Shown one piece after another: positions 1 to 64,000 of a DNA stretch of 64,000 nt. Numbering within the stretch: position 1 is the first letter of the stretch; each line of letters opens with the position of its first letter. The stretch is from a virus: IMG/VR virus record IMGVR_UViG_3300030103_002937, positions 28,967 to 92,966 of that record; one strand, written 5' to 3'. A model generated the notes under the pieces. That model was not told where the DNA came from. It was given only the letters and a program-made list of their open reading frames with translations, and did not search any database. Made by a program: the position numbers and the translations under genes.

Positions 1-3000
1 TTGTCGTTGAATCTTGCAACAATAAAGTCGCATCATTAGCTTTTGCATGCAATACTTGGGAAGGCGAACTTGTGCCAATTCCAACATTTCCAGTCCCGTC
101 GTCAAATCGTATTCTTTCGGTTCCTGAATCCGTGAAAATCAAATCACCGTCAACATTCACACCAAGTCCCCATTGTTCAGCGCCCGACGCTTCTTGAATT
201 ACAATTGCGGTGTTGTTTGATTTTGTTTTTACCGCAATGTTACCGTCGGCAATGTTTCCGCTTGATTCACAATCACCAACTTCAAGTTTTGTGTTTGGCG
301 CAGTTGTTCCGATGCCTAAATTACCTGTATTTCTTAAAGTCATTTTAGTGGCACCATTATGATTACTTCCTATTCCCCAATAAATTGTTCCGTTTGAAGA
401 ACCGTTTGTGATATAAAATGACCCCCTATTTCCAATCATACCGTACCCGCTTATTCTTGTTTGGTTGGTGGGTGGGATTGGGTTGCCAGTATCAAGACCG
501 TCAACAACAACTGCATTGTTAAAACTTGCGGAACCGTTGACATCAAGTTTAGTTGAAGGCAAAGCCGCCCCGATGCCAACGTTACCATTCTGTCTAATTA
601 CAAATAAATTACCGGTCCCATTTAAATCAGAAGTTGTTCCAACTGCAAATTCTTCTCCGCCTCCTAGCCCGAAAAACATACTGCCTTGAGAATTTTTTAA
701 TTCTATTGCTAGGTCTGAAGTTAGTGAAGTCTCAAATTTGCCAACTGTATTGCTTGATGTGAATACATGCAGCTTTTCACCCGGCGAAGTCGTTCCGATT
801 CCTACATTGCCGTTGTCTTTATCAATTAAAAAATAAGTGTCGCCGCTATCTTCTGTAATTTCAAAATGTCCAGTTGAAGTTGACCTTCCTAATTCCCAAT
901 AAGTCGTTGTGCCAGTTGACAATCTTAATTGTTTATCGACGCCGCCCATTACTTCCAATTTAGCATTTGGTGAAGTCGTACCAATTCCAACATTACCTCC
1001 TCCATTAACTAAAAATAAAGCTGGGTCTGAACCTTTTCTTATAATAAAGTCAGGTTCATTTGTTCCAGAATCCATTCTGAAATCAAAACCGCCGAAGCCA
1101 TCAGAAGGTTCGTCTTGTATGCTTTCAAACCTAACATTTTGGTCAGTAACTTTAATCGACAATGCTTCTCCGGTTGTGCCTTGCCTTGTGACATAAAAAG
1201 GTGTTGTACCGGTATTTGTATTAAATATTGCTTCACCATTTACCTCTAATTTTGCGCTTGGCGAACTTGTTCCTATCCCGACGTTACCTCCGCTATGTTG
1301 TAGAGTTAAATTGCCACCAGTATTATGAAATACTTCAAAATTACTTCTTCTTGAAACAGTTGCAAATGTTGACCCTATATTTTGTATTGTCCCTTGAGGC
1401 GTGCCTCCTTCAGAGAATTTAATACCACTAAAACTTGTAGATGTTGGATGAGTAATTTCGATATAAGACGCATCACCTTTTACTGCAAATTTTTCTCCAG
1501 GACTTGTCGTGCCGATACCAACATTAGTGCCATTGTCGAATATTTGAGAATCAGTTAATGTATTTGCATCTGACCATTTAGAAACATAATTAGTAGTTCC
1601 GCTACCGTCTAATATACTGCCGTCTGTTTCAATTACATTGCCAGATGAATCAACCGCTAAGTTTTTAGTTGCGGTACCTGTAAATGTGCCGGAGCCATAG
1701 TTATTAAATTGTAGTTGGCCGGAAGTAGTAATCACCACTCTGTCGTTTCCGCCGTTTGTTTGAAATCTTAATTGACTGCCGGTACTTGACCTTATGTAAC
1801 TATTATTGTTGTCGTGAAATAATTGTAAATGTCTATTGTTTGTTGTGTCTTCAATTCTAATTGTTGGCGTTGTGACGTCTGCAATATGAAGTTTTGTAGC
1901 CGGGGAAGCGGTTCCAATCCCGACGTTGCCGCTTGTGTTTAAAGTCATGACAGTACTTGCGCCATTGACCTGAAGTTTTATGCCATTTCCTGATTGACCT
2001 CTGTATAATGCGTAACCACTATTCCAACTCAATTCGCCATGACCAGCTGACGACCCCCATTTCATTACGCCGTCACCAATTATTTTTAATCTACCATTTG
2101 CGTTTATAGCAACATCACTAGTAGAAGACGTGTTTACCTGAAGTTTAGAATCAGGCGAAGTCGTTCCGATACCAACGTTGCCGGAAGAATCGATTCGCAT
2201 TTTTTCACTTGCGCTTACATTAAAAGCTAAAGAATTTCCGTCATGCCTATAAATAATTTTTCCAACGTCTGAATCAATAGGGTCGCCAAATATAATTTCT
2301 CCAGTGCTTAAATTTCCACCTATTAATTCAATTTTACTTGAATCATAAGCGTTTGCAGTATTCGATTCAATTTTTAAAGTCGCCCCGCCTGAAGAATCAT
2401 AAATATGCAAATTTCTTGCCGGCGAAGTCGTTCCGATTCCGACATATCCATTGCTTTTTTGAATTGTCATTACATCGGTTGAAGTACCGTAAGAAAAGAA
2501 CCCCAATTTGTCGGTTCCCGCGCGGTATCTAATTTGCATGTCATTGGTGTCACTTGTTTGAAAATCAATTCCCGGGTGTTCACCTGAAATACCGTTTAAT
2601 CTTATAATACCTTGACCGCGCAATTCTAATTGACGACCCGGATTTGTCGTTCCGATACCAACGTTACCGCTTGAATTTATTCTTAACCGTTCCGAATAAT
2701 TAGTTGACAATATTAAGTTTCCACTAGTTGAACCAATTCTCACTTGGTCAGCAGTTGAAGCGGTATTTGAAAAACAAATAAAAGAATTTGCTCCTGAAGC
2801 GCTTTCAAAACTTGCAACCATGCTAGACGAGCTTTGCTTTACATGAAATAAGCGCGCTGGTGAAGTTGTTCCGATGCCGACGTTACCGTTTAAATCTAAA
2901 GCAAACGCATCAGCGTCGGTTGACGGTCCCATTAAAAAAGTGCCACTAGCGTTTTTGAACATTCTATGCGAAATAGCATTTGAACTTGTTAAAGCTATAC

Positions 3001-4507
3001 CGTCACTCAAAGTGTCACCGTCTTGTCGCACTATTAAAGTCCCCCCTGATGTAGCTACACCGGTTCCCCCGTTTACTTCCAATTTACCAGCCGGCGAAGT
3101 GGTACCGATTCCTACGTTGTTTGTGTCTTTTTGCAAAAACAACCCGGTTGTCCCGTCAGCCCTTAAATGTAATGAATTCCAACCGTTGCCAGAAACATCA
3201 TGCGCATCTATTCCAAATTCGTCAGCCCCTCGAATATAAAATCGAACACCAGTAGAGGTATTGCCAATTCTTACATTGTCATTGACCTGCAATTTAGCAT
3301 TTGGCGAAATTGTTCCGATGCCGACGTTTCCTGCGTTTGTTAATGTAAGTACATCACCCCCACTAAAAGTACTAAACCTAAAACCATTTCCGTTTTTGCC
3401 TTTAATATAATTCCAAGTGCCGTCAGCACCCATTGTCATTCTATCGCTTTCAGAAAGTTGAAGACCGAATGATTCTGTTCCGCCATTTATAGTAAGCTCT
3501 TGGTCAGGCGAATTCGTTCCTACACCTAGCCGTGTATTTGCTTCGTCTACAAATAATGTAGCTGATTCAATTGTATTACCTGTGGAACCTATAAGAACTT
3601 TTCCCGGCGTTACGTTTGGTAAATCATTTGTTTCTGACTTAACCGAAAATACTAAACTACCTGATGAGTTTACAAAGCCAACCTCCCCTAAATTTTGTAT
3701 AAGATTCCCTTGTATGGGTTTGGTAGTTGTAATTGCTGCACCAGTCGATCCGCTTGGTTTTACATATATAGGTTGCCCTGCGCTTGGGGTAACACTATCT
3801 ATAGATGATGTATTTAACCCTGTTAGATTTCCTACAACGATTGCATGACCAGTAGCATTATTAGCTAAATTTGTTTCTAGTATTCCAACCGCTGGCATTT
3901 TTGCAGCATTAGACGCGTCAGCTAATTGCACCTCTACTGGTTCAGCGGCCGTTGCTCCTGATATAAACACAGGGTCTCCTTTTGTAAGACTTGAGCCTTG
4001 TTTATTTGTAACTTGTATTTTTGTAATTCCAGCACTTCCAATATGCAGAGAACTTAAGTTTGCAAAAGTAAGCTCGCCATTTGCTCCTGAAAGCAGTAAT
4101 TGATTTGCTGCACCTAAGGTATTAGTTGTATCTTTTACAGGCCCGTTTAAATATAATGTACCTGTTTGCGTTATTAAGTCAGTGCTTGCGTCACCTAATG
4201 TAACATTCCCATTTAACGTGCTAACACCCGTAACCGTAAGACTTGTATCAAAAGTTGCAGCTGCATCTACATTTAATTGGCCTGCTACTGTTAATATTGT
4301 AGCTCCGGCGTTTTGCGAAACTATAGAATTAACAACGTTATCACCACCGGCCCCAAACATTGCAATGGTATTTTCTGTACCATTTATAAAGTCATTAAAT
4401 AGGTTATCGACTGTTATGTGTATATTTTGGTTACCGTCGTACCCAACTAAATACATGCCTGACGTGTGGTCGGTTCTTAGATTAAACTGTGAAAACTTTA
4501 TTGCCAT
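1..4507 (-). CDS. Tail fibre, N-terminal part (runs off left edge)
   Basis: The frame opens at ATG (4505-4507) with MAIKFSQFNLRTDHTSGMYL and stays open to base 1, at least 1502 residues. About the first 300 residues are a non-repetitive virion-attachment-like region. After that a GNVGIGTTSP-type motif followed by KLEVNG/KLHV recurs about 15 times, each separated by a 60-130-residue beta-rich module. Such repeats are typical of long phage fibres and spikes that end in an S74 chaperone domain. The stop is outside the window. The start overlaps the stop of the upstream gene (TAATG). It would bind the host surface at the tail tip. It may be the same gene as the fibre C-terminus at the right edge. 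Confidence 0.9.
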   Translation of the reverse strand, partial: MAIKFSQFNLRTDHTSGMYLVGYDGNQNIHITVDNLFNDFINGTENTIAMFGAGGDNVVNSIVSQNAGATILTVAGQLNVDAAATFDTSLTVTGVSTLNGNVTLGDASTDLITQTGTLYLNGPVKDTTNTLGAANQLLLSGANGELTFANLSSLHIGSAGITKIQVTNKQGSSLTKGDPVFISGATAAEPVEVQLADASNAAKMPAVGILETNLANNATGHAIVVGNLTGLNTSSIDSVTPSAGQPIYVKPSGSTGAAITTTKPIQGNLIQNLGEVGFVNSSGSLVFSVKSETNDLPNVTPGKVLIGSTGNTIESATLFVDEANTRLGVGTNSPDQELTINGGTESFGLQLSESDRMTMGADGTWNYIKGKNGNGFRFSTFSGGDVLTLTNAGNVGIGTISPNAKLQVNDNVRIGNTSTGVRFYIRGADEFGIDAHDVSGNGWNSLHLRADGTTGLFLQKDTNNVGIGTTSPAGKLEVNGGTGVATSGGTLIVRQDGDTLSDGIALTSSNAISHRMFKNASGTFLMGPSTDADAFALDLNGNVGIGTTSPARLFHVKQSSSSMVASFESASGANSFICFSNTASTADQVRIGSTSGNLILSTNYSERLRINSSGNVGIGTTNPGRQLELRGQGIIRLNGISGEHPGIDFQTSDTNDMQIRYRAGTDKLGFFSYGTSTDVMTIQKSNGYVGIGTTSPARNLHIYDSSGGATLKIESNTANAYDSSKIELIGGNLSTGEIIFGDPIDSDVGKIIYRHDGNSLAFNVSASEKMRIDSSGNVGIGTTSPDSKLQVNTSSTSDVAINANGRLKIIGDGVMKWGSSAGHGELSWNSGYALYRGQSGNGIKLQVNGASTVMTLNTSGNVGIGTASPATKLHIADVTTPTIRIEDTTNNRHLQLFHDNNNSYIRSSTGSQLRFQTNGGNDRVVITTSGQLQFNNYGSGTFTGTATKNLAVDSSGNVIETDGSILDGSGTTNYVSKWSDANTLTDSQIFDNGTNVGIGTTSPGEKFAVKGDASYIEITHPTSTSFSGIKFSEGGTPQGTIQNIGSTFATVSRRSNFEVFHNTGGNLTLQHSGGNVGIGTSSPSAKLEVNGEAIFNTNTGTTPFYVTRQGTTGEALSIKVTDQNVRFESIQDEPSDGFGGFDFRMDSGTNEPDFIIRKGSDPALFLVNGGGNVGIGTTSPNAKLEVMGGVDKQLRLSTGTTTYWELGRSTSTGHFEITEDSGDTYFLIDKDNGNVGIGTTSPGEKLHVFTSSNTVGKFETSLTSDLAIELKNSQGSMFFGLGGGEEFAVGTTSDLNGTGNLFVIRQNGNVGIGAALPSTKLDVNGSASFNNAVVVDGLDTGNPIPPTNQTRISGYGMIGNRGSFYITNGSSNGTIYWGIGSNHNGATKMTLRNTGNLGIGTTAPNTKLEVGDCESSGNIADGNIAVKTKSNNTAIVIQEASGAEQWGLGVNVDGDLIFTDSGTERIRFDDGTGNVGIGTSSPSQVLHAKANDATLLLQDSTT
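969..1056. repeat. 88-bp perfect direct repeat, copy 1 (fibre module)
   Basis: These 88 bases are identical to the last 88 bases of the window. Both copies encode the same stretch of a GNVGIGTTSP module. Beyond position 969 the two loci diverge within a few bases (KLEVMGG against KLEVNGT). Copy 2 is cut by the window edge, so the true repeat may be longer. Confidence 0.9.
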
Positions 4508-4719
4508 TATTGTCTATTTGTATAATGTGAAGCGTCATTGTAGCCTTCTGTTATCATTGTAGGATAGCGGTCACCAGGAGGCCAAGAACCTTCTTCTGCT
4601 ATAATTTCAATTGGCGGGTCAGCTGTGCCAATCTCAGTAATCATTTCAAGTGAGTTTAAGCTGCCGTGATCATAAAGGTCTTGATCAATAATAATACCTA
4701 ATTGATTGCGAATAGCCAT
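4507..4719 (-). CDS. Hypothetical small late protein
   Basis: A 70-residue acidic protein with no recognised domain. It ends in TAATG overlap with the fibre start and begins one base after the stop of the upstream spike-base-like gene, so it is translated within the fibre operon. Position suggests a tail or fibre accessory role; the sequence itself gives no function. Confidence 0.7.
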   Translation of the reverse strand: MAIRNQLGIIIDQDLYDHGSLNSLEMITEIGTADPPIEIIAEEGSWPPGDRYPTMITEGYNDASHYTNRQ

Positions 4720-4720
4720 A

Positions 4721-4975
4721 TTATCTTGAATATGCGTTTATAGGCATTGATACTAAATTTGTAGCGGTGGTACCTGTTGCATAAACACGCTTAACCTGGA
4801 CTGGAACAAATTGCCCGTTGTTCATATTGTAAAATATAACGTCATTGCCTTGACGCGTTTTAACTTTTACGTGCCCTCCGACGCCTACATACAACACGCT
4901 TATTATATCTAAATCTGCCGTATCACTAGGCGTGACTGCCGCTGCATCAATTGCTTGTATCAGTGCTTGACTCAT
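4721..4975 (-). CDS. Spike-base-like small beta protein
   Basis: 84 residues. The middle (VGVGGHVKVKTRQGNDVIFY, then VPVQVKRVYATGTTATNLV) resembles the short all-beta phage spike-base/tail-spike foot proteins, which share a YVGxGG...GNDVxFxNV...LPVxVxxVxATGTTA pattern. It overlaps the 3' end of the upstream fibre-like gene by 29 bp and sits directly ahead of the tail fibre, consistent with attachment of the fibre to the tail. The family link rests on recognised pattern only. Confidence 0.6.
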   Translation of the reverse strand: MSQALIQAIDAAAVTPSDTADLDIISVLYVGVGGHVKVKTRQGNDVIFYNMNNGQFVPVQVKRVYATGTTATNLVSMPINAYSR

Positions 4976-5810
4976 CTTTTTCTTTTATTTGTAATTCTAA
5001 CGTTTTAACTCTTGAAATTAAATCGTCAATTATATTTTGTTTGTCTTCTATTTTAACGACTCTGCCTAGCTGATCAACAGTTACACTGGCAAATTCATAT
5101 GTACCTGCTTTTAAAAACGGTATTTTTCCTGGACGAATAGTTACTTCGCTTCCGTCTTCCGACATACTAGTCAATATAGCTGTTTCGTCTAGTGATATAA
5201 TTTTATTGACCGTTCCGCCGACTTTTCCGAGATACTCAACTGTTAAGTCGGATCCAACCATTTTGGTTGTAATACCGTTGCCACCTTTAATATTTATCGT
5301 GCCTTTAGAGGTAATTACGGATGATGCTCCTAAATCGTCTGCGATAGCCACACTAGTAACCGTGCCTTTGTTATTGGTATACGGAAGCCTTTCAATACCT
5401 AGCTTGTTTACTTTAGTATTTAGCTTATCATGCACCAAAAATTCTACGTTATCCAATAATCCTTTATACTTACCCGCTCCTTCGACTATATTACCCACGC
5501 CTTCGTACTGAAGACCAACTGTAGTTTTTCTGTCTTTAGTAATGCCGTTTATACCGGCGCTACCTGAAACGCTAAGTATTGCATTTTCAATACTAGGCCC
5601 ATCTATAGATAATTTATTTTTTTCCCAGCTAAGCGTATACCCGTTGTTGGTGTTGTCAACAGCAAAATTATCTAGCGTATTGATCGCGCTTTCAGTAAAA
5701 GCAACGACACTAGACATAGTTATTTTTTTGGTTGTTCCTGTTTGAGTAGCACCAATAAAATAATCTCCTGATCCAACAGAACCGGAGGGATAACTATTTA
5801 GTTTTGCCAT
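4947..5810 (-). CDS. Probable tail/fibre structural protein
   Basis: 287 residues, starting MAKLNSYPSGSVGSGDYFIG, a type of N-terminus common in phage fibre and baseplate-like proteins. The body is Gly/Thr/Val-rich and probably beta-structured. The last 30 residues (VKIEDKQNIIDDLISRVKTL onward) form a predicted trimeric coiled coil. Its place between a basic virion-type protein and the spike-base/fibre genes supports a tail role. No enzymatic motif is visible. Confidence 0.65.
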   Translation of the reverse strand: MAKLNSYPSGSVGSGDYFIGATQTGTTKKITMSSVVAFTESAINTLDNFAVDNTNNGYTLSWEKNKLSIDGPSIENAILSVSGSAGINGITKDRKTTVGLQYEGVGNIVEGAGKYKGLLDNVEFLVHDKLNTKVNKLGIERLPYTNNKGTVTSVAIADDLGASSVITSKGTINIKGGNGITTKMVGSDLTVEYLGKVGGTVNKIISLDETAILTSMSEDGSEVTIRPGKIPFLKAGTYEFASVTVDQLGRVVKIEDKQNIIDDLISRVKTLELQIKEKDESSTDTSN

Positions 5811-6053
5811 TTATTCGTTTTTTGTACCGTTTTTACGAGGGTTCATACCCCCTCTATTCCTATGCGCTGTTACAAAAGTCCCCGTATAGTGATCATAGTC
5901 CTTGCCTTTTAAGCTTTTGCCGGCTTTTTTAGCTGCACGGCGCTTTTTTTGGCTATCTGCTCGCTTTTCTTTGCGGTCATCACTGTTAGCATACCTTAAA
6001 TCACGCTCTTTTTTAGCTTTTGCGGCTGCTGGAGATAACTTTTGCTTACCCAT
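5811..6053 (-). CDS. Small, highly basic conserved phage protein
   Basis: 80 residues, very rich in Lys/Arg, with a DYDH...NRGGMNP...GTKNE C-terminal signature that I recognise from small basic proteins in many marine phages. It may bind nucleic acid or be packaged with DNA; no function is established. It is the first gene of the leftward arm after the divergent control region, and its stop abuts the next start. Confidence 0.7.
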   Translation of the reverse strand: MGKQKLSPAAAKAKKERDLRYANSDDRKEKRADSQKKRRAAKKAGKSLKGKDYDHYTGTFVTAHRNRGGMNPRKNGTKNE

Positions 6054-6313
6054 TTAATTCTTTTTACGTATATAATAGTAATTTACACACTTTTTACCGT
6101 TTTTACAAACATCGAGGTGACAATTGCTACCTATTATATATACCTTAATAGGCTACCGTCACATATTTTGTATACCTAGATAATTTAGGAGGTGCTTTTG
6201 TAAGAAAAGTATCAGATATTTAGGGTTTTGGTGTTATATACTATTTTTTAACTACATACAACAATACGGAAACCATTTTATTTACGCCACCTCCCCTGCT
6301 TTTTTCTGAATAT

Positions 6314-6373
6314 TCCGGGATTTTTTGGCTTTTCCCAGGGTTTTCCTGCAGATTTCGGGAACTTTCTGGGATA
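6314..6373. repeat. G/C-tract quasi-repeats (iteron-like)
   Basis: Four degenerate copies of a TCCC(A/G)GAA-like word in both orientations lie within about 60 bp, separated by T- and A-tracts. The composition contrasts with the surrounding AT-rich DNA. Such clusters can be origin iterons or operator sites; here that is only an inference from position. Confidence 0.35.
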
Positions 6374-6397
6374 GCTGCTAGCGCAGCGTGTATAGCA
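6374..6397 (+). repeat. Hairpin plus GTGTATAGCA element, copy 1
   Basis: GCTGC (6374-6378), loop TAGC, GCAGC (6383-6387), followed at once by GTGTATAGCA. Related hairpin-plus-decamer units lie at 6630-6662 and 7175-7221. Confidence 0.5.
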
Positions 6398-6420
6398 AAG
6401 AGCCGCTCGCCGTTTCGCAG

Positions 6421-6450
6421 ACTAACCACGATCCTGCACCGATAATATAT
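6421..6450 (+). promoter_or_regulatory. Early promoter-like element P1
   Basis: Fits ACTAAMCACG-N10-GATAATATA with the exact 10-bp spacer shared by eight copies. It ends 20 bp before the ATG of the first rightward gene. Confidence 0.6.
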
Positions 6451-6470
6451 TTGAATCTAAATTATACGAT

Positions 6471-6623
6471 ATGAGAGTACGAATTGACACGAAGAATTGG
6501 ATGGGCAACTATAGCAGCCGGGTCCAAACATTCAACGGGGAATCCCATCTGAACAACTACATCCGGTTCATGGGCCACCATGAGATCTATTCCAAGATCA
6601 TTGGGGTTGAGGTTCTGGATTAA
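6471..6623 (+). CDS. Hypothetical 50-aa early protein
   Basis: Starts MRVRIDTKNWMGNYSSRV and ends VEVLD. It is the first gene of the rightward arm, behind promoter-like element P1 and ahead of a GC-rich hairpin at 6630. Its codon use is more GC-rich than that of neighbouring small genes. No family recognised. Confidence 0.5.
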   Translation: MRVRIDTKNWMGNYSSRVQTFNGESHLNNYIRFMGHHEIYSKIIGVEVLD

Positions 6624-6629
6624 CCAGGG

Positions 6630-6662
6630 CACCGCCTGCGGTGTATAGCAACGCGTATAGCA
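6630..6662 (+). repeat. GC hairpin plus TATAGCA repeats, copy 2
   Basis: CACCGC (6630-6635), loop CT, GCGGTG (6638-6643). The hairpin runs into GTGTATAGCA (6641-6650) and a second GCGTATAGCA (6653-6662). It lies 6 bp after a stop codon, so it could also act as a terminator or processing site before P2. Confidence 0.5.
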
Positions 6663-6669
6663 TTTACAG

Positions 6670-6699
6670 ACTAACCACGATACTACTTCGATAATATAT
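6670..6699 (+). promoter_or_regulatory. Early promoter-like element P2
   Basis: ACTAACCACG, 10-bp spacer, GATAATATAT. It lies 24 bp before the ATG at 6724 and directly after the hairpin/TATAGCA unit. Confidence 0.6.
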
Positions 6700-6723
6700 A
6701 TGTAATGAATTAAAATGTAAATT

Positions 6724-6864
6724 ATGAGTATAAACGATAAACTAAAACAACTGTACCAAAGATACGACTTTCTAATTGACTGTGACAGATGGGTACAAGC
6801 TAAGACAGTTCAAAAAGAAATAAGAGAATTAGAACTATTACGTGAAGAAAGTTATACAAACTAA
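6724..6864 (+). CDS. Hypothetical 46-aa early protein
   Basis: Starts MSINDKLKQLYQRYDFLIDC and ends EESYTN. Mostly helical and charged, with coiled-coil-like spacing (KEIRELELLREE). The TAA stop lies inside promoter-like element P3. No family recognised. Confidence 0.55.
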   Translation: MSINDKLKQLYQRYDFLIDCDRWVQAKTVQKEIRELELLREESYTN

Positions 6865-6889
6865 ACACGAAGTAAAGTAGATAATATAA
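6860..6889 (+). promoter_or_regulatory. Early promoter-like element P3
   Basis: ACTAAACACG, 10-bp spacer, GATAATATAA. Its first bases form the stop codon of the preceding gene. It lies 26 bp before the ATG at 6916. Confidence 0.65.
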
Positions 6890-6915
6890 ATGTAAACAAT
6901 TAAAATTAAATAATT

Positions 6916-7167
6916 ATGAGTAAAGTAAATAACACACTAGTAAGTAAAAGATTTATCATTCGCAAATCTTTAATCGGTAAAAATGTCAATGTCTCATTCA
7001 CAGACTATGACGGTAAAACACACAAGTACTCACATGACAAAGTATACGAGTTATGTAAAGAAAGATTCGACAACATGAAATGTTTCCAAAAGTACAAGTA
7101 TTACTCTCAAACATTCGCACTACCGAAGTTTGTACGCGAGTTAGGTGATGAGGTTCTAGTCAAATAG
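6916..7167 (+). CDS. Hypothetical 83-aa basic early protein
   Basis: Starts MSKVNNTLVSKRFIIRKSLI. It is a basic protein with a short beta-like segment (VNVSFTDYDGKTHKYSHDKV) and a C-terminal aromatic-basic region. No recognised family. Its last codons and stop form one arm of a 10-bp hairpin (7149-7174), so the mRNA 3' end is probably folded. Confidence 0.65.
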   Translation: MSKVNNTLVSKRFIIRKSLIGKNVNVSFTDYDGKTHKYSHDKVYELCKERFDNMKCFQKYKYYSQTFALPKFVRELGDEVLVK

Positions 7168-7186
7168 AACTTCACCCCTAGCGGGG
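7149..7186 (+). terminator. Double hairpin at 3' end of early gene
   Basis: TGAGGTTCTA (7149-7158) pairs perfectly with TAGAACTTCA (7165-7174) across a 6-nt loop, and the stop codon lies in the stem. CCCC-TAGC-GGGG (7175-7186) follows at once. There is no U-tract, so this may protect or process RNA, or pause polymerase, rather than terminate classically. Confidence 0.5.
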
Positions 7187-7478
7187 GCTTCACCGCCCTC
7201 GTGTATAGCATATGTATAGCAAAAGTGAGGTGGAGTGATGAAGTGTAAAGTCAGGTAAACAAATGATCGGTAGCGAAAAGTGCGACACTAGCCTGTTATT
7301 AAAGATACTTAACTAGCTAATGTCACATTTTATTGCTTCACCATTCTATTAGATGACTAGAGAGGTGTTGTTATATATGTAACATACTTTTATATTCCAT
7401 ACTAACTATATATTTTTTTTTACAGTTTGAACACGAATCGGTGACGATAATATATATGAAACTTTAAAACACATTACT
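7168..7478. other. Non-coding stretch with repeats and promoter P4
   Basis: I find no gene in these 311 bp; only runs under 20 codons are open on the + strand. It contains the second hairpin noted above, GTGTATAGCA at 7201-7210 with a second TGTATAGCA at 7213-7221 (third copy of that unit), a region of mixed composition to 7380, an A/T tract, and promoter-like element P4 at its right end. Confidence 0.6.
7426..7455 (+). promoter_or_regulatory. Early promoter-like element P4
   Basis: TTTGAACACG, 10-bp spacer, GATAATATAT. This copy also has TTTG, like the -33 box of Bacteroidota promoters. It lies 23 bp before the ATG at 7479. Confidence 0.65.
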
Positions 7479-7682
7479 ATGGCTTATGAACTAATCCTTA
7501 CCGATGTTCAAATGAAAAATTTAATCGGTAATCTAGAAATGCAAATGCACCAGAACGGTACAGATTTTACAGACACTACCGACCCACTGGCAAGTATTTT
7601 CTGCGCCGCAATGTTCGGAAACGAGTATATGAACAGTGACGAGAAAGGCGAACTCGAAGAGTATTACGAAACACATTACTAA
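7479..7682 (+). CDS. Hypothetical 67-aa acidic early protein
   Basis: Starts MAYELILTDVQMKNLIGNLE. Acidic and probably helical, with an N-terminal segment like those of other small phage early proteins. First gene of a run of closely packed small genes driven by P4. No family recognised. Confidence 0.65.
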   Translation: MAYELILTDVQMKNLIGNLEMQMHQNGTDFTDTTDPLASIFCAAMFGNEYMNSDEKGELEEYYETHY

Positions 7683-7692
7683 AATAATAATT

Positions 7693-7827
7693 ATGAGAAG
7701 TATAAACCTTACTGAAAACGATTGTACTTTCGTACACTATGTATTACGTCAATATGCTAAGACTACACCGAGCTTAGACAGTGAAGACAGAGAAGCAATA
7801 TATGCGGTAGCAAATAAATTCAAGTAA
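7693..7827 (+). CDS. Hypothetical 44-aa early protein
   Basis: The ATG at 7693 (MRSINLTENDCTFVHYVLRQ) is chosen because it follows the AATAATTATG leader typical of this phage; the frame upstream overlaps the previous gene out of frame. No recognised family. Confidence 0.6.
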   Translation: MRSINLTENDCTFVHYVLRQYAKTTPSLDSEDREAIYAVANKFK

Positions 7828-7831
7828 AGTT

Positions 7832-7969
7832 ATGGATATAGATATAGACAAGTATATAGACTGGTACAGTATTACTGACGACTATGAGTTGGCCAGTGGC
7901 GACATTTCACCTGAAGATTACTTTAAACTTCAAGAAATATTAGAACGGTATATTAAAACAAATAAATAA
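7832..7969 (+). CDS. Hypothetical 45-aa acidic early protein
   Basis: Starts MDIDIDKYIDWYSITDDYEL and ends RYIKTNK. Very acidic and rich in aromatic residues. Lies 4 bp after the previous stop and 2 bp before the next start. No recognised family. Confidence 0.55.
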   Translation: MDIDIDKYIDWYSITDDYELASGDISPEDYFKLQEILERYIKTNK

Positions 7970-7971
7970 TT

Positions 7972-8169
7972 ATGAACAGTATAAAATTTTTAAAGGAGAA
8001 TAAAATACGATTGAACGGTGTGGTTTATAAACCTTACCTGATCGGTAACCTACCACCGAGCTTTGCATTCAAAGAGGAGTGGAAGACAGAAACTGACGGT
8101 ACAGAATATGTAGTCGAAGGTATTAACGAGTGGTTTAACTTTAAAGGATTTACCTATGTCAGTGAGTAA
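7972..8169 (+). CDS. Hypothetical 65-aa early protein
   Basis: Starts MNSIKFLKENKIRLNGVVYK. Mixed alpha/beta with many Trp/Phe in its second half. Overlaps the next gene by 14 bp, as expected for a tightly packed early operon. No recognised family. Confidence 0.6.
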   Translation: MNSIKFLKENKIRLNGVVYKPYLIGNLPPSFAFKEEWKTETDGTEYVVEGINEWFNFKGFTYVSE

Positions 8170-8365
8170 TATGAGAGAGCTACTAGCCTACAGTGCGGCG
8201 AAAAAAACCGAACGTGCTGAAGAGTGGAATGCGGAACGGTTAGCACACGGATATTGCAGAGGTCTGAATCACCGCGAATATATGCGGTATAGAGTAAACG
8301 GTAAGTCGGTATTCCGCAAAGGTAAAGACTTCTCACACCGCGAAAGGTGGAAATATACAAACTAA
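8156..8365 (+). CDS. Hypothetical 69-aa basic early protein
   Basis: Starts MSVSNMRELLAYSAAKKTER. Strongly basic (many Arg/Lys/His), so nucleic-acid binding is possible. Its stop TAA is part of promoter-like element P5. A second ATG six codons in (MRELLAYS) is an alternative start. Confidence 0.6.
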   Translation: MSVSNMRELLAYSAAKKTERAEEWNAERLAHGYCRGLNHREYMRYRVNGKSVFRKGKDFSHRERWKYTN

Positions 8366-8390
8366 ATACGAACACCTAACGATAATATAA
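8361..8390 (+). promoter_or_regulatory. Early promoter-like element P5
   Basis: ACTAAATACG, 10-bp spacer, GATAATATAA. Begins within the upstream gene's stop codon. Lies 18 bp before the ATG at 8409. Confidence 0.6.
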
Positions 8391-8408
8391 ATATAAAATA
8401 CAAAAGTT

Positions 8409-8609
8409 ATGCCAAATATGAGTTATTGCAGGTACGAAAATACCTCGCTAGATATGCAAGATGTAGTAGATACATTATACGACAGTGATGTCACCGAAGA
8501 CTTAAGTACACACGAGACACGTGGCTTAAGAACCATACTCGAACTAGCTAAAGATATTGTAGATATGGAAGATAAGATAAATAACATACTTGAAAATCAA
8601 GAGCAATGA
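8409..8609 (+). CDS. Conserved phage protein (MPNMSYCRYENT type)
   Basis: 66 residues. The N-terminus MPNMSYCRYENTSLDMQDVV matches a small conserved protein of unknown function found in many phages and some bacteria (MPNMSYCRFENT...). The rest is acidic and helical. ATG overlap with the next gene. Function unknown. Confidence 0.75.
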   Translation: MPNMSYCRYENTSLDMQDVVDTLYDSDVTEDLSTHETRGLRTILELAKDIVDMEDKINNILENQEQ

Positions 8610-8842
8610 GCAGTATTAATACAACCCCACTTACAGTGCGCGACGTATCACTAACGGTAAGTTACTATCACCATGCCGGTGAACCAGCAGTTATGTATTA
8701 CAAAGACGGGTCAGGCCACCCAGGTGAACCACCTTCAATTGAAGTGCAAGCGGTATACGCAGGTGAGATAGATATTTATGAACTGTTAGACGCAGATATG
8801 TTAGATTATATAGAGGGTAAATTAATAGAAATACACTACTAA
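8606..8842 (+). CDS. Hypothetical 78-aa acidic early protein
   Basis: Starts MSSINTTPLTVRDVSLTVSY. Acidic, beta-rich first half (VSYYHHAGEPAVMYYKDGSG) and a helical tail. Translationally coupled to both neighbours by 4-bp and TAATG overlaps. No recognised family. Confidence 0.6.
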   Translation: MSSINTTPLTVRDVSLTVSYYHHAGEPAVMYYKDGSGHPGEPPSIEVQAVYAGEIDIYELLDADMLDYIEGKLIEIHY

Positions 8843-9018
8843 TGAAACAACATTATATAACAGTATTAGATTTTACCGATGGCAGAATATATCAGTATGA
8901 TGCTTGGGAAGGAGCTCTTTCACACGACGACTATGAAGCATTACTAGATTTAAAAGGGCATAAGCTAAACAGTATTGAATGGATGGTTCATGAGAACAGT
9001 GAAATAATTACAAGCTAA
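8842..9018 (+). CDS. Hypothetical 58-aa early protein
   Basis: Starts MKQHYITVLDFTDGRIYQYD and ends ENSEIITS. It begins in TAATG overlap with the previous stop, and its own stop lies in promoter-like element P6. The strand-turn-strand start suggests a small beta domain. No recognised family. Confidence 0.6.
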   Translation: MKQHYITVLDFTDGRIYQYDAWEGALSHDDYEALLDLKGHKLNSIEWMVHENSEIITS

Positions 9019-9043
9019 ACACGAACCACATACGATAATATAA
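9014..9043 (+). promoter_or_regulatory. Early promoter-like element P6 (leaderless?)
   Basis: GCTAAACACG, 10-bp spacer, GATAATATAA. The ATG of the next gene is only 2 bp downstream, so a transcript from a start about 7 bp after TAATAT would have no leader. Confidence 0.65.
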
Positions 9044-9045
9044 GT

Positions 9046-9237
9046 ATGAAAAAATGTAAATGTAACAATATAATACCGGCGGGGCGAGTAAACCTCGGGT
9101 ATAACACATGCACAACTTGTTCAAACGTTGAACAGTATAGCTACGTACCCATTATCGCACATAAGACCGGTAATACTATTCAAATCGTCAGTCAGGCAAC
9201 AAGTGCCGCAGTGCACAGGTCATGGCGACGTAAATAG
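9046..9237 (+). CDS. Small zinc-ribbon-like early protein
   Basis: 63 residues. Two close cysteine pairs at the N-terminus (KCKCNN at 4-6 and CTTC at about 22-25) suggest one zinc site. They are followed by a conserved-looking segment, YVPIIAHKTGNTIQIV, and a basic C-terminus. Similar small proteins occur in marine phages; function unknown. The start is fixed by the promoter-like element immediately upstream. The stop codon overlaps the first stem of the structured RNA that follows. Confidence 0.65.
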   Translation: MKKCKCNNIIPAGRVNLGYNTCTTCSNVEQYSYVPIIAHKTGNTIQIVSQATSAAVHRSWRRK

Positions 9238-9434
9238 TTGTGTGATTAAAGGCGTAATTCCTTAGCGGGATGCGAGAAACGGCTCGATGAACACAACAGA
9301 GGGGCAAGAGATGCGGGTTACACACCGGTAAATGGCGCGCGGCCCCTCACTGGGCGTGAAATGGGTAGACAAGAAATAGGAGGCGAAAGCCACACTAACT
9401 TGTAACGCAGGTTCGATTCCTGCCACGTCCACTA
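9237..9434 (+). ncRNA. Compact structured RNA with tRNA-like 3' domain
   Basis: There is no gene in this gap, but several perfect helices are visible. GTTGTGT (9237-9243) pairs with ACACAAC (9291-9297). CGAG/CTCG makes a small hairpin inside that. GAGGGGC (9299-9305) pairs with GCCCCTC (9342-9348). A tRNA-like unit follows at 9352-9431. GC content is well above the flanks, as is typical of a structural RNA in an AT-rich phage. It lies in an early operon behind promoter P6. The exact ends are not determined, and I do not recognise the family. Confidence 0.55.
9352..9431 (+). tRNA. tRNA-like element without normal anticodon arm
   Basis: GGGCGTG (9352-9358) pairs with CACGTCC (9424-9430) as a 7-bp acceptor stem with one G-U, discriminator A and then CTA. 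The T-arm is perfect: GCAGG-TTCGATT-CCTGC (9407-9423). Between them there is no ordinary D stem. Instead GGGTAGAC is followed by ACAAG (9369-9373) pairing with CTTGT (9399-9403), which encloses a GGC-GAAA-GCC tetraloop hairpin (9382-9391). This is the plan of the tRNA-like domain of tmRNA (acceptor, T-arm, open D-loop, one connecting helix) but with no room for a coding loop. A degenerate tRNA is the alternative. Confidence 0.45.
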
Positions 9435-9446
9435 AAATTATAAATT

Positions 9447-9716
9447 ATGAGTGAAATAACTAACCGGCCCTATAATGGGTGGAATAATTACGCAACCTTT
9501 CGTGTTCACAACGATATACTAAACGGATATCAGTGGGATGAAGACGAGGAAATAAACGTAGACTTACTAGAAGCAATAGTAGAAAATGCGGTATTTGAAA
9601 ACAGCGGAGCAGTTGGTTTAATTGTAGACTACGCCAACTTGTTCTTAAATAATGTAGATTGGGAAGAACTAGTAGAAGTATATAACTATGACAGAGAAGC
9701 AGAACAATCAAGCTAA
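9447..9716 (+). CDS. Conserved phage protein (NGWNNYATF type, DUF7249-like)
   Basis: 89 residues. The N-terminal PYNGWNNYATFRVHNDILNG matches the YNGWTNYETWxxxLWxxND signature of a widespread phage family of unknown function (DUF7249-like). The rest is acidic and helical. Follows the structured RNA by 12 bp and overlaps the next gene by 29 bp. Confidence 0.7.
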   Translation: MSEITNRPYNGWNNYATFRVHNDILNGYQWDEDEEINVDLLEAIVENAVFENSGAVGLIVDYANLFLNNVDWEELVEVYNYDREAEQSS

Positions 9717-9948
9717 GAGGTTAGCAGAGCTTAAAGATAAGCACGGTATTGTCTTACACGGCAACTCCGATGCTATACATCTCCTCGACCGTATCGAAAC
9801 GGTAATACGCGACCAAATACTTGAAACGATTACCGAAGAAATGTTTGAAGACGGTATAGTTGAAGAGACCGACGATAAGTATAGTTTACTATTATCTGTA
9901 CTATACTACGAGCTAATTTACAAACTAAACACGGATGCTAAACGATAA
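9688..9948 (+). CDS. Hypothetical 86-aa acidic early protein
   Basis: Starts MTEKQNNQAKRLAELKDKHG. Mostly helical and acidic. It overlaps the upstream gene by 29 bp, and its TAA is within the GATAATAT part of promoter-like element P7. No recognised family. Confidence 0.6.
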   Translation: MTEKQNNQAKRLAELKDKHGIVLHGNSDAIHLLDRIETVIRDQILETITEEMFEDGIVEETDDKYSLLLSVLYYELIYKLNTDAKR

Positions 9949-9953
9949 TATAA
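9924..9953 (+). promoter_or_regulatory. Early promoter-like element P7 (leaderless?)
   Basis: ACTAAACACG, 10-bp spacer, GATAATATAA, then GT and the next ATG, as in P6. Confidence 0.65.
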
Positions 9954-9955
9954 GT

Positions 9956-10174
9956 ATGAAAGAAAAAGCAACACTATATAACAGACTCAAACCCAACTAC
10001 TTAGGTAAGTTAGTTGAGCAGCGTGAAAAGTTACCAAATATGGTAGCCGCAGCTGAACGAGCAATGAATGAAAACGTGTGGGTAATTAGCCTTACCGTTG
10101 GCGAGATGTGCACAATATGTGACGTACTCGAAATAGACTGGAACAAGTTATTTTTAATTTTTGAATATGAGTAA
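9956..10174 (+). CDS. Hypothetical 72-aa early protein
   Basis: The start at 9956 (MKEKATLYNRLKPNYLGKLV) is chosen over an in-frame ATG at 9935 because that one lies inside the promoter-like element. Helical, with a C-terminal VGEMCTICDVLEIDWNKLF. It resembles short phage proteins carrying a degenerate HTH-like helix pair, but I cannot assign a family. Confidence 0.6.
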   Translation: MKEKATLYNRLKPNYLGKLVEQREKLPNMVAAAERAMNENVWVISLTVGEMCTICDVLEIDWNKLFLIFEYE

Positions 10175-10637
10175 AAAGAAGTACATTACAGACGAGTTAA
10201 TCGAAGAGCGATTAAAAAAGCGAGGCCTGTCTTCATACGACGGTTATGGAGCAGAAGACGAAGATGCAGACTATAAAAAGCTATGTAAACACTATGACCT
10301 TGAAATAATAGATCGGTGGCATCAAAGAGCGGATTATTTTATGTACACTGAAACAACTGCAGACGGTTACGAAGTATGGGTTGCAACAGAACACCCAAAC
10401 GGTGATGTTAGCATAAATGAAGATGTTCACTACTATGACAGTGACCTTGCTGAAGTTCTTATGGAATGGATTAGGTACGGCGGAGCCACTATATACGTAG
10501 ACGATATAGAAGCGTATTATGTAACCGAAGCACTTGAAACTATGTGGGAAAACATGATTGACAGTATTAAAGACGAAATAATTATTGAATTACAAGATGA
10601 AGGATATGAATACGAAGACGCAGAAGCCACTGCCTAA
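10167..10637 (+). CDS. Hypothetical 156-aa highly acidic protein
   Basis: Starts at ATG 10167 (MSKKKYITDELIEERLKKRG), overlapping the previous stop; an upstream TTG two codons earlier is less likely. A basic N-terminal helix is followed by a strongly acidic body (YGAEDEDADY; DDIEAYYVTE; EYEDAEATA). The charge pattern would fit a DNA-mimic or protein-inhibitor role, but nothing in the sequence proves it. Followed by an overlapping conserved gene. Confidence 0.65.
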   Translation: MSKKKYITDELIEERLKKRGLSSYDGYGAEDEDADYKKLCKHYDLEIIDRWHQRADYFMYTETTADGYEVWVATEHPNGDVSINEDVHYYDSDLAEVLMEWIRYGGATIYVDDIEAYYVTEALETMWENMIDSIKDEIIIELQDEGYEYEDAEATA

Positions 10638-10842
10638 ATGGTTTGACGGAACAGTATATGAAAAGGGTGATACAGTATCAAACCCTTACACCGGCGACAA
10701 AGCCGAACTATCAGCAGAAGAGTTATCAATGTATGACGTAATCAAAGGTGCTGAATTTACACGAAGCTATAAACTTTTGCAGAAAGGTTTGGATTGGTTT
10801 AGACAAGCAAACCCCTCTGCATATATGACATTATTAGATTAA
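10606..10842 (+). CDS. Conserved phage protein (LPKWFDG type)
   Basis: The start at 10606 (MNTKTQKPLPKWFDGTVYEK) overlaps the previous gene; ATG 10597 is also possible. LPKWFDGTVYEKGDTVSNPY and LSAEELSMYDVIKGAE match a conserved family of unknown function known from cyanophages and other marine phages, in which LPKWFxGxVYxxGxxVxNPxSG and ELSMYDxIxG are constant. About 78 residues, the usual family length. Confidence 0.75.
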   Translation: MNTKTQKPLPKWFDGTVYEKGDTVSNPYTGDKAELSAEELSMYDVIKGAEFTRSYKLLQKGLDWFRQANPSAYMTLLD

Positions 10843-10844
10843 TT

Positions 10845-11000
10845 ATGAAATATCCAGATGCAGATAAACACTTTTGGGCTAGTATGACAAAGAGTGTTAT
10901 AAGAGTAGGAGGCTATTGTCTCATTTTTATTGACATTGAAGTAGCAGCGGGTATACTTATCGCTAGCGAAGTAATCGGAGTAATAGAAGAATTAGTATGA
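10845..11000 (+). CDS. Small single-pass membrane protein
   Basis: 51 residues, MKYPDADKHFWASMTKSVIR, then a hydrophobic helix (residues about 21-45) ending IGVIEELV. This resembles a conserved tiny membrane protein in marine phages that begins KYPDxxKHFWxSMxKSxIR. It ends in ATGA overlap with the GP88-like gene, so the two are coupled. Confidence 0.65.
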   Translation: MKYPDADKHFWASMTKSVIRVGGYCLIFIDIEVAAGILIASEVIGVIEELV

Positions 11001-11602
11001 ATTTATTAACACAGAACGGGAAACTCAAGAAGACAAGCAAACAATTGGGAGTACGTGTATTCAATTTCGGAATACCAGCTTACAAGTCTGCGTCCGGCAA
11101 ACTTACTTGCCCTATGGCTGACTCCTGCGTAAAATTTTGTTACGCTAAAAAGGGAGCATACATATGGAGCAACGTGCAGCCGGCGTTTGAAAAGCGCTAC
11201 CAGCTCACCAAAACGGATGAGTTTGTAGAGGCAATGAACGTAGAGATTAAACGCAAGCGACCAGACTATGTGCGGGTCCATGATAGCGGAGACTACTACA
11301 GTCCCAAATATCTAAAGAAGTGGATCGAGATTGCTATACACAACCCGTCTGTTAATTTTTACAGTTATACTAATATGGTAGATATGTTTCATAAAACCGA
11401 TCTGCCACCTAACTTCGATATTATATTCAGTGATGCCGGTAAACAGGTGCATATGATTGATTATGAGCAAGATAGGTACACAAAGATATTCAAATCCGAT
11501 CAAGAGTTAGATCGTGCCGGGTTTGTAAATGCAAGCAAGGTAGATTTGTTTGCAACGAAATGGTTCAGTAAGAACAAAAAAATTGGACTAGTATATCACT
11601 AA
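10997..11602 (+). CDS. GP88-family protein
   Basis: 201 residues. A cysteine cluster CPMADSCVKFCYAKKGAY (about 37-54) follows a conserved N-terminal LGVRVFNFGIPAYKSASGKL. Later segments VRVHDSGDYYSPKYLKKWIE and NPSVNFYSYTNMVDMF match phage gene-88 family proteins (first named in mycobacteriophage). The three-Cys spacing recalls iron-sulphur or radical-SAM-like enzymes, but the function is not established. Coupled to both neighbours by ATGA/TAATG overlaps. Confidence 0.75.
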   Translation: MNLLTQNGKLKKTSKQLGVRVFNFGIPAYKSASGKLTCPMADSCVKFCYAKKGAYIWSNVQPAFEKRYQLTKTDEFVEAMNVEIKRKRPDYVRVHDSGDYYSPKYLKKWIEIAIHNPSVNFYSYTNMVDMFHKTDLPPNFDIIFSDAGKQVHMIDYEQDRYTKIFKSDQELDRAGFVNASKVDLFATKWFSKNKKIGLVYH

Positions 11603-11871
11603 TGAGTAAAACAATATCACAAAAGTATATAAGAGATTATATAACAGAACATTACGGTGAGTTACGCCATGATGTAAAGCGTATGGCTAAAGCATGCAGA
11701 ATTGTAGCTAAACAGTATGGTTATACACCTAAACAAATCTTTCATTTTATGATTGAACAAGAAAGCTTAGGTACTACTCATAGTTATGGTTTCAATACTG
11801 CTTATGGGCGTGAAATACGCGAGGAGTTTGAAGTACAATATCATGAAATGTATAAAGAAATTACAAACTAA
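11602..11871 (+). CDS. Hypothetical 89-aa protein
   Basis: Starts MSKTISQKYIRDYITEHYGE. Basic helical first half (HDVKRMAKACRIVAKQYGYT) that could be HTH-like; ends EITN with its stop inside promoter-like element P8. TAATG overlap with the GP88-like gene. No recognised family. Confidence 0.6.
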   Translation: MSKTISQKYIRDYITEHYGELRHDVKRMAKACRIVAKQYGYTPKQIFHFMIEQESLGTTHSYGFNTAYGREIREEFEVQYHEMYKEITN

Positions 11872-11896
11872 ACACGGATGGACACTGATAATATAA
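11867..11896 (+). promoter_or_regulatory. Early promoter-like element P8
   Basis: ACTAAACACG, 10-bp spacer, GATAATATAA. It begins in the stop of the upstream gene and lies within the longest reading of the next frame, which bears on that gene's start. Confidence 0.55.
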
Positions 11897-11913
11897 AAGA
11901 TGAAGCACATACA

Positions 11914-12111
11914 ATGATATGGGCACGATTGTCTACTGCTGAGCTAGATTTGCAACGAGCAAAAGACTGGGACGGCAGAGGTCATTTAGATACAGACGAA
12001 AGCTTTGAGGAGACAAAAGAAGCACATATTGAAATGGCAAGAAGACGAGTAAATATTTATCATTACTTGCTAACACAAGTAGAAAAAGATATGGCAGAAG
12101 ATGACGAATAA
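11914..12111 (+). CDS. Hypothetical 65-aa acidic protein (start uncertain)
   Basis: The frame is open from ATG 11878 (MDTDNIKDEAHTM), but those codons coincide with promoter-like element P8. I therefore prefer ATG 11914 (MIWARLSTAELDLQRAKDWD), 17 bp downstream of it. Helical and acidic, with a C-terminal stretch (LTQVEKDMAEDDE) overlapping the next gene by 11 bp. No recognised family. Confidence 0.5.
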   Translation: MIWARLSTAELDLQRAKDWDGRGHLDTDESFEETKEAHIEMARRRVNIYHYLLTQVEKDMAEDDE

Positions 12112-12376
12112 AGAAATGGAACGTTTAGCTGATCTTATAGTTACAAAAATAATAGAAAAGCAAAACGAAATTGATGCAGCCTTCTTTGAAGGTATGAATG
12201 AAGCTATTGATAAAGGCGCGGAATTTTCAATTGAAAGTCAGGAAGATATATTGTTAGGTGAGCTTGCAAGACTGCAAACTATTTTAGCAAAGTATGAACA
12301 CGAAGAACATTATGAAAAGGCAGCAATAATAGCGAATAAAATTAAATGGTTAGAAAATAAAATAAGTAAATTATGA
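12101..12376 (+). CDS. Coiled-coil protein, UvrB/C-motif-like C-terminus
   Basis: 91 residues, all helical. The last 40 residues (LARLQTILAKYEHEEHYEKA, then AIIANKIKWLENKISKL) have the two-helix pattern of the UVR interaction motif (L-x3-A-xE-xEYE-xAAxLRDxI-x2L). Contacts with repair or clamp proteins are an inference from that likeness. Coupled to the next gene by a 4-bp overlap. Confidence 0.6.
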   Translation: MTNKEMERLADLIVTKIIEKQNEIDAAFFEGMNEAIDKGAEFSIESQEDILLGELARLQTILAKYEHEEHYEKAAIIANKIKWLENKISKL

Positions 12377-12597
12377 GCAAAGTAGGAATTGAAACAGTAA
12401 CAGTAGACTCTAGCTTAGTATCAGTAATGACCTATGCTAGAAAAGCAAAAATGTTGTATGTAACATTTAAAAACGGTACAATATATTTGTACAACAATGT
12501 AGATCATGCAACCTATGAAGACGTACGTAATTCAGAATCTATAGGTAAAGCATTACATAAAGAAGTGTTTGGTGTATTCAAATATGAAAAACTGTAA
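12373..12597 (+). CDS. KTSC-domain protein
   Basis: 74 residues. VDSSLVSVMTYARKAKMLYV, FKNGTIYLYNNVDHATYEDV and SIGKALHKEV line up with the KTSC domain (SSxxxxxgYd..L.V.F..G..Y.Y..V....Y......SxGxxxxxxIr), found alone or fused to RNA-binding or nuclease domains. The biological role of the family is unclear. It ends in TAATG overlap with the glycosylase-like gene, suggesting coupled translation. Confidence 0.8.
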   Translation: MSKVGIETVTVDSSLVSVMTYARKAKMLYVTFKNGTIYLYNNVDHATYEDVRNSESIGKALHKEVFGVFKYEKL

Positions 12598-13100
12598 TGA
12601 ATTTATTTTATCTTGATAGAGACCCTGTTGTTGCCGCGTCTTATCATTACGATAAGCATAAGGTCAAGATGGTCTTAGAAGCAGCGCAAATGCTTTGTAC
12701 AGCTCATCACGCCTTAGGCGAACAGTATGAGTATGACACAAGTTATGTACCCTATCGTAAAGCACATTTGAATCACCCATCAACTATATGGGTACGATCA
12801 AGTGCTGAGCAATATGTGTGGGCATATAATTATATGATGGCTTTAGGTAAAGAATACAATAAACGTTACAACAAAACGCATTTGACTATTGACAAGTGCC
12901 GTGACGTGCTATACACTTTGCCAAAATACATTTCAATGAAACCATTCGAGGAGCCACCTCAGTGTATGCCTGACGAGTACAAAGTACCAGGTGATAGTAT
13001 TATGGCTTACTGGAATTATTATGAACAGGACAAATATAAAATAGCAAATAAAGATGAGCAAGTCATTGTACGACCACTTTATGTCAACGAATGTATTTAA
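12597..13100 (+). CDS. Pyrimidine dimer DNA glycosylase-like protein
   Basis: 167 residues. MNLFYLDRDPVVAASYHYDK, then HKVKMVLEAAQMLCTAHHAL, LNHPSTIWVRSSAEQYVWAY and a late MPDEYK...AYWNYYEQDK match a conserved phage family commonly annotated as pyrimidine dimer glycosylase (DenV-related fold). It would act on UV lesions in DNA; the biochemical role of this branch is not proven. The family's conserved Asp/His/Lys (LDxDPxxAAxxHxDKHxxKM) are all present. Confidence 0.7.
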   Translation: MNLFYLDRDPVVAASYHYDKHKVKMVLEAAQMLCTAHHALGEQYEYDTSYVPYRKAHLNHPSTIWVRSSAEQYVWAYNYMMALGKEYNKRYNKTHLTIDKCRDVLYTLPKYISMKPFEEPPQCMPDEYKVPGDSIMAYWNYYEQDKYKIANKDEQVIVRPLYVNECI

Positions 13101-13135
13101 CATTGCAAATAAAGTAAAACAACAACAAAAAAAGA

Positions 13136-13264
13136 ATGGGCAAAGTAAAAGAGCTGTTTCAGCAAATGAGAGAACAAGAACTAGATGATCAGTTCATAAA
13201 TGAACATTTTTTTCTTTGCACTCTTCGCGACGAAGGCAGCGACGATAGCAAGATAAATAAATAG
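13136..13264 (+). CDS. Hypothetical 42-aa acidic protein
   Basis: Starts MGKVKELFQQMREQELDDQF and ends DDSKINK. The pattern KVKELFxxxxExExxDxFINEHF resembles short helical phage proteins of unknown function. It sits in the 176-bp gap between the glycosylase-like and HTH genes. Confidence 0.5.
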   Translation: MGKVKELFQQMREQELDDQFINEHFFLCTLRDEGSDDSKINK

Positions 13265-13276
13265 AATAATAGGCTA

Positions 13277-13891
13277 ATGTCACGTAACATGAGGTACTTA
13301 CATAGTAACAAAATTATATACAGGAGAGGTCCAATAAGTGACCAACCTAGCGAAACCTTCGAGTGGGGTGCGTTCTATGAAACAGGTACACATGAGTGTT
13401 ACGAATTGTTTAGGAGTAAGGCTAAGATAACAAGTTATAAATCACTGAAGTGGCATTTACTTGTACTCTGGTACCTTAACCCACAACTCGACCAAGATAA
13501 GTTTGAACAGCTTGCATACTATATAGCGGAAAAGGATAATGGTTTTATAACCTTTTCAATACCTGAAATGTTACTCAAAAAGATTATTTATGATGTGAGC
13601 ATGGAAGATCTTGAATATCCGCCAAAAAATAGGATTAGAAAAGTTATATTTAAAGACAGTACTAATCTTACTAAATCTCAAAAGCTATCGATAGTAGGCA
13701 AGCTGATTGGTCGTAATAGTAAAGCGCAGCCAGAGGATATATACGAAACAATGTTACTTATCCATGATAAAAGCGAAAAGATTACAATAACAAAGATTGC
13801 GCGGATATTAAATGTGTCAACCCGTACTATCTACAGAAACATGACACATGAACTCACGAAAGAAAAAGAACTTTTGAATGAAGAAATATAA
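13277..13891 (+). CDS. HTH protein upstream of sigma factor
   Basis: 204 residues. The C-terminal KITITKIARILNVSTRTIYR (about 171-190) is a clear helix-turn-helix of the resolvase/sigma-4-like type. The N-terminal 130 residues match nothing I recognise. It overlaps the sigma factor gene by 14 bp, so the two are made together. A transcription regulator or replication initiator are both plausible. Confidence 0.65.
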   Translation: MSRNMRYLHSNKIIYRRGPISDQPSETFEWGAFYETGTHECYELFRSKAKITSYKSLKWHLLVLWYLNPQLDQDKFEQLAYYIAEKDNGFITFSIPEMLLKKIIYDVSMEDLEYPPKNRIRKVIFKDSTNLTKSQKLSIVGKLIGRNSKAQPEDIYETMLLIHDKSEKITITKIARILNVSTRTIYRNMTHELTKEKELLNEEI

Positions 13892-14639
13892 TGTACAAAA
13901 CTATATTCGGTATAAAGAAGATTTAGAGGTAACAATAAAATTAATACCTAAAAAAGAATTTCACGAATATACGAGAACAGAACTTACAACGGTATTTTTA
14001 CCGCTTGTAGAAAACATAGCGAGAAAGTTTTCAACTACGCAGCAAGCATCAGGTGTAATGACTATTAATGACCTTATACAGGAAGGGGCTATAGGCTTGC
14101 AAGCAGCAGTTGATAGAATTGAATGGCAAACAATACACGAATCGGAAGACAAAGAAAAAACACTTAAGTCTTTCTTTGCAAAGCGTATTCGCGGTGCTAT
14201 TCGTAGAGCTATTGATATAAACAGAGGCGACATGCGCATACCAGAATATAAATTAAATGACATACGCAAAAACTTTGGTAAAGACCGCAAAATAGTGCAG
14301 ACATTTTTTAATCAGGTGTTTATGTCTATTGACGAAAACTTTAACGACGAGGGTGATAATCCTTTGTTTCAAGTGCCAGATAAATCAGAGCCATATAATA
14401 TTGCATTACTAAATGCTTACCTGTTAGGCATAATGAAAGAGTACTTAACAGATAAAGAATATGAAGTGCTCCGTATGAGCTATGGTTTAGATTGTGATAA
14501 ATATCCGGCAAAGAACATTGCTAAAGAGTTAGGCATAGATGGCGTAAGTAATTATGTACGTGTATCTGAGCTTAAAAAGTCAGCAATTGAAAAGCTTATA
14601 GATAATGTTTCACCTGACCAAGTTATTGATTATCTTTAA
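13878..14639 (+). CDS. Sigma-70-family RNA polymerase sigma factor
   Basis: 253 residues. Region 2 is visible at about 35-115 (FLPLVENIARKFS, then MTINDLIQEGAIGLQAAVDR, FFAKRIRGAIRRAID). Region 4 with its HTH is at about 193-245 (LTDKEYEVLRMSYGL, PAKNIAKELGIDG, VRVSELKKSAIEKL). A region-3-like segment RIPEYKLNDIRK lies between. No region 1.1. It would redirect host RNA polymerase to phage promoters, which matters because the phage encodes no RNA polymerase here. Whether it reads the early elements or late promoters is unknown. Confidence 0.9.
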   Translation: MKKYNVQNYIRYKEDLEVTIKLIPKKEFHEYTRTELTTVFLPLVENIARKFSTTQQASGVMTINDLIQEGAIGLQAAVDRIEWQTIHESEDKEKTLKSFFAKRIRGAIRRAIDINRGDMRIPEYKLNDIRKNFGKDRKIVQTFFNQVFMSIDENFNDEGDNPLFQVPDKSEPYNIALLNAYLLGIMKEYLTDKEYEVLRMSYGLDCDKYPAKNIAKELGIDGVSNYVRVSELKKSAIEKLIDNVSPDQVIDYL

Positions 14640-14681
14640 GTTAAGACGTAAAACAAATTGTAAACACGTAATTATATATAT

Positions 14682-15233
14682 ATGACTATCCACGAAAAAT
14701 TAAGTAAAATTCAAAAAGAATTCAAAGCGAAGAAGTCACGCTTTAATTCATTCGGCAAGTATAACTTCAGATCTGCCGAGGACATTCTCGAAGCACTAAA
14801 ACCATTCAATGAGAGGTACAATGTATACTTCAAAGTTGATGAGAACTATTTAGGTGATGCTATTATAGAGTCAACAGCTACTATTGTAGATGCTGATGGC
14901 GCTATGGAAATTACTGCGTCAGCTATAGTTGGAGTAGACTTAAATCAAAAAGGTATGCAAGTGCCTCAGCAGTTTGGTTCTGCTTCGAGTTATGGTAAGA
15001 AGTACGCATTAGGAAACTTACTATTAATTGACGACACTGCAGATGCAGATGCTACAAATACTCACGGTAAAGAGGCTAAAGCAAAAGCAACCCTCGATAT
15101 AAACACCGACGCTTTTACAAAAGCAAAACAATATATAGAATCCGGTGGTACATTAAAAGCCATCAACCAAAAGTACAAGCTAACACAGACAGCGCTAGCT
15201 GAACTGAAAAAGCTTGAGACAGTAGAGGTATGA
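14682..15233 (+). CDS. ERF-family single-strand annealing protein
   Basis: 183 residues. FGKYNFRSAEDILEALKPFN (about 24-43) and QQFGSASSYGKKYALGNLLL (about 97-116), followed by DDTADADA, are hallmarks of the ERF recombinase family, which anneals single-stranded DNA. The C-terminal 45 residues form a separate helical domain. It overlaps the exonuclease gene by 4 bp, the usual two-component annealase/exonuclease pair. The leader has TAAACACG and TATATATATG, a degenerate relative of the early element. Confidence 0.9.
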   Translation: MTIHEKLSKIQKEFKAKKSRFNSFGKYNFRSAEDILEALKPFNERYNVYFKVDENYLGDAIIESTATIVDADGAMEITASAIVGVDLNQKGMQVPQQFGSASSYGKKYALGNLLLIDDTADADATNTHGKEAKAKATLDINTDAFTKAKQYIESGGTLKAINQKYKLTQTALAELKKLETVEV

Positions 15234-15961
15234 CAAAAGCAGAAATTATCGAGAACCTTAGAAACGATGAACTATACTACGGTAAGTTTGGTAAACAGTA
15301 TCTAAGTAATTCTGATATAAGTACCTTACTGGATGATCCTTTAAAGTATGGCACTCCATTGAAAGCATCACCTAATTTAGTTATAGGCAGTTACTTTCAT
15401 ACAGCTATACTAGAGCCGGGAAAGTTGGAGCGTTTTAAAATTATAGACGCTTCAACCCGAGCGGTTAAAAAGTATAAAGAATTATCAGGCGGAGAAATGT
15501 GTATGCTTCAGCATGAAGTAGACAATATAAATTTCATGCGCGATAAACTTATGGAGAATGATGTATGCAGAGGATTAATCCAAGGAGTGAATGTTGAATA
15601 CGAAGTGCCAGGTATCGGCGAGCTAGCAAACAATATGTGGAAAGGCAAAGCTGATATAATTAATCACGACGAAGAGTTAGTAATTGACTTGAAGACTACA
15701 AGTTCAATTAAATCGTTTAGGCAAAGCGCAAGACGGTTTAATTACGATAGCCAAGCTTATATATACAGTAAGCTATTTGGTTATGAAATGGTCTTTATAG
15801 TTATTGACAAATCTTCACACGTGATTGGTGTCTACGATTGTTCGCCAGACTTTTACGAAAGAGGTGAGCGTAAAGTAGAAGAGGCAAGTCACGTATACGA
15901 CCTTTTCTTTAACACAGAAGGCTTCGACCCTTCAAATTATTTAATTAATGAAACCCTTTAA
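15230..15961 (+). CDS. PD-(D/E)XK exonuclease (RecE/YqaJ-like)
   Basis: 243 residues. GSYFHTAILEP (about 62-72) is the conserved GxxxHxxxLEP segment. GKADIINHDEELVIDLKTTS (about 142-161) supplies the D...D-x-K catalytic core, followed by QSARRFNYDSQAYIYSK (Q-x6-Y motif). It should be a processive 5'-3' double-strand exonuclease that makes ends for the ERF annealase. Coupled with ERF by ATGA overlap. Confidence 0.85.
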   Translation: MTKAEIIENLRNDELYYGKFGKQYLSNSDISTLLDDPLKYGTPLKASPNLVIGSYFHTAILEPGKLERFKIIDASTRAVKKYKELSGGEMCMLQHEVDNINFMRDKLMENDVCRGLIQGVNVEYEVPGIGELANNMWKGKADIINHDEELVIDLKTTSSIKSFRQSARRFNYDSQAYIYSKLFGYEMVFIVIDKSSHVIGVYDCSPDFYERGERKVEEASHVYDLFFNTEGFDPSNYLINETL

Positions 15962-15972
15962 ACCTTAATAAT

Positions 15973-16140
15973 ATGCCACGTAGAAAAATGAAAGTATGTA
16001 CAGTTACAGGAATTGAAACAAGCGAAAAAAACTTTTATGCTAATCAAAACCATGTAAAGGCAGTCGACAATTTACGTCGATCTACTAATGCAACAAAAGA
16101 TCAGTTGCAAAGAATGTTTAATACAGTAAATAGTTATTAA
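15973..16140 (+). CDS. Hypothetical 55-aa basic protein
   Basis: Starts MPRRKMKVCTVTGIETSEKN and ends FNTVNSY. CTVTGIETSEKNFYANQNHV recalls short nuclease-associated or zinc-type phage proteins beginning KxCxxCGxxKxxxxFYxxxxxx, but only one Cys is present. It ends in TAATG overlap with the SSB-like gene, so a DNA-metabolism role is likely. Confidence 0.55.
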   Translation: MPRRKMKVCTVTGIETSEKNFYANQNHVKAVDNLRRSTNATKDQLQRMFNTVNSY

Positions 16141-16457
16141 TGGCTAGTATAATTAAAACAAGTATTGACCTTACTAAAATACCGAAAGATAAGATTATTG
16201 ACGGTAAGAAAGGTAAGTATTTACCAATTACTATTACATTAAACGATGAGCTCGATCAATTCGGAAATCAAGGCCCAGTGATTGTATCACAATCTAAAGA
16301 GGAGCGAGAAGGAAAAGTTGATAAAGTTTATTTAGGTAATGTTCAAGTAGTATGGTCAAACGGAGAGAATGTGCCGGCTGCGCCTCGCGATGGTTCGCCT
16401 GCACCTGTGCAACAAGCTGCAACACCAGTAGCAGCAGATGATGATTTGCCATTTTAA
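16140..16457 (+). CDS. Single-stranded DNA-binding-like protein
   Basis: 105 residues. A compact beta-rich body (KGKYLPITITLNDELDQFGN, KVYLGNVQVVW) is followed by a flexible Ala/Pro linker and the acidic tip ADDDDLPF, the classic SSB C-terminal partner-docking motif. It is too short for a full bacterial OB domain but similar to small phage SSBs. Lies between the recombination genes and the primase-helicase. Confidence 0.75.
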   Translation: MASIIKTSIDLTKIPKDKIIDGKKGKYLPITITLNDELDQFGNQGPVIVSQSKEEREGKVDKVYLGNVQVVWSNGENVPAAPRDGSPAPVQQAATPVAADDDLPF

Positions 16458-16467
16458 AAACAATTAG

Positions 16468-18192
16468 ATGCAAGTAAACAATTCGGAGATCAATGGATTT
16501 TTGATTGACCAGTTTAATCAACATGACCTAGATGTGGGTAAGACGCAGGGGATTTGTCCTCTGTGCTCTCACACAAGGAAACCTGAGAATAAGAAACAAA
16601 AGTGCGCTTCTTACGATTGGGAACGGGGTCTCGGAACTTGCCATAATTGTGATCGCACATTTCAAATGCACACGTATCAGCGTAAAGGGGCGAGCGAAAA
16701 AGTATATGTTCGCCCTGAAACGCCTGATGCTATACACAATGTTTCGACTAATGTTGAAACGTGGTTTGAATCGCGAGGCATATCAAAGCATACACTTAAA
16801 GCGCTCAAAGTAACCGAGGGTCAAGAGTTTATGCCACAAACCGGTAAGACCGAGAATACCATACAGTTTAATTACTATATGGGCGATCAACTCATAAATG
16901 TAAAATACAGAGACGGTCGTAAGAACTTTAAGTTATATAAGGGTGCCGAAAAGGTTTTCTATAATATAAACAGTATCGTAGGATATGAGTATTGTATTAT
17001 TGTAGAAGGTGAAATGGACGCCCTTTCTTTATATGAAGCAGGTATTGAAAACGTAATATCAGTTCCTAACGGTGCAACACTAAATAATAACAATCTTGAT
17101 TACTTAGATAACTGTATTGATTACTTTACAGACAAAGAAAAGATTATTATAGCTGTTGACTCAGACGAGGCTGGACAAGCATTGCAAACAGAGCTTGTTC
17201 GTCGTTTAGGTGCTGAAGTATGTTACCTTGCTGATTTTAATGGTTGCAAAGACGCAAATGAATATTTATTAGAATATGGAAAAGAAGAGCTTGCAAAGCG
17301 TATTACAAAAGCAAGACCGGTACCCCTTGAAAACGTCACAACTTTCAAAGACATTGAGAATGAAGTTACTGACTTCGTTACTAATGGGTTCAAGCCCGGT
17401 TATCAAGTCGGGTTGGAAAATTTTGATGATATCTTTTCAACTTACACTGGTCAATTTATTACTGTTACTGGTATACCTTCTTCCGGTAAGAGTGACTTCG
17501 TCGATCAAATGGTCGTTGGATATAACTCGAACTATGGTTGGAAGACAGCGTTTGCTAGTCCAGAAAATGCGCCAACTTATTTACATGCCCATAAACTAAT
17601 GCGTAAGACGTGGCAAGATATGCCACGTAAATCAGATATCGGTACAGATAAATGGAATCAGGTAGCTGAACATGTAAATGATAATTACTTCTTTATTGAT
17701 ATGGAGCGTTACACTCTTGAAGCCGTACTTCGTAAAGGAGCAGAGCTTGTTAAGCGTAAAGGTATCAAATGTTTAGTAATAGACCCATTTAATAAGATAC
17801 GTGATGTTGATGCGGTTTCTGATGATGTAAATAGATATACAATGGACTATTTACAAAAGATTGAAATCTTTGCTAAGAAATATGATGTATTAGTTTTTAT
17901 TGTCGCTCACCCTACAAAAATGTATAAAGGTTCTGACGGACAAATAGAAGAACCTACAATGTACAATATAAAAGGCGGCGGCGAATGGTATGATGCTTCC
18001 TATCACGGTATATTAGTTCATAGAAATTATGAAGCTAAAACTGTCAAAGCTAAGGTGTTGAAAGTAAAGTTTCAAAACTTAGGTGAAAATGGTGCTGAAG
18101 CACATTTTAAATGGGAACCAAAGTCAGGTTGTTTTATACCTCACAGAGATATGGTCGTTAATGATGACCCGTTACCATGGGAAGCGGGCTAA
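16468..18192 (+). CDS. Bifunctional DNA primase-helicase (T7 gp4-like)
   Basis: 574 residues. N-terminal zinc-binding domain with CPLC (30-33), a Cys near 49 and CHNC near 60. Toprim core IIVEGEMDALSLYEAGI (about 172) and IIIAVDSDEAGQAL (about 228). Linker, then a RecA/DnaB-type hexameric helicase with Walker A GIPSSGKSD (about 337), Walker B LVIDPFNKIRD (about 433) and VFIVAHPTKM (about 472). Length and order match T7 gp4. It unwinds DNA and makes primers. No partner DNA polymerase is found in the window. Overlaps the next gene by 16 bp. Confidence 0.93.
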   Translation: MQVNNSEINGFLIDQFNQHDLDVGKTQGICPLCSHTRKPENKKQKCASYDWERGLGTCHNCDRTFQMHTYQRKGASEKVYVRPETPDAIHNVSTNVETWFESRGISKHTLKALKVTEGQEFMPQTGKTENTIQFNYYMGDQLINVKYRDGRKNFKLYKGAEKVFYNINSIVGYEYCIIVEGEMDALSLYEAGIENVISVPNGATLNNNNLDYLDNCIDYFTDKEKIIIAVDSDEAGQALQTELVRRLGAEVCYLADFNGCKDANEYLLEYGKEELAKRITKARPVPLENVTTFKDIENEVTDFVTNGFKPGYQVGLENFDDIFSTYTGQFITVTGIPSSGKSDFVDQMVVGYNSNYGWKTAFASPENAPTYLHAHKLMRKTWQDMPRKSDIGTDKWNQVAEHVNDNYFFIDMERYTLEAVLRKGAELVKRKGIKCLVIDPFNKIRDVDAVSDDVNRYTMDYLQKIEIFAKKYDVLVFIVAHPTKMYKGSDGQIEEPTMYNIKGGGEWYDASYHGILVHRNYEAKTVKAKVLKVKFQNLGENGAEAHFKWEPKSGCFIPHRDMVVNDDPLPWEAG

Positions 18193-18464
18193 GTAAAAAG
18201 AAACAATGGTGGACTCCAATGCCTTCATATGCAAGATCACCTGAAGAAGAAGCTGCATACCAATGGTGTGTAAAGAATAATATAAAAATATCACCGTTTG
18301 CAGCATCAAGTGATAAAGTTAACAATGAATGGTGGATTGATATTGAAACAAACAATCTAAACAAAAGAAGTCCTTATAAGTATAACAGAGACCAAATATG
18401 GTCTAAAATATTTGAATTATATGTTTTCTACTATAAGAAATACGGATTACGAAATACAGTATAG
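18177..18464 (+). CDS. Conserved phage protein of nucleotide block
   Basis: 95 residues. WWTPMPSYARSPEEEAAYQW, NNIKISPFAASSD and WWIDIETNNLNKRSPYKY resemble a conserved phage protein of unknown function usually found near thymidylate-synthase or helicase genes. It overlaps both neighbours (16 and 44 bp). Confidence 0.7.
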   Translation: MGSGLSKKKQWWTPMPSYARSPEEEAAYQWCVKNNIKISPFAASSDKVNNEWWIDIETNNLNKRSPYKYNRDQIWSKIFELYVFYYKKYGLRNTV

Positions 18465-19212
18465 AGATATTATACAAAGTTGCTTAAGCAATGAAGCTGT
18501 ATATAGAGAAGACCGAACAGGTATTGGTTGCTATTCAGTATTTAATAAACAAATAGATATTGAAGTTGGTAACAAGTTTCCTGTAATTACCGGTCGTAAA
18601 ATGTTTCCTAAAGTATTCAATACTGAAATGCTTTGGTTTTTAAATGGTGAAACAAATATAAAAAGATTCAAAGATGCAGGCGTAAAGATATGGGACGCTT
18701 GGGCTGACGAAGATGGCGAACTGGGGCCTGTTTATGGTCATCAGCTTAGAAACTTCAGCGGTCGAGGTTATGATCAGCTAGAAAGCGTTATAGATAGCTT
18801 AAAAAGCGACCCAGACAGTCGTCGCCATGTAATATCGCTATGGAATCCGGTGCAACTTGAATATATGGCTTTGCCACCTTGCTATTTATATTTTCAGTTC
18901 TTTGTTGAAAACGGCAAACTTAATATGTTTGTTGTACAAAGATCAGGTGATATGTATTTAGGTGTGCCATACGACATTGCACTATTTACACTAATTATGA
19001 ATTATGTAGGTGAAAAAACAGGATTGTTACCAAACAGATTATCAGTTAATATAGTTGACGCTCATGTATACAAAAATCAATTAGAAGCAGTTAATAAGTA
19101 TTTAGACACAAATATTTTATCAACACCTTCATATAGATTTTGTACAGAACGAGGCGCCCGACTAATTGATTATCAGTCTGGTCCGCATATTCCAGCACCT
19201 GTAGCAGTATAA
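18421..19212 (+). CDS. Thymidylate-synthase-family enzyme, likely dCMP hydroxymethylase
   Basis: 263 residues from ATG 18421; a TTG three codons earlier is also open. The ThyA fold is clear: REDRTGIG, WDAWADEDGELGPVYGHQLR, DSRRHVISLWNP, catalytic Cys154 in ALPPCYLYFQFFV, RSGDMYLGVPYDIA and IVDAHVYKNQ. Two residues that define dUMP enzymes are changed. The His after the catalytic Cys is Tyr155, and the Asn that reads the uracil ring (FNIA in ThyA, N177 in E. coli) is Asp185 (PYDIA). Asp at that site is the known hallmark of T4-type dCMP hydroxymethylase. I infer a dCMP substrate, giving 5-hydroxymethyl- or 5-methyl-dCMP. Confidence 0.85.
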   Translation: MFSTIRNTDYEIQYRDIIQSCLSNEAVYREDRTGIGCYSVFNKQIDIEVGNKFPVITGRKMFPKVFNTEMLWFLNGETNIKRFKDAGVKIWDAWADEDGELGPVYGHQLRNFSGRGYDQLESVIDSLKSDPDSRRHVISLWNPVQLEYMALPPCYLYFQFFVENGKLNMFVVQRSGDMYLGVPYDIALFTLIMNYVGEKTGLLPNRLSVNIVDAHVYKNQLEAVNKYLDTNILSTPSYRFCTERGARLIDYQSGPHIPAPVAV

Positions 19213-19215
19213 ACT

Positions 19216-19971
19216 ATGTATTATTTATATCACATTCCGGGTAAAAAGATCGGAGTTACACGTAATCTTAATAAACGCGTAACGGAAACCCAGGGCTATA
19301 AGCCTACCGAATATGAAGTTCTTGATCAGAGTGAAGATATTAGTTATATATCATACCGTGAAATAGAACTTCAAAAGTCTTATGGCTACAGAGTAGATCG
19401 GAAACTTTATAAAACTTTATTTAATAAAATGAAAATAAACCCTACAGACCAAACAAGTACATTTCCTGTGCCAGTCAATAAGCTAAAAGGTAGACTTATG
19501 GATTGTCTTGGATTAAAATGGAAAACACCACAAGGTTACGAATTTGAAATAACAACAAAAGCTATCCCGTGGATTGTACGAAACGCTAAGACTTCAATGT
19601 ATAACGAGGATAGAAGCTATATTTATAATAAAGCGTTTTACGAGGCTTTTCAAGCCGAACCCGCTATTCCAGTCAACAACGTATTCGAGCATATACGTGA
19701 GTGGGCACGCGACAGAGGTATATATGATTCTGGCGATGTGAAGACACAACTAATCAAACTATATGAAGAGACGGGAGAACTCGCTCAGGCGGTCCTTAAG
19801 AAAGACGATGACAGTATTATCGACGCTATCGGTGATAGTGTTGTGGTACTCACCAATCTTGCCACACTGGCAGGTTATGATATTGAGCATTGCATTAATA
19901 CCGCCTATGGTGAAATTAGGAGCCGAACTGGATCCATGGTAAACGGAACCTTTGTAAAAGAGCAATTATGA
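19216..19971 (+). CDS. GIY-YIG-like domain fused to MazG pyrophosphohydrolase
   Basis: 251 residues. Residues 1-70 look like a GIY-YIG nuclease core (MYYLYHIPGKKIGVTRNLNK, then RV and a later E in REIELQ). Residues about 155-245 are a MazG-type all-alpha NTP pyrophosphohydrolase (LIKLYEETGELAQAVLKK, DDSIIDAIGDSVVVLTNLAT) with the EExxE and metal-binding Asp pattern. The middle (70-150) is unassigned. Directly follows the hydroxymethylase-like gene by 3 bp and overlaps the next MazG-like gene by 4 bp, so dCTP or damaged dNTPs are candidate substrates. Confidence 0.75.
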   Translation: MYYLYHIPGKKIGVTRNLNKRVTETQGYKPTEYEVLDQSEDISYISYREIELQKSYGYRVDRKLYKTLFNKMKINPTDQTSTFPVPVNKLKGRLMDCLGLKWKTPQGYEFEITTKAIPWIVRNAKTSMYNEDRSYIYNKAFYEAFQAEPAIPVNNVFEHIREWARDRGIYDSGDVKTQLIKLYEETGELAQAVLKKDDDSIIDAIGDSVVVLTNLATLAGYDIEHCINTAYGEIRSRTGSMVNGTFVKEQL

Positions 19972-20207
19972 ATCCAAGAGAAGACAAAATAATTAAAAGA
20001 GTTGTCGAAAAGATTCTACAACGCTCAGAAGCTGGCTACAAAAAATATGGAGTTGGCTTAGACAAAGATGACCAAACATTGGACACATGGCTAAATCACT
20101 TGCAAGAAGAATTAATGGATGCCGTTAATTATATTGAAAAAGCAAGAATGGTCCTACGCAGTGAAATTGAAGAATGTTATTTAAGAGATGCGAAGGAAAC
20201 CATATAA
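19968..20207 (+). CDS. Small MazG-like / conserved phage protein
   Basis: 79 residues. YKKYGVGLDKDDQTLDTWLN and HLQEELMDAVNYIEK match small phage proteins with a MazG-like helix pair (YGxxLxRxDLxxxEWLxHxQEELMDAxxYIEK). The EExxD motif could bind metal and nucleotide, but the domain is half-length and may work with the upstream fusion protein. Coupled by overlap on both sides. Confidence 0.7.
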   Translation: MNPREDKIIKRVVEKILQRSEAGYKKYGVGLDKDDQTLDTWLNHLQEELMDAVNYIEKARMVLRSEIEECYLRDAKETI

Positions 20208-20643
20208 AAGACGAAAGCGCGGGCCGGTGCAAGCAAAGAAGATATCATATGATGGTATCAACTTTGCTTCCGGTTTAGAGCGATATATGTATATGGCTTT
20301 GAAAAAAGCAAAGATCAAAGCTAAATACGAAGGCGAAACGTTTGTATTGCTGAATGGATTTCATTTCCCAAACAAATGCTATGCACGTCAAGCTAATGGC
20401 AAAGGTGATTTTAAAGATAGAGGTAGCAAACGTATACTTCCTATAAAATATACACCAGACTTCATTGGTGATGACTTTATTATAGAAACAAAAGGTAGAG
20501 CTAATGAATCGTTTCCAATGCGCTGGAAGCTATTTAAAAAGCTCGTAACCCAACAGTTTCCGCAATATACATTGTATAAACCACAAAATCAAGCAGAATG
20601 CGACAGAACAATAGAGCTAATCCTCAACTTGCAAAAAAAGTAG
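20188..20643 (+). CDS. PD-(D/E)XK nuclease, resolvase / DUF1064-like
   Basis: 151 residues with a basic N-terminus. FASGLERYMYMALKKAKIKA supplies the first Glu, YTPDFIGDDFIIETKGRANE supplies PD...E-x-K, and the following basic helix is typical of T7 endonuclease I-like and DUF1064 resolvases. It probably cleaves branched replication or recombination intermediates before packaging. Confidence 0.75.
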   Translation: MRRKPYKRRKRGPVQAKKISYDGINFASGLERYMYMALKKAKIKAKYEGETFVLLNGFHFPNKCYARQANGKGDFKDRGSKRILPIKYTPDFIGDDFIIETKGRANESFPMRWKLFKKLVTQQFPQYTLYKPQNQAECDRTIELILNLQKK

Positions 20644-20771
20644 CGAGACAAAAATACAAGGAGCGCCAAATTGATAAGTTTGTTAAGTGGGCTGCCGAGC
20701 AAAAAGGATATATAAAGTATAAGGAAATTGTTGAATTACACGAAAAATATAATATAAAAGTGTATGGCTAA
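20598..20771 (+). CDS. Hypothetical 57-aa basic protein
   Basis: Starts MRQNNRANPQLAKKVARQKY and ends KYNIKVYG. It overlaps the 3' end of the nuclease gene by 46 bp and the next small gene by 8 bp. Basic and helical. No recognised family. Confidence 0.5.
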   Translation: MRQNNRANPQLAKKVARQKYKERQIDKFVKWAAEQKGYIKYKEIVELHEKYNIKVYG

Positions 20772-20898
20772 ATTAAATTTATTTACTTACAGAAAAAAAG
20801 CAAAAGTGCGTAGACCAGGCGTTCATGCTAAAACAAAACATAGTAATAATAAACAAAGTAAAAATTATGTTAAAAAATACAAAGGGCAGGGCCACTAA
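20764..20898 (+). CDS. Conserved small basic phage protein (RRPGVHAKTK type)
   Basis: 44 residues, MAKLNLFTYRKKAKVRRPGV, HAKTKHSN..., ending YKGQGH. The RRPGVHAKTKxS...SKNYxKxYxGQG pattern is one I recognise from marine phages; function unknown, and RNA or DNA contact is plausible from its charge. Overlaps the next gene by 32 bp. Confidence 0.7.
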   Translation: MAKLNLFTYRKKAKVRRPGVHAKTKHSNNKQSKNYVKKYKGQGH

Positions 20899-21028
20899 AG
20901 ATTGGTCATTAAGTTTAGGAACATATCCAGGAATATTATTTGGTATGCGTACGTATCATGGTGACACGCATTCTCAAACTGTGTTTTACTTACCGTTTAT
21001 TGATGTTGCTTACGAAGTTGAAAAATAA
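20867..21028 (+). CDS. Hypothetical 53-aa protein upstream of nrdB
   Basis: The ATG at 20867 (MLKNTKGRATKDWSLSLGTY) is preferred; an upstream in-frame ATG at 20825 would overlap the basic-protein gene deeply. A beta-rich body ends DVAYEVEK. Its stop overlaps the start of the nrdB-like gene (TAATG). Confidence 0.6.
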   Translation: MLKNTKGRATKDWSLSLGTYPGILFGMRTYHGDTHSQTVFYLPFIDVAYEVEK

Positions 21029-21987
21029 TGGGATTGTTTGATGAGCGCGTAGCGTACAAACCGTTTGAGTATCCTGATTATTATACAGAGGGCTGGTTAA
21101 AACAGGCTCAGGCATTTTGGTTGCATACTGAAATACCAATGCAAAGTGACATAAAAGATTGGAAAGAAAAATTAACACCTGAAGAAAAAAACTTAGTAGG
21201 CAATATATTATTAGGTTTTGCTCAGACAGAATGTGCAGTATCAGATTACTGGACACAAAAAGTCGTATCATGGTTTCCTAAACATGAAATACAGCAAATG
21301 GCTATGATGTTTGGTTCACAAGAAACAATACATGCTGTAGCTTACAGTTATTTAAATGAAACATTAGGACTTGAAGATTATGAAGCTTTTTTACACGAGC
21401 CGGCGACTGCTGGAAGGTTTGACAATCTGGTTAGTTATAGTGGTACCAATCCTGTCGGGATTGGCCGCTCTCTTGCTATCTTTAGTGCTTTTGCTGAAGG
21501 GGTTAGCTTATATTCTGCATTTGCTGTTCTTTATAGTTTCCAGTTAAGAAATTTACTGAAAGGTATAGGTCAACAAATGAAATGGAGTGTACGAGATGAA
21601 TCACTTCACAGTAAAATGGGTTGTAAGCTTTTCCGCGATATGTGCAAAGAAACACCTGGTTTACTAGAAGATTGTCAAAAAGATATAGCTGAAGCTGCTA
21701 AAACAATGGTAGACTTAGAAGAAAAGTATATTGACAAAATGTTTGAAATGGGTGATATTGAAAACCTAAAAGCATCTGATCTTAAACAATTTATTAGAAA
21801 AAGAGCAAATGAAAAATTACAAGAGCTTGGATATTCAGCCTTCTTCGATGTCGATACTGAAGCGGCTGATAACCTTGATTGGTTTTATCATCTTACCGGT
21901 GGTCATACTCATACAGATTTCTTCGCTATTCGTCCAACTGATTACTCAAAGGCTAACGAAGGAGAAGACTTTGAAGACATTTGGTGA
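21028..21987 (+). CDS. nrdB: Ribonucleotide reductase class I, beta subunit
   Basis: 319 residues. Di-metal ligands are visible: Glu in FAQTECAVSDYW at the first position, E-x2-H in QETIHAVAY, Glu in FAEGVSLYS, and E-x2-H in VRDESLHSKMG. The radical Tyr four residues after the first His (HAVAY) is kept. The first ligand is Glu where E. coli NrdB has Asp, a variation seen in some class I subgroups. The C-terminal FEDIW tail should dock on NrdA. Together they make dNDPs for phage DNA synthesis. The gene order beta-before-alpha differs from bacterial nrdAB. Confidence 0.92.
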   Translation: MGLFDERVAYKPFEYPDYYTEGWLKQAQAFWLHTEIPMQSDIKDWKEKLTPEEKNLVGNILLGFAQTECAVSDYWTQKVVSWFPKHEIQQMAMMFGSQETIHAVAYSYLNETLGLEDYEAFLHEPATAGRFDNLVSYSGTNPVGIGRSLAIFSAFAEGVSLYSAFAVLYSFQLRNLLKGIGQQMKWSVRDESLHSKMGCKLFRDMCKETPGLLEDCQKDIAEAAKTMVDLEEKYIDKMFEMGDIENLKASDLKQFIRKRANEKLQELGYSAFFDVDTEAADNLDWFYHLTGGHTHTDFFAIRPTDYSKANEGEDFEDIW

Positions 21988-22019
21988 AATAATAAATCAA
22001 GAAGATATAGACGAATTAT

Positions 22020-22259
22020 ATGAAAGGACAAAAACAGAGTAGAATTGATAATGTTGAAAAGCGCTTAGCTGCAATGACAAGAGTATTACAAGAACTTATT
22101 AATGAAGTTCAAAATACTAAAACAATTGCACTAGGTGTACATCAAACAATAAAAGAAATGCCTAACTATGAAGAAGCGATCGAAAAGCTTAAAGAGAAAG
22201 CTGCTGGAGAGCATGGTGAAGGAGAGGAAATTATCTCCGACGGAAAGATTAGCGAATAG
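22020..22259 (+). CDS. Hypothetical coiled-coil protein between nrdB and nrdA
   Basis: 79 residues, MKGQKQSRIDNVEKRLAAMT onward, forming one long amphipathic helix to about residue 50 with an acidic, Gly-rich tail (HGEGEEI). No recognised family. Overlaps the following membrane protein gene. Confidence 0.6.
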   Translation: MKGQKQSRIDNVEKRLAAMTRVLQELINEVQNTKTIALGVHQTIKEMPNYEEAIEKLKEKAAGEHGEGEEIISDGKISE

Positions 22260-22446
22260 GCTGGGTTACATGGGGACTGGTTTTTTTGTAACTGCTCCCC
22301 ATATGCTACCTGACACACCAGGTGTAGTAATATATTTTTTAGCTGGTTTGTTTTGTACACCGCAAGTGTGGGTTGCAAAGCAATGGAACTTAGTAATAGT
22401 AAACTTAAATGTAATGATAGCCTACGCGCTACTATTTTTTAAATGA
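22213..22446 (+). CDS. Small two-pass membrane protein
   Basis: 77 residues from ATG 22213 (MVKERKLSPTERLANRLGYM); ATG 22168 and ATG 22270 are alternatives. Two hydrophobic segments are visible (GVVIYFLAGLFCTPQVWVA and NLVIVNLNVMIAYALLFF). The APHMLPDTPGV...PQVWVAKQWNLVxVN core has the look of a conserved phage inner-membrane protein of unknown function. Its stop overlaps the nrdA start. Confidence 0.6.
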   Translation: MVKERKLSPTERLANRLGYMGTGFFVTAPHMLPDTPGVVIYFLAGLFCTPQVWVAKQWNLVIVNLNVMIAYALLFFK

Positions 22447-24212
22447 TGTGGAATAATGAATGGAAAAAAGGTGTCGACTACCCATCTTGGGGAGACACGG
22501 AAGTATACAAGAAGACTATATCCGGGGGATATCTACATATGGGAGAGTCTCCAAGAGACGCATACAAAAGAGTCGCAACAACAGTTGCAAGACGATTGTA
22601 CAAACCAGAGCTAGCAGATACATTTTTTGATTACATTTGGAAAGGGTGGTTGTGTTTAGCGTCTCCGGTTTTATCTAATACAGGTACCGATCGTGGTTTA
22701 CCTATATCATGCTTTGGGATTGACGTAGGAGACAGCATACACGATATTGGTACAAAGAATTTAGAAATGATGATGCTTGCCAAACACGGTGGGGGTGTTG
22801 GTATCGGAGTTAACATGATTCGTCCCGCCGGAGCTAAAATCACAGGAAATGGAACATCAGATGGAGTCGTACCCTTCTGCAAAATCTACGATAGCACAAT
22901 TCTTGCAACCAATCAAGGATCAGTTAGACGCGGAGCTGCAAGCGTTAATATCAACATTGACCACGGAGATTTTGAAGAGTGGCTTGAAATACGAGAGCCT
23001 AAAGGAGATGTCAACAGACAATCGCTTAACTTACATCAGTGCGCAGTGGTTGGCGATAAGTTTATGCGAAAGCTTGAACGAGGAGATGCAGAAGCTAGAT
23101 CTAAATGGAGTAAACTTCTTAGAAAAAGGAAAAGCACCGGAGAACCGTATATCCTTTTTAAAGGAAACACTAATAAAGCAAATCCAGCAGCGTACAAAGA
23201 CAACGCTTTAAAAGTGCATATGACTAATATCTGTAGCGAAATAGTATTGCACACAGATGAGTCGCATAGCTTTGTTTGCTGTTTAAGCAGTTTAAATGTC
23301 ACTAAGTATGAAGAATGGAAGAATACAAACCTTATCTACGATGCTATCTGGTTTCTTGATGGAGTCTTGGAAGAGTTTATTCAGAAGGCTAAAGGGCTTA
23401 CAGGTTTTGGAAACTCTGTTAGATCTGCTGAGAAGGGCAGAGCACTTGGCTTGGGAGTCTTGGGTTGGCATACGTACCTGCAACAAAACGGTGTACCCTT
23501 TGAAGGATTACAAGCACAGTTCCAGACAAGACGTATATTTAGCCAAATTAAGATTGAATCTGAACGAGCATCAAGAGCGCTTGCTGAGGTTTATGGTGAA
23601 CCTCTTTGGTGTCGTGGCACTGGCTTTCGCAACACTCATCTTAGGGCTGTTGCTCCTACTGTGTCTAATAGTAAGCTTGCCGGTAATGTTAGTCCTGGTG
23701 TTGAGCCTTGGGCCGCTAATGTTTTCACTGAACAAAGCGCGAAGGGTACGTTCATTAGGAAAAACAGAGAACTAGAAAAAGTACTTCGTAAAGTTGGAAT
23801 CAACGTCAAAGAAACGTGGGATAAAATTATGGCCGACGGCGGGAGTATACAAGATATCGAAGAGTTAGATAACTGGGGATATGTTAATGGTAAGCTTACG
23901 CTTATTGAGGACTCAAAATCGTACGATCTAACGGGCTTTGATAAAGTTAAAGATGTATTTAAAACCTTTAAAGAAATAAATCAATTAGAGCTAGTTAATC
24001 AAGCCGGCATACGTCAGCAGTATATTGACCAATCTGTCAGTTTGAATTTAGCTTTTCCTTCTGAAGCGTCGCCTAAGTGGATTAATCAAGTTCATATGGA
24101 CGCCTGGAAAAAAGGTATTAAAACATTATATTACATGCGGACAGAGTCTGTACTGAGAGGCGATATAGCTGCAAGTGCTATGGACCCAGACTGTGTTGCT
24201 TGTGATGGGTAA
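22443..24212 (+). CDS. nrdA: Ribonucleotide reductase class I, alpha subunit (no ATP-cone)
   Basis: 589 residues. Catalytic elements in order: first redox Cys in PISCFGIDVG (about 89), the N-x-C-x-E active site in MTNICSEIV (about 262), second redox Cys in VCCLSSLNV (about 280), the Tyr pair in KTLYYMRTES and the C-terminal CVAC shuttle pair. The protein starts directly in the catalytic core; the N-terminal ATP-cone of most NrdA proteins is absent, so overall activity would not be switched off by dATP. Last gene of the rightward arm, followed by a terminator. Confidence 0.93.
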   Translation: MMWNNEWKKGVDYPSWGDTEVYKKTISGGYLHMGESPRDAYKRVATTVARRLYKPELADTFFDYIWKGWLCLASPVLSNTGTDRGLPISCFGIDVGDSIHDIGTKNLEMMMLAKHGGGVGIGVNMIRPAGAKITGNGTSDGVVPFCKIYDSTILATNQGSVRRGAASVNINIDHGDFEEWLEIREPKGDVNRQSLNLHQCAVVGDKFMRKLERGDAEARSKWSKLLRKRKSTGEPYILFKGNTNKANPAAYKDNALKVHMTNICSEIVLHTDESHSFVCCLSSLNVTKYEEWKNTNLIYDAIWFLDGVLEEFIQKAKGLTGFGNSVRSAEKGRALGLGVLGWHTYLQQNGVPFEGLQAQFQTRRIFSQIKIESERASRALAEVYGEPLWCRGTGFRNTHLRAVAPTVSNSKLAGNVSPGVEPWAANVFTEQSAKGTFIRKNRELEKVLRKVGINVKETWDKIMADGGSIQDIEELDNWGYVNGKLTLIEDSKSYDLTGFDKVKDVFKTFKEINQLELVNQAGIRQQYIDQSVSLNLAFPSEASPKWINQVHMDAWKKGIKTLYYMRTESVLRGDIAASAMDPDCVACDG

Positions 24213-24218
24213 TAAAAA

Positions 24219-24244
24219 AAGGGGAAGCTTAACGGCCTCCCCTT
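24219..24244. terminator. Bidirectional terminator between converging arms
   Basis: AAGGGGA (24219-24225) pairs with TCCCCTT (24238-24244). An A-run precedes and a T-rich stretch follows, so it can work in both directions. It lies 7 bp after the nrdA stop and about 50 bp beyond the last leftward stop. A weaker TGGG/CCCA hairpin followed by eight T's lies just to the right. Confidence 0.75.
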
Positions 24245-24293
24245 CTTTGTTACAGGATTTTTGGGTATGGTGCCCATTTTTTTTATTCCTGTT

Positions 24294-24590
24294 TTATTTG
24301 AATCTTTTTTCAATTCTATTCATTTTCTTTTCTTTTCTTTTAGCAAGTCTTTCGCTAGCTTTGCCTTTCTTTATAACTTCTCTGTTATTTTTTTGATACG
24401 AAACACTACCATCATTAAGTGCAAATAAAGATATAACTTTCTTACCAGTATCTAAACTTCTAAAGTATTGAGCACTACCGTCTTCAGAAGTTATTACACC
24501 CTTATTTGTGTATAATGCTCTATAACCTTTTCCGTTATCTACTTCTTTATTCGTAGAGGTTGATTGTATATTAAATTTACCGTTTCTCAT
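24294..24590 (-). CDS. Hypothetical 98-aa basic late protein
   Basis: Last gene of the leftward arm. Starts MRNGKFNIQSTSTNKEVDNG; the middle has short beta-like repeats (GYRALYTNKGVITSEDGSAQ, VISLFALNDGSVSYQ), and the C-terminus is Lys/Arg-rich. TAATG overlap with the upstream holin-like gene. Function unknown. Confidence 0.65.
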   Translation of the reverse strand: MRNGKFNIQSTSTNKEVDNGKGYRALYTNKGVITSEDGSAQYFRSLDTGKKVISLFALNDGSVSYQKNNREVIKKGKASERLAKRKEKKMNRIEKRFK

Positions 24591-24946
24591 TATTTCTTTA
24601 CTTCAAATTTAAAATTCTTACCTGACACAGCAAGCTTATCAATTACTTCAGTTTGCGTATCGCGCAGTAGTCTTTCAAGTTTATCTTTTTCTATAACCAT
24701 ACCGGCTACTTTATCTTCTAGCGCTTCGTTTTTTGCTTTTAGTGATTCTAACTCTTCAGGATTCTTACCTATAAAAGTATATATCACCACACTTAAAGAA
24801 CCAACAAGCATACCGACAATAACTTTAAATATATCATTATTTGTTTCCGGTATTTCTTTAAAGGCTAAAAATAATAATAAACCCATAACCATTGCAAATA
24901 CTGTTGCAGCGCCTATGTAACCCCTCATTTCTTTGTTTCTAAACAT
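24590..24946 (-). CDS. Holin-like two-TM protein with coiled coil
   Basis: 118 residues from ATG 24946 (MFRNKEMRGYIGAATVFAMV); an upstream TTG would add ten residues. Two membrane helices (about 8-27 and 40-60) are followed by a charged coiled coil (ELESLKAKNEALEDKVAGMV). Size, topology and position near the M15 peptidase fit a holin or holin regulator; a membrane-anchored scaffold is the alternative. Confidence 0.6.
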   Translation of the reverse strand: MFRNKEMRGYIGAATVFAMVMGLLLFLAFKEIPETNNDIFKVIVGMLVGSLSVVIYTFIGKNPEELESLKAKNEALEDKVAGMVIEKDKLERLLRDTQTEVIDKLAVSGKNFKFEVKK

Positions 24947-25003
24947 TTGTTTTATTTTAGCATAAGCCGCAGCCAATGCAGATTGGACATATATTTTCCA
25001 TAA

Positions 25004-25414
25004 TTAAAAATTTGATGCTAAGTTAATTTCATTTATTGCTTCTTGTATTTCAGCCAACCCCACAGGAAGCGTAAGGTCAAGACCTGCTTTAAATATTTTT
25101 TCCATACTACCAGACTTAAAAATAAGCACAGTAGGTACCATTCGAACCCTATACTTTTTTTTAGCTTGTGGTGCCGTAGATATATCAACTCTATAATATG
25201 ATGCATTTTCTATTTTATCCCATTCGTTAAAACAATTTGCTTCATTAAATTTAGCCCAGAATTCAACAACTATTGTGCCATCATTATCATCACCAAAAGC
25301 ATTATCGTTACTTATTGTTTGGTCAAAGTTGCTATCATCAATCCAGTATTTTGCCGGCACGTCGGATTGTGCGTGTGCTAAAGCACTTATAAGCAGTAGT
25401 ATTAAAGTTCTCAT
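25004..25414 (-). CDS. Exported thioredoxin-fold protein lacking CXXC
   Basis: 136 residues. A signal peptide is visible (MRTLILLLISALAHAQS, cleavage near AHA-QS). The mature part has the thioredoxin pattern: TIVVEFWAKFNEANCFNEWD in place of VVDFWAxWCGPC, YYRVDISTAPQAKKKYRVRM, then the cis-Pro segment VPTVLIFKSGS. Only one Cys remains at the active site, so normal dithiol exchange is unlikely. It should be periplasmic. Coupled by ATGA overlap to a membrane coiled-coil protein. Confidence 0.7.
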   Translation of the reverse strand: MRTLILLLISALAHAQSDVPAKYWIDDSNFDQTISNDNAFGDDNDGTIVVEFWAKFNEANCFNEWDKIENASYYRVDISTAPQAKKKYRVRMVPTVLIFKSGSMEKIFKAGLDLTLPVGLAEIQEAINEINLASNF

Positions 25415-25695
25415 TGATTTTTTCTTATTTCGTATAAACGCCCGTCTATTTTTTCTAACTCTTCTAGTATTTTGTCAACATCTTCTTGTGTGTCCATGAT
25501 TGTTTGACGAACTAATTCGTCTTTTAAATCATATTCCGTTCTTGAGATAACCGGCTCTGGAAGTTCTTTAGCGAGAGCTATATCGGATTTTAAAGTAAAA
25601 TACATAGTAGCTAAAGATACTGCGCCACCTATAATTATACCTATTGTCTTCAGATCAAGAGTTACTTTTGTGTTTTCCCCTATTTGCTGTGCCAT
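25411..25695 (-). CDS. Membrane-anchored coiled-coil protein (i-spanin-like)
   Basis: 94 residues. One membrane helix (TIGIIIGGAVSLATMYFTL, about 17-35) follows a short charged N-terminus. The remainder is a periplasmic-type coiled coil (TEYDLKDELVRQTIMDTQED onward). This is the layout of an inner-membrane spanin. No lipoprotein o-spanin with a lipobox was found next to it, so the call is tentative. Confidence 0.5.
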   Translation of the reverse strand: MAQQIGENTKVTLDLKTIGIIIGGAVSLATMYFTLKSDIALAKELPEPVISRTEYDLKDELVRQTIMDTQEDVDKILEELEKIDGRLYEIRKNQ

Positions 25696-26888
25696 TATCT
25701 AAATGTTATATTGATTCCAAAATTAGAATTAAATATTTCTGAGTCCCAAAATTTAGTATATTCACCTTCTACAAATATACCTATTGACTTAGTTACTTTC
25801 CAACCAAACATTAAGCCAGCCTGGTAGTCGTCCCATTGTTCACCACTTATCAAATCATTGTGACCCCCTTTGCCCCAACTGTTACGATGCAAATAGCTAA
25901 AGTCCTCGTTGCCCTCCACATAACTGTGATGAGGCATAATCCAGTTGCCATAAGCATGCAGCCAAAAATTATTTTTGTAATGATAAAAATCAAATCCAAC
26001 AATCGGCGCGATCTCAGCAAACGAGTCTAGCTCAGCCCATGCTTCCTGGTTAAACCTATTCATTAAGCCACCAAATATACGATCTCTAAAATCTTCATCT
26101 GTATACGCAACTATATCACCTCTATCGTTTGTCCATAAATAATTATATATTTGTGATGTGCTACCATCAGGATTATAAACTTCTGAAGAATAAAATGCGT
26201 CTTGAAACCCATATTCATAGCCTAAAGAATACCAAGGGTTAACAGGTATTTCTTGACCGGAGTACTCGTCTACCATTGTTTCATTAAGCCATATTTCAAT
26301 AGGGTTATAACCGTATGCTTTTTGATGTGTACGATATATAATACCCGCAGATATGCTTAGTTTGTTACCTATAGGCAATCTAGCTCTTACTTCGCCAGAC
26401 ATATATTCAAATCCAACATTACCTGATTCTCTAGATTCAAACTTACCTATATGGTATTTACCTGTGTGTCTTACAAATAAACGTCTGTTATCAAACTCGT
26501 TGCCGTCTACTCTTTGTTTTTCCAAGTGCAATAAATATTCTAAACCTTTTACTGCAGCGGTTGGTGCAGATAAACCTACGTTGTTTTCTGTACCATTGTA
26601 AAAATTTGGTTTACTTTCATAACCAAACCTTGCTAGCTTACGAAGTCCAACGCCAATACGATAGTTATTCGGATGGTAAGTAGTTTGATCTACAACACGA
26701 GGTATACCATATAAATCGTTAGGATCTGTTCTAACAAAATACTTTGTTTGCTCTAATTTAGCATTACCCACATTTCCTGCAGCATATACGGTACCATATT
26801 TTAAAAAGTCATCGTATAAACCTTTAAGAAACTGCGATTGCACATTAAAGGACAGTAGCACTACTATAAGCAGAATTAATTTTTTCAT
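25695..26888 (-). CDS. Phage-encoded outer-membrane beta-barrel protein
   Basis: 397 residues. The signal peptide MKKLILLIVVLLSFNVQSQ is typical of Bacteroidota. The mature chain alternates short aromatic strands and Asp/Gly/Asn turns (YRIGVGLRKLARFG; LSISAGIIYRTHQKAYG; FWLHAYGNWIMPHHS; YQAGLMFGWKVTKSIGIFVE) and ends in a strand, FNSNFGINITFR, with the Phe near the C-terminus that directs barrel assembly. No enzymatic motif. Made late from the lysis/envelope block, it could alter the host surface (superinfection exclusion) or aid envelope disruption. Confidence 0.8.
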   Translation of the reverse strand: MKKLILLIVVLLSFNVQSQFLKGLYDDFLKYGTVYAAGNVGNAKLEQTKYFVRTDPNDLYGIPRVVDQTTYHPNNYRIGVGLRKLARFGYESKPNFYNGTENNVGLSAPTAAVKGLEYLLHLEKQRVDGNEFDNRRLFVRHTGKYHIGKFESRESGNVGFEYMSGEVRARLPIGNKLSISAGIIYRTHQKAYGYNPIEIWLNETMVDEYSGQEIPVNPWYSLGYEYGFQDAFYSSEVYNPDGSTSQIYNYLWTNDRGDIVAYTDEDFRDRIFGGLMNRFNQEAWAELDSFAEIAPIVGFDFYHYKNNFWLHAYGNWIMPHHSYVEGNEDFSYLHRNSWGKGGHNDLISGEQWDDYQAGLMFGWKVTKSIGIFVEGEYTKFWDSEIFNSNFGINITFR

Positions 26889-27343
26889 ATTACTTCGTAT
26901 TTTGTTTTATTGTTGGAATCTCTATAAGCTTTTAAGCATCTGTTTCTATTAGAGTCAGGAGATACATAACTAACATGTACCCAATCAGGGTTGTTATCTG
27001 TTCCAAACTCCCATATGAGCTGATCAAAATCAAGATTGTTTTTTATGTAGTTATACATTTCCGCGTTTGTTTTGTGACCATATGTGTCATCAATATCAAT
27101 TGCACGGCCTTCACAATGTTGTGATTTTGAACTACCTCCGATTGCTTTATTAAGCTCAATCGAACGAAAAAATGAATTAATTTTTATGGGGCCACCTACC
27201 CATTTGCGTAGCGGTTCAAATATATTTTCTGCAATAACCTGCATATTAGTCTTTTCATATTCGTTAGGTATATTGTTTATACCTTTTCTTTTTGCAGTGT
27301 ATGAAAGTGTTCCTTCTTTATAGCTAATATGGTTACTTATCAT
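26885..27343 (-). CDS. Peptidase M15-family endolysin
   Basis: 152 residues. Zinc-site motif SKSQHCEGRAIDID (H-x6-D, about 74-87) and the distal WVHVSY histidine (about 120-125) define the M15 D-Ala-D-Ala peptidase fold. INSFFRSIELNKAIGGS precedes it as in M15_3 proteins. There is no signal peptide, so it needs a holin to reach peptidoglycan. It overlaps both neighbours by 4 bp in the lysis/envelope block. Confidence 0.88.
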   Translation of the reverse strand: MISNHISYKEGTLSYTAKRKGINNIPNEYEKTNMQVIAENIFEPLRKWVGGPIKINSFFRSIELNKAIGGSSKSQHCEGRAIDIDDTYGHKTNAEMYNYIKNNLDFDQLIWEFGTDNNPDWVHVSYVSPDSNRNRCLKAYRDSNNKTKYEVI

Positions 27344-27711
27344 GTTCTTCTTTTTACAGACTTAACACGGCGAGGTTTGCCCGCTGGTTGTCCAAGCCTT
27401 TTCTTTTCTGATATTTTCTTTTTCTTTTCAGCTGAAGACATTTCTGATGCTGTCTTAGGGGTTTTGCTTGATATACGTTTTTTAGGTCTGCAATATGGCA
27501 CTCCTCTTCCGTCGCCTTTGGTGCGGCCGCATGGTTTACCTGTGCGCACATCAATCCATTCCTCTTTAAACCAGCGTTTAAGTGAAGCGCCTTTTTCTGT
27601 CTTACGTACTTTTTTTAAAGGAGACATCATCATTTTTACTGCAGATCCTTCTCCGCGTTCATTTTTACTAGCCCATACAGCTTTTCTTTGGGCGTCACTT
27701 ACATATGGCAT
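27340..27711 (-). CDS. Conserved basic phage protein (DUF5872-like)
   Basis: 123 residues, very basic. LKRWFKEEWIDVRTGKPCGR, VPYCRPKKRISSKTPKTASE match a conserved phage family (LKRWFKExWVDVxTGKPCGRxxGxxRxYPxCRPSxRVSxKTPxT). The two Cys could bind metal. An N-terminal SPLKKVRK segment resembles other small late proteins of this phage. Probably virion-associated; function unknown. Confidence 0.75.
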   Translation of the reverse strand: MPYVSDAQRKAVWASKNERGEGSAVKMMMSPLKKVRKTEKGASLKRWFKEEWIDVRTGKPCGRTKGDGRGVPYCRPKKRISSKTPKTASEMSSAEKKKKISEKKRLGQPAGKPRRVKSVKRRT

Positions 27712-27713
27712 AG

Positions 27714-28232
27714 TTATTTATTATTTATAAAATTATACATTGCTAAGCCTAATTCTTTTCCAAAATCAGAATCTGACTTATAATGAGCTCTAGCTACATT
27801 TCTACTATAAGATATATCTTCTGCTTTTTTATTTAATTCTTTAGATTTTTCAGGATATTTATTTTTTAAATACTCTGATATTAAATACGCTTGAGCTGAA
27901 TGCCCAGAGGGGTAAGAAGGAGTTTTCATTGAATTTAATTCAACATTTTTTAAATTTAACCCAAAATTTTTAGCCGCTTCTTTTGGTCGGGGTCTATTAA
28001 AATATTTTTTTAAATTTAATATTAAATCATGAGAGCTTCTTACTAACTCATTTATTCCTTCGTCTTTTACTATAGAATTAAACTCTTTAACTATATTATC
28101 ATTTTTTTTAATAAAACTTTTATTAATAGGTATTTTGTCTAACTCTTGTATTTCTGAAAAAGTTTTTAAAGAATTATCAGCAGGAGGCTTTTTATTTTTA
28201 AAAGAATTTATATTAAATTCACTTAAATTCAT
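27714..28232 (-). CDS. PAP2-family phosphatase
   Basis: 172 residues. All three PAP2/class A acid-phosphatase motifs are present: KKYFNRPRP (K-x6-RP), PSYPSGHSAQAY (PSGH) and SRNVARAHYKSDSDFGKELG (SR-x5-H-x3-D). There is no signal peptide, so it is cytoplasmic or packaged. The substrate could be phosphomonoesters, lipid phosphates or nucleotides. Such enzymes are occasional in marine phages; the role is unproven. TAATG overlap with the upstream small gene. Confidence 0.85.
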   Translation of the reverse strand: MNLSEFNINSFKNKKPPADNSLKTFSEIQELDKIPINKSFIKKNDNIVKEFNSIVKDEGINELVRSSHDLILNLKKYFNRPRPKEAAKNFGLNLKNVELNSMKTPSYPSGHSAQAYLISEYLKNKYPEKSKELNKKAEDISYSRNVARAHYKSDSDFGKELGLAMYNFINNK

Positions 28233-28384
28233 TACTTTTTACTTTTAGTACCCCAATTAGCAGCACCAACTTTACGGCATTTAGCTATCGCTCCGCTTGC
28301 ATAAGCAGACGGAAACACTTTATATCTTGCTTTTACTTTACGATAGCAAGCATCTTTTTTTTCAAATGGTGAGTTTGATTTCAT
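28232..28384 (-). CDS. Conserved 50-aa phage protein (YKVFPSAYASG type)
   Basis: MKSNSPFEKKDACYRKVKAR, then YKVFPSAYASGAIAKCRKVG and AANWGTKSKK. I recognise this signature (CxxKVKxRYKVxPSAYASGAxxKCRKVGAxNWG) from many cyanophages and other marine phages, sometimes as part of longer basic proteins. Two Cys and many Lys suggest nucleic-acid or metal contact. Overlaps both neighbours (TAATG and ATGA). Confidence 0.75.
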   Translation of the reverse strand: MKSNSPFEKKDACYRKVKARYKVFPSAYASGAIAKCRKVGAANWGTKSKK

Positions 28385-31300
28385 AATTCTCTTTTTTTAA
28401 ATCTTTTACTTCTTTGACCTTTTTTAAATCCATCAGCAGGCGTTAATGGTTTTGGCGGTTTGGGTTTTTTAGCACTTTTTTCAATAAGCCCTACATCCCA
28501 TTTACTATAACCTAACGCAAGTGATATTGCTTGCCAGGTTTCAACATCTTGCCTTACAGGTGTTGTAAGGTTGTCAAGCTTCCTAACAACTCTATCTGCT
28601 GGTAAGTTTGTAGTTGCTGCTATAATTTGGCCAACTGCTTCGAAAGCGGGGTTGTCTAAACTTATACCTTCAGTTCTCATTTTTTCGCGAGGCTGTCGAT
28701 ATGTAAATGATCTACCAGCTGAAGCTAGCTTGCTTATTTTAGAATCAATTGGAGGTGATAGACTTAAAGCTTCTAAAGCAACCTTTTCATAATTTGGTCT
28801 ACCACTTTTGTATTGCCTTATTACTTCAAGAACCATATTCTTGCCTGCAGCCACGGACGCACCTGCAAATCCAATACCACGGAGTATAGAATCAACGGTA
28901 CTATTAGCAATTCTATAATATCTTTTTTCAGTTTCTTCGTCTTCTTCATCGGTAAACATTAAAGCAAACATTGCGGATTGCAAACTAGAAAATATAATGT
29001 TTTGTACGACACTATAATACATTAATTTGCTAAGGTTTGTTTTCCAATCGCCTCTACGATTAGCTAAATCTAAGACAGCTTTTTTGCTTAAGCGAGCGTA
29101 TTGCATAGGTGTGTTAGCAAAAGCCAATATAACGCGCCCTAAACCGCTTGCTTGTTGCATTGAAATACGGTCTGGCCTTGACGATTGCTGCGTTTCTTCA
29201 GCAACTTCTTGAAAATCTAAAAACGCTTTATCGGCTGCCTCTTGTTCTGTCATACCTTCTTTTATATACCGCTTTAATCTGTTGCGATAAAACGAAGCGC
29301 CACCCATAGCGATTGCATGCGAGTCCGCAAGCTGTGTTGGTAAAAATCCTTTTTTAAGTATTGATGCTATCACAGATCTTACAGGGTTTGTGCCTGACTC
29401 CGCTGCTTTAGCAATTTCATCTGCATTTACATCTGTTTTTAATCCTGACCGTCTTTGTTTAAGAAAGTCAGAGTTGAATAAGAATGTGTAATCTTTCCAA
29501 AACTGCGGTTGGTTTGCAAATGCAGCCCCAGCAGACAGCGGATTATTATCGCTAAAGTTTATAAAGTTGACCATTGATAACTGCTGCAACAATGCTGATC
29601 TAGAGTTAAAGAACATAATAGCACCAACAGAATCATTAACCCAGTTTATTACAGAATTAGTAAGTTTATTCGCTCCAGCTGGTCTTCTTCTGCCAGTTTC
29701 CATTCTATAAAGAATATCTTCTAATGCTTCAGTATAACTTTCCCCAAATGCAGCCTTTAGCTTATTCATTGTTTTGTCAGTAAAGAAAGCGTCTTTAGCT
29801 GCCTGCCACGGTTTTAAGTATTCAGATCTTTCGGTTTTGTTTACGTATGTTAAAAGATCGGTAGTCATTGAGCCGGCATCCCAACCATTATCAGGTTCAG
29901 GATAGCCCATAATAGATATACCTTGTACATTTTGAGCAAATGCTAATAAATCTTCATTACCTTTAACAAGTTTTACATGAGATGCAATATCTTTCTTTTG
30001 CAATCCAGGAATAGTATAGCCTAAGCTATTCCATATGTATATTCTTACCGAATCCTCGTTCGTAAATCCTGTTTCGTTTTTCTTTGAAAGACGGCTAGGT
30101 GTTCTACGTATTAACTTTTTAAGTTCTCTAAAGTCCGCTAAGCGTTTTTGTTTTGCTGCGTCAAACTTTCTTATTGCTTTACCAAATGGATCAAATAAGT
30201 TTTCTTTTAAAAACTTTAAATCATTATTACCCTGCTTGCCTTTTCCAATCATATAGTACATAAGACCCGCAAAGTCATCGGCTGAAGGTGGTATAAAAAA
30301 TCTAAATCGCCCTTTGTTTTTACCAAGCATTGTGGCAACCTTGTCGGATATTTGTTCGCGTGTACCAAATCCAGTTGCCCGTGCAATCATTTTATTGAAC
30401 TCAGGGGCTGCGCTTTTACTAAGCTTTTGAGTTATTTCTTTTGGCTCTAATGGTGTTAACCTTTCTTTTATACCTGTCTTATCATATCGAGTTGATTCCT
30501 CACCAACTTCTTTATAGCCTAAATCGGTTAGCTCATTATCTGTTTGCTTTGAAACTAATGCTACCTTGCTGTTCTCTAGCTTTTCAAAAAGTAAGTCTCT
30601 GCTTATTAGTTTATCACTAATTAAATATGACATGGCCATACGAGCAAGCAAAGAAGATGGGGTCATGTGCTCGTATACTAAATTATCAAAATTACCTTTT
30701 TCAATATAAGAAACAGTACCCAGTAATTTTAAAGCTGTTCGCATATCGCCGGTTTCTAGCTGTAGATATGTTCTCGCCATATCAATATCACCTATGCTTT
30801 TAAGATAATCAATTCTAGATTTAAAATACTCTAATGCTTTTTTAGATTGAATATCAAACTCTGGTTTGAACTCTTCAACACCCATTCTAAATGCTTTATT
30901 AGTAGGGTCTTTTATAGCTGTTATTTGACCTTCACCTATATATATTCTGCCGTTTTCTATTTTAAATATGCCTTCAAATTCAGGTGTTTTTTCAATTACT
31001 TTGCTATACACATTATCCCAAGCCTGTTGGTTTGTTGTAAAATACATAGAGCCTTGACGTATATTTCTACCCTCAAATGTTATAAAATCTACAAATCTTT
31101 GGAATTGTTCACCTTCTGGGGCGTTTTGTATATAATTTAACGCAAAATCAACTTGTTGATCAACATATTTTTGACCGTTTGGTGTTAAGCCGCCGTTTTT
31201 ATCTATTAAGTTTAATGTTAACCCACCAGAAACTGTAGCAATACCGTTTATTACAGAAATTAAATTAAACTGATTATCGTTTATATATTCTATTTGATCT

Positions 31301-34300
31301 TGACCATATTGTTTATTACCATTTGCAGGAAACTTACTTTTTAACCTGTCAACCATTGCTTCAACATAGCTTTCAGGTACTGCTAACTTCGATGCAATTT
31401 CAGAATTAGGAAGCCCATCTTTTATATATCCAACAAGTTCAGCGCTATCTATTGCTCTTACATTTTTTCCTGATAAAGAAAACTTTTGTCGTAAATCTCT
31501 ATTTACTTTTAAAGCTATTTTAGCAACCTCTTGTTCTGTATAAGGTTTTGTTTGAATTACACCAGGTGTTGCGTCCGACGCTGTTTGTAATCCTATATTA
31601 GCACCCAACTCTGACTTTCTAGCAGCAAGTGTAGAAGGTGAAACAGTGTAGCCAAGGATGTCTGACATTGACTGATCACCCACCGGCCCAGTAAAAAACG
31701 CTTGTATCTGTGCATCAGTAGGATTTAATAACTGATAAAGCTCAGGCCCATCAGCATCATTTTCTGTATATACTCTGCCAAGAGCGGTATATTTATCTAT
31801 TTCTGCTTGCGTAGTTAGCCTTTTAACATACTTAGTAAAAATTTTTTGTGTATCAGGTAATAATCTTTCAATCTGCACCCAATAAGAAATAGGTAAGCCT
31901 TCTAATAAGTCCTGTTTATTTTCTAGAACAAAATCCGCTAACTTCTTTTTATTACCTAATGCCTTTTTAATTATAGGCATAAGTTTTTTCTTGTATGAAT
32001 CAGTAACAAACTTTCTAAAGTCACGACTGTCTATAGGTGGTAAATTGCCTTCAAAAGTTTCATAAGCCGCTGTTCTAATTTCTTGCGCAAGCTCAGATGT
32101 AATAAATGGTTGACCGCCAACAGTAAGCGTAGACTTTAGCTGTGATTCAAAAGTTTGCTGCTCTTCTGTTAAGCTTCTGTCTACAATTTCTTCTATTTGC
32201 GCAGACTCTGTGTCTACTGCTTCAAACCCTCTGCCTTCCGTTTCAACATCTGTAGATACAGTTTTAACTTGTTTAGCATATTTCTTTTTAACATCACGAA
32301 GCGCAAAATCAACTATAGGTTTTGCCCCAAACAAATAACCAAATAAACTTTCGTTTTTAGCTGGATCAAAGTTCTTTAAAAATCTTTCAGTTATAACTTC
32401 TCTAATGTTACTTATAACTTCACTTTTTATATTTTCGTCAAGCGAACCAAGATTTTTGTCAGCATTAACAAGGCCTCTTACATATTTACCTATAGCGTCG
32501 CCTTCCGCAACTTCATTATATGCATCAAAATAATCTTCAGATTTTTTAAAAGAATCTAAGGTTTTATATTTTGTTTTGCCTTCTGGAGTTTGTACAAACT
32601 TATCAAATATACCTTTAAGATCTTTTTTATCAGGGGATATACTTCTACTAAACTTAGGTTTTAATCCGCCTTTATCAAGCAAGTCTTCAATTAACTCTAG
32701 CTTTTGATCTGCCGACAATGCTTCGTATGTACTAAATTGCCCGGACTTTACATTATCTTGTGCCGCGACATCTGGAAACATTGCGTTAGCTGCGACTTGT
32801 ACAAAATCATATTGATCAAATGGTGATAGGTCACTTGCAAATATAGGCTTTGCACTTTTAAGTATTTTTTGAGCTTCTTTGCTAAATTTAGAAACTTGAG
32901 CAGGGTCTGCATCTTTTAATACTTTACTTTTTAAATTAACAAGTAAACCTCTTCTTTGTAATATTTTATTTTTAGAATTTATATTTTTATTATAATTTCT
33001 AATAAAATTAAATACATCTTCACCTGTATTTAGTTCAATGTTGCCAAAGCCCAAACCATTGTAAAATCTTTTAAGTGAATTTTTTGCTTTAGTAATTAAG
33101 CTTTCATTTACAGATATTTTCTTTTTATCAATCAAATCTGAAAAAACATTTATATACTCTTCCAGAGCGCCTTCTTTTATTCTACCGGTTTTTTTGTCAG
33201 AATAAACTTTATCAATTCTAGTCTGAACAGACTTATATATTTCAGGATGGCTTTCTTGTAAATATTTTTTGAAATCTTCAACAAGAGGTTTCATTGAGGC
33301 ATTATCTGTTTTAAAAGCTCTAGACATTAAATAGTGCAATATTTCATGTCCTATAACATTCGTTTGCCCTGCAGCAGCGGCAACTTCTGTATTAATATAA
33401 ATTATATCTTTACCATCTGCACCACCTTCTTTTAAAAATACCGCGTCAGCTTCAGGGTCCATACCCTCAATTTCTTGCGCTTGTTTAGTTGTTATTTTTT
33501 GAATATCAACGTCGTCTGGCAAAATACCTTTAGCTCTTTCAAATCTTTCTTCAATTAAAGAGCTAGCGTCTAAAACTTCTTTAATAGCATTTTCAACAGT
33601 AGGATCGTAAAAATCTGTATCACCTATTGTGTCATCATTTGCTTTAAAAGCATTTAATACTTTTTCTTTTGCGCTTTGTTGTTGTTCTTCGCTGTATCTG
33701 CCATCGTTTACAATACTAATATTATTATCAATAGTATTTAGATTGTCAGCATAATTGCGAAGTTCTTGCTTGCTTAAAGAATCAAATTTTTCGTTTATAG
33801 CTTTCTTTTTGTTTGAAACATCCTGCTGTAGATTATCTACTAGTACCTGCTGAGCTTCTTTTTTAGGCCCGTCTGGTAAGTTTTCAAGCGTTTGCTTAGC
33901 GTTAGCAAGATTTATATTAAGATTTGCTATTTCTTGCTTAGCTTTATTAGGAGCTATATATTGATATATTGCATCTTTTTCTTGTTTTGTTTTAGCCATT
34001 TGAGCAGTACCTGTAGCTCCGGATACACCTCCACCTAATAAACCGCCTACAACAAAACTATTTATAAACCCTCTAAAAAAATCAGTTTGATCTTTTTCGT
34101 CTCCGTATACTAGCTGATCAGTTTTTTGTTGCAAAAAATCAGTTGCTCCTTCTGTAAAACCCTCGCCCATAAACCCAAGCCCGGCTTTTGTTAAAAATTC
34201 TTTTACATAATTACCTGTAAATTTTTTAACAGCTTTTTTACCAACACCTGTTTTATCTAAGCCATTTAAAACTCTAAAAAGTTTAGCTCCAGCCCATTCA

Positions 34301-35127
34301 GTTCCAAATTCAGCAAAGCCTTTGGAGGTTGCAGCTTTATATATATCGCTAAGCGTTGCGTCAGGTCTTTCTTTTAATGCTGTTTCAAATTCATTTCCAG
34401 CAGTTGACATACCTAAAGCGGCACTGCCTATTAGTGGAAAAGCATATGTTATTGCAAGAGATGGAGCTGACCCAACGGCTTGATCCACTGCAAGTTTAGC
34501 AGCATCACTATATCTACCTTTAGAAAAAAGCTGGTCAAACTCTAATTGCTGACCGTCATCATCGTAGTACTTTAGCTGAAGTTCACTAAGTTTATCGCTT
34601 AGCTCGTACATTGGAGTAAAGTCTATTCCTTCGCCTGCTTTACTAAATTGCTCTTGAAACTCAATTAATTTTTTAGGATCTTTTTGAGCCAACCCGCCAA
34701 TAAGACGAGCAGCATTAGGTAAATCTAGCCCAGCGGTATATCTTTCAAGACCATCTATAAGACCAGGCACGTTTTCTGTAAAAAACTTTGTAATACCAGC
34801 AAGTTTTGAAACTCCTGATTCACCTATAGGTAACAATCCCCCGGTTAAGCCTGTTAATACTTTACCCGTTGCTTGTCTTTTAACTAAGTCTTGTTGTGCT
34901 AATTGTTTACCCGGCGTTAAATCCAATGAAGTATTTTCCGAATCTAAGTCCGTATTCACGGGTTCGGGTGCTGCAGTTTCCTCCACAACCGCACCCGGCG
35001 CTGTGGGAGTTGTCTTTCCCGGCTCAATTTCCTTTAGCTGAGCATTAGGATATTTTGCAAGAAATTGATCTTTTCTAGACGAGTGGACTTTAAATTCTCT
35101 ACCGTCTACAATATATATTTCAATCAT
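28381..35127 (-). CDS. Giant polyvalent internal virion protein
   Basis: 2248 residues, the largest complete gene here. The N-terminus MIEIYIVDGREFKVHSSRKD is followed by Pro/Glu-rich and amphipathic Gly/Ala segments (LGFMGEGFTEGATDFLQQ, VVGGLLGGGVSG) that could insert in membranes. A zinc-protease motif, GHEILHYLMS, is at about 593, with EEYINVFSD downstream as third-ligand candidate. An HTH-like ELVGYIKDGLPNSEIASKLA lies at about 1230-1260. The C-terminal quarter carries ALDxxHAIAMGGASFY-like and NTPMQYARLSK segments shared by large ejected phage proteins. It is probably packaged and injected with DNA, with protease and DNA-binding activities. Confidence 0.8.
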   Translation of the reverse strand: MIEIYIVDGREFKVHSSRKDQFLAKYPNAQLKEIEPGKTTPTAPGAVVEETAAPEPVNTDLDSENTSLDLTPGKQLAQQDLVKRQATGKVLTGLTGGLLPIGESGVSKLAGITKFFTENVPGLIDGLERYTAGLDLPNAARLIGGLAQKDPKKLIEFQEQFSKAGEGIDFTPMYELSDKLSELQLKYYDDDGQQLEFDQLFSKGRYSDAAKLAVDQAVGSAPSLAITYAFPLIGSAALGMSTAGNEFETALKERPDATLSDIYKAATSKGFAEFGTEWAGAKLFRVLNGLDKTGVGKKAVKKFTGNYVKEFLTKAGLGFMGEGFTEGATDFLQQKTDQLVYGDEKDQTDFFRGFINSFVVGGLLGGGVSGATGTAQMAKTKQEKDAIYQYIAPNKAKQEIANLNINLANAKQTLENLPDGPKKEAQQVLVDNLQQDVSNKKKAINEKFDSLSKQELRNYADNLNTIDNNISIVNDGRYSEEQQQSAKEKVLNAFKANDDTIGDTDFYDPTVENAIKEVLDASSLIEERFERAKGILPDDVDIQKITTKQAQEIEGMDPEADAVFLKEGGADGKDIIYINTEVAAAAGQTNVIGHEILHYLMSRAFKTDNASMKPLVEDFKKYLQESHPEIYKSVQTRIDKVYSDKKTGRIKEGALEEYINVFSDLIDKKKISVNESLITKAKNSLKRFYNGLGFGNIELNTGEDVFNFIRNYNKNINSKNKILQRRGLLVNLKSKVLKDADPAQVSKFSKEAQKILKSAKPIFASDLSPFDQYDFVQVAANAMFPDVAAQDNVKSGQFSTYEALSADQKLELIEDLLDKGGLKPKFSRSISPDKKDLKGIFDKFVQTPEGKTKYKTLDSFKKSEDYFDAYNEVAEGDAIGKYVRGLVNADKNLGSLDENIKSEVISNIREVITERFLKNFDPAKNESLFGYLFGAKPIVDFALRDVKKKYAKQVKTVSTDVETEGRGFEAVDTESAQIEEIVDRSLTEEQQTFESQLKSTLTVGGQPFITSELAQEIRTAAYETFEGNLPPIDSRDFRKFVTDSYKKKLMPIIKKALGNKKKLADFVLENKQDLLEGLPISYWVQIERLLPDTQKIFTKYVKRLTTQAEIDKYTALGRVYTENDADGPELYQLLNPTDAQIQAFFTGPVGDQSMSDILGYTVSPSTLAARKSELGANIGLQTASDATPGVIQTKPYTEQEVAKIALKVNRDLRQKFSLSGKNVRAIDSAELVGYIKDGLPNSEIASKLAVPESYVEAMVDRLKSKFPANGNKQYGQDQIEYINDNQFNLISVINGIATVSGGLTLNLIDKNGGLTPNGQKYVDQQVDFALNYIQNAPEGEQFQRFVDFITFEGRNIRQGSMYFTTNQQAWDNVYSKVIEKTPEFEGIFKIENGRIYIGEGQITAIKDPTNKAFRMGVEEFKPEFDIQSKKALEYFKSRIDYLKSIGDIDMARTYLQLETGDMRTALKLLGTVSYIEKGNFDNLVYEHMTPSSLLARMAMSYLISDKLISRDLLFEKLENSKVALVSKQTDNELTDLGYKEVGEESTRYDKTGIKERLTPLEPKEITQKLSKSAAPEFNKMIARATGFGTREQISDKVATMLGKNKGRFRFFIPPSADDFAGLMYYMIGKGKQGNNDLKFLKENLFDPFGKAIRKFDAAKQKRLADFRELKKLIRRTPSRLSKKNETGFTNEDSVRIYIWNSLGYTIPGLQKKDIASHVKLVKGNEDLLAFAQNVQGISIMGYPEPDNGWDAGSMTTDLLTYVNKTERSEYLKPWQAAKDAFFTDKTMNKLKAAFGESYTEALEDILYRMETGRRRPAGANKLTNSVINWVNDSVGAIMFFNSRSALLQQLSMVNFINFSDNNPLSAGAAFANQPQFWKDYTFLFNSDFLKQRRSGLKTDVNADEIAKAAESGTNPVRSVIASILKKGFLPTQLADSHAIAMGGASFYRNRLKRYIKEGMTEQEAADKAFLDFQEVAEETQQSSRPDRISMQQASGLGRVILAFANTPMQYARLSKKAVLDLANRRGDWKTNLSKLMYYSVVQNIIFSSLQSAMFALMFTDEEDEETEKRYYRIANSTVDSILRGIGFAGASVAAGKNMVLEVIRQYKSGRPNYEKVALEALSLSPPIDSKISKLASAGRSFTYRQPREKMRTEGISLDNPAFEAVGQIIAATTNLPADRVVRKLDNLTTPVRQDVETWQAISLALGYSKWDVGLIEKSAKKPKPPKPLTPADGFKKGQRSKRFKKREL

Positions 35128-35141
35128 TATTAAATATTTGT

Positions 35142-36728
35142 TTATCTTTTTGGTGGCGTAATAAGATTTCTATATTCTCCTGGTACAGTTGCTGTACCAT
35201 CATTAAATGAAAATGCTGGTTGTGCTGGAGTGGCAAATTCATTTTCCTCCTGCCTTTCTTTTAAAAACTTTTCAACAAGCTTTTTCATTTCTTGTGATTG
35301 TCTAGCTCCTGATTGTCCGCCTAAATAACCCGGATTTGCCTCTAGTATTGAATTATACAAAAACTCAACCATACCCGGATTGTTCAAATCATATACAACC
35401 GGCACTGGTATATTTGTATTTGTATCTTTATCGTATTCGTATTTTATTGTTGTTAGCTTATCAGAAGCTGGGTCATACGATGCGTCTTTGCCTGTTACGG
35501 CAGTGTAGGCTGTAGCGGGATCTTCTTGTATATCTGCAAAAATTTCACCAGCAAATGTATCTGGAGCTTTAACCTCTGACTCTTTAGGCGCTTCAGTCAT
35601 AACTCTTTTATAACTATCTTTTGTTGCGGCTTCAACTTTCATTCGAGCCATATCACCAAGATAGGAGCCTACACCGGCGTTAAATATGGCTGCTTGCTCT
35701 TTTGTAAATTCACCTGTTTCAGAATCATACGCTAAATCTTCAGGTTCGTAATCTTTTAATGCTGGAGCGATAGTATTTTTCCATATAGATACTTTTTGAG
35801 CATGTGTCATATCTTGCATGGCATTCATCCCGGCATCCGTATATTGTTGTATTATGCCTTCTGTATTTACAACCTGGTTTTGAGTAGTTATTTTTTTACC
35901 ATCAACTATTTCAGTTGTTATTTCTAGTTTAGGCTGATTATTGTCATCTAATGGCGCATATGAAGGATTTATTGATCCGTCTTCATTAAATATACCTGTA
36001 TTTGCTATAGTACCATCAACCTTACTATTGTAGTCGGGTACCTGAAGTACATTGTCTAAATCCAGCTCTGCTGTGTTTAAATCAAAAGTTTCTGACTTAC
36101 CAGCATCATTTACAAATGTATAACGCATTACAGAATCGCCTTTATCATTTATAATAACTTCTCTGCTTTCGCCTTCTGTAATTCCGCCGGTTTCAATATT
36201 AGCAGCTTTCATTAAATTATTATTACCCGCATAATACAAATCTACCGTATTTGGAACGCCTGGTCCGTCTGTCTGAATTTGATCAATAAATGTAGCCATT
36301 TTAATTGAGTAATCATTAGCGTTTTGTATTTGATCACCGCTTACAGCTTTAAAATGATTAAATCTTTTTAGCTGCGGCTGTAAACTTTCTATTTCGTTTA
36401 AATCAGTAGATGTTTGAGCTCTTGTGTAAACTTGCCAACCTTGATTAAATTCTTTTATATATGCTTGCTTAAACTCTTCGTCTAATCCTTTCATTTTTTC
36501 AAGATTAGCCTTGAGTTTTTCTGCGCCCTGAGCAGTAAGAGCATTTCTTTGCCTAGTAAGCTGAAGCATTTCTTTGTTTTCTTTTTCTAGCTTTGCATCA
36601 AGATACTTTCTTCTTTCTATTATAGCGTTGCCAATATTTTTACCAATACCAGCAGCCGCGTTAGCCCATGCTTGACCTGCTCCTGTAGTTTGGAACTGTA
36701 TTGGTGGTGGATTTTCGTATGCTCCCAT
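35142..36728 (-). CDS. Virion structural protein, unassigned
   Basis: 528 residues. MGAYENPPPIQFQTTGAGQA leads into a long helical coiled-coil region (residues about 30-130: LDAKLEKENKEMLQLTRQRN, MKGLDEEFKQAYIKEFNQ), then a beta-containing body and a Gln/Glu-rich end. The size and place between the 2248-residue protein and the 237-residue internal-core-like protein suggest a second internal (T7 gp15-like) core protein. I recognise no domain. Confidence 0.65.
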   Translation of the reverse strand: MGAYENPPPIQFQTTGAGQAWANAAAGIGKNIGNAIIERRKYLDAKLEKENKEMLQLTRQRNALTAQGAEKLKANLEKMKGLDEEFKQAYIKEFNQGWQVYTRAQTSTDLNEIESLQPQLKRFNHFKAVSGDQIQNANDYSIKMATFIDQIQTDGPGVPNTVDLYYAGNNNLMKAANIETGGITEGESREVIINDKGDSVMRYTFVNDAGKSETFDLNTAELDLDNVLQVPDYNSKVDGTIANTGIFNEDGSINPSYAPLDDNNQPKLEITTEIVDGKKITTQNQVVNTEGIIQQYTDAGMNAMQDMTHAQKVSIWKNTIAPALKDYEPEDLAYDSETGEFTKEQAAIFNAGVGSYLGDMARMKVEAATKDSYKRVMTEAPKESEVKAPDTFAGEIFADIQEDPATAYTAVTGKDASYDPASDKLTTIKYEYDKDTNTNIPVPVVYDLNNPGMVEFLYNSILEANPGYLGGQSGARQSQEMKKLVEKFLKERQEENEFATPAQPAFSFNDGTATVPGEYRNLITPPKR

Positions 36729-36744
36729 TTATTTATTATTTTAA

Positions 36745-36867
36745 TTAAGGATTACCTGTAAAAACAGGTGCAGATATTAGTGATGTTGCTTTAGGAATGC
36801 TAACAGATTGAGTTGTTAGATTTGAGACAGGACTTACACTAGGAGTTGCCTCTACTTTCCCCCTCAC
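36745..36867 (-). CDS. Overlooked 40-aa protein with GTG start
   Basis: Starts GTG at 36865-36867 in GTGA overlap with the upstream stop, encoding (M)RGKVEATPSVSPVSNLTTQS and ending SAPVFTGNP, followed by TAA. It fills a gap that otherwise has no gene in an almost gapless operon. Ser/Thr/Val/Pro-rich. A 6-bp hairpin (ACCTGT/ACAGGT, 36754-36769) lies at its 3' end. Confidence 0.45.
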   Translation of the reverse strand: MRGKVEATPSVSPVSNLTTQSVSIPKATSLISAPVFTGNP

Positions 36868-37577
36868 GCTCCTATACCGGCTGTTAAAGCACTTCCAACG
36901 CCGCTGAAAGCTCCTGCCCATGCAGCAGACGAATCGGCCTGCGCTTGCGCTTTTTGTTGTTCAGCATTGGCTAATTGACCAGCTACTCTATTAATTTGTG
37001 CATTTTGTCTTGATTCTCTTGCATTAAATTCGAATGATTTGCCTTGTGCATCAGCAGCCTGAACTCTTTGCTCTTCTGATATTGCTATGCCTTGAAGTCT
37101 TTGTTGCTCTGCAATTTTTTGTGATTGCAAATTTGCTTCGCCTTGGGCTCTGGCTTTTTCATTCGCAGCTTCTTGAGATTCAATGCTAGCAGCAACACCC
37201 TGTTTAGATTTTAAAGCTGCTCTAGCAAGAGCAGTGGCGCCTCCAGCTCCAGAACCTGTTGCTCTTAAAGTGTCTAATGTGTTAGCAAGAGCAATATCGC
37301 TTTCTTCTATTTGTATTTCAGCTGCTTTTGTAGCTACACCTAAATTTGCAAAAGGATTGCTCATTTGACCAGATAAATCTTTAGCCATGTCAGCTACACT
37401 TGTTGTGCCCTCGTATGGATTTATAACAGATTGCCTAGTCTTTTCTAAATGATTAAGCTGTTTTTCTTTTTCTCTGCGTTTCTTTTCCGCTGCTCTTCTT
37501 CTTTTTTTAGCGCCGCTGCTTCCTATAAAACCTCCAATGAGACTTGCCGCAGCGCCCCCGGCTATTAAAAAACTCAT
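36864..37577 (-). CDS. Internal virion protein (T7 gp14-like)
   Basis: 237 residues. The N-terminal hydrophobic Gly/Ala stretch (IAGGAAASLIGGFIGSSG) is followed by a basic patch, then long Ala/Gln-rich helices (NEKARAQGEANLQSQKIAEQ) and a C-terminal Gly/Ala segment (AWAGAFSGVGSALTAGIGA). This is the make-up of the smallest ejected core protein of podoviruses, which builds a pore in the outer membrane. Sequence similarity is compositional rather than motif-based. Confidence 0.65.
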   Translation of the reverse strand: MSFLIAGGAAASLIGGFIGSSGAKKRRRAAEKKRREKEKQLNHLEKTRQSVINPYEGTTSVADMAKDLSGQMSNPFANLGVATKAAEIQIEESDIALANTLDTLRATGSGAGGATALARAALKSKQGVAASIESQEAANEKARAQGEANLQSQKIAEQQRLQGIAISEEQRVQAADAQGKSFEFNARESRQNAQINRVAGQLANAEQQKAQAQADSSAAWAGAFSGVGSALTAGIGA

Positions 37578-38017
37578 ATGCTATTTTTTTTATTATAATC
37601 TTTTATTGTTATAGAAACTATTTCTTTTTCTAATTCTTTTATATTTTCGGTATTTGTTGGGTTTTTATGTACATTCACAAATATAGAATCTTCTAAAGCA
37701 TATATTAGCCTTTGTGATCCGGGTTTTGATACAGTATAACAAGGCGCAATATGTTCTATGATTTTGCCGTTATTATTTATTATAACATTTCCAGTTAGTA
37801 AAAACCATGCATGCAAATGATTATGCACTGCGCCAACAATTATATGCCCTTTTTTTAAATTCATTTGCCTGATATAAATTTGATCTGCAAATGAATGCTT
37901 TATAGGTACTTCTGAAGTTTCGCAAATATCATTACCATTCCCAAAGCTACCTTCAATTAAACCTGAAGATAGAATGTTTTTAATGTAATCTATTTCATTA
38001 TTAGTTTTTAATTCCAT
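37574..38017 (-). CDS. Cupin-like conserved phage protein
   Basis: 147 residues. IYIRQMNLKKGHIIVGAVHN, HLHAWFLLTGNVIINNNGKI and YTVSKPGSQRLIYALEDSIF have the strand-turn spacing of a small cupin barrel, with HNHLHAW giving possible metal-binding histidines. Similar proteins lie among structural genes in marine podoviruses. Overlaps the internal virion protein gene by 4 bp. Function unknown. Confidence 0.65.
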   Translation of the reverse strand: MELKTNNEIDYIKNILSSGLIEGSFGNGNDICETSEVPIKHSFADQIYIRQMNLKKGHIIVGAVHNHLHAWFLLTGNVIINNNGKIIEHIAPCYTVSKPGSQRLIYALEDSIFVNVHKNPTNTENIKELEKEIVSITIKDYNKKNSI

Positions 38018-38022
38018 TTAAT

Positions 38023-39657
38023 TTAATATGATGATTCTACATATTCAGAAGAAACAGCAAACAATTCTTGAGCCGCTGTAGAGGAGGTTTTTATTTTGCA
38101 TGTAGCAAAAAATCCCTTAATCCCTGTTACTTGTTTACCAAAAACAACTTCACCTGCTCTTACAGTACTATTATTTACAATATTTGCAAAATATTTATTT
38201 TCTTTTTTATTAAACCCTGCGTATTTTGGGTATTTAGTATTATCATTAACTCCCATTGCAGAAATACCTCCTTGAAAATCTCCGGCTAATAACTTTAATT
38301 GGTCACCCATTTTATATCCTGTGCCTCCATCTACCAAAGTAAGGCTATTAAGAGAGCCTCCGGAGCCAATACTAGCAACCTGAAATTTTGCACCACTTCC
38401 TGAACCTCCTGAAGTTTCATATATAGTTGATCCAGCAACATAACTAGTACCCCCAAATGAGGAAAATGCAAATATTTTTTGTAAGTAATATAATCCTTCT
38501 GATAAGCTTTTTATAGGTTTTGCTACATCAAATTCTTGTTCTAAAAAACCTTCACCGGTATCTTGTGTTGATAAAGACTCTACTTCCCAATTGCTAGATC
38601 CTTCGTAGTTTATAGTTTTAAATACCTTTTGAGCACTAATTTTTGGATTAAATGTGAATGTTATACTCGAAGGCTGGAATAAACCATAAAATTTGTTTCT
38701 ATCTATGCTAACTCCCGCACTTGTCGTTGATTGGTAATGCTTGTATAAAGCTCCTTTATTAAAGCTAAAAAATACATTTCCAATACTACCTGTTAGTGTA
38801 GGTTTATAAGTAGCAAAACTTGGCCAACCTTTAACAGATTCGTCATAATATAATGTTTTAAAAGATGTTAAATACGGAGTATTGTTTGCGCCCGCTGATA
38901 AATTAATAGGTGTATTCCACGTAGGTGTGTTTTGCAATGAAAGCACATATGTTTTATTATGCACATCATAGCCCCCTTTAATTTTTCCAGTTGGAGGGAG
39001 AGTATTAAATTCATCTCTAAAGTAATCTTTCATACCATAATTAGAAATTTCAGTAATACCATCTCTTGATAATCTTAATACAGCATTTCTTTTTCTATCA
39101 GTAAAATACTTTTGATAGCCATACACTGCGAAACTTTCTGGATCTTTACTAATTCCAAATTCTCCAGCATATGGTACTATTTGGCCAATTACTAAATTAG
39201 TTGAAGTAACTGTTCCACCTCCTTCTGCTGAATATATTGCATCTTTATCTATTAAAGCTCTGCTTACCTTTTTTTCTTGAAATATAGTTAAATTAGTATC
39301 TTCTGCATATAGCTTTTGAATACTGCCGTACCTAGGATCTACGCTTTTTGTTATACTTTCGCCTACTGAAAATACATTTGTTTCATTAAAACCTGTTCTT
39401 GAATTAAATATTCCTGAATAAATTAACCCATTAGACAATACTTGAGACGAGGGCTCGTCCTCTACTATGTAAGCTTTAACGCCGTAATCTGTTTTGGTAT
39501 TATTAAACCCTCCCCTAATTCTAGCTTCTTCTACAAACCATCTATCTGTCGTTGTAACAGGACTACCTGTTCTTAGCCAGTTTGGAAAAGAATTTGCACT
39601 TGAATAATAGAGCCTTCTTGCGATGTAAGAATTAAAATAACCTATTTCAATACTCAT
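38023..39657 (-). CDS. Tail structural protein, unassigned
   Basis: 544 residues, beta-rich, with many Tyr/Phe/Gly/Ser (IARRLYYSSANSFPNWLRTG; KTYVLSLQNTPTWNTP) and a C-terminal collagen- or spike-like stretch (SGGSGSGAKFQVASIGSGGS, LTLVDGGTGYKMGDQLKLL) that recurs in phage appendage proteins. Next to the nozzle-like protein, so probably a tail-end or needle component. No enzymatic motif seen. Confidence 0.65.
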   Translation of the reverse strand: MSIEIGYFNSYIARRLYYSSANSFPNWLRTGSPVTTTDRWFVEEARIRGGFNNTKTDYGVKAYIVEDEPSSQVLSNGLIYSGIFNSRTGFNETNVFSVGESITKSVDPRYGSIQKLYAEDTNLTIFQEKKVSRALIDKDAIYSAEGGGTVTSTNLVIGQIVPYAGEFGISKDPESFAVYGYQKYFTDRKRNAVLRLSRDGITEISNYGMKDYFRDEFNTLPPTGKIKGGYDVHNKTYVLSLQNTPTWNTPINLSAGANNTPYLTSFKTLYYDESVKGWPSFATYKPTLTGSIGNVFFSFNKGALYKHYQSTTSAGVSIDRNKFYGLFQPSSITFTFNPKISAQKVFKTINYEGSSNWEVESLSTQDTGEGFLEQEFDVAKPIKSLSEGLYYLQKIFAFSSFGGTSYVAGSTIYETSGGSGSGAKFQVASIGSGGSLNSLTLVDGGTGYKMGDQLKLLAGDFQGGISAMGVNDNTKYPKYAGFNKKENKYFANIVNNSTVRAGEVVFGKQVTGIKGFFATCKIKTSSTAAQELFAVSSEYVESSY

Positions 39658-39686
39658 TGTTTATTATTACGTGTTTTTTAAAAATT

Positions 39687-42600
39687 TTAAGGTAGCGGAT
39701 TTGGATCTGATATAGTAAGTGTAAAATTATTAGTATTACACTGACATTGTGCTCCTTTGTATTCAATTAATACCCTATATTCTCCTAGAGCAGCATAATC
39801 TCTAAATACACTTGTTGTCCCGCTTCCTAATATTAAATTAATCGAACCGTTACCTGTGCCATTAAGGTTTCCGCCACTAATTGCAGCGGCAGTAGTAAAG
39901 TTGCCTGAATTTCCAGATCTATATTGTACCCAGCATCTTAATTGCATTTGCCCTATAGAACTATTGCAGGAGTTAGAAGGCGAGTTTAGCGCAAGTGTGA
40001 ATCTTACATGCCCTCTAGTTAAACCGGTGCTACCGTATGGAATTCTAAAACAATTTGTATTAGATGGGTTGGAAGCAACAATAGCACTAGGAAATGCAGT
40101 GCCTTGAATTGTGTTGGTAGGTAATACAGCTGGATTACCACCGCTTCCAATAGGGGACGATATATATAAAGCAAAAAATCTTGATTGAGTATTATCACAA
40201 AACCCAGATGAACTTTGAAAAGTAAAAGAAGAACCTAAATTATTAGGAGGAGTCCCAAATGATATGTTATGAGTTTGCTGAGGAGAAGTATTTCCAATAC
40301 CATTAGCGTCAGTTGCTGTTGTTATTAACGTTAATTCAGCAGGAACTATGCCGTTTTTTGTAACTTCACCAGTTATTGGATTAACACTTAAATGGGTTGT
40401 TGCTGCAGAGGTAATAGTATCAACTTCACTAATCTCATTATAAATAAGCTGTAATTTTGTTTCACCTGCTTTGGCTGTACCATTATTTACAAAATCAGAT
40501 AAATTAAGTATACTCGTGGCAGATTGATTGCTTGTAGTAGCAACTGTAGCAGCGGTAAGAGCAGGTGTAGCGTTACTTAAAACTCCTGTAGAGGTTATAG
40601 TACTTGATACAGCAGAGGAAAGAGTGCTATCGTTATAAGTAACATTGTATGTAAAAGTAAATGTTCTACTATTTACGTCTTGTAAAAAAGTACGCGATTC
40701 TTTTGCTCGCAATGTAAATGAATGTTGTGGATTTTGAGTTCCAGCAACTAAGTCAAAAGCTGTAGCAGGCAATGTATTGCCATCCCCATCTTCAACACTA
40801 ACTAAAGTTGCTGTTACCGTAGGGTTGTTAGGGCTACTTGATACTACAGGACCTGCTGCGTTCCTTAAAAGAAATCCAGTAGCAGGAGTTATATTAACCG
40901 GAGAGCCTGAACTTGCTGCTTGGTTTTCATTAAATGAAAAAGTATAAGTAATAGGATCAACACCTGTTATACCTAAAAATAAGTTTCTTGCATTTTGATT
41001 CAAATCGCTCAATAACCCTGACGTAGATGTTTCATAATATATATCTAGTAGCGATATAGTTGGATTTGTTTCGTATATGCATAAATTTTGAGGCGGAACA
41101 TTACCGATGTTTGGTAGTCTTCCAAAAGATTGAGATGTACCTGATTCTGCTAAAGAAGATATAGTTGCTATTAAGGGATTTGATTCGGCTTTATACATTC
41201 CAGCAATAGCATTGCCAGTATTATATCCTGAATCTGTAGCACTAGCAATTGTAGAAACTTGATCTGAACTAATATTTGGAAAGTATTGTTCATTCTGAGT
41301 TGCGGTATTTGCTCTAGCAGGTGCGACTCTTCCAAATAAACGCACGCTACTACCGTATTGTTTTTGATCAGGACCAACCTCTTCTAAATCTCTTGGTACT
41401 TTATTTATATTGTCATTTATAAGCACAGCTTGTGCTAAAGAATCAATATCTCCACCTGAAGACGCAGCTCCGTATGCTCCATTTATAACTAAAGGCAAAT
41501 ATACATTATAATACTCTTGCTCTTGTTGCTTAACAACAATTTTATATGAGTACCAACCTAATTTATTTAATGTATATGCAAATCTTAAATCTGAAGTAGT
41601 GTTATTGCTATCAGCTTGCACATATGCGTCAGCAACTTCTTCGTCTACTGTGACTATTGTATTACCAGAATTAAATATAGCGGCAATTACCTTTACATAA
41701 TCATTATATTTACCTCTTAAATAATCTCCAGCTTGAACAGAAGATGTAATGTTTGCATTAATAGTATATGTAAAAGTTGGAGAAGTGGTTTTAGAAACTG
41801 TTTTTCCGTTTATGTCCCAGCTTTTACTTCCGTCATTTGAATTAGCATAAAACCCAGGATAAGATATAGAATCATTAGGAACTTCGCTTATAGGTTCTCC
41901 TAAATTAAAATACATAGCGTCTCCATTCCAATCTTCAACATTTAACGTGGATGATTGGTAAGGGTGGAATATAGTTGAACCAGCTCCACCAGTGCTATCA
42001 TCTATTTTTGATAATAAAACAGATGTACTTCTTCCGTATCTATCTGATAAAATAATTCCAACTTGATATGTTCTATTTTGTTTTAAAGTGTGCGTTGGGT
42101 ACTCTGAAGCGTAATTGTTAGTTGGTAATTTTATTCCTGACGTTACAAAATAATTTGGTAACTGTGAAGGGGGACTTTTTTTGTCCACATAATTTCCATA
42201 AACAACTCTATTACTTATTATTTCTTGAGATTGAGCTTTTACAGGTACTTTATCAAAAACCCTTACAATTTCTTTTTCTGCTAAAGTTTTGTATGGTTTT
42301 TTCGATGTGTAATTAAACTCATAATGCGAACCTCTGTCATCAATTTGTTTACCAGATGTTATTGTTGCAGAAGATATGGTGGACATTACTTTTACAGTAA
42401 GAGCATCTGATTCTTTGTAAAGTATATCTATTTCTTTTATTTTAAAATCACTTACAGGATTTCTTGAAGGAAGTGGGATTCTAAGAGTAGCTTCTTGTAC
42501 AAAATTTTCAAAAAAGTTTACTACAGATGTTTTAAAAGTTTGGTTTTCATCATCGCCCATAAAATATCCAAATTGCTTTGGAATAAATATTGGTTGAGTA

Positions 42601-43568
42601 AATGGAGCTAATATAGAATATTCGTTATTTTCAAATCTAAATCTATAACTAAATCTTATAAATTTATCTTCTAAAAAATCAGAATCTCCTGTCCAGTTTG
42701 GATCATAATATGGATTATCAATACTCCCAGTTGAACTTTTATTAAACTCGTCTAAATGCTCTTGCGTCTTATTAACCATTGATGTTCTTTTAAAAGTAAG
42801 AACAGAGTTTTGCGCAATTGACGCGATTCTATCTAATGTAACAGTAAAAGGGCTGGTTGATGAATTATAACTTCTAACTTTGCCAATAAACACTCCGTCG
42901 TCTAATACTATATCGCCTGTTTTAATATTAAGACTAGCGGACATATTAAAAGTATTCGCATTTGTAGTGTTAGCCCCTGTATATGTAAATGTACTATCAT
43001 TATAAAAGCTAATAGCTTCATATGGCGCAAATTTAGCAACAGAAATATTATCTTCTGTTGTATAATGCGTAATAGAATTTTTTGCTTTTTCAATATTAAT
43101 TACTCTAGGCTGATTACGGTTGTCTGTAAAAAATAATAAGTCTTCTAAAATGTGAGCAGCAGTTATAAGACTACCTTTATCAAAATCTAAAAACGCGCCT
43201 TGTACTAATTTAGTTAAAAGACCATTTCCTGAAAAATCATATTCATATATAAAGTTGTCGTCGTGAAAGCTTCCTGTTTCACCTGCGTTTATGTTTTGAT
43301 TTGTACAAAATATATATATTTTATTAGCAGCTTCATTAAGACAATAGCCTATAATATCTAATCCGGAGTTAGGGTTAACGCCAGAGGCGGTAATTAAATT
43401 TGCTATTTCTTCTGTGCCAAGAATGTTTTCTACAGCCCCAACATCAGCTCCTTCAGATTTACTTATGCTTATATTTACAGCGTCTCTATATTCTCCAGAC
43501 GGCATTAATCGCGCATCTAGGTCTTTATTCATCTTCGACTTTATGAAGGCGTTTTTAACTTCAGGCAT
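39687..43568 (-). CDS. Tail nozzle / stabilisation-like protein with Ig-like C-terminus
   Basis: 1293 residues. The N-terminus MPEVKNAFIKSKMNKDLDAR, LMPSGEYRDAVNISISKSEG and ADVGAVENILG matches proteins called tail nozzle or stabilisation protein in crAss-like phages, akin to T7 tail tubular B. The body is a propeller-like series of Asp/Asn-rich beta repeats. From about residue 870 on, several Ig/cadherin-like repeats (TATLVSVEDGDGNTLPATAF; ITGEVTKNGIVPAE; TDANGIGNTSP) suggest host-surface contact. The closed end of the short tail is its likely site. Confidence 0.75.
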   Translation of the reverse strand: MPEVKNAFIKSKMNKDLDARLMPSGEYRDAVNISISKSEGADVGAVENILGTEEIANLITASGVNPNSGLDIIGYCLNEAANKIYIFCTNQNINAGETGSFHDDNFIYEYDFSGNGLLTKLVQGAFLDFDKGSLITAAHILEDLLFFTDNRNQPRVINIEKAKNSITHYTTEDNISVAKFAPYEAISFYNDSTFTYTGANTTNANTFNMSASLNIKTGDIVLDDGVFIGKVRSYNSSTSPFTVTLDRIASIAQNSVLTFKRTSMVNKTQEHLDEFNKSSTGSIDNPYYDPNWTGDSDFLEDKFIRFSYRFRFENNEYSILAPFTQPIFIPKQFGYFMGDDENQTFKTSVVNFFENFVQEATLRIPLPSRNPVSDFKIKEIDILYKESDALTVKVMSTISSATITSGKQIDDRGSHYEFNYTSKKPYKTLAEKEIVRVFDKVPVKAQSQEIISNRVVYGNYVDKKSPPSQLPNYFVTSGIKLPTNNYASEYPTHTLKQNRTYQVGIILSDRYGRSTSVLLSKIDDSTGGAGSTIFHPYQSSTLNVEDWNGDAMYFNLGEPISEVPNDSISYPGFYANSNDGSKSWDINGKTVSKTTSPTFTYTINANITSSVQAGDYLRGKYNDYVKVIAAIFNSGNTIVTVDEEVADAYVQADSNNTTSDLRFAYTLNKLGWYSYKIVVKQQEQEYYNVYLPLVINGAYGAASSGGDIDSLAQAVLINDNINKVPRDLEEVGPDQKQYGSSVRLFGRVAPARANTATQNEQYFPNISSDQVSTIASATDSGYNTGNAIAGMYKAESNPLIATISSLAESGTSQSFGRLPNIGNVPPQNLCIYETNPTISLLDIYYETSTSGLLSDLNQNARNLFLGITGVDPITYTFSFNENQAASSGSPVNITPATGFLLRNAAGPVVSSSPNNPTVTATLVSVEDGDGNTLPATAFDLVAGTQNPQHSFTLRAKESRTFLQDVNSRTFTFTYNVTYNDSTLSSAVSSTITSTGVLSNATPALTAATVATTSNQSATSILNLSDFVNNGTAKAGETKLQLIYNEISEVDTITSAATTHLSVNPITGEVTKNGIVPAELTLITTATDANGIGNTSPQQTHNISFGTPPNNLGSSFTFQSSSGFCDNTQSRFFALYISSPIGSGGNPAVLPTNTIQGTAFPSAIVASNPSNTNCFRIPYGSTGLTRGHVRFTLALNSPSNSCNSSIGQMQLRCWVQYRSGNSGNFTTAAAISGGNLNGTGNGSINLILGSGTTSVFRDYAALGEYRVLIEYKGAQCQCNTNNFTLTISDPNPLP

Positions 43569-44737
43569 TAGTGTTTAATTATTTTAGATTTATTTCTAAA
43601 TACTTGTGAAATTTCCTCAAGTTTAATATTTGATAATCGCAGCTTTGCATTCCGCATTTTTGCGCGCTTTTCTTTTTTAAATCTTTGTACAACGTATTCA
43701 GGTATATTAGATCTTGTTGAAAATACAGCGTTAGCAATGTATGAATAAAAAGCTTCTTCAGCAAGTTTAGGCACTCTTGTATCTTCAGTATAAGCTAGCC
43801 CATCAGATATATATTCTAATATTATTATTTTATCTACTAAGTCGCTTGAAAAAGAAAATGTACCCTCTCTTTGATTTATTGTAAAAAATCCGTTAATTTG
43901 CGTGGTTTCTGGATTTAATCCGTATCTTTCACCGGTGCCCATTTTATGATAAGTAAAATTATCAATACTGGCATTTTCAAATCTTTCATCGTAACCACCG
44001 GTAATTTTTTTCATATCAGCAGCTTCCCATCTAGACTCAGTTGTAGAGTTAGCTTCTATGTTATTACCATAAGAATCTTGAGTAGGTACACCAGATGCAT
44101 CTTGAACAGGAATTTCTGTAGGGTTACTTGTTAATCTAGTTGGTAATATAATATGCTTAACACCAAGGTCATCTATCCATGATGCCTTAACATAATTAAC
44201 GTAATCTTGCGGAATTGGAACAGTTAAATTATTAGGTATAGTAAGCTCTTGCTGTTTAATACTTTTTAATATATCGTAGCTAAACTCCTGCATAGCGCGC
44301 TTAGCATGAAAAACAACATCTGTTCTTTTTAAAGAAGGTAACAACTTTCCGTTTCCTACATAGCTAATTATAAAATTATTTACTATATTTTTCATAGAAA
44401 CATAAGAGTAACTTCCGTAATTTTTTTCTTTTAAAAGAACTTGATAATATCCAGCTGCAAAAGGTCCACTTCTTGTAAAAGTATTATTAGCTAATGTATA
44501 ATTTGTTACAGGGATATTAAACCCTGCCCCAGGGCCACCAGTATTAAAGTTTATTGTAAAATTATTTTGAGAAAAATTAGGATCAGTTGTAGAAGCTGAC
44601 GATGGGCTATATAATTTTAATTCAGTCTCAAAAGTAAAAACAATTGTATCTGCAGCATTAGGCAAATGTACTATTTGCTCGCCGGCGTAATATTGCTCAT
44701 TAGTTTCGGTTATTAAACCGCCATTTGGTGCTGCCAT
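43568..44737 (-). CDS. Head-tail connector / tail tubular A-like protein
   Basis: 389 residues. The N-terminal 130 residues are a beta domain; then VVFHAKRAMQEFSYDILKSI, PIPQDYVNYVKASWIDDLGV and LAEEAFYSYIANAVFSTRSN follow, ending in a basic helical tail (RFKKEKRAKMRNAKLRLSNI). The DYVNYVKxxWID segment is shared with adaptor/ring proteins of crAss-like phages. TAATG overlap with the nozzle-like gene supports stoichiometric production. Confidence 0.7.
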   Translation of the reverse strand: MAAPNGGLITETNEQYYAGEQIVHLPNAADTIVFTFETELKLYSPSSASTTDPNFSQNNFTINFNTGGPGAGFNIPVTNYTLANNTFTRSGPFAAGYYQVLLKEKNYGSYSYVSMKNIVNNFIISYVGNGKLLPSLKRTDVVFHAKRAMQEFSYDILKSIKQQELTIPNNLTVPIPQDYVNYVKASWIDDLGVKHIILPTRLTSNPTEIPVQDASGVPTQDSYGNNIEANSTTESRWEAADMKKITGGYDERFENASIDNFTYHKMGTGERYGLNPETTQINGFFTINQREGTFSFSSDLVDKIIILEYISDGLAYTEDTRVPKLAEEAFYSYIANAVFSTRSNIPEYVVQRFKKEKRAKMRNAKLRLSNIKLEEISQVFRNKSKIIKH

Positions 44738-44740
44738 ATA

Positions 44741-45493
44741 TTAACTTTTTTCTTGTATTTCTTCTTTTTGTACTTTTGAAGCTGCTGTTTGAACTATTTG
44801 TGGATCTCTTATTACAACTCCAGCGTATAAAAGAACTTTTAAAACTACAGCTGTAAACTCGCTATTAACAAGAGTAAACTGAGTTGATGTAGTAGAAGAA
44901 TGTAAATATTCTCCATCACCCCCTATTGTAAAATCCCAAACTATATTTGGCGGATTTACAAAATAAAATATTTTAAAATTAGCAGCAGCAGCCGCCAGCG
45001 ATTTAGGCAAAACTGCAATTTTTGTAAAGTTTGTGGGGTTGCCTGAGTTTGACTCAAAGGCGAATATTGGAAAATCTTCAGTAGGAGTTGTTAGTAGTGA
45101 AGAGTTTAAATTAAATAGCTCACTAAAAGTAACCGGCTGCATTTCAGTTTCATTTGGTTTATTAAAATTAGCAACTATTCTATCTAATCTATATAAATTG
45201 GAAGGTAAATTAACAATACCGTATTTTGAGTCTGTTGGCTGTGAAGGTGAAATGCCAACGCTAGACGACCTAAACGGAGCTAATTTTACTTCTAAGTCTT
45301 GTACTCTATCAGCAGTGCCTGTATCTGGCTGTGGCTGTCTTATTAGCTGATTATAGTCTTCAAATGTTTTATTGTATATTTCAAGCTGCACCTGAGAACC
45401 AATTCGATTAAATTCTTCTGGTGTTAAATACCCTCTCTGTTCTTTATTTAAAATAAGAAGAACTGTTTGATATACATCATTTACGTTTACCAT
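44741..45493 (-). CDS. Connector/ring-like structural protein
   Basis: 250 residues. MVNVNDVYQTVLLILNKEQR, GYLTPEEFNRIGSQVQLEIY and a later YGIVNLPSNLYRLDRI, VNPPNIVWDF are typical of the first ring protein below the portal in crAss-like and flavobacterial podoviruses. The C-terminal helix (AGVVIRDPQIVQTAASKVQK) is common in adaptors. A hairpin terminator lies between it and the upstream gene. Confidence 0.65.
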   Translation of the reverse strand: MVNVNDVYQTVLLILNKEQRGYLTPEEFNRIGSQVQLEIYNKTFEDYNQLIRQPQPDTGTADRVQDLEVKLAPFRSSSVGISPSQPTDSKYGIVNLPSNLYRLDRIVANFNKPNETEMQPVTFSELFNLNSSLLTTPTEDFPIFAFESNSGNPTNFTKIAVLPKSLAAAAANFKIFYFVNPPNIVWDFTIGGDGEYLHSSTTSTQFTLVNSEFTAVVLKVLLYAGVVIRDPQIVQTAASKVQKEEIQEKS

Positions 45494-45509
45494 ATTTATA
45501 TTTTAATAA

Positions 45510-45536
45510 GGAGCAGCAACATAACGCTACTGCTCC
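45510..45536 (-). terminator. Hairpin between two head genes
   Basis: GGAGCAG (45510-45516) and CTGCTCC (45530-45536) form a 7-bp stem. On the leftward transcript it follows the stop at 45553 and is followed by a weak U/A-rich run (TTATTAAAATATAAATATG). Probably an attenuating terminator or RNA-processing site. Confidence 0.5.
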
Positions 45537-45552
45537 ATATTAATATTACACG

Positions 45553-46314
45553 TTATGCAAACTTTTTTTCTATTGATTTAAAAACTTCTACGCCTTCATC
45601 TGTTTGCAAGAAAGCAGCAAAAGCTGAATATGGGTTTTCATCAAAAGGCACGGTCATAAGTTTTTTGCCGTTTGATACCCAAGTAAACGTTCTTTGATCT
45701 TGCGAAAGATCAATAATATTTGCCTCTTTTGCTTTAATTGCAAAATTACGAAGCTGAACATTTTCGTCATTTGCTAAATCCAAAAATAATACAGGATTTC
45801 TTTTAGCAAATAAAAGTAAATCTCTTTTTATTTCTTTTGAGCTCATATTAGATACCGCGGAGCCTGTTTCAACTCTAACTATAGCTTCCGCTTGGTCTAT
45901 GTCCATAGACATTGCAATATTTAAAGCCTCTACTTCTAGCTCTATATTATCAAGCTCGCCTTCAGCTTCTATTAAAGCATCATGCTCTTTATATTTAAGA
46001 TTTAAAAAAGGATGATATAAAGAAAGCAACTTTTGTAAAGATTGGAATTCTTTGGGTACATGCAAATGCCCATTTTTAAACATGATATGCCCTAATGTAG
46101 CTTCTCCTTTTTGTTCATCAACAAAAACGCTAGGCATGTTAGTAGCATATCTAATTTCTCTTTGTTCTTTTTTATCAGGATCAAACCAAAGAAGAGGTCT
46201 TCTTATGCTGTGACGTGATGGTATTGTATAGGTTAAAGGAGACGTGTCAATTAAATAATAATGTCTATCCTTAATTTCCCAATTGTTTTTTGGAAGGTTT
46301 TTATCTTTTCCCAT
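45553..46314 (-). CDS. Conserved head-region protein of crAss-like type
   Basis: 253 residues. WEIKDRHYYLIDTSPLTYTI, PSRHSIRRPLLWFDPDKKEQ and HVPKEFQSLQKLLSLYHPFL resemble a protein conserved next to the capsid gene in crAss-like and flavobacterial phages. Function unknown, possibly head-vertex or scaffold-associated. It sits between two hairpin terminators, so its level may differ from that of the capsid. Confidence 0.65.
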   Translation of the reverse strand: MGKDKNLPKNNWEIKDRHYYLIDTSPLTYTIPSRHSIRRPLLWFDPDKKEQREIRYATNMPSVFVDEQKGEATLGHIMFKNGHLHVPKEFQSLQKLLSLYHPFLNLKYKEHDALIEAEGELDNIELEVEALNIAMSMDIDQAEAIVRVETGSAVSNMSSKEIKRDLLLFAKRNPVLFLDLANDENVQLRNFAIKAKEANIIDLSQDQRTFTWVSNGKKLMTVPFDENPYSAFAAFLQTDEGVEVFKSIEKKFA

Positions 46315-46335
46315 GATATAATATAATTAAATAGT

Positions 46336-46378
46336 TTTAAAAAAAAATATAAACCCAGAGCCGAATTAACAGCTCTGG
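46336..46378 (-). terminator. Rho-independent terminator after the capsid gene
   Basis: On the leftward transcript a CCAGAGC/GCTCTGG 7-bp stem (46355-46378, 10-nt loop) follows the capsid stop by about 16 bp and is followed by a U-rich run (46336-46353). This is the most classical terminator in the late arm and would make capsid mRNA more abundant than downstream messages. Confidence 0.75.
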
Positions 46379-46393
46379 ATTTAAAAAATAGTA

Positions 46394-47824
46394 TTAGGCT
46401 TTTAACAATACAAAGTTGTTAGCTCCTTGAACACACAAGCATCTTTCAGATAAGAAGTGAATGTTCATTTCGTCAACATCAGTTGTAAATGCTCCCCCTA
46501 CAGAACCTGTAATCCAAGTTTTCATTCTTCGATCATCAGCTTCTGATGCACGATAACGTACGTGAAGGAATGGTCGTCGAATGTTAGTTCCAAGAATTTG
46601 GTCATATACAGTAGAAGTACCAGCTGGAATAAGAACTCCGTCGATAGCATCAACTTCGCTTCCAGTATACTGGTCATCATTACCACGAGTAGAAGCGTCA
46701 TTCAAGTATTTCCAGTCAGTCTTATAGAAATCATAAGAACCTCTGCGGAAACCAGTAAATCCAAGATTTAAAGCCATTTCCTGAGAGTTTTCAAATAACC
46801 CATAAGCTGTACCGCCTTGCGCGCCAGATGAAAGACCCGCAAGCATATCATCAAAAGCTAGATTAGTAGCACGGTCTAAGAAAAGCATGTTTTCTTCGAT
46901 AGCGCCTTGACCATCTAAATTTTTAAGAATACTGTCAAAGTCAGCAAGTGATGCAGTAAATGAAGAAAATACATTACCTCTGGTAGTAATAGCAGAGAAA
47001 AGTCCTTCTGTTCCTTTAGCACCGCCTGCTGTAGATCCAGCTGCAATACCAGTTGTAACAGTTGCTTTTTCAGATTCTACCATTGCCATTTCAAGATAAT
47101 CTTGGTAACGTAGCCTTGTTTCAGACTCTGCTTTTAAGTACCATAGATAGCCAGAAGTTCCGTCTTCAGTGGCAACTTCTACCCAACCGATCTGAGCTGT
47201 GTCAGAACCGTTAATTCCATATTTATCTTTAATGATAATAGGTGAATTATTAAATTGAGTAAAAGAGGGCTCAACTGAACCGTCCATTCCAGCAGTTCCT
47301 TTCTTAAATTCAGAACCATAAACAAATACTTTCAAATGTGCAGCAGATACAAGTGCAGCCGCCCAAGTAGCAGACCCAAATGGGTGAGCTGTAATTTGAG
47401 TTGCAGTTGCAGCTGAAACAATTGCTTTTTGCTCAGTAGATGTAGCAGGGTCAATAATCACTATTAAACTTTGTACGCGGATAGCGTGAGGTTTGCCAGC
47501 AGCAACGCTGTTATCGTGATCTTGAATTACTACAGTACCATTGTTATTAGCGCCAATTGTACATTTGTCATAAGAAATATGCAAGCGATTTTGCTCGCTC
47601 CAAATAACTTGGTCAGAAGTCATTGGCATCTCAGCACCTACCATTTGAAGGAAGCCAGAAAGCGTACGATTTCCGTATCTTTCTACTTCAGCTTCATAAA
47701 TTTCAGGTAAATACTGCTGAGAGAAGTCATTACCAGCGCCACTAGTAAAATCAAGGTAGCTCTGGTTACTTAGTTGTTTTTGTGCAGTTGGGGTAATTTC
47801 CCCAAACAAAGGTGATAATGCCAT
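46394..47824 (-). CDS. Major capsid protein
   Basis: 476 residues, HK97-fold type. QQYLPEIYEAEVERYGNRTL, SGFLQMVGAEMPMTSDQVIW and SEQNRLHISYDKC are signature segments of capsid proteins in crAss-like and related marine podoviruses. The middle contains an insertion rich in Ala/Gly/Thr (TATQITAHPFGSATWAAALV). The C-terminus LSERCLCVQGANNFVLLKA closes the P-domain. The preceding acidic protein fits a scaffold. A strong terminator follows. Confidence 0.85.
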   Translation of the reverse strand: MALSPLFGEITPTAQKQLSNQSYLDFTSGAGNDFSQQYLPEIYEAEVERYGNRTLSGFLQMVGAEMPMTSDQVIWSEQNRLHISYDKCTIGANNNGTVVIQDHDNSVAAGKPHAIRVQSLIVIIDPATSTEQKAIVSAATATQITAHPFGSATWAAALVSAAHLKVFVYGSEFKKGTAGMDGSVEPSFTQFNNSPIIIKDKYGINGSDTAQIGWVEVATEDGTSGYLWYLKAESETRLRYQDYLEMAMVESEKATVTTGIAAGSTAGGAKGTEGLFSAITTRGNVFSSFTASLADFDSILKNLDGQGAIEENMLFLDRATNLAFDDMLAGLSSGAQGGTAYGLFENSQEMALNLGFTGFRRGSYDFYKTDWKYLNDASTRGNDDQYTGSEVDAIDGVLIPAGTSTVYDQILGTNIRRPFLHVRYRASEADDRRMKTWITGSVGGAFTTDVDEMNIHFLSERCLCVQGANNFVLLKA

Positions 47825-47843
47825 TTGTTATTAATTTTAAATT

Positions 47844-49046
47844 TTAACGTTTTGTTTTAATTTTAAGTTTTGAAGAGTCTGCACCGCTAACAGACTTGAC
47901 TTTTAAACCATTAATAAACACATCCCCGCTTTGAGTTGCACGTGGTTCATTGCTAATATTTTTAGATTTAGCTGTTAAATCACGCACTGCATCCGCGCGC
48001 CCCTGTTCATAAAAATGATTTATTACTTTGTCAGGATTGTTAGCTACGTATAAAGCTTTATGATATCCACTTAAATCTGACACTTCACCTTTGTCATTCA
48101 AGAACTTCTTGATAAAGTTACTTATATCTGATTGTTGATTTGCAACCGAAGAATTATCTTTTAATCCGTACCTAAATTGTTTTTCACCGAGTTTAAAATC
48201 AAAACCTTTGAAATCTTCGTTAAAATAATTTTTTGTACGTCCTTGAAAATCTTCAGTTCGCTGCTTTATAGTTTGCTGCTCTTCGCTGTATCGATTGAAA
48301 AAGTCAACTGCTTTTTGTTGTTCTTGAGTTACGCCGGGTCTCAACTTGATTTCGTCGTAATATTTATCTTTCAGTCCCTCTAAAAAGCCTTTAGCTTTTG
48401 CAACTTCTTCTTTATACGCAATTTTTTTCTTACGTATATCTTTTTGATCATCTAGTTCTTCGTCCCATGTAAAATCTTCTAAAAGAATGCTTACATCTTC
48501 AGAATCTAAATGAGGTTTACTTTGGCGATAATATTCACGCAAAAGTGTATCGTTATCTACATTAGAATAGTCCGCGTTTAATCTTACATAGTCTTCTAAT
48601 GTTCCACCGGTTTCATTCATAAAGTCTACAGCTTTTTGAATATTTTCCGGTAAAGGTTCTGCAGTGTCTTGCGATTCCTGCACGGCTTCCTCAACTTGTT
48701 CTTGCAAAGCTTCAGATTGCTCTTGAACCTCTTGTTCGTTTATTTCTTGTATTACAGGCTCTTCTACTTCTTCTTCGGAGGCCCGTACTTCTTCAACCAC
48801 TTCTTCGCCGCTTTGCGGGTCTTCGGATTCTCCGACAGTAGCATTGCTCTCATCTGTTGTATTGATTTGAACGGCATCTTCTTCTTTTTTTTCAGTAAGA
48901 TCTACCTTAATGGTATCACCTGTTTCTTGAATTTCTTCCGGCTTTTTAGACAAATCTACTTTAATAGTTTTAGGTGTCTCAGAAAGCTTTTTTATTTTTC
49001 GAGGCTTTACTTTAAATTCCCCTTCTTGTGCGACTGTTTCTGTCAT
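47844..49046 (-). CDS. Probable capsid scaffolding protein
   Basis: 400 residues. Strongly acidic, low-complexity N-terminal 140 residues (EEVVEEVRASEEEVEEPVIQ; QEQSEALQEQVEEAVQESQD), a helical middle (WDEELDDQKDIRKKKIAYKE) and a basic C-terminal tail (KLKIKTKR) that would bind capsid. Position between portal and major capsid genes is the usual one for a scaffold. No catalytic motif for a protease was seen. Confidence 0.75.
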   Translation of the reverse strand: MTETVAQEGEFKVKPRKIKKLSETPKTIKVDLSKKPEEIQETGDTIKVDLTEKKEEDAVQINTTDESNATVGESEDPQSGEEVVEEVRASEEEVEEPVIQEINEQEVQEQSEALQEQVEEAVQESQDTAEPLPENIQKAVDFMNETGGTLEDYVRLNADYSNVDNDTLLREYYRQSKPHLDSEDVSILLEDFTWDEELDDQKDIRKKKIAYKEEVAKAKGFLEGLKDKYYDEIKLRPGVTQEQQKAVDFFNRYSEEQQTIKQRTEDFQGRTKNYFNEDFKGFDFKLGEKQFRYGLKDNSSVANQQSDISNFIKKFLNDKGEVSDLSGYHKALYVANNPDKVINHFYEQGRADAVRDLTAKSKNISNEPRATQSGDVFINGLKVKSVSGADSSKLKIKTKR

Positions 49047-49073
49047 AATAAAATATTATAAAATTAATAAAAA

Positions 49074-51479
49074 TTACTTAGGATCAAATTGACCTAAGTC
49101 AAAACCACCTAATACATCAAATCCTGCAGATTCAAAGTTTTTTGGTAGCGTATCATTTTTACGCTGGTCAATTAATTCTGACTGTTGCGTTGCTTGTATT
49201 TTAGTGCGCTCATCTTTTCTATCTTCTTTATAAGCGTCTTTATTTTTTAAAGCTTCAGCTTGAGCTTGAGCTAATTGTTTGTTAAATTGAAATTCAAGTT
49301 CCATTAAGCGCATTTTTATTGCGGCTTCACGCTCAAGTTTTTGTATTTCAAACTGTGATTTACCTTGCTCTAGCTGCAACTTACTTTCAGTTAAAGCTTG
49401 TTGTTTTTGAAGTTCTGCCAATGCTGCCGCCTCAGAAGCCTGTGCATTAGCCTGCCCTTGAGCCTGTATAGTTTGTTGCTGCGCCGCTTGATCCGCTTCT
49501 TGCTTTTTTTGGCGTTTAATACGTAAATATTTATTTGCTAAATCAATATTATTAATATTACGTATTTCAATAGCGTCATCTAAATAAATAGAGCCAGATT
49601 GCAATGCTGCCTGAATATTACTTTCTAAAGATTGTTTTTCTTCAACATCAGGCTCAAGTTGTAAATAAATACCAAAGTCATGCAAATGCAAATTAGATAT
49701 TTCTTTCAATGTTGATACATTAAAATCATTTATACTTTGTTCTAAACTTTCTTCTGTTAATGCAAATTCAAATATATCCTTTGCTTTTAAAGATATATTT
49801 TCGCATAGCCTAAGAGTAATATAAGATGCAGCTTGTAATATATGGCGTGTTGCCGTGTTTGAATTAGCTGCCGCTAATTTCTGTAAACCAACAAGTGCGT
49901 TTTTATCGGGCTGACTGCCATCTCTAGCTTCATTAAGACCGGTCACATCCCGAATCATCTGTAAATAATACTGATACGTATTAATAAGAGAGCCTATCTT
50001 GCCTTGCCCAGATGATGTTTGTAATTCTTGAATAGGAACTTTACCGGGGTTCATATCGCCCTCTTGTGTAAATGATCTTCCAACAATGCTACCAGTTTGG
50101 AAGTACATGTTTAAAGCCTCCGCTGGATTATAATTAGTTCCATTACCTAAATCAACTTCAGCTAATCCATCAACATCTACATAAACGCCATCCGGCACCA
50201 TTCGGGACATCACTTGTTGGAGCTTAAGATGTGTAAGTTGAATCATATCAGCAAAGCCAGTTATACGACTAACTAAAGATTCAACCCTGCCTCTGTACAT
50301 TCTAGGAGCTACTAAAGTATAATTCATTTCAACCTTAGGCGAATCAGCATACGGTCTAGTCATGTTTTCGGCCATATTCCACGACAACATTTTTTCATGA
50401 CCTAATATTTTAGCACCTGTGTAAAGAACTTCAATAGTTCTTTCTACTCTTTCAAAATTATCATTAGTTGGAGGGTTAAATGTATCTGGCTTTTCTAAAG
50501 CTTTTTGCAAACCCTGTTCTGTTTCTTTAATTTTAAATACTTGCTTTTCAAAAGTTTTATATTCAAAAAACATAACACTTATTGTGTTATTATCATTCTG
50601 CCCATAATAATTTCTTACATAATCATTATTGCCTGGGTACTTTTGTATTTCTATAAGATCTTCTGGCGTAAGATAAGGAAACAATTTTGCAATTTCACTT
50701 AATGAAACTTGTTTTACTTCTCCTATGTAATACAGATCATCAAAATTAGGATCTTCAGTATAAGAATACACAAGATTTGCTGGATCAACATATTTAACTC
50801 GTAGGCCATTTGACTTATTATATTCTGTTTTAGCAGCGCCTATACCACATACGACTAAATCATAAATAAATCTTTTTCTAACCTCGTCATATTTATTTTT
50901 ATCTAAAGAATTATTTATAAGTTCTTCTAATGCTATTTCAACAGCTTCTTTATAATTAAGCTGCATATATACTTCAAACTCATCCTGGTCTTTAGGTAAA
51001 TTTTCTGGGTCTGGAACTGAAAAGAAATTAATACCTGTTTCTTGCGTAAGCTGCGTTAATGATTGCCGATTAAACATATCAGACATAACTGTTTCAGCGT
51101 ATCTTGTTTTTTTCTGTTTAGCTATAGGATCTTGTGCGTACGCTTTTATTTCATAATTGCGCTGAGACATACCGTTCACAACAATATCTACAAACTTAGG
51201 TATCACTGGTACTGGTTTCCAATCTAAATTAAGATAAGATAAATCACCATTAATAGATAATTCATCTTTATATTTTTGAATTGACTGTTCACCGCGAGCA
51301 TATAGTCTTCGTCTATGATATTCTTGAAAATTAGAAGTAAATCGATCTCCTCCACGGTTATTTCTAAACCACTCGTTTTCAATAGCTCTCGCTACTTGTA
51401 AGCCGTAATCTAATGTTTGCTTTTCCTCATTAGGTACCACCTGATCGGGAAACGAGCTTTTATAATTAGTATTAACCAT
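49074..51479 (-). CDS. Portal protein (crAss-like)
   Basis: 801 residues. FTSNFQEYHRRRLYARGEQS, LNLDWKPVPVIPKFVDIVVN and GMSQRNYEIKAYAQDP match the N-terminal wing of crAss-like portals; VRKRFIYDLVVCGIGAAKTE and GLNEARDGSQPDKNALVGLQ follow. The last 130 residues are a long Gln/Ala-rich coiled coil (QAAQQQTIQAQGQANAQASE) forming the barrel or crown. Lies between terminase and scaffold, and would form the DNA gateway at one vertex. Confidence 0.88.
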   Translation of the reverse strand: MVNTNYKSSFPDQVVPNEEKQTLDYGLQVARAIENEWFRNNRGGDRFTSNFQEYHRRRLYARGEQSIQKYKDELSINGDLSYLNLDWKPVPVIPKFVDIVVNGMSQRNYEIKAYAQDPIAKQKKTRYAETVMSDMFNRQSLTQLTQETGINFFSVPDPENLPKDQDEFEVYMQLNYKEAVEIALEELINNSLDKNKYDEVRKRFIYDLVVCGIGAAKTEYNKSNGLRVKYVDPANLVYSYTEDPNFDDLYYIGEVKQVSLSEIAKLFPYLTPEDLIEIQKYPGNNDYVRNYYGQNDNNTISVMFFEYKTFEKQVFKIKETEQGLQKALEKPDTFNPPTNDNFERVERTIEVLYTGAKILGHEKMLSWNMAENMTRPYADSPKVEMNYTLVAPRMYRGRVESLVSRITGFADMIQLTHLKLQQVMSRMVPDGVYVDVDGLAEVDLGNGTNYNPAEALNMYFQTGSIVGRSFTQEGDMNPGKVPIQELQTSSGQGKIGSLINTYQYYLQMIRDVTGLNEARDGSQPDKNALVGLQKLAAANSNTATRHILQAASYITLRLCENISLKAKDIFEFALTEESLEQSINDFNVSTLKEISNLHLHDFGIYLQLEPDVEEKQSLESNIQAALQSGSIYLDDAIEIRNINNIDLANKYLRIKRQKKQEADQAAQQQTIQAQGQANAQASEAAALAELQKQQALTESKLQLEQGKSQFEIQKLEREAAIKMRLMELEFQFNKQLAQAQAEALKNKDAYKEDRKDERTKIQATQQSELIDQRKNDTLPKNFESAGFDVLGGFDLGQFDPK

Positions 51480-51482
51480 TTA

Positions 51483-53696
51483 TTATATTATTTTTGAACT
51501 ATATCCTTTATTGTTATATTTTTTAAACCCAAGCGGAACAGATTTTATAATTTTTTCCGCAGACGGTCTATATCTGTTTTTGTTGCAGGCCATAATAGCT
51601 AAACCAGAACTAATTGTTGCGTCAAATTTTGTTCTGTTATTTATATTAAAGCCAGACCAATCTTCTAAAGTTTTTTGAAAGTACATATCGCCATACATGC
51701 CTTCTGTAACTTGTCCTATATAATTTTCTATATAACTTTCAATTGCAGCAGCGTGAGCTTGCTTAATATCCTCAGAAGTATTAGGAATTCCACCTATATC
51801 TTTTTCTGTAACAGAAAGCTTATTCCAAAGCTTGTCTGGCCTATTCATCGAAAAACCTCTATAACCTCTACGTTTTAAATAGTATAATAACCGAGGCTTA
51901 TTATTTTCCGCAAGTATTGGCATACCATAAAAGACTAAAGCCATCAGAACATCTTCAAAAAATATTTCTGCTGTTTGTGGTCTTGCCACATACTCTAGAA
52001 AAAACATATTAGGAGGCGCATCCTCCATACTAAACTTTGTTAAACCATGCAAAGAACCTTTGGAGCCTCTTTTGTCAACTGTACCTGATATATCATATGA
52101 GTCACATCCAAATGCACCAACGTGCTCATTGCCTGGGTATTTAATACCATTTTTTACTATTACATGATTTTGTAAACTTTTAGGAGGTACCCAGCTAATT
52201 TTAAATCTTCCATTTTTATTTGGCGCAAATATTACATTACTATCTTGCTCACCATTTTGCCATTGGAAGCTGCCCTGCGTAACTTGCATGCTATTTTGTA
52301 CTTCTTCGTTATAATCTATTTGCTCATAAATCTTAGTTAGATTAAATAAAGATTCTTTTGCCTCATCTCTAAAAGCGTGTTGTTCTGTACGAGGAAACTG
52401 CCGGTAGTACTCATTTAAACCCTCTTGATCATTTTTAAGACCATCAACCTCATTTTGCCAATGCTCTATAACCCCTTGGTCAATAATATCTCCATGTGGT
52501 CCTCTAACTTCTTTTTTCGGTGTATCGAAGACAGGGTGTCCATAAGAATCAATGAATCCTTCGTAGTTCCATTCCATAGGTATGAACAAAGAATATAGTC
52601 CCGAGCTAGTCTGTCCATTGCGGTTCCGTTTAGTAACGTTTGAATCTTCGTATAATTTTTTGAAATTTGCTCCACCTTTATCTAATGCATTTGAAGTTGA
52701 GCCCATCATACACTTACCAACGATTCTAGATCCTAATCTAAGTGTTGTTTTTGTAACTCGCCAGTTATTTAATATGTTATCCGGTCTTTCCCACTTTCCA
52801 CTTTCGTCGTGTGCTAGCAGCTTTAATTTTTCTCCGTCGTACGAGTTGTCTCCCGTGTTCTTCCAGTCGATTGTAGTGTCGAGCCCTTCGAGTTCCTCCG
52901 GCCCTTGGCCCTGATCAAGTTTGCGCCTTGTGAGTTTTGACGCGGGTACTCTATACGCCAGTTCGGTTTTTGGCCGGTCCATTCCGTCTTGTATCGGTTT
53001 GAAAAAAAACGGATAGTTGACGGATATTGGTACAACTTTATCTGTGAACATTTTTTTAGCATCGGCTCCAGATTTGGACAATATCCCAAACCGTGAATCG
53101 GAAGATATTGTCGCTTGATTAACCAGCTCTCCTGATGCCATGAAAGAAAAACCAGAGCGTCTGTTTTTGAGATAGCACATTCCATAACTGCGTGAATCGG
53201 CTTTACATGCTTCCCAGAAAATAAAAAATAATCTGTTTGATTCTCTGAATTCTGCTTCGCCCACGTCAATTTTAGCCCACTGCAAGTACATGTAATGAGT
53301 GCCAGTGATATAAGTAGGAATATCTTTATTAACGAACGAAAAACCCTCATCACGGCGTTTGAATTCTTCGTCAATATAATCATAGTATTTTTCTTTAAAG
53401 TATTCAGGCATTTGATTCCACTCAAATACGCTTTTTATTTTTTTAAGCTCTTTAGGGTAGTCTATTCGATTCCACGTATTTTTTTTAAATTTATGCGGTT
53501 CAAATATTTTTGGTAAAGCTATCTTAAGATTTTGTATGCTATACACATCGCCAATCTCACCCGTTTTACTTATTACTACAACATCACTTTCTTTGTCGTA
53601 GCCGTACTTCCATTGCTTATACCTATTCTTTTTATTAAGAACTTTCTTGCTTATATAATCAGGCAGAACTTCAAACAATGTCTGTGTATAATTCAT
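51483..53696 (-). CDS. terL: Terminase large subunit (crAss-like)
   Basis: 737 residues. ATPase: the Walker A position carries the variant CYLKNRRSGFSF (about 173-185) rather than GxxGxGK(T/S), a form known from crAss-like terminases. Walker B is KLKLLAHDESGKW (about 289-300). The nuclease domain begins with GAFGCDSYDISG (about 526-537) and has later acidic residues (EIFFEDVL). The N-terminal 100 residues are an extra lid-like region. It should drive and cut packaged DNA. ATGA overlap with the small-subunit candidate. Confidence 0.9.
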   Translation of the reverse strand: MNYTQTLFEVLPDYISKKVLNKKNRYKQWKYGYDKESDVVVISKTGEIGDVYSIQNLKIALPKIFEPHKFKKNTWNRIDYPKELKKIKSVFEWNQMPEYFKEKYYDYIDEEFKRRDEGFSFVNKDIPTYITGTHYMYLQWAKIDVGEAEFRESNRLFFIFWEACKADSRSYGMCYLKNRRSGFSFMASGELVNQATISSDSRFGILSKSGADAKKMFTDKVVPISVNYPFFFKPIQDGMDRPKTELAYRVPASKLTRRKLDQGQGPEELEGLDTTIDWKNTGDNSYDGEKLKLLAHDESGKWERPDNILNNWRVTKTTLRLGSRIVGKCMMGSTSNALDKGGANFKKLYEDSNVTKRNRNGQTSSGLYSLFIPMEWNYEGFIDSYGHPVFDTPKKEVRGPHGDIIDQGVIEHWQNEVDGLKNDQEGLNEYYRQFPRTEQHAFRDEAKESLFNLTKIYEQIDYNEEVQNSMQVTQGSFQWQNGEQDSNVIFAPNKNGRFKISWVPPKSLQNHVIVKNGIKYPGNEHVGAFGCDSYDISGTVDKRGSKGSLHGLTKFSMEDAPPNMFFLEYVARPQTAEIFFEDVLMALVFYGMPILAENNKPRLLYYLKRRGYRGFSMNRPDKLWNKLSVTEKDIGGIPNTSEDIKQAHAAAIESYIENYIGQVTEGMYGDMYFQKTLEDWSGFNINNRTKFDATISSGLAIMACNKNRYRPSAEKIIKSVPLGFKKYNNKGYSSKII

Positions 53697-53968
53697 TTTG
53701 ATCTACCCTCTGCAAAGCCTTTAAATGATTTAGCTTTAGCTGCTTCGTTTTCTCCTTCTAATAATGATCTTTCTTCGTCTATGCGTGTTAATATTTCAAA
53801 CGCATCAAAGATTGCTAACTTTTTAGTAGCCGCAGCATTTTTAAGCCTATCCGCTGAAAGGTCGTCTTCAGTATCTGTTATAATCTGCTCTTCAGCAACG
53901 CGAATTAATTCATTAACTGCTTTTTGCCCAGCTCGGATTATATTCCTCTTCGTGTCCTTTACGTTCAT
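53693..53968 (-). CDS. Candidate terminase small subunit
   Basis: 91 residues, all helical: MNVKDTKRNIIRAGQKAVNE, LIRVAEEQIITDTEDDLSAD, LKNAAATKKLAIFDAFEILT. It lies directly upstream of the large terminase with ATGA overlap, the usual place for the DNA-recognition subunit. Related flavobacterial phages have a similar short protein here. No clear HTH is visible, so the call rests on size and location. Confidence 0.6.
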   Translation of the reverse strand: MNVKDTKRNIIRAGQKAVNELIRVAEEQIITDTEDDLSADRLKNAAATKKLAIFDAFEILTRIDEERSLLEGENEAAKAKSFKGFAEGRSK

Positions 53969-54518
53969 ACTTAATAGCTATATCATTTGATTTCATACAA
54001 TAAAGACGTTCATCGTCTATAATAAATTCCCATTCGCTACTAGGCGTAAAGCCTACCAGGTCTCCTGGGTTAATTTGAAGCGCTTCTAGCGCATTATTAC
54101 CATACTTTAGTATACCAATATGCTTTTGCTCTTTTTCGTTTGAATATGAGCTTGTTTCTTTAATTGGCTTTATAAAGCATCTATTATTAACCATGACCCA
54201 ATTTTTATTTTTTTTATAGCCGTACACTTGGTCTGGATTAACAAAATACATATGATCTTTAAAATATGTACTACCATTTTTTTCTTTACCTTTGATATCA
54301 TAATATCTTCTAAAGATATTGTGGTGTATTAATATGATATCGCCAGCTTTTATACCTGTATTAAAAGCAGCAGGGGTAGAAATTACTATAGCTTCTTTAT
54401 TTATATGACGAAAGCTTTCTATACTTGTATTTAGTAGCAGGCTAGTGTCGCCTACTTTTTTAGTATTATTATATCGTTCGCCTTTGGGTTTAACTATAAA
54501 TTGGTATAATGATTTCAT
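53913..54518 (-). CDS. Tandem GroES-like co-chaperonin protein
   Basis: 201 residues that read as two chaperonin-10-like halves. First: AIVISTPAAFNTGIKAGDII, LIHHNIFRRYYDIKGKEKNG, ending in NNRCFIKPI. Second: IGILKYGNNALEALQINPGD, LVGFTPSSEWEFIIDDERLY, CMKSNDIAIKYE. Both keep the GroES order (V-x-STP, xVGDxVxF, then xxIDxExxYxM...DI). No clear mobile loop with the usual GGI. Present beside a canonical GroES and a GroEL elsewhere in the late arm. It overlaps the terminase small subunit by 56 bp. Confidence 0.6.
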   Translation of the reverse strand: MKSLYQFIVKPKGERYNNTKKVGDTSLLLNTSIESFRHINKEAIVISTPAAFNTGIKAGDIILIHHNIFRRYYDIKGKEKNGSTYFKDHMYFVNPDQVYGYKKNKNWVMVNNRCFIKPIKETSSYSNEKEQKHIGILKYGNNALEALQINPGDLVGFTPSSEWEFIIDDERLYCMKSNDIAIKYERKGHEEEYNPSWAKSS

Positions 54519-54742
54519 TAGTACTCAAGATCATACTCAACAGATATTGCCATGTTAGAATTAAATTTCTTCCACGGCAACAAATCTGACTTTTTCTTAA
54601 TATAAATATTGTAAGAAGAATCTTTATCTTCAAATAATATAGCGGATATTTCATGACCACCATATACTTGCTGACCTACTGAATAATGCATTGCGTCATT
54701 TTTATAGTCTGACCCAATGCTAATCTTCCTTATTAGATTCAT
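54518..54742 (-). CDS. Conserved small late protein
   Basis: 74 residues from ATG 54742 (MNLIRKISIGSDYKNDAMHY); a TTG three codons upstream is less likely. SVGQQVYGGHEISAILFEDK and YNIYIKKKSDLLPWKKFNSN form a small beta domain that recurs in marine Bacteroidota phages in the same place. Function unknown. Confidence 0.65.
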   Translation of the reverse strand: MNLIRKISIGSDYKNDAMHYSVGQQVYGGHEISAILFEDKDSSYNIYIKKKSDLLPWKKFNSNMAISVEYDLEY

Positions 54743-54968
54743 CTTTTTCAATTTTAGAATACTCGCCAGTTTCTAGATTGATGCTAATAGAACCATATTC
54801 TTCTTCAAGTTCTAATTTAAATTCTTCAACATCTTTATTTAAACCGGCTAAGTCGTGCAGTAAAGCGTGTTTATTAGACTCTACTATGCCTATTTTATTT
54901 AATAATGAATTTAAAGCAGTTTGCTGCTTATGTAACTTTTCTAATTGCTCGTCTGTAATTTTTGACAT
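54720..54968 (-). CDS. Conserved coiled-coil late protein
   Basis: 82 residues from ATG 54968 (MSKITDEQLEKLHKQQTALN); the frame is open farther upstream, but that part overlaps the holin-like gene. A single long helical hairpin (LLNKIGIVESNKHALLHDLA, GLNKDVEEFKLELEEEYGSI) followed by SINLETGEYSKI. This is a common, functionally uncharacterised protein of marine phages. Confidence 0.7.
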   Translation of the reverse strand: MSKITDEQLEKLHKQQTALNSLLNKIGIVESNKHALLHDLAGLNKDVEEFKLELEEEYGSISINLETGEYSKIEKDESNKED

Positions 54969-54978
54969 TTGATTTAAT

Positions 54979-55377
54979 TTAATTATTATTGTTGGATTTT
55001 TTTGATTTTTCCCACGTGCGTCCAACAAAATACGCGCCGTAGACTGTTATTAATAATGATTGAAAAATTGGAATATATTCTTGTGCAACTTCAAAACCAC
55101 CTACATTACCATCAGCAAATGCTAGAATAGTAAATATAGATGTAAGATACACTAACACAAGCGGCCGAATGTTTTTTGATAAAAATGAATCTGATTGCAT
55201 ATCCATTTTCCATCTTTCAGTCACTTGCGTTTGCGCGTCTTGATCTGCTTTTTCTAATAGCTCTTGTATTTTTTGTTTAGCGGCTAATCTTTCTTCGTCT
55301 GTAGTTGTAAGTTTATCAATTACATTACCTACGTCTTTAATTATACCACCAGATAAAATACTTAAAAGCTTTTTCAT
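54979..55377 (-). CDS. 3TM holin (GTA_holin-like)
   Basis: 132 residues. An amphipathic N-terminal helix and charged linker (TTDEERLAAKQKIQELLEKA) precede IRPLVLVYLTSIFTILAFAD and the PIFQSLLITVYGAYFVGRTW segment. The NIRPLVLxYL...L....YGxYxxGRxxEK pattern is the signature of the GTA/holin superfamily III (3TM) proteins. With the 118-residue two-TM protein near the endolysin, the phage would have two holin candidates. Confidence 0.75.
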   Translation of the reverse strand: MKKLLSILSGGIIKDVGNVIDKLTTTDEERLAAKQKIQELLEKADQDAQTQVTERWKMDMQSDSFLSKNIRPLVLVYLTSIFTILAFADGNVGGFEVAQEYIPIFQSLLITVYGAYFVGRTWEKSKKSNNNN

Positions 55378-55577
55378 TAAATAATTTTTTTAGTAAACAA
55401 TTTTGAAGCCAGCTTATAACTCCAGCCAAAAAATAAAAAAATAGTACTAAAACCTAAAACATAAGCCATCATATCATGGTGAAATTGTTCCATATAAAAT
55501 AGCCTCCCGTTAAATAGATTTAAAATAGCACTACATGTAATAAATATAAATAAAATTAAAATGGTTATTTTTTTCAT
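55377..55577 (-). CDS. Small two-TM membrane protein
   Basis: 66 residues from ATG 55577 (MKKITILILFIFITCSAILN). Two hydrophobic helices (about 4-20 and 38-55) with a short polar loop (NGRLFYMEQFHHDMM). Coupled to the holin-like gene by TAATG overlap, so it could be an antiholin or holin partner. Confidence 0.6.
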   Translation of the reverse strand: MKKITILILFIFITCSAILNLFNGRLFYMEQFHHDMMAYVLGFSTIFLFFGWSYKLASKLFTKKII

Positions 55578-55593
55578 TGTTTTAATATTAATT

Positions 55594-56052
55594 TTAAAAT
55601 GATGCTTTTCGAACTCCTTTGCCGTCAAAAGATCCTTTATCTTTTCTTTTAGCCTTTTTACCAAGCCCTGTAAAACTACCGTAACCAGAGTCATCAAAAG
55701 CATCAGCTACACTAAAATATGTTTCGCCTTTTTTTACTCTAGCTCTGGAAGTATCATAATTTTTTTGCTCCTGATTTTTTAATATCTGCATATTAAGGTT
55801 ATCCTTTCTACTTACCGATGCAGGCATTCTTTTAGGGTCAGGTGTAATTAAATCTCTTGCTTGATAGCCTACGTCTTTTATAAACTGTCCTGCAGTATTA
55901 AGGATTTTTCTACCAGTACTAATTTCAGGCTTTTTCTTTGTTTTTGCACCCATCATCATTAAGCCAGATTCGCTATCTTTAAGCATAAGTCCGGCTGCTT
56001 TGTTTTTCATTTGCCCCTTTAGTACATTAGCGGGCGATTGTTTATATGCCAT
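55594..56052 (-). CDS. Hypothetical 152-aa basic late protein
   Basis: Starts MAYKQSPANVLKGQMKNKAA. Basic, low-complexity, probably disordered, with C-terminal GKKAKRKDKGSFDGKG. The N-terminal YKQSP motif is like SPF/SPL-type motifs at the start of several neighbouring small proteins. Likely virion-associated; no domain recognised. Confidence 0.6.
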   Translation of the reverse strand: MAYKQSPANVLKGQMKNKAAGLMLKDSESGLMMMGAKTKKKPEISTGRKILNTAGQFIKDVGYQARDLITPDPKRMPASVSRKDNLNMQILKNQEQKNYDTSRARVKKGETYFSVADAFDDSGYGSFTGLGKKAKRKDKGSFDGKGVRKASF

Positions 56053-56090
56053 TTTGTTTGTTTTTAATTATTATTATTATTACCTATTTT

Positions 56091-56405
56091 TTACTTTTTT
56101 GACTTATTATAAGCTTCTTTTTCCCAAGGTAAATTTTTATCACCTTCTTTTATACTAGATCTAGGTATTATTCTACCCATCCAATATATATTTTTATCAT
56201 CATAATCAAGATCACCTCTACGCATTTGGTTTATATGCACTTGCTCATGTTTAATGACATCTTTAGCTTCTAATGGTGATAAGTCTTGATCGATTATTAT
56301 TGTGCCATTATTATTAGCTTTACCTAAAACGCCTTCTTCCATGTCTACAGAGTACACAGGAGTTTCATCCATTTTAAACGGCGCGGGTTTCATTTTAAAA
56401 GCCAT
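56091..56405 (-). CDS. Small HExxH metallopeptidase-like protein
   Basis: 104 residues. MAFKMKPAPFKM precedes a short domain containing AKDVIKHEQVHINQMRRGDL (HEQVH, a zinc-peptidase HExxH motif, at about 53-57) and a later DKNIYWMGRIIP. Glu or Asp residues downstream could be the third ligand. Too short for a full peptidase domain, but resembles minimal peptidase-like domains in virion proteins. Confidence 0.6.
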   Translation of the reverse strand: MAFKMKPAPFKMDETPVYSVDMEEGVLGKANNNGTIIIDQDLSPLEAKDVIKHEQVHINQMRRGDLDYDDKNIYWMGRIIPRSSIKEGDKNLPWEKEAYNKSKK

Positions 56406-56408
56406 AGT

Positions 56409-56573
56409 TTATTTTTTACCGTATGGTACAACTTTGTTAAGATATGCTTGGCGCTCTTTACAACCACAACCACCTGGTATATTTAAACCATTAGCAACTT
56501 GCTCTGCAAACTTATCTATACCTGTAGCTTTAGTAGCACGCGCTATAGTATCGCCTAAGCCTCTATCTTTCAT
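56409..56573 (-). CDS. Conserved 54-aa protein with GGCGC motif
   Basis: MKDRGLGDTIARATKATGID and GGCGCKERQAYLNKVVPYGK. Proteins with GLGDxIxxxTxxTGIxxxV...GGCGCxxRxxxLN occur in many tailed phages; function unknown. The Cys pair may bind metal. TAATG overlap with the upstream gene. Confidence 0.65.
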   Translation of the reverse strand: MKDRGLGDTIARATKATGIDKFAEQVANGLNIPGGCGCKERQAYLNKVVPYGKK

Positions 56574-56905
56574 TACTTAAGATCTTCTACTGACCTAATT
56601 ATTTTAGCGTCTGGATTATCTTTTTGGTATTGCTCCATTGCATAATCCATTTTACTTTTACCCCCGGCATAAGCCTTTTGCGAACTTAACAACGATCCAG
56701 CAACACCAAAAGCACCGGCTAAAACTTTTTTGCCTGCTGATTTTAATCCTTGCTTTATAGCTTGTTTTCCTAAAAACTTTGACGCGTCTTTTATTCTTTG
56801 TTTTTCAACTGCATCATTTGTTGAAGAACCAGAGCCAGATAATTTTAAAGGGCTTGTAAACCTTGAAGGCGTACAGTGTTTTGATGTAAACGGTTTATAT
56901 TTCAT
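56573..56905 (-). CDS. Hypothetical 110-aa basic late protein
   Basis: ATG 56905 (MKYKPFTSKHCTPSRFTSPL) is preferred, 1 bp after the previous stop; the frame is open 22 codons farther up. N-terminal KPFTSKHC...PSRFTSPLKL repeats the SPF/SPL motif type, followed by basic helices (KQAIKQGLKSAGKKVLAGAF). The C-terminus is acidic. Confidence 0.6.
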   Translation of the reverse strand: MKYKPFTSKHCTPSRFTSPLKLSGSGSSTNDAVEKQRIKDASKFLGKQAIKQGLKSAGKKVLAGAFGVAGSLLSSQKAYAGGKSKMDYAMEQYQKDNPDAKIIRSVEDLK

Positions 56906-56906
56906 A

Positions 56907-57221
56907 TTAACAATTCCATTTTCTTCGTGCAGCTCTACCTCTTTCAGACTTCCAGCCTTTAGATCGTGCACAAAATGATTTTCTACGTTTATATGCTTTA
57001 CTTCCTTTTTTAAGCTTTGATGGTGGTGTAGTTACAGCAGTTGATAGTTTACTACCTGGATTATCTTTACGATATTTCTTAACGCCTTTTTCGGTCATAC
57101 CCCCACCAGCTTTACTACCAGTGCCACTGCCTTTTTTTACTTCAGCATAATAACCTTTAGATTTCTTCCTAGATGGAGCATCGCCTTTTTTAGTAAACGG
57201 TGAGTTGTGCTGAACGTACAT
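56907..57221 (-). CDS. Conserved phage protein (DUF6321-like)
   Basis: 104 residues, very basic. GGGMTEKGVKKYRKDNPGSK, LSTAVTTPPSKLKKGSKAYK and RRKSFCARSKGW match the DUF6321-type phage family (GLTxKGVxKYRRxNPGSKLxTAVTxxPSKLKxGSKAxxRRKSFCAR), ending in the usual RRKWNC. An N-terminal HNSPFTKKGDAPSRKK precedes it. Function unknown; probably binds nucleic acid or is packaged. Confidence 0.8.
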   Translation of the reverse strand: MYVQHNSPFTKKGDAPSRKKSKGYYAEVKKGSGTGSKAGGGMTEKGVKKYRKDNPGSKLSTAVTTPPSKLKKGSKAYKRRKSFCARSKGWKSERGRAARRKWNC

Positions 57222-57223
57222 AA

Positions 57224-57403
57224 TTATTGTTTTGCTCGTTGAGTAATAGGACCAGCTTTATAATCAGTAGGATATTTTTTAATTTCCATACCGTTTATGC
57301 CTGAGCTGCTACCTTTTCCCATAGGAAAACCTGATGTATCAATAGGCCCATCCCACACGTGAGACTCTCCTACTATTCCGCCTTTTAATGGTTGTTTTTT
57401 CAT
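57224..57403 (-). CDS. Hypothetical 59-aa late protein
   Basis: MKKQPLKGGIVGESHVWDGP and IDTSGFPMGKGSSSGINGME then IKKYPTDYKAGPITQRAKQ. It fills the gap between the DUF6321-like and the Met/Pro-rich proteins. Gly/Ser-rich, probably flexible. No family recognised. Confidence 0.6.
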   Translation of the reverse strand: MKKQPLKGGIVGESHVWDGPIDTSGFPMGKGSSSGINGMEIKKYPTDYKAGPITQRAKQ

Positions 57404-57408
57404 AATTA

Positions 57409-57729
57409 TTATTTTACGTTATAAGTTTTTCCGCCAACTTCAAATGTGCTTTTACCCTCCGCTTTTGCATCTTGTACAGCTTTAGAGAATGCATTACCAT
57501 TTAAAGGTGAATCTTTCATAAACAAGGGTGCGTTCATGCCGCCGGCACCATACTGACGCATCTCAGGTGACCCAGTCATACCTTGTATATTTTGCTGAAC
57601 CTGTGGCGTAAAACCACCGCCCATTGGCGCCATTTGAGGAGGCACCATTGTTGTTTGCATTGGCTGTCCCGTCATAGGATCTATTTGAGGATTACCCAAA
57701 CGCATTATTGGATTTTTTGTATAAGCCAT
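57409..57729 (-). CDS. Met/Pro/Gln-rich virion-type protein
   Basis: 106 residues. A low-complexity middle (QPMQTTMVPPQMAPMGGGFT) leads to MKDSPLNGNAFSKAVQDAKA and EGKSTFEVGGKTYNVK. The FxxAVxxAKxxGKxxFxVxGKxYxV ending is a recurrent C-terminal motif in small virion-associated proteins of marine phages. Function unknown. Confidence 0.65.
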   Translation of the reverse strand: MAYTKNPIMRLGNPQIDPMTGQPMQTTMVPPQMAPMGGGFTPQVQQNIQGMTGSPEMRQYGAGGMNAPLFMKDSPLNGNAFSKAVQDAKAEGKSTFEVGGKTYNVK

Positions 57730-57731
57730 AG

Positions 57732-58175
57732 CTATCTTTCTTTATCGTTATTTATTCTTTTGATTGCAACCTGAAGCATCCTATCTGTATACGCTTTACT
57801 TTTAATTACACTTTGTGTTGCGCTGCTGGGAATATCTTCTTCACCTGTAAGTATTCTATAAACACGGGCTAATAGCTGTGTTGTTTTTAAAGATACTTTA
57901 TATAGACTGCCTTTGCTATCTGATTTGTTACCTCTTCGCCATAATACTATCCAGCCTTCTTTTAGAAGTCGTGAAAACCTATTATTGTCCCAGCTGTATG
58001 CATATGTATCAAGTTTAAAATCTGTTTTACTAAAAAAACCTTGACAGTCTAAAAATAAAAGAAGCTCCAGATCTGCATCTTTTATACCGTAATTTCTGCA
58101 CGCCCATCTTCTAACTATACGGTAGTGCTTTAATACGTTTGAGTCACGCAAATCTGAAGCCTTTATTGTTCTCAT
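57732..58175 (-). CDS. Winged-helix DNA-binding-like late protein
   Basis: 147 residues. VLKHYRIVRRWACRNYGIKD, ADLELLLFLDCQGFFSKTDF and NNRFSRLLKEGWIVLWRRGN show helix-helix-wing spacing, and the second half is YKVSLKTTQLLARVYRILTG. Similar proteins are conserved in Bacteroidota phages next to late genes and may regulate late transcription. It overlaps the groES-like gene by 4 bp. Confidence 0.65.
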   Translation of the reverse strand: MRTIKASDLRDSNVLKHYRIVRRWACRNYGIKDADLELLLFLDCQGFFSKTDFKLDTYAYSWDNNRFSRLLKEGWIVLWRRGNKSDSKGSLYKVSLKTTQLLARVYRILTGEEDIPSSATQSVIKSKAYTDRMLQVAIKRINNDKER

Positions 58176-58432
58176 AATATAACGACTACATCCTGCGCTT
58201 TGATTACATTGTACACTTTATTTTCTAACTCAATGGAATGGCCGGCGTGCCTATCATAATAAATAGCATCGCCAGCCTTTATTCCCACTATATCGGCGCC
58301 CGCTGATATTACGCTTGCTTTTGCGTATCTTATATCTTCACGGGCATTTTCTGCAATTAGCAGACCGCCTTCTGTTTTTTGTGAACCTTGTTTTTCTTTT
58401 TCTACTATTAAGTAATATCCGATCGCTTTCAT
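58172..58432 (-). CDS. groES: GroES co-chaperonin (Cpn10)
   Basis: 86 residues: MKAIGYYLIVEKEKQGSQKT, EGGLLIAENAREDIRYAKAS, VISAGADIVGIKAGDAIYYD, ENKVYNVIKAQDVVVI. This is GroES order and length, with the mobile loop QKTEGGLLI that contacts GroEL. The dome loop is short. ATGA overlap with groEL (gene order groEL-groES, reversed from bacteria). It probably folds a phage protein such as the capsid or fibre, or replaces host GroES. Confidence 0.85.
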   Translation of the reverse strand: MKAIGYYLIVEKEKQGSQKTEGGLLIAENAREDIRYAKASVISAGADIVGIKAGDAIYYDRHAGHSIELENKVYNVIKAQDVVVIL

Positions 58433-59979
58433 AACTGTTCTATTCTAACGTTATTAATTACACAATCGGTTGATATAATTGTTGTGGCTACTGAAGCCGC
58501 GTTCCGAAGAGCGCTTTTAGTAACAAGTAGCGGGTCGATAATTCCAGATTTAATCATATTCACCATACCCCCTGTAACAACATTTAACCCTCTGCCTTTA
58601 ATAGTAGGCTCTTCAAATTCTTCAATACCTGCATTACTAAGTATCGTATAAAAAGGCGCTTTAATTGACTTATAAAGTAGTTCTTCGCCTTTGCCGTCAG
58701 CTTTTATTTTCTGAGCAGCATTTAAAAGGGCTATTCCACCACCTGGTACTATACCTTCTTTAATCGCGGCTTTTGTAGCACATATAGCGTCTTCAACTCT
58801 ATCACGCTTTTCTTTTAATTCAACTTCTGAATTAGCGCCGACTTTTACAACGGCAACTTTTGCAGATAACCTTGCCAATCTTTTTTCATACCTAATTTTA
58901 TGGCCAGGCAACATTGGCTTTTCAAGTTCTTCTTGTATTGTTTTAATTTTTTCTTCTACCTCGTTAGATTTACCCTCAACTTGTAGAACAGTTTCTTCTG
59001 AATTAGTAACAGCTTTAACACAGGTGCCGAGCATTTCAATGTCTATGAGATCCATATCGTCTCCAAGATCCTCATTAATAACCTTAGCTCCTGTAAGCAT
59101 ACAAAGGTCCTGCATGACTTCCTTTCGCGTTACACCATAAGTTGGTAAATCAATTACATTAACCTTTATATTGCCTTTCATTTTATTCATTGCAAGAGTG
59201 TTCAGCACTTGAGGCTCAACATCTGCAATAACTAATAATGCTTTATTCTTTTTTATAACATGTTCCAACACCGACTGAATTCTACGTATATTTGGTATTG
59301 GCGATTCCGATATCAATATATAAGGGTTATCCAGCTCTGCAGCATTTATATTTTCGTTTGTTATAAAGTGATTAGATTTAAGCGGCTGATCGTATTGTAC
59401 ACCATCAACAACCTCTATTGTTGTATCGGGCTCATCTGTTGTTTGCATAATAACCACACCTGTATTTCCTACAGATTTAAATGCATCGCTTATAAGCTTA
59501 CCAAGTTCTTTATCATTGTTTGCAGATATAGTAGCTACTTGGTCAATCATATCACCGTCAACCGGTATTGCAATCTTTTCTAAATATGCAATTACTTTTT
59601 CAACACCACTTGCAATCCCTTCTTTTAATGTTCGCGAGCTATCTTGATCTAATGCTTTATATGCATTTTTAAGAATTGAATGCGCAAGTACAGTTGCAGT
59701 TGTTGTACCGTCGCCGGCTTCTTGTACGGTTTTACGAGCAGCATCTTTTAAAAGTGTTGCGCCCATATTTTCAACAGGATCACGCAAAAATATATTATTT
59801 GCCACTGTTACACCGTCTTTTGTAATTACCGGATTTCCTTTATCGTTTTCAAGTATTACGCTAAGACCGCTAGCCCCGAGTGTGGAGCTAACGGCTTTTG
59901 TTAGCTTTTCAATACCATTGTAAACCTTAGAGCGAGCGTCGCTACCAAAGTTTAAGTTCTTAACTATTGCGTCAGACAT
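58429..59979 (-). CDS. groEL: GroEL chaperonin (phage-encoded)
   Basis: 516 residues, about 30 shorter than bacterial GroEL. ATP-binding motifs are TKDGVTVANN (about 53) and AGDGTTTATVLAHSIL (about 86-101). The catalytic Asp is in RVEDAICATKAAIKEG, followed by the conserved VPGGGIALLNA. The apical domain contains GNTGVVIMQTTDEPD and NIRRIQSVLEHVIKKNKALL. The C-terminal (GGM)n tail is missing; it ends VRIEQL. Cooperates with the adjacent GroES, and would assemble a folding chamber in the host cytoplasm late in infection. Confidence 0.93.
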   Translation of the reverse strand: MSDAIVKNLNFGSDARSKVYNGIEKLTKAVSSTLGASGLSVILENDKGNPVITKDGVTVANNIFLRDPVENMGATLLKDAARKTVQEAGDGTTTATVLAHSILKNAYKALDQDSSRTLKEGIASGVEKVIAYLEKIAIPVDGDMIDQVATISANNDKELGKLISDAFKSVGNTGVVIMQTTDEPDTTIEVVDGVQYDQPLKSNHFITNENINAAELDNPYILISESPIPNIRRIQSVLEHVIKKNKALLVIADVEPQVLNTLAMNKMKGNIKVNVIDLPTYGVTRKEVMQDLCMLTGAKVINEDLGDDMDLIDIEMLGTCVKAVTNSEETVLQVEGKSNEVEEKIKTIQEELEKPMLPGHKIRYEKRLARLSAKVAVVKVGANSEVELKEKRDRVEDAICATKAAIKEGIVPGGGIALLNAAQKIKADGKGEELLYKSIKAPFYTILSNAGIEEFEEPTIKGRGLNVVTGGMVNMIKSGIIDPLLVTKSALRNAASVATTIISTDCVINNVRIEQL

Positions 59980-60013
59980 ATTAAATTAAATTAGATTATA
60001 TTAGACAAATGTC

Positions 60014-60307
60014 TTATTCGAAAGTTTTTACAACTACAGGTCCTTTTGCGAATTCAAGCTTTTTGCTATAGTGCTCAACTGAAGCGTCAATTGCTGCTTC
60101 TGCGCCTTCAATAGTTTCTCTTCGCGTTACGTCAACCCAATCGTTATTTTTGCCTGGATTAAGGTATTCGGTTTGAAAATATCCATTTGGTAGTTGTACA
60201 ATTCGCCAATTTTTTTTATCAACTAAATGATTTAAAAACTGGACTTCTTCTTCGGTTATTTTTGGAGAAGTTGTTCCCCAAGAATAGGTTCTATAATACA
60301 GTGTCAT
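60014..60307 (-). CDS. Hypothetical 97-aa late protein
   Basis: MTLYYRTYSWGTTSPKITEE, then EVQFLNHLVDKKNWRIVQLP, NDWVDVTRRETIEGAEAAID. A mixed alpha/beta small domain with a C-terminal KGPVVVKTFE strand. Sits between groEL and the tail-associated 112-residue protein. No family recognised. Confidence 0.6.
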   Translation of the reverse strand: MTLYYRTYSWGTTSPKITEEEVQFLNHLVDKKNWRIVQLPNGYFQTEYLNPGKNNDWVDVTRRETIEGAEAAIDASVEHYSKKLEFAKGPVVVKTFE

Positions 60308-60387
60308 AGGTTTTGGTTTTAATTAATAGTTGGTTTACTCTATCCCGAGTAGGGTATATGTTATATATTACTGGTTTTTAGCAATTT

Positions 60388-60726
60388 TTACCAAGGCACA
60401 TCTTTAGCAACCGATGTAGGGTTTATCAATTCAGCAATCTGCGAGTCTAAACCAGCCTTTAATTGGTTAACGTCTAAATCGCTAGCTTCTAGCCAACCTA
60501 CAACATCTGATTCCTTTAAACTGTCAAAAGCTATATAGCTATTAGGGTCCGGCGCGCCCACGTCTTGAGTACCAATTGAGGTTGCTAAATATGCATTGCC
60601 TTCTTTATCTTTTTGATCTGAGGTAGCTGTATAGCTCCAGTGTACATTATAAACAACGTCAGAAAGGCTTTCTTCAGTTGGGTGTACATCAAGTTTATTT
60701 ATTGTCCAATTATATGTATTTGCCAT
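60388..60726 (-). CDS. Conserved fibre-associated phage protein (DUF7936-like)
   Basis: 112 residues. YNWTINKLDVHPTEESLSDV, VYNVHWSYTATSDQKDKEGN, AYLATSIGTQ and the C-terminal INPTSVAKDVPW match a family conserved in many tailed phages (YxWxINxLDVxPxxxxLxxVVxxVHWxxxAxD...NPTxVxxxVPW). It follows the fibre gene by 11 bp, consistent with a fibre-assembly or tail role. Confidence 0.75.
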   Translation of the reverse strand: MANTYNWTINKLDVHPTEESLSDVVYNVHWSYTATSDQKDKEGNAYLATSIGTQDVGAPDPNSYIAFDSLKESDVVGWLEASDLDVNQLKAGLDSQIAELINPTSVAKDVPW

Positions 60727-60737
60727 TTTTTATTAAT

Positions 60738-63700
60738 TTATTTGTCTTCTAAGGTTTGTATTTTTTTTTCTAAATTTTTTATTTTATTATTTAACTCTTT
60801 TACAGAATTTATTAAAGCGAAAGTTAATGCATGGCTATCAAAGTTGTAAAGCTCTGTATTTTCTTCATCTTCTTCATTTAGCTTGGCATTATATTTTTTA
60901 ACCGTTTCGGGTATAATATCTTTTACTTCCTGGGCTATAACACCAATATTATTTTTATCATTAGTATCAAATCCTGCTTTTCCATTGTAATCAAAAAGCT
61001 TTGGTTCAATTTGCAACAGCTCTTGAAGCCCTGTTGTATAAGGCCGTATATTTGTTTTTACTCTTTTATCAGATACGATAGTCCACGCACTAGATGACGG
61101 TTTGGCTGCTGAGTCGGTTCCTAGCTGCAGCTTGAATGACGGGCTAGAAGTACCAATACCACAATTCCCATCGAGAATTAATATATCTGAATAAGTACCT
61201 TTTATTTTAGCTCCGTCACCAATTTGCTCTATATCTCCAAGTTCAAAAACAGTGCTACTATTTGGTGTTATTTCAAACCAGCTATCACCTTGGCCTTGAA
61301 CCTTAAACGCAGCAGTACTTTGGGAGCTATGATCAACATGAAGCCTTGCTGATGGGGATGTTTCATTAATTCCAAAGTTGCCACTCGAATTCAATACAGC
61401 TGCTGTTGACCCTGAAGCTTTAAAAGTTATTCCACCACTTGTAGGGTTTAATTCTATATTTCCAGATCCTTGTAATGTGAACGTTGCTCCTGATAAACCG
61501 TTTTGTATTGCTAGTCTGTTGGAAGCGCTACCTCCCCATTCTAACAGATTATATTGCCCTAATCGAATGTTTCCTGACACATCAAGTTTAGCACCCGGCG
61601 AAGTTGTTCCAATACCTAAATCACCCGTATTTCGTAAAGTCATTTTGGTGTTAGCATTATGCGTACCTCCAATTCCCCAATAAATTGTTCCGGTTGAAGA
61701 AGCGTTTGTGATATAATATGAACCTCTATTTCCTATTATACCATATCCGCTAATCCTTGTTTGTTCCCCCGCTGGGGTTGGGTTGCCAGTATCAAGACCG
61801 TCAATAATAGCTGCATTGTTGAAACTTGCTGAACCGTTGACATCAAGTTTAGTTGAAGGCGAAGATGTGCCAATGCCGACGTTGCCCTCTGAAATGTGAT
61901 TGCTAGTTCCGTCAGTATAGAATGCAATTTTTTCAACACCGGCATTGTACATATGCAACCTTGCTTTACCGCCCGCTTTTTCAGCTAATTTTATTAAAGG
62001 ATTCGTGTTTGCATTTGCTTGAATTGTTATTCCTGAATCAGCAGCGCTTGTTGAATTTGATTTAACTGTTAAAGGTGAAGTGGGCGAAGTTGTTCCGATA
62101 CCAACGTTGCCCCCGTTAAAATATGAATTACCGTTTGCCCGAATAACAGTTTTAATTGTGTTTGTGTTGTCATACACTCCAAAATAATAACTATCCCTGT
62201 GGAATATAAATCTATTTGAAGTTCCGTCCGTCCCTCTTGTAATAAATAAATTTGAAGACGTTCCACTTGTTGCGTTATCTCCGCTTGAAAGAAACCAGCT
62301 GCCTCCAGCAGTTGCAAAATTCACAGCAGCGTATCTTGTTGTACTGCTTGAATCATGTATTCTAACAATTGGATTGTCAGAGCTAATAGTTAATTTTTCA
62401 GAGGGTGAAGCCGTGCCGATCCCTACGTTGTCACCACTGCTGCCGTTTAAAATTAAATCGTAACCATTATTTGCCCTTAGTTCAACGTCGGCGTTGTTGA
62501 TTGCCCTAAATCTATTTGAATAAATTATATTTGTACTATTATCAACTCTTATATGTCCAGCAACGTGAAGTTTTTGACCCGGTGAGGTCGTTCCTATTCC
62601 TACGTTGCCGCCATTAAAATAGCTATCTCCATAGGTTCTTACAAGAGTTGTAACTACTCCGCCGTCTGTGCCTTTTAAAACCCCGCCAGAAGAATTTCCT
62701 TCGATTCTCATATAATGATTTGCATCATAAAGTGCGGCAACATGCCTTGTTCCAGTAGCTTGTATATTTCCGTCAACTGTCAGTCTTTGGCTTGGAGAAC
62801 TTGTTCCTATTCCAAAATTGCTTCCTGTATTTATATAACTGTCGCCGTTACCTCTTATCTGAACAGTTTGTGTTCCTGAACTAAATATTTGCAGATACCC
62901 TTCATCAGCGTCCCTTGTTAGTGTAAGTGCAGTATTTCCTAAGTCACTTTCTTTGAGAAATATTCTACCACCACTGATTGTCATGTCACCGCCCGAATCA
63001 ATTTGCATTCGTTCTGTTGCATTTGTATAAAAGCGAATAGGTTTTGCCCCTTGTGTATAAAGAAACATGTCGTCACTCGTTCCAGTTGTTCCAACATATC
63101 CGGTCCTTGTGCCGGTTGAATCTCTAAAATCAATAAAAGTACCGTTTGCGTCAGAATTGTTGTTTTGTAACCTAATAATGCTGCCGTCGCCTTCAGCATG
63201 TAGCTTTGCGCTTGGTGAGGTCGTCCCGATACCAACGTTGCCACCACTAGTGATACGCATTTTTTCTGTGTCATTAGTATCAAACGCCATAGAATCGTCA
63301 GCATGCCTATACACTATTTGACCTACATTATTATCCCCTCCAGCATCCGCAAAATCTACAGAACTAATAGCACTTGCTGCAGCTTTTATTTGAACGCTAG
63401 CGCTACCCGATGGGTTATAAGCTCTAATTAAATCAGGCCCTTCAATATCTAGTCTATAGCTTGGGCTAGTTTTTCCAATACCGATGTTGCCGGAGGTGTT
63501 TAATGTTACTCTAGTTGCACCATTTGTTACATCTCTAATTTGAAATTTTTCACCATCAGACTGGTCAATTCTTAAAACATATTCTTGCGCAGATGTTTTT
63601 AATTTTAAGAACGGGTCGCCTGTAGAATTATCAATTATTATGTCGCCTCTAGATGTTAAATCTCCATTAATATCCAGCTTAGACGCAGGCGTAGTAGTTC

Positions 63701-64000
63701 CGATACCAACATCTCCGGCGTTAGTAACTACCATTCTAACATTGCTATTAGTTGAAAAAACTAAATTAGTAGCATTAGCGGTTACATGCTGATTTCCGTA
63801 CCTTAGCCTAGACCCGACTGTTCCATCTAAATTTATATAAGCAGACGAATTAGCCCCTTTTATTAAACCAGTTGAGGTTTTAATAGTTCCGTTTACTTCC
63901 AATTTTTCACCCGGTGAAGTCGTACCAATTCCAACATTACCTCCTCCATTAACTAAAAATAAAGCTGGGTCTGAACCTTTTCTTATAATAAAGTCAGGTT
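60738..64000 (-). CDS. Tail fibre, C-terminal part with S74 chaperone domain
   Basis: The frame enters from the right edge and stops at 60738, at least 1087 residues. Twelve GNVGIGTTSP-type motifs separate beta-rich modules. The C-terminal 110 residues are an intramolecular chaperone/peptidase S74 domain: SDKRVKTNIRPYTTGLQELL (Ser-Asp-x-Arg-x-Lys-x-Asn-Ile, the autocleavage motif), IGVIAQEVKDIIPETVKK, then a trimeric coiled coil (LINSVKELNNKIKNLEKK). The domain folds the trimer and is then released by self-cleavage before the SDKR serine. It may be the same gene as the N-terminal fibre part at the left edge, if the map is circular. Confidence 0.93.
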   Translation of the reverse strand, partial: PDFIIRKGSDPALFLVNGGGNVGIGTTSPGEKLEVNGTIKTSTGLIKGANSSAYINLDGTVGSRLRYGNQHVTANATNLVFSTNSNVRMVVTNAGDVGIGTTTPASKLDINGDLTSRGDIIIDNSTGDPFLKLKTSAQEYVLRIDQSDGEKFQIRDVTNGATRVTLNTSGNIGIGKTSPSYRLDIEGPDLIRAYNPSGSASVQIKAAASAISSVDFADAGGDNNVGQIVYRHADDSMAFDTNDTEKMRITSGGNVGIGTTSPSAKLHAEGDGSIIRLQNNNSDANGTFIDFRDSTGTRTGYVGTTGTSDDMFLYTQGAKPIRFYTNATERMQIDSGGDMTISGGRIFLKESDLGNTALTLTRDADEGYLQIFSSGTQTVQIRGNGDSYINTGSNFGIGTSSPSQRLTVDGNIQATGTRHVAALYDANHYMRIEGNSSGGVLKGTDGGVVTTLVRTYGDSYFNGGNVGIGTTSPGQKLHVAGHIRVDNSTNIIYSNRFRAINNADVELRANNGYDLILNGSSGDNVGIGTASPSEKLTISSDNPIVRIHDSSSTTRYAAVNFATAGGSWFLSSGDNATSGTSSNLFITRGTDGTSNRFIFHRDSYYFGVYDNTNTIKTVIRANGNSYFNGGNVGIGTTSPTSPLTVKSNSTSAADSGITIQANANTNPLIKLAEKAGGKARLHMYNAGVEKIAFYTDGTSNHISEGNVGIGTSSPSTKLDVNGSASFNNAAIIDGLDTGNPTPAGEQTRISGYGIIGNRGSYYITNASSTGTIYWGIGGTHNANTKMTLRNTGDLGIGTTSPGAKLDVSGNIRLGQYNLLEWGGSASNRLAIQNGLSGATFTLQGSGNIELNPTSGGITFKASGSTAAVLNSSGNFGINETSPSARLHVDHSSQSTAAFKVQGQGDSWFEITPNSSTVFELGDIEQIGDGAKIKGTYSDILILDGNCGIGTSSPSFKLQLGTDSAAKPSSSAWTIVSDKRVKTNIRPYTTGLQELLQIEPKLFDYNGKAGFDTNDKNNIGVIAQEVKDIIPETVKKYNAKLNEEDEENTELYNFDSHALTFALINSVKELNNKIKNLEKKIQTLEDK
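61605..61865. repeat. Fibre module repeat shared with left edge
   Basis: This stretch is closely similar (by eye well above 80%) to 301-560. Both encode a module containing NNA..DGLDTGNP, RISGYG.IGNRGS.YITN and TIYWGIG..HN..TKMTLRNTG. The left-edge copy is less similar to other modules, so this is a specific duplication of one module type. Confidence 0.75.
63913..64000. repeat. 88-bp perfect direct repeat, copy 2 (truncated by edge)
   Basis: Identical to 969-1056 and continuing past the window edge. See copy 1. Confidence 0.9.

What the first reader, a model, noticed from the sequence alone, without database searches (positions are those of the whole stretch)
18421..19212. ThyA-family enzyme with the residues of a dCMP hydroxymethylase
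The catalytic Cys154 is kept, but the two residues that read uracil in thymidylate synthase are changed: the His after Cys is Tyr155, and the Asn in xFNIA is Asp185 (VPYDIA). Asp here is the switch that makes T4 gp42 prefer dCMP. The phage may therefore make 5-hydroxymethyl- or 5-methyl-dCMP and carry modified cytosine in its DNA, hiding it from restriction.
Basis: partly seen in the sequence, partly recalled or inferred. Interest (0 to 1): 0.75.

Follow-up and report, generated by a model that had tools for sequence, protein, structure and literature searches.

The report
Phage enzyme predicted to methylate dCMP
A phage of Bacteroidetes bacteria, related to flavobacterial phages, carries a thymidylate-synthase relative whose active site is rewired to act on cytosine nucleotides, next to a partner nucleotide hydrolase, so it probably builds its DNA with chemically marked cytosine that shields it from bacterial restriction.

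Summary
The ORF at 18421-19212 is a full-length ThyA-fold protein with Cys154-Tyr155 and Asp185 exactly where E. coli TS has Cys146-His147 and Asn177. The CY/Asp pair holds in all 52 IMG/VR loci of one clade (about 45-98% identity), against His/Asn in 43 of the other 44 TS loci fetched with it.

Independent evidence for dCMP as substrate is stronger than the residues. The next gene, a GIY-YIG-like/MazG fusion, has 204 IMG/VR relatives. In the 80 best, the gene just upstream is a TS-superfamily enzyme with Asp wherever that residue could be read, never Asn. Three enzyme types fill the slot: T4-gp42-type hydroxymethylases (most), the CY/Asp type, and CH/Asp ThyA. None of 43 ordinary TS loci has this MazG.

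The 'hydroxymethylase' label is not supported. The published hydroxymethylase signature (Asp/Glu three before Cys, Ser/Thr two before Tyr, no C-terminal tail) is absent; Leu, Pro and the complete TS tail are present, as in engineered TS N229D, which methylates dCMP. Best reading: a natural dCMP C5-methylase feeding 5-methylcytosine into phage DNA, with MazG supplying dCMP. No dedicated kinase or polymerase was recognised, so the pathway is incomplete on paper.

The parts
18421..19212 (+). ThyA-superfamily enzyme, predicted dCMP C5-methylase (CY/Asp type), 263 aa
   Evidence: Pfam PF00303 8.4e-75; residues and relatives; AF2/Foldseek TM 0.90 to E. coli TS
18880..18885 (+). codons for catalytic Cys154 and Tyr155 (TS Cys146-His147)
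18973..18975 (+). codon for Asp185 (TS Asn177, T4 gp42 Asp179), pyrimidine-selecting position
   Evidence: role from PMC8670742, PMC6400193
18871..18873 (+). codon for Leu151, three before Cys (TS Leu143; Asp145 in T4 hydroxymethylase)
   Evidence: signature in PMC6400193
18727..18729 (+). codon for Pro103, two before Tyr105 (Ser94 in T4 hydroxymethylase)
   Evidence: signature in PMC6400193
19189..19209 (+). codons of the TS-type C-terminal tail (IPAPVAV), absent from T4 hydroxymethylase
   Evidence: PMC6400193
19216..19971 (+). GIY-YIG-like N-terminal region (weak) fused to MazG nucleotide pyrophosphohydrolase; predicted to turn dCTP into dCMP for the upstream enzyme
   Evidence: Pfam MazG 3.5e-6; N-terminus T5orf172/MUG113 at E 0.004, below curated cut-offs; 204 relatives in IMG/VR; linkage
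16468..18192 (+). primase-helicase, conserved upstream flank of the slot
   Evidence: phrog_239 1.5e-87; same flank in gp42-type phages
18177..18464 (+). small conserved ORF between primase-helicase and the enzyme, function unknown
   Evidence: found in 11 of 13 compared phages
21028..21987 (+). ribonucleotide reductase small chain (nucleotide supply, same gene block)
   Evidence: Pfam PF00268 5.9e-60
22443..24212 (+). ribonucleotide reductase large chain
   Evidence: Pfam PF02867 4.9e-88

Best explanation
The protein is a natural dCMP C5-methylase derived from thymidylate synthase. Cys154 attacks C6 of dCMP, Asp185 holds N3/N4 of cytosine instead of the uracil edge, methylene-tetrahydrofolate donates the carbon, and, because the TS tail, Trp91, Leu151 and Pro103 that close off water and support hydride transfer are kept, the product is 5-methyl-dCMP and dihydrofolate. 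The downstream MazG enzyme hydrolyses dCTP to dCMP, draining normal dCTP and feeding the methylase, as MazZ feeds PurZ in phage S-2L. The m5dCMP is phosphorylated by an unidentified phage or host kinase and polymerised, so cytosine in virion DNA is replaced fully or partly by 5-methylcytosine, which blocks many restriction enzymes. Shown here: sequence, fold, residues, linkage and slot exchange. Inferred: substrate, product, MazG substrate, incorporation and benefit.
For: Asp at the 177 position in all 52 CY loci and invariant in a 12-member alignment. Published: N177D/N229D turns TS into a dCMP methylase, and positions 177 and 147 are the top two that separate TS of cytosine-modified phage contigs from unmodified ones (PMC8670742). 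MazG linkage: 47 of 49 distinct CY/D contigs against 0 of 43 CH/N contigs. In 80 loci chosen by MazG alone, the upstream gene carries Asp wherever readable: 60 gp42-type, 4 CY, 3 CH, gp42-type also in most loci tblastn missed; no Asn. Enzyme type changes about 6 times on the MazG tree, at least 2 forced by starred branches for the gp42 type. Hydroxymethylase signature absent, TS-type Leu/Pro/tail present. Deoxyribose-type Arg134/Ser175 rather than the Lys/Ala of CMP enzymes. Precedent for MazG feeding a base-replacement enzyme: PMC8342488.
Against: No dNMP kinase recognised with T4 gp1 as query (no positive control) and no family-A DNA polymerase in the close relatives, so a complete replacement pathway is not seen. 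The same slot usually holds a hydroxymethylase, which could mean that hydroxymethyl is the wanted product. The TS gene of phage DoCa6, same genus as the 5mC phage Xp12, has Asp at 177 but Ser at Y-2 and Asn at C-3, unlike the query. T4 dCTPase gp56 shows no detectable homology to this MazG.
Confidence: 0.62

Rival explanations
1. dCMP hydroxymethylase by a different route: Asp185 selects dCMP, but water rather than hydride ends the reaction, giving 5-hydroxymethyl-dCMP and hydroxymethylcytosine in DNA, as in the gp42-type phages that share the slot.
For: Same slot and same MazG partner as gp42-type hydroxymethylases with the full signature (CT, Asp, Ser) in about 60 loci; repeated exchange; Tyr155 is a new active-site residue whose effect on water is unknown.
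Against: Leu151, Pro103 and the complete C-terminal tail are kept in the CY loci; D145N alone abolishes hydroxymethylation in T4dCH (PMC6400193); no family-2 glycosyltransferase in any of 34 records of either type, so no tailoring enzyme speaks for a hydroxymethyl handle.
Confidence: 0.2
2. The enzyme makes 5-methyl-dCMP that is deaminated to dTMP, as suggested for Xp12-infected Xanthomonas, so it serves thymidylate supply rather than cytosine replacement.
For: A paper on a new thymidylate biosynthesis in Xp12 infection is cited in PMC11946847 (only its title was seen); the most distant CY member, L017, has a dCMP deaminase about 1.5 kb downstream.
Against: No dCMP deaminase in the query record or in 30 other relatives; the slot is mostly occupied by hydroxymethylases, whose product cannot become dTMP.
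Confidence: 0.06
3. An ordinary or drifting thymidylate synthase in which the two residues changed without changing the substrate.
For: Overall ThyA fold, tail and most TS residues are kept; RNR genes lie nearby.
Against: Asp is invariant over the whole clade, co-occurs with a MazG that ordinary TS lack (0 of 43), and is kept across exchange with unrelated dCMP-type enzymes. N177D is known to switch the substrate.
Confidence: 0.05
4. A dCMP-modifying enzyme of either chemistry whose product is used only at low level or in a non-DNA pool, so virion cytosine is mainly unmodified.
For: No recognised kinase or family-A polymerase.
Against: The conserved MazG partner suggests active removal of normal dCTP; the kinase search had no positive control.
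Confidence: 0.07

Closest known systems
Engineered thymidylate synthase N229D/N177D (dCMP methylase; Liu & Santi 1992, Hardy & Nalivaika 1992, cited in PMC8670742)
   Same: TS scaffold with tail, Leu and Pro kept, Asp in place of Asn
   Different: Natural, whole clade, also has Tyr for His147; not yet assayed
Phage T4 gp42 dCMP hydroxymethylase and its relatives in the same slot of sister phages
   Same: Asp at the pyrimidine-reading position, catalytic Cys; same genomic slot and MazG partner in sister phages
   Different: gp42 type has Asp145, Ser94, Thr after Cys and no tail; query has Leu, Pro, Tyr and a full tail
Xanthomonas phage Xp12 dCMP methylase
   Same: Predicted reaction and final base (5mC)
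   Different: Xp12 record not held; the related DoCa6 enzyme is very distant (PC/Asp, Ser and Asn at the signature positions) and sits beside a dCMP deaminase
TS homologues of cytosine-modified contigs in the MetaGPA survey (PMC8670742)
   Same: Same two differential positions, 147 and 177; TS co-occurs there with a pyrophosphohydrolase domain
   Different: That study did not, in the text read, describe this clade, the GIY-YIG-like/MazG fusion or the slot exchange
MazZ-PurZ module of phage S-2L (PMC8342488)
   Same: MazG-type hydrolase next to a base-replacement enzyme, supplying its monophosphate
   Different: Purine chemistry; includes a dATPase; different enzymes

Membership tests
Thymidylate synthase superfamily (ThyA fold, PF00303) | Full-length ThyA domain and fold | tested here: met
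   PF00303 8.4e-75; TM 0.90 to E. coli TS
Thymidylate synthase superfamily (ThyA fold, PF00303) | Catalytic Cys, phosphate-binding Arg pair, folate-site Glu | tested here: met
   C154, R134/R135, E69 invariant
True thymidylate synthase (dUMP) | Asn at the 177 position | tested here: not met
   Asp185
dCMP-type enzymes of the superfamily | Asp at the 177 position | tested here: met
   Asp185 aligned with T4 gp42 Asp179
dCMP-type enzymes of the superfamily | Turnover of dCMP | not testable with these tools
   needs enzyme assay
dCMP hydroxymethylase (T4 gp42 type) | Asp/Glu three residues before Cys | tested here: not met
   Leu151; criterion from PMC6400193
dCMP hydroxymethylase (T4 gp42 type) | Ser/Thr two residues before the active-site Tyr | tested here: not met
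   Pro103
dCMP hydroxymethylase (T4 gp42 type) | No TS-type C-terminal tail | tested here: not met
   IPAPVAV tail present
CMP hydroxymethylase (MilA/BcmA) | Lys and Ala at ribose-selecting positions | tested here: not met
   Arg134/Arg135 and Ser175; criterion PMC5175136
dCMP methylase | Asp177 on a TS body with intact tail | tested here: met
   chemistry known from engineered TS
dCMP methylase | Forms 5-methyl-dCMP; 5mC in virion DNA | not testable with these tools
   needs assay and LC-MS
MazG-type nucleotide pyrophosphohydrolase (downstream gene) | MazG domain with acidic metal motif | tested here: met
   PF03819 3.5e-6; EE.GE and DAIGD conserved
T4 gp56 dCTPase | Detectable homology of MazG partner to gp56 | tested here: not met
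   hhalign probability 2.3%

The most novel reading that the evidence does not exclude
A distinct clade of natural dCMP methylases has repeatedly traded places with T4-type hydroxymethylases beside one dedicated MazG fusion, so closely related phages switch between 5-methyl- and 5-hydroxymethylcytosine genomes by swapping a single gene, possibly to escape modification-dependent restriction.
Probability: 0.45. Interest if true: 0.72.

Novelty: new variant of a known kind. Interest (0 to 1): 0.52.

Why it matters
Phages with fully methylated cytosine are very rare among isolates (Xp12 is the usual example). This clade suggests that they are common among uncultivated Bacteroidetes phages, and that the choice between 5mC and 5hmC can change by exchanging one gene while the rest of the phage stays the same. 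That makes a clean natural comparison for testing how modified bases meet type II and type IV restriction, and it offers ready-made dCMP methylases plus a candidate dCTPase for enzymatic 5mC DNA synthesis.

Tried and rejected
Xp12 itself (MT664984) and two Bosavirus records (LR743532, OK275492) are not held; DoCa6 was used instead and is too distant for a direct test. The top phage hit, Pseudomonas phage Y10, is an ordinary CH/Asn TS in a region that looks bacterial. Glycosyltransferase search to tell 5hmC from 5mC phages: none in either type, uninformative. Kinase search with T4 gp1: nothing, but no control rang. Homology of the MazG to T4 gp56: none. Gene-content comparison of gp42-type and CY-type genomes: only a ligase-like ORF and a 107-aa neighbour looked gp42-type specific, nothing that names the product. 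Considered and dropped: Tyr155 as a specificity proof, since Val/Asn enzymes exist.

Full report
What is there. The window lies at 28967-92966 of a 92,966-base virus record. Its portal protein is closest to a circular podovirus record and to phages of Maribacter, Flavobacterium, Cellulophaga and Tenacibaculum, and a 97% identical enzyme gene with the same MazG neighbour lies on a contig of a Bacteroidetes metagenome bin, so a Bacteroidetes host, probably a flavobacterium-like one, is likely.

The residues. Cys154, Tyr155 and Asp185 are as described and align with TS Cys146, His147 and Asn177 and with T4 gp42 Cys148, Thr149 and Asp179. In the alignment of 12 relatives all three are invariant. 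An IMG/VR search with that alignment, added to the first set, gave 52 CY/Asp loci, 43 CH/Asn loci and one CH/Asp locus. With the three diagnostic columns masked, the CY/Asp enzymes form one clade (support 99). In the literature, Asn177 to Asp is the known dUMP-to-dCMP switch, and in the MetaGPA survey positions 177 and 147 were the top two that separate TS of cytosine-modified contigs from those of unmodified contigs (PMC8670742). Position 147 is not decisive by itself: TS of Paenibacillus and relatives have Val there with Asn at 177.

The neighbour. Four bases after the enzyme's stop codon begins a 251-aa protein with a C-terminal MazG domain and an N-terminal region with weak GIY-YIG-superfamily matches, below the curated cut-offs. 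It has 204 relatives in IMG/VR. In the best 80, taken without regard to any TS gene, the TS-superfamily gene ending some 4-19 bases upstream in nearly all is gp42-type with Asp (60), CY/Asp (4) or CH/Asp (3); 12 were not read by tblastn, of which four lie at contig ends and most of the rest show a gp42-type ORF on inspection. None has Asn. Conversely a profile of this MazG finds a hit in 47 of 49 distinct CY/Asp loci and in 0 of 43 CH/Asn loci. The CY/Asp clade shares ancestry, so these 49 are not independent; the independent part of the argument is that three distinct enzyme types sit in the same slot, with about 6 changes on the MazG tree (quick search, SH-aLRT only), at least 2 forced by well supported branches for the gp42 type. 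The genomes around the slot are otherwise alike: sigma factor, primase-helicase, terminase, portal, GroEL/GroES.

Methyl or hydroxymethyl. The structure of the T4 hydroxymethylase ternary complex gave a signature: Asp or Glu three residues before the catalytic Cys, Ser or Thr two before the active-site Tyr, and no C-terminal tail; D145N cannot hydroxymethylate (PMC6400193). The gp42-type genes in the sister phages meet it. The query and its clade do not: they have Leu, Pro and the TS tail ending in V/I. This is the pattern of engineered TS N229D, which makes 5-methyl-dCMP. Arg134/Arg135 and Ser175 argue for a deoxyribose substrate rather than CMP (PMC5175136). I therefore predict dCMP methylase, at about 3 to 1 over hydroxymethylase.

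Mechanism. dCTP is hydrolysed to dCMP by the MazG partner (inferred from linkage; the same arrangement, MazZ feeding PurZ, is proven in phage S-2L, PMC8342488); dCMP is methylated with methylene-THF; m5dCMP is phosphorylated and incorporated. No T4-gp1-like kinase was found (without a positive control), no family-A DNA polymerase and no dCMP deaminase in the close relatives, so kinase and polymerase would come from the host or from unrecognised genes. The absence of a deaminase speaks against use for dTMP supply, except in L017, which has one.

Benefit. In published tests Xp12 DNA with 5mC resists about 90% of commercial type II enzymes (PMC7653180). A gain against restriction is therefore plausible but not tested here.

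Novelty. The reaction and the Asp switch are known, and environmental TS homologues with these positions have been associated with modified cytosine. What I did not find described in the held papers is this clade with its dedicated MazG fusion, and the exchange of methylase-type for hydroxymethylase-type genes at one slot. No isolate in the held phage collection carries a close relative of either protein: the best-ranked TS matches are at most 43% identical, and the MazG fusion matches only over its C-terminal 40%.

Noticed in passing
G000:C1:1-28404 against window 1-63902 (L020, L021): The 93-kb record holds two terminase large subunits and two portals: a siphovirus-like module before the window and a podovirus-like genome in it. 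They meet next to a 1691-aa tail-fibre ORF (C1:28404-33479) that is 29% identical to a second fibre ORF at window 60738-63902. Probably a chimeric assembly or two phages joined.
   Followed up: partly
window; G005, G007, G018-G024, G031-G039: No family-A DNA polymerase was found in the query record or in its closest relatives, and none was recognised by eye in the phages compared gene by gene, despite primase-helicase and ERF genes; the Maribacter phage Panino, a portal relative, does have a DNA polymerase.
   Followed up: partly
window 58172-59979 (-): Phage-encoded GroES and GroEL pair, conserved in all compared relatives.
   Followed up: no
L065:3581-4492, L074:2838-3677, L098:935-1816: A further ThyA type, CH/Asp with a tail extended by two residues (LSVGK/LSVGN), in the same slot before the MazG gene; probably an independent Asn-to-Asp switch.
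   Followed up: partly
L017:8705-11394: The most distant CY/Asp member (47% identity) lacks the MazG gene but has a dUTPase-like ORF, a dCMP deaminase and a family-A DNA polymerase nearby; its product might go to dTMP.
   Followed up: partly
L184:1540-2364: A CH TS with FDI (Asp) instead of FNI in an otherwise ordinary TS context, without MazG in the locus: a possible unrelated Asp switch.
   Followed up: no
window 10997-11602 (+): GP88 family protein (Pfam PF17338), unknown function, in the early gene block.
   Followed up: no
G031, G032, G036, G039: A ligase-like ORF (judged by eye from its sequence) with a 107-aa neighbour occurs in all four gp42-type genomes compared and in none of eight CY-type genomes.
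   Followed up: no
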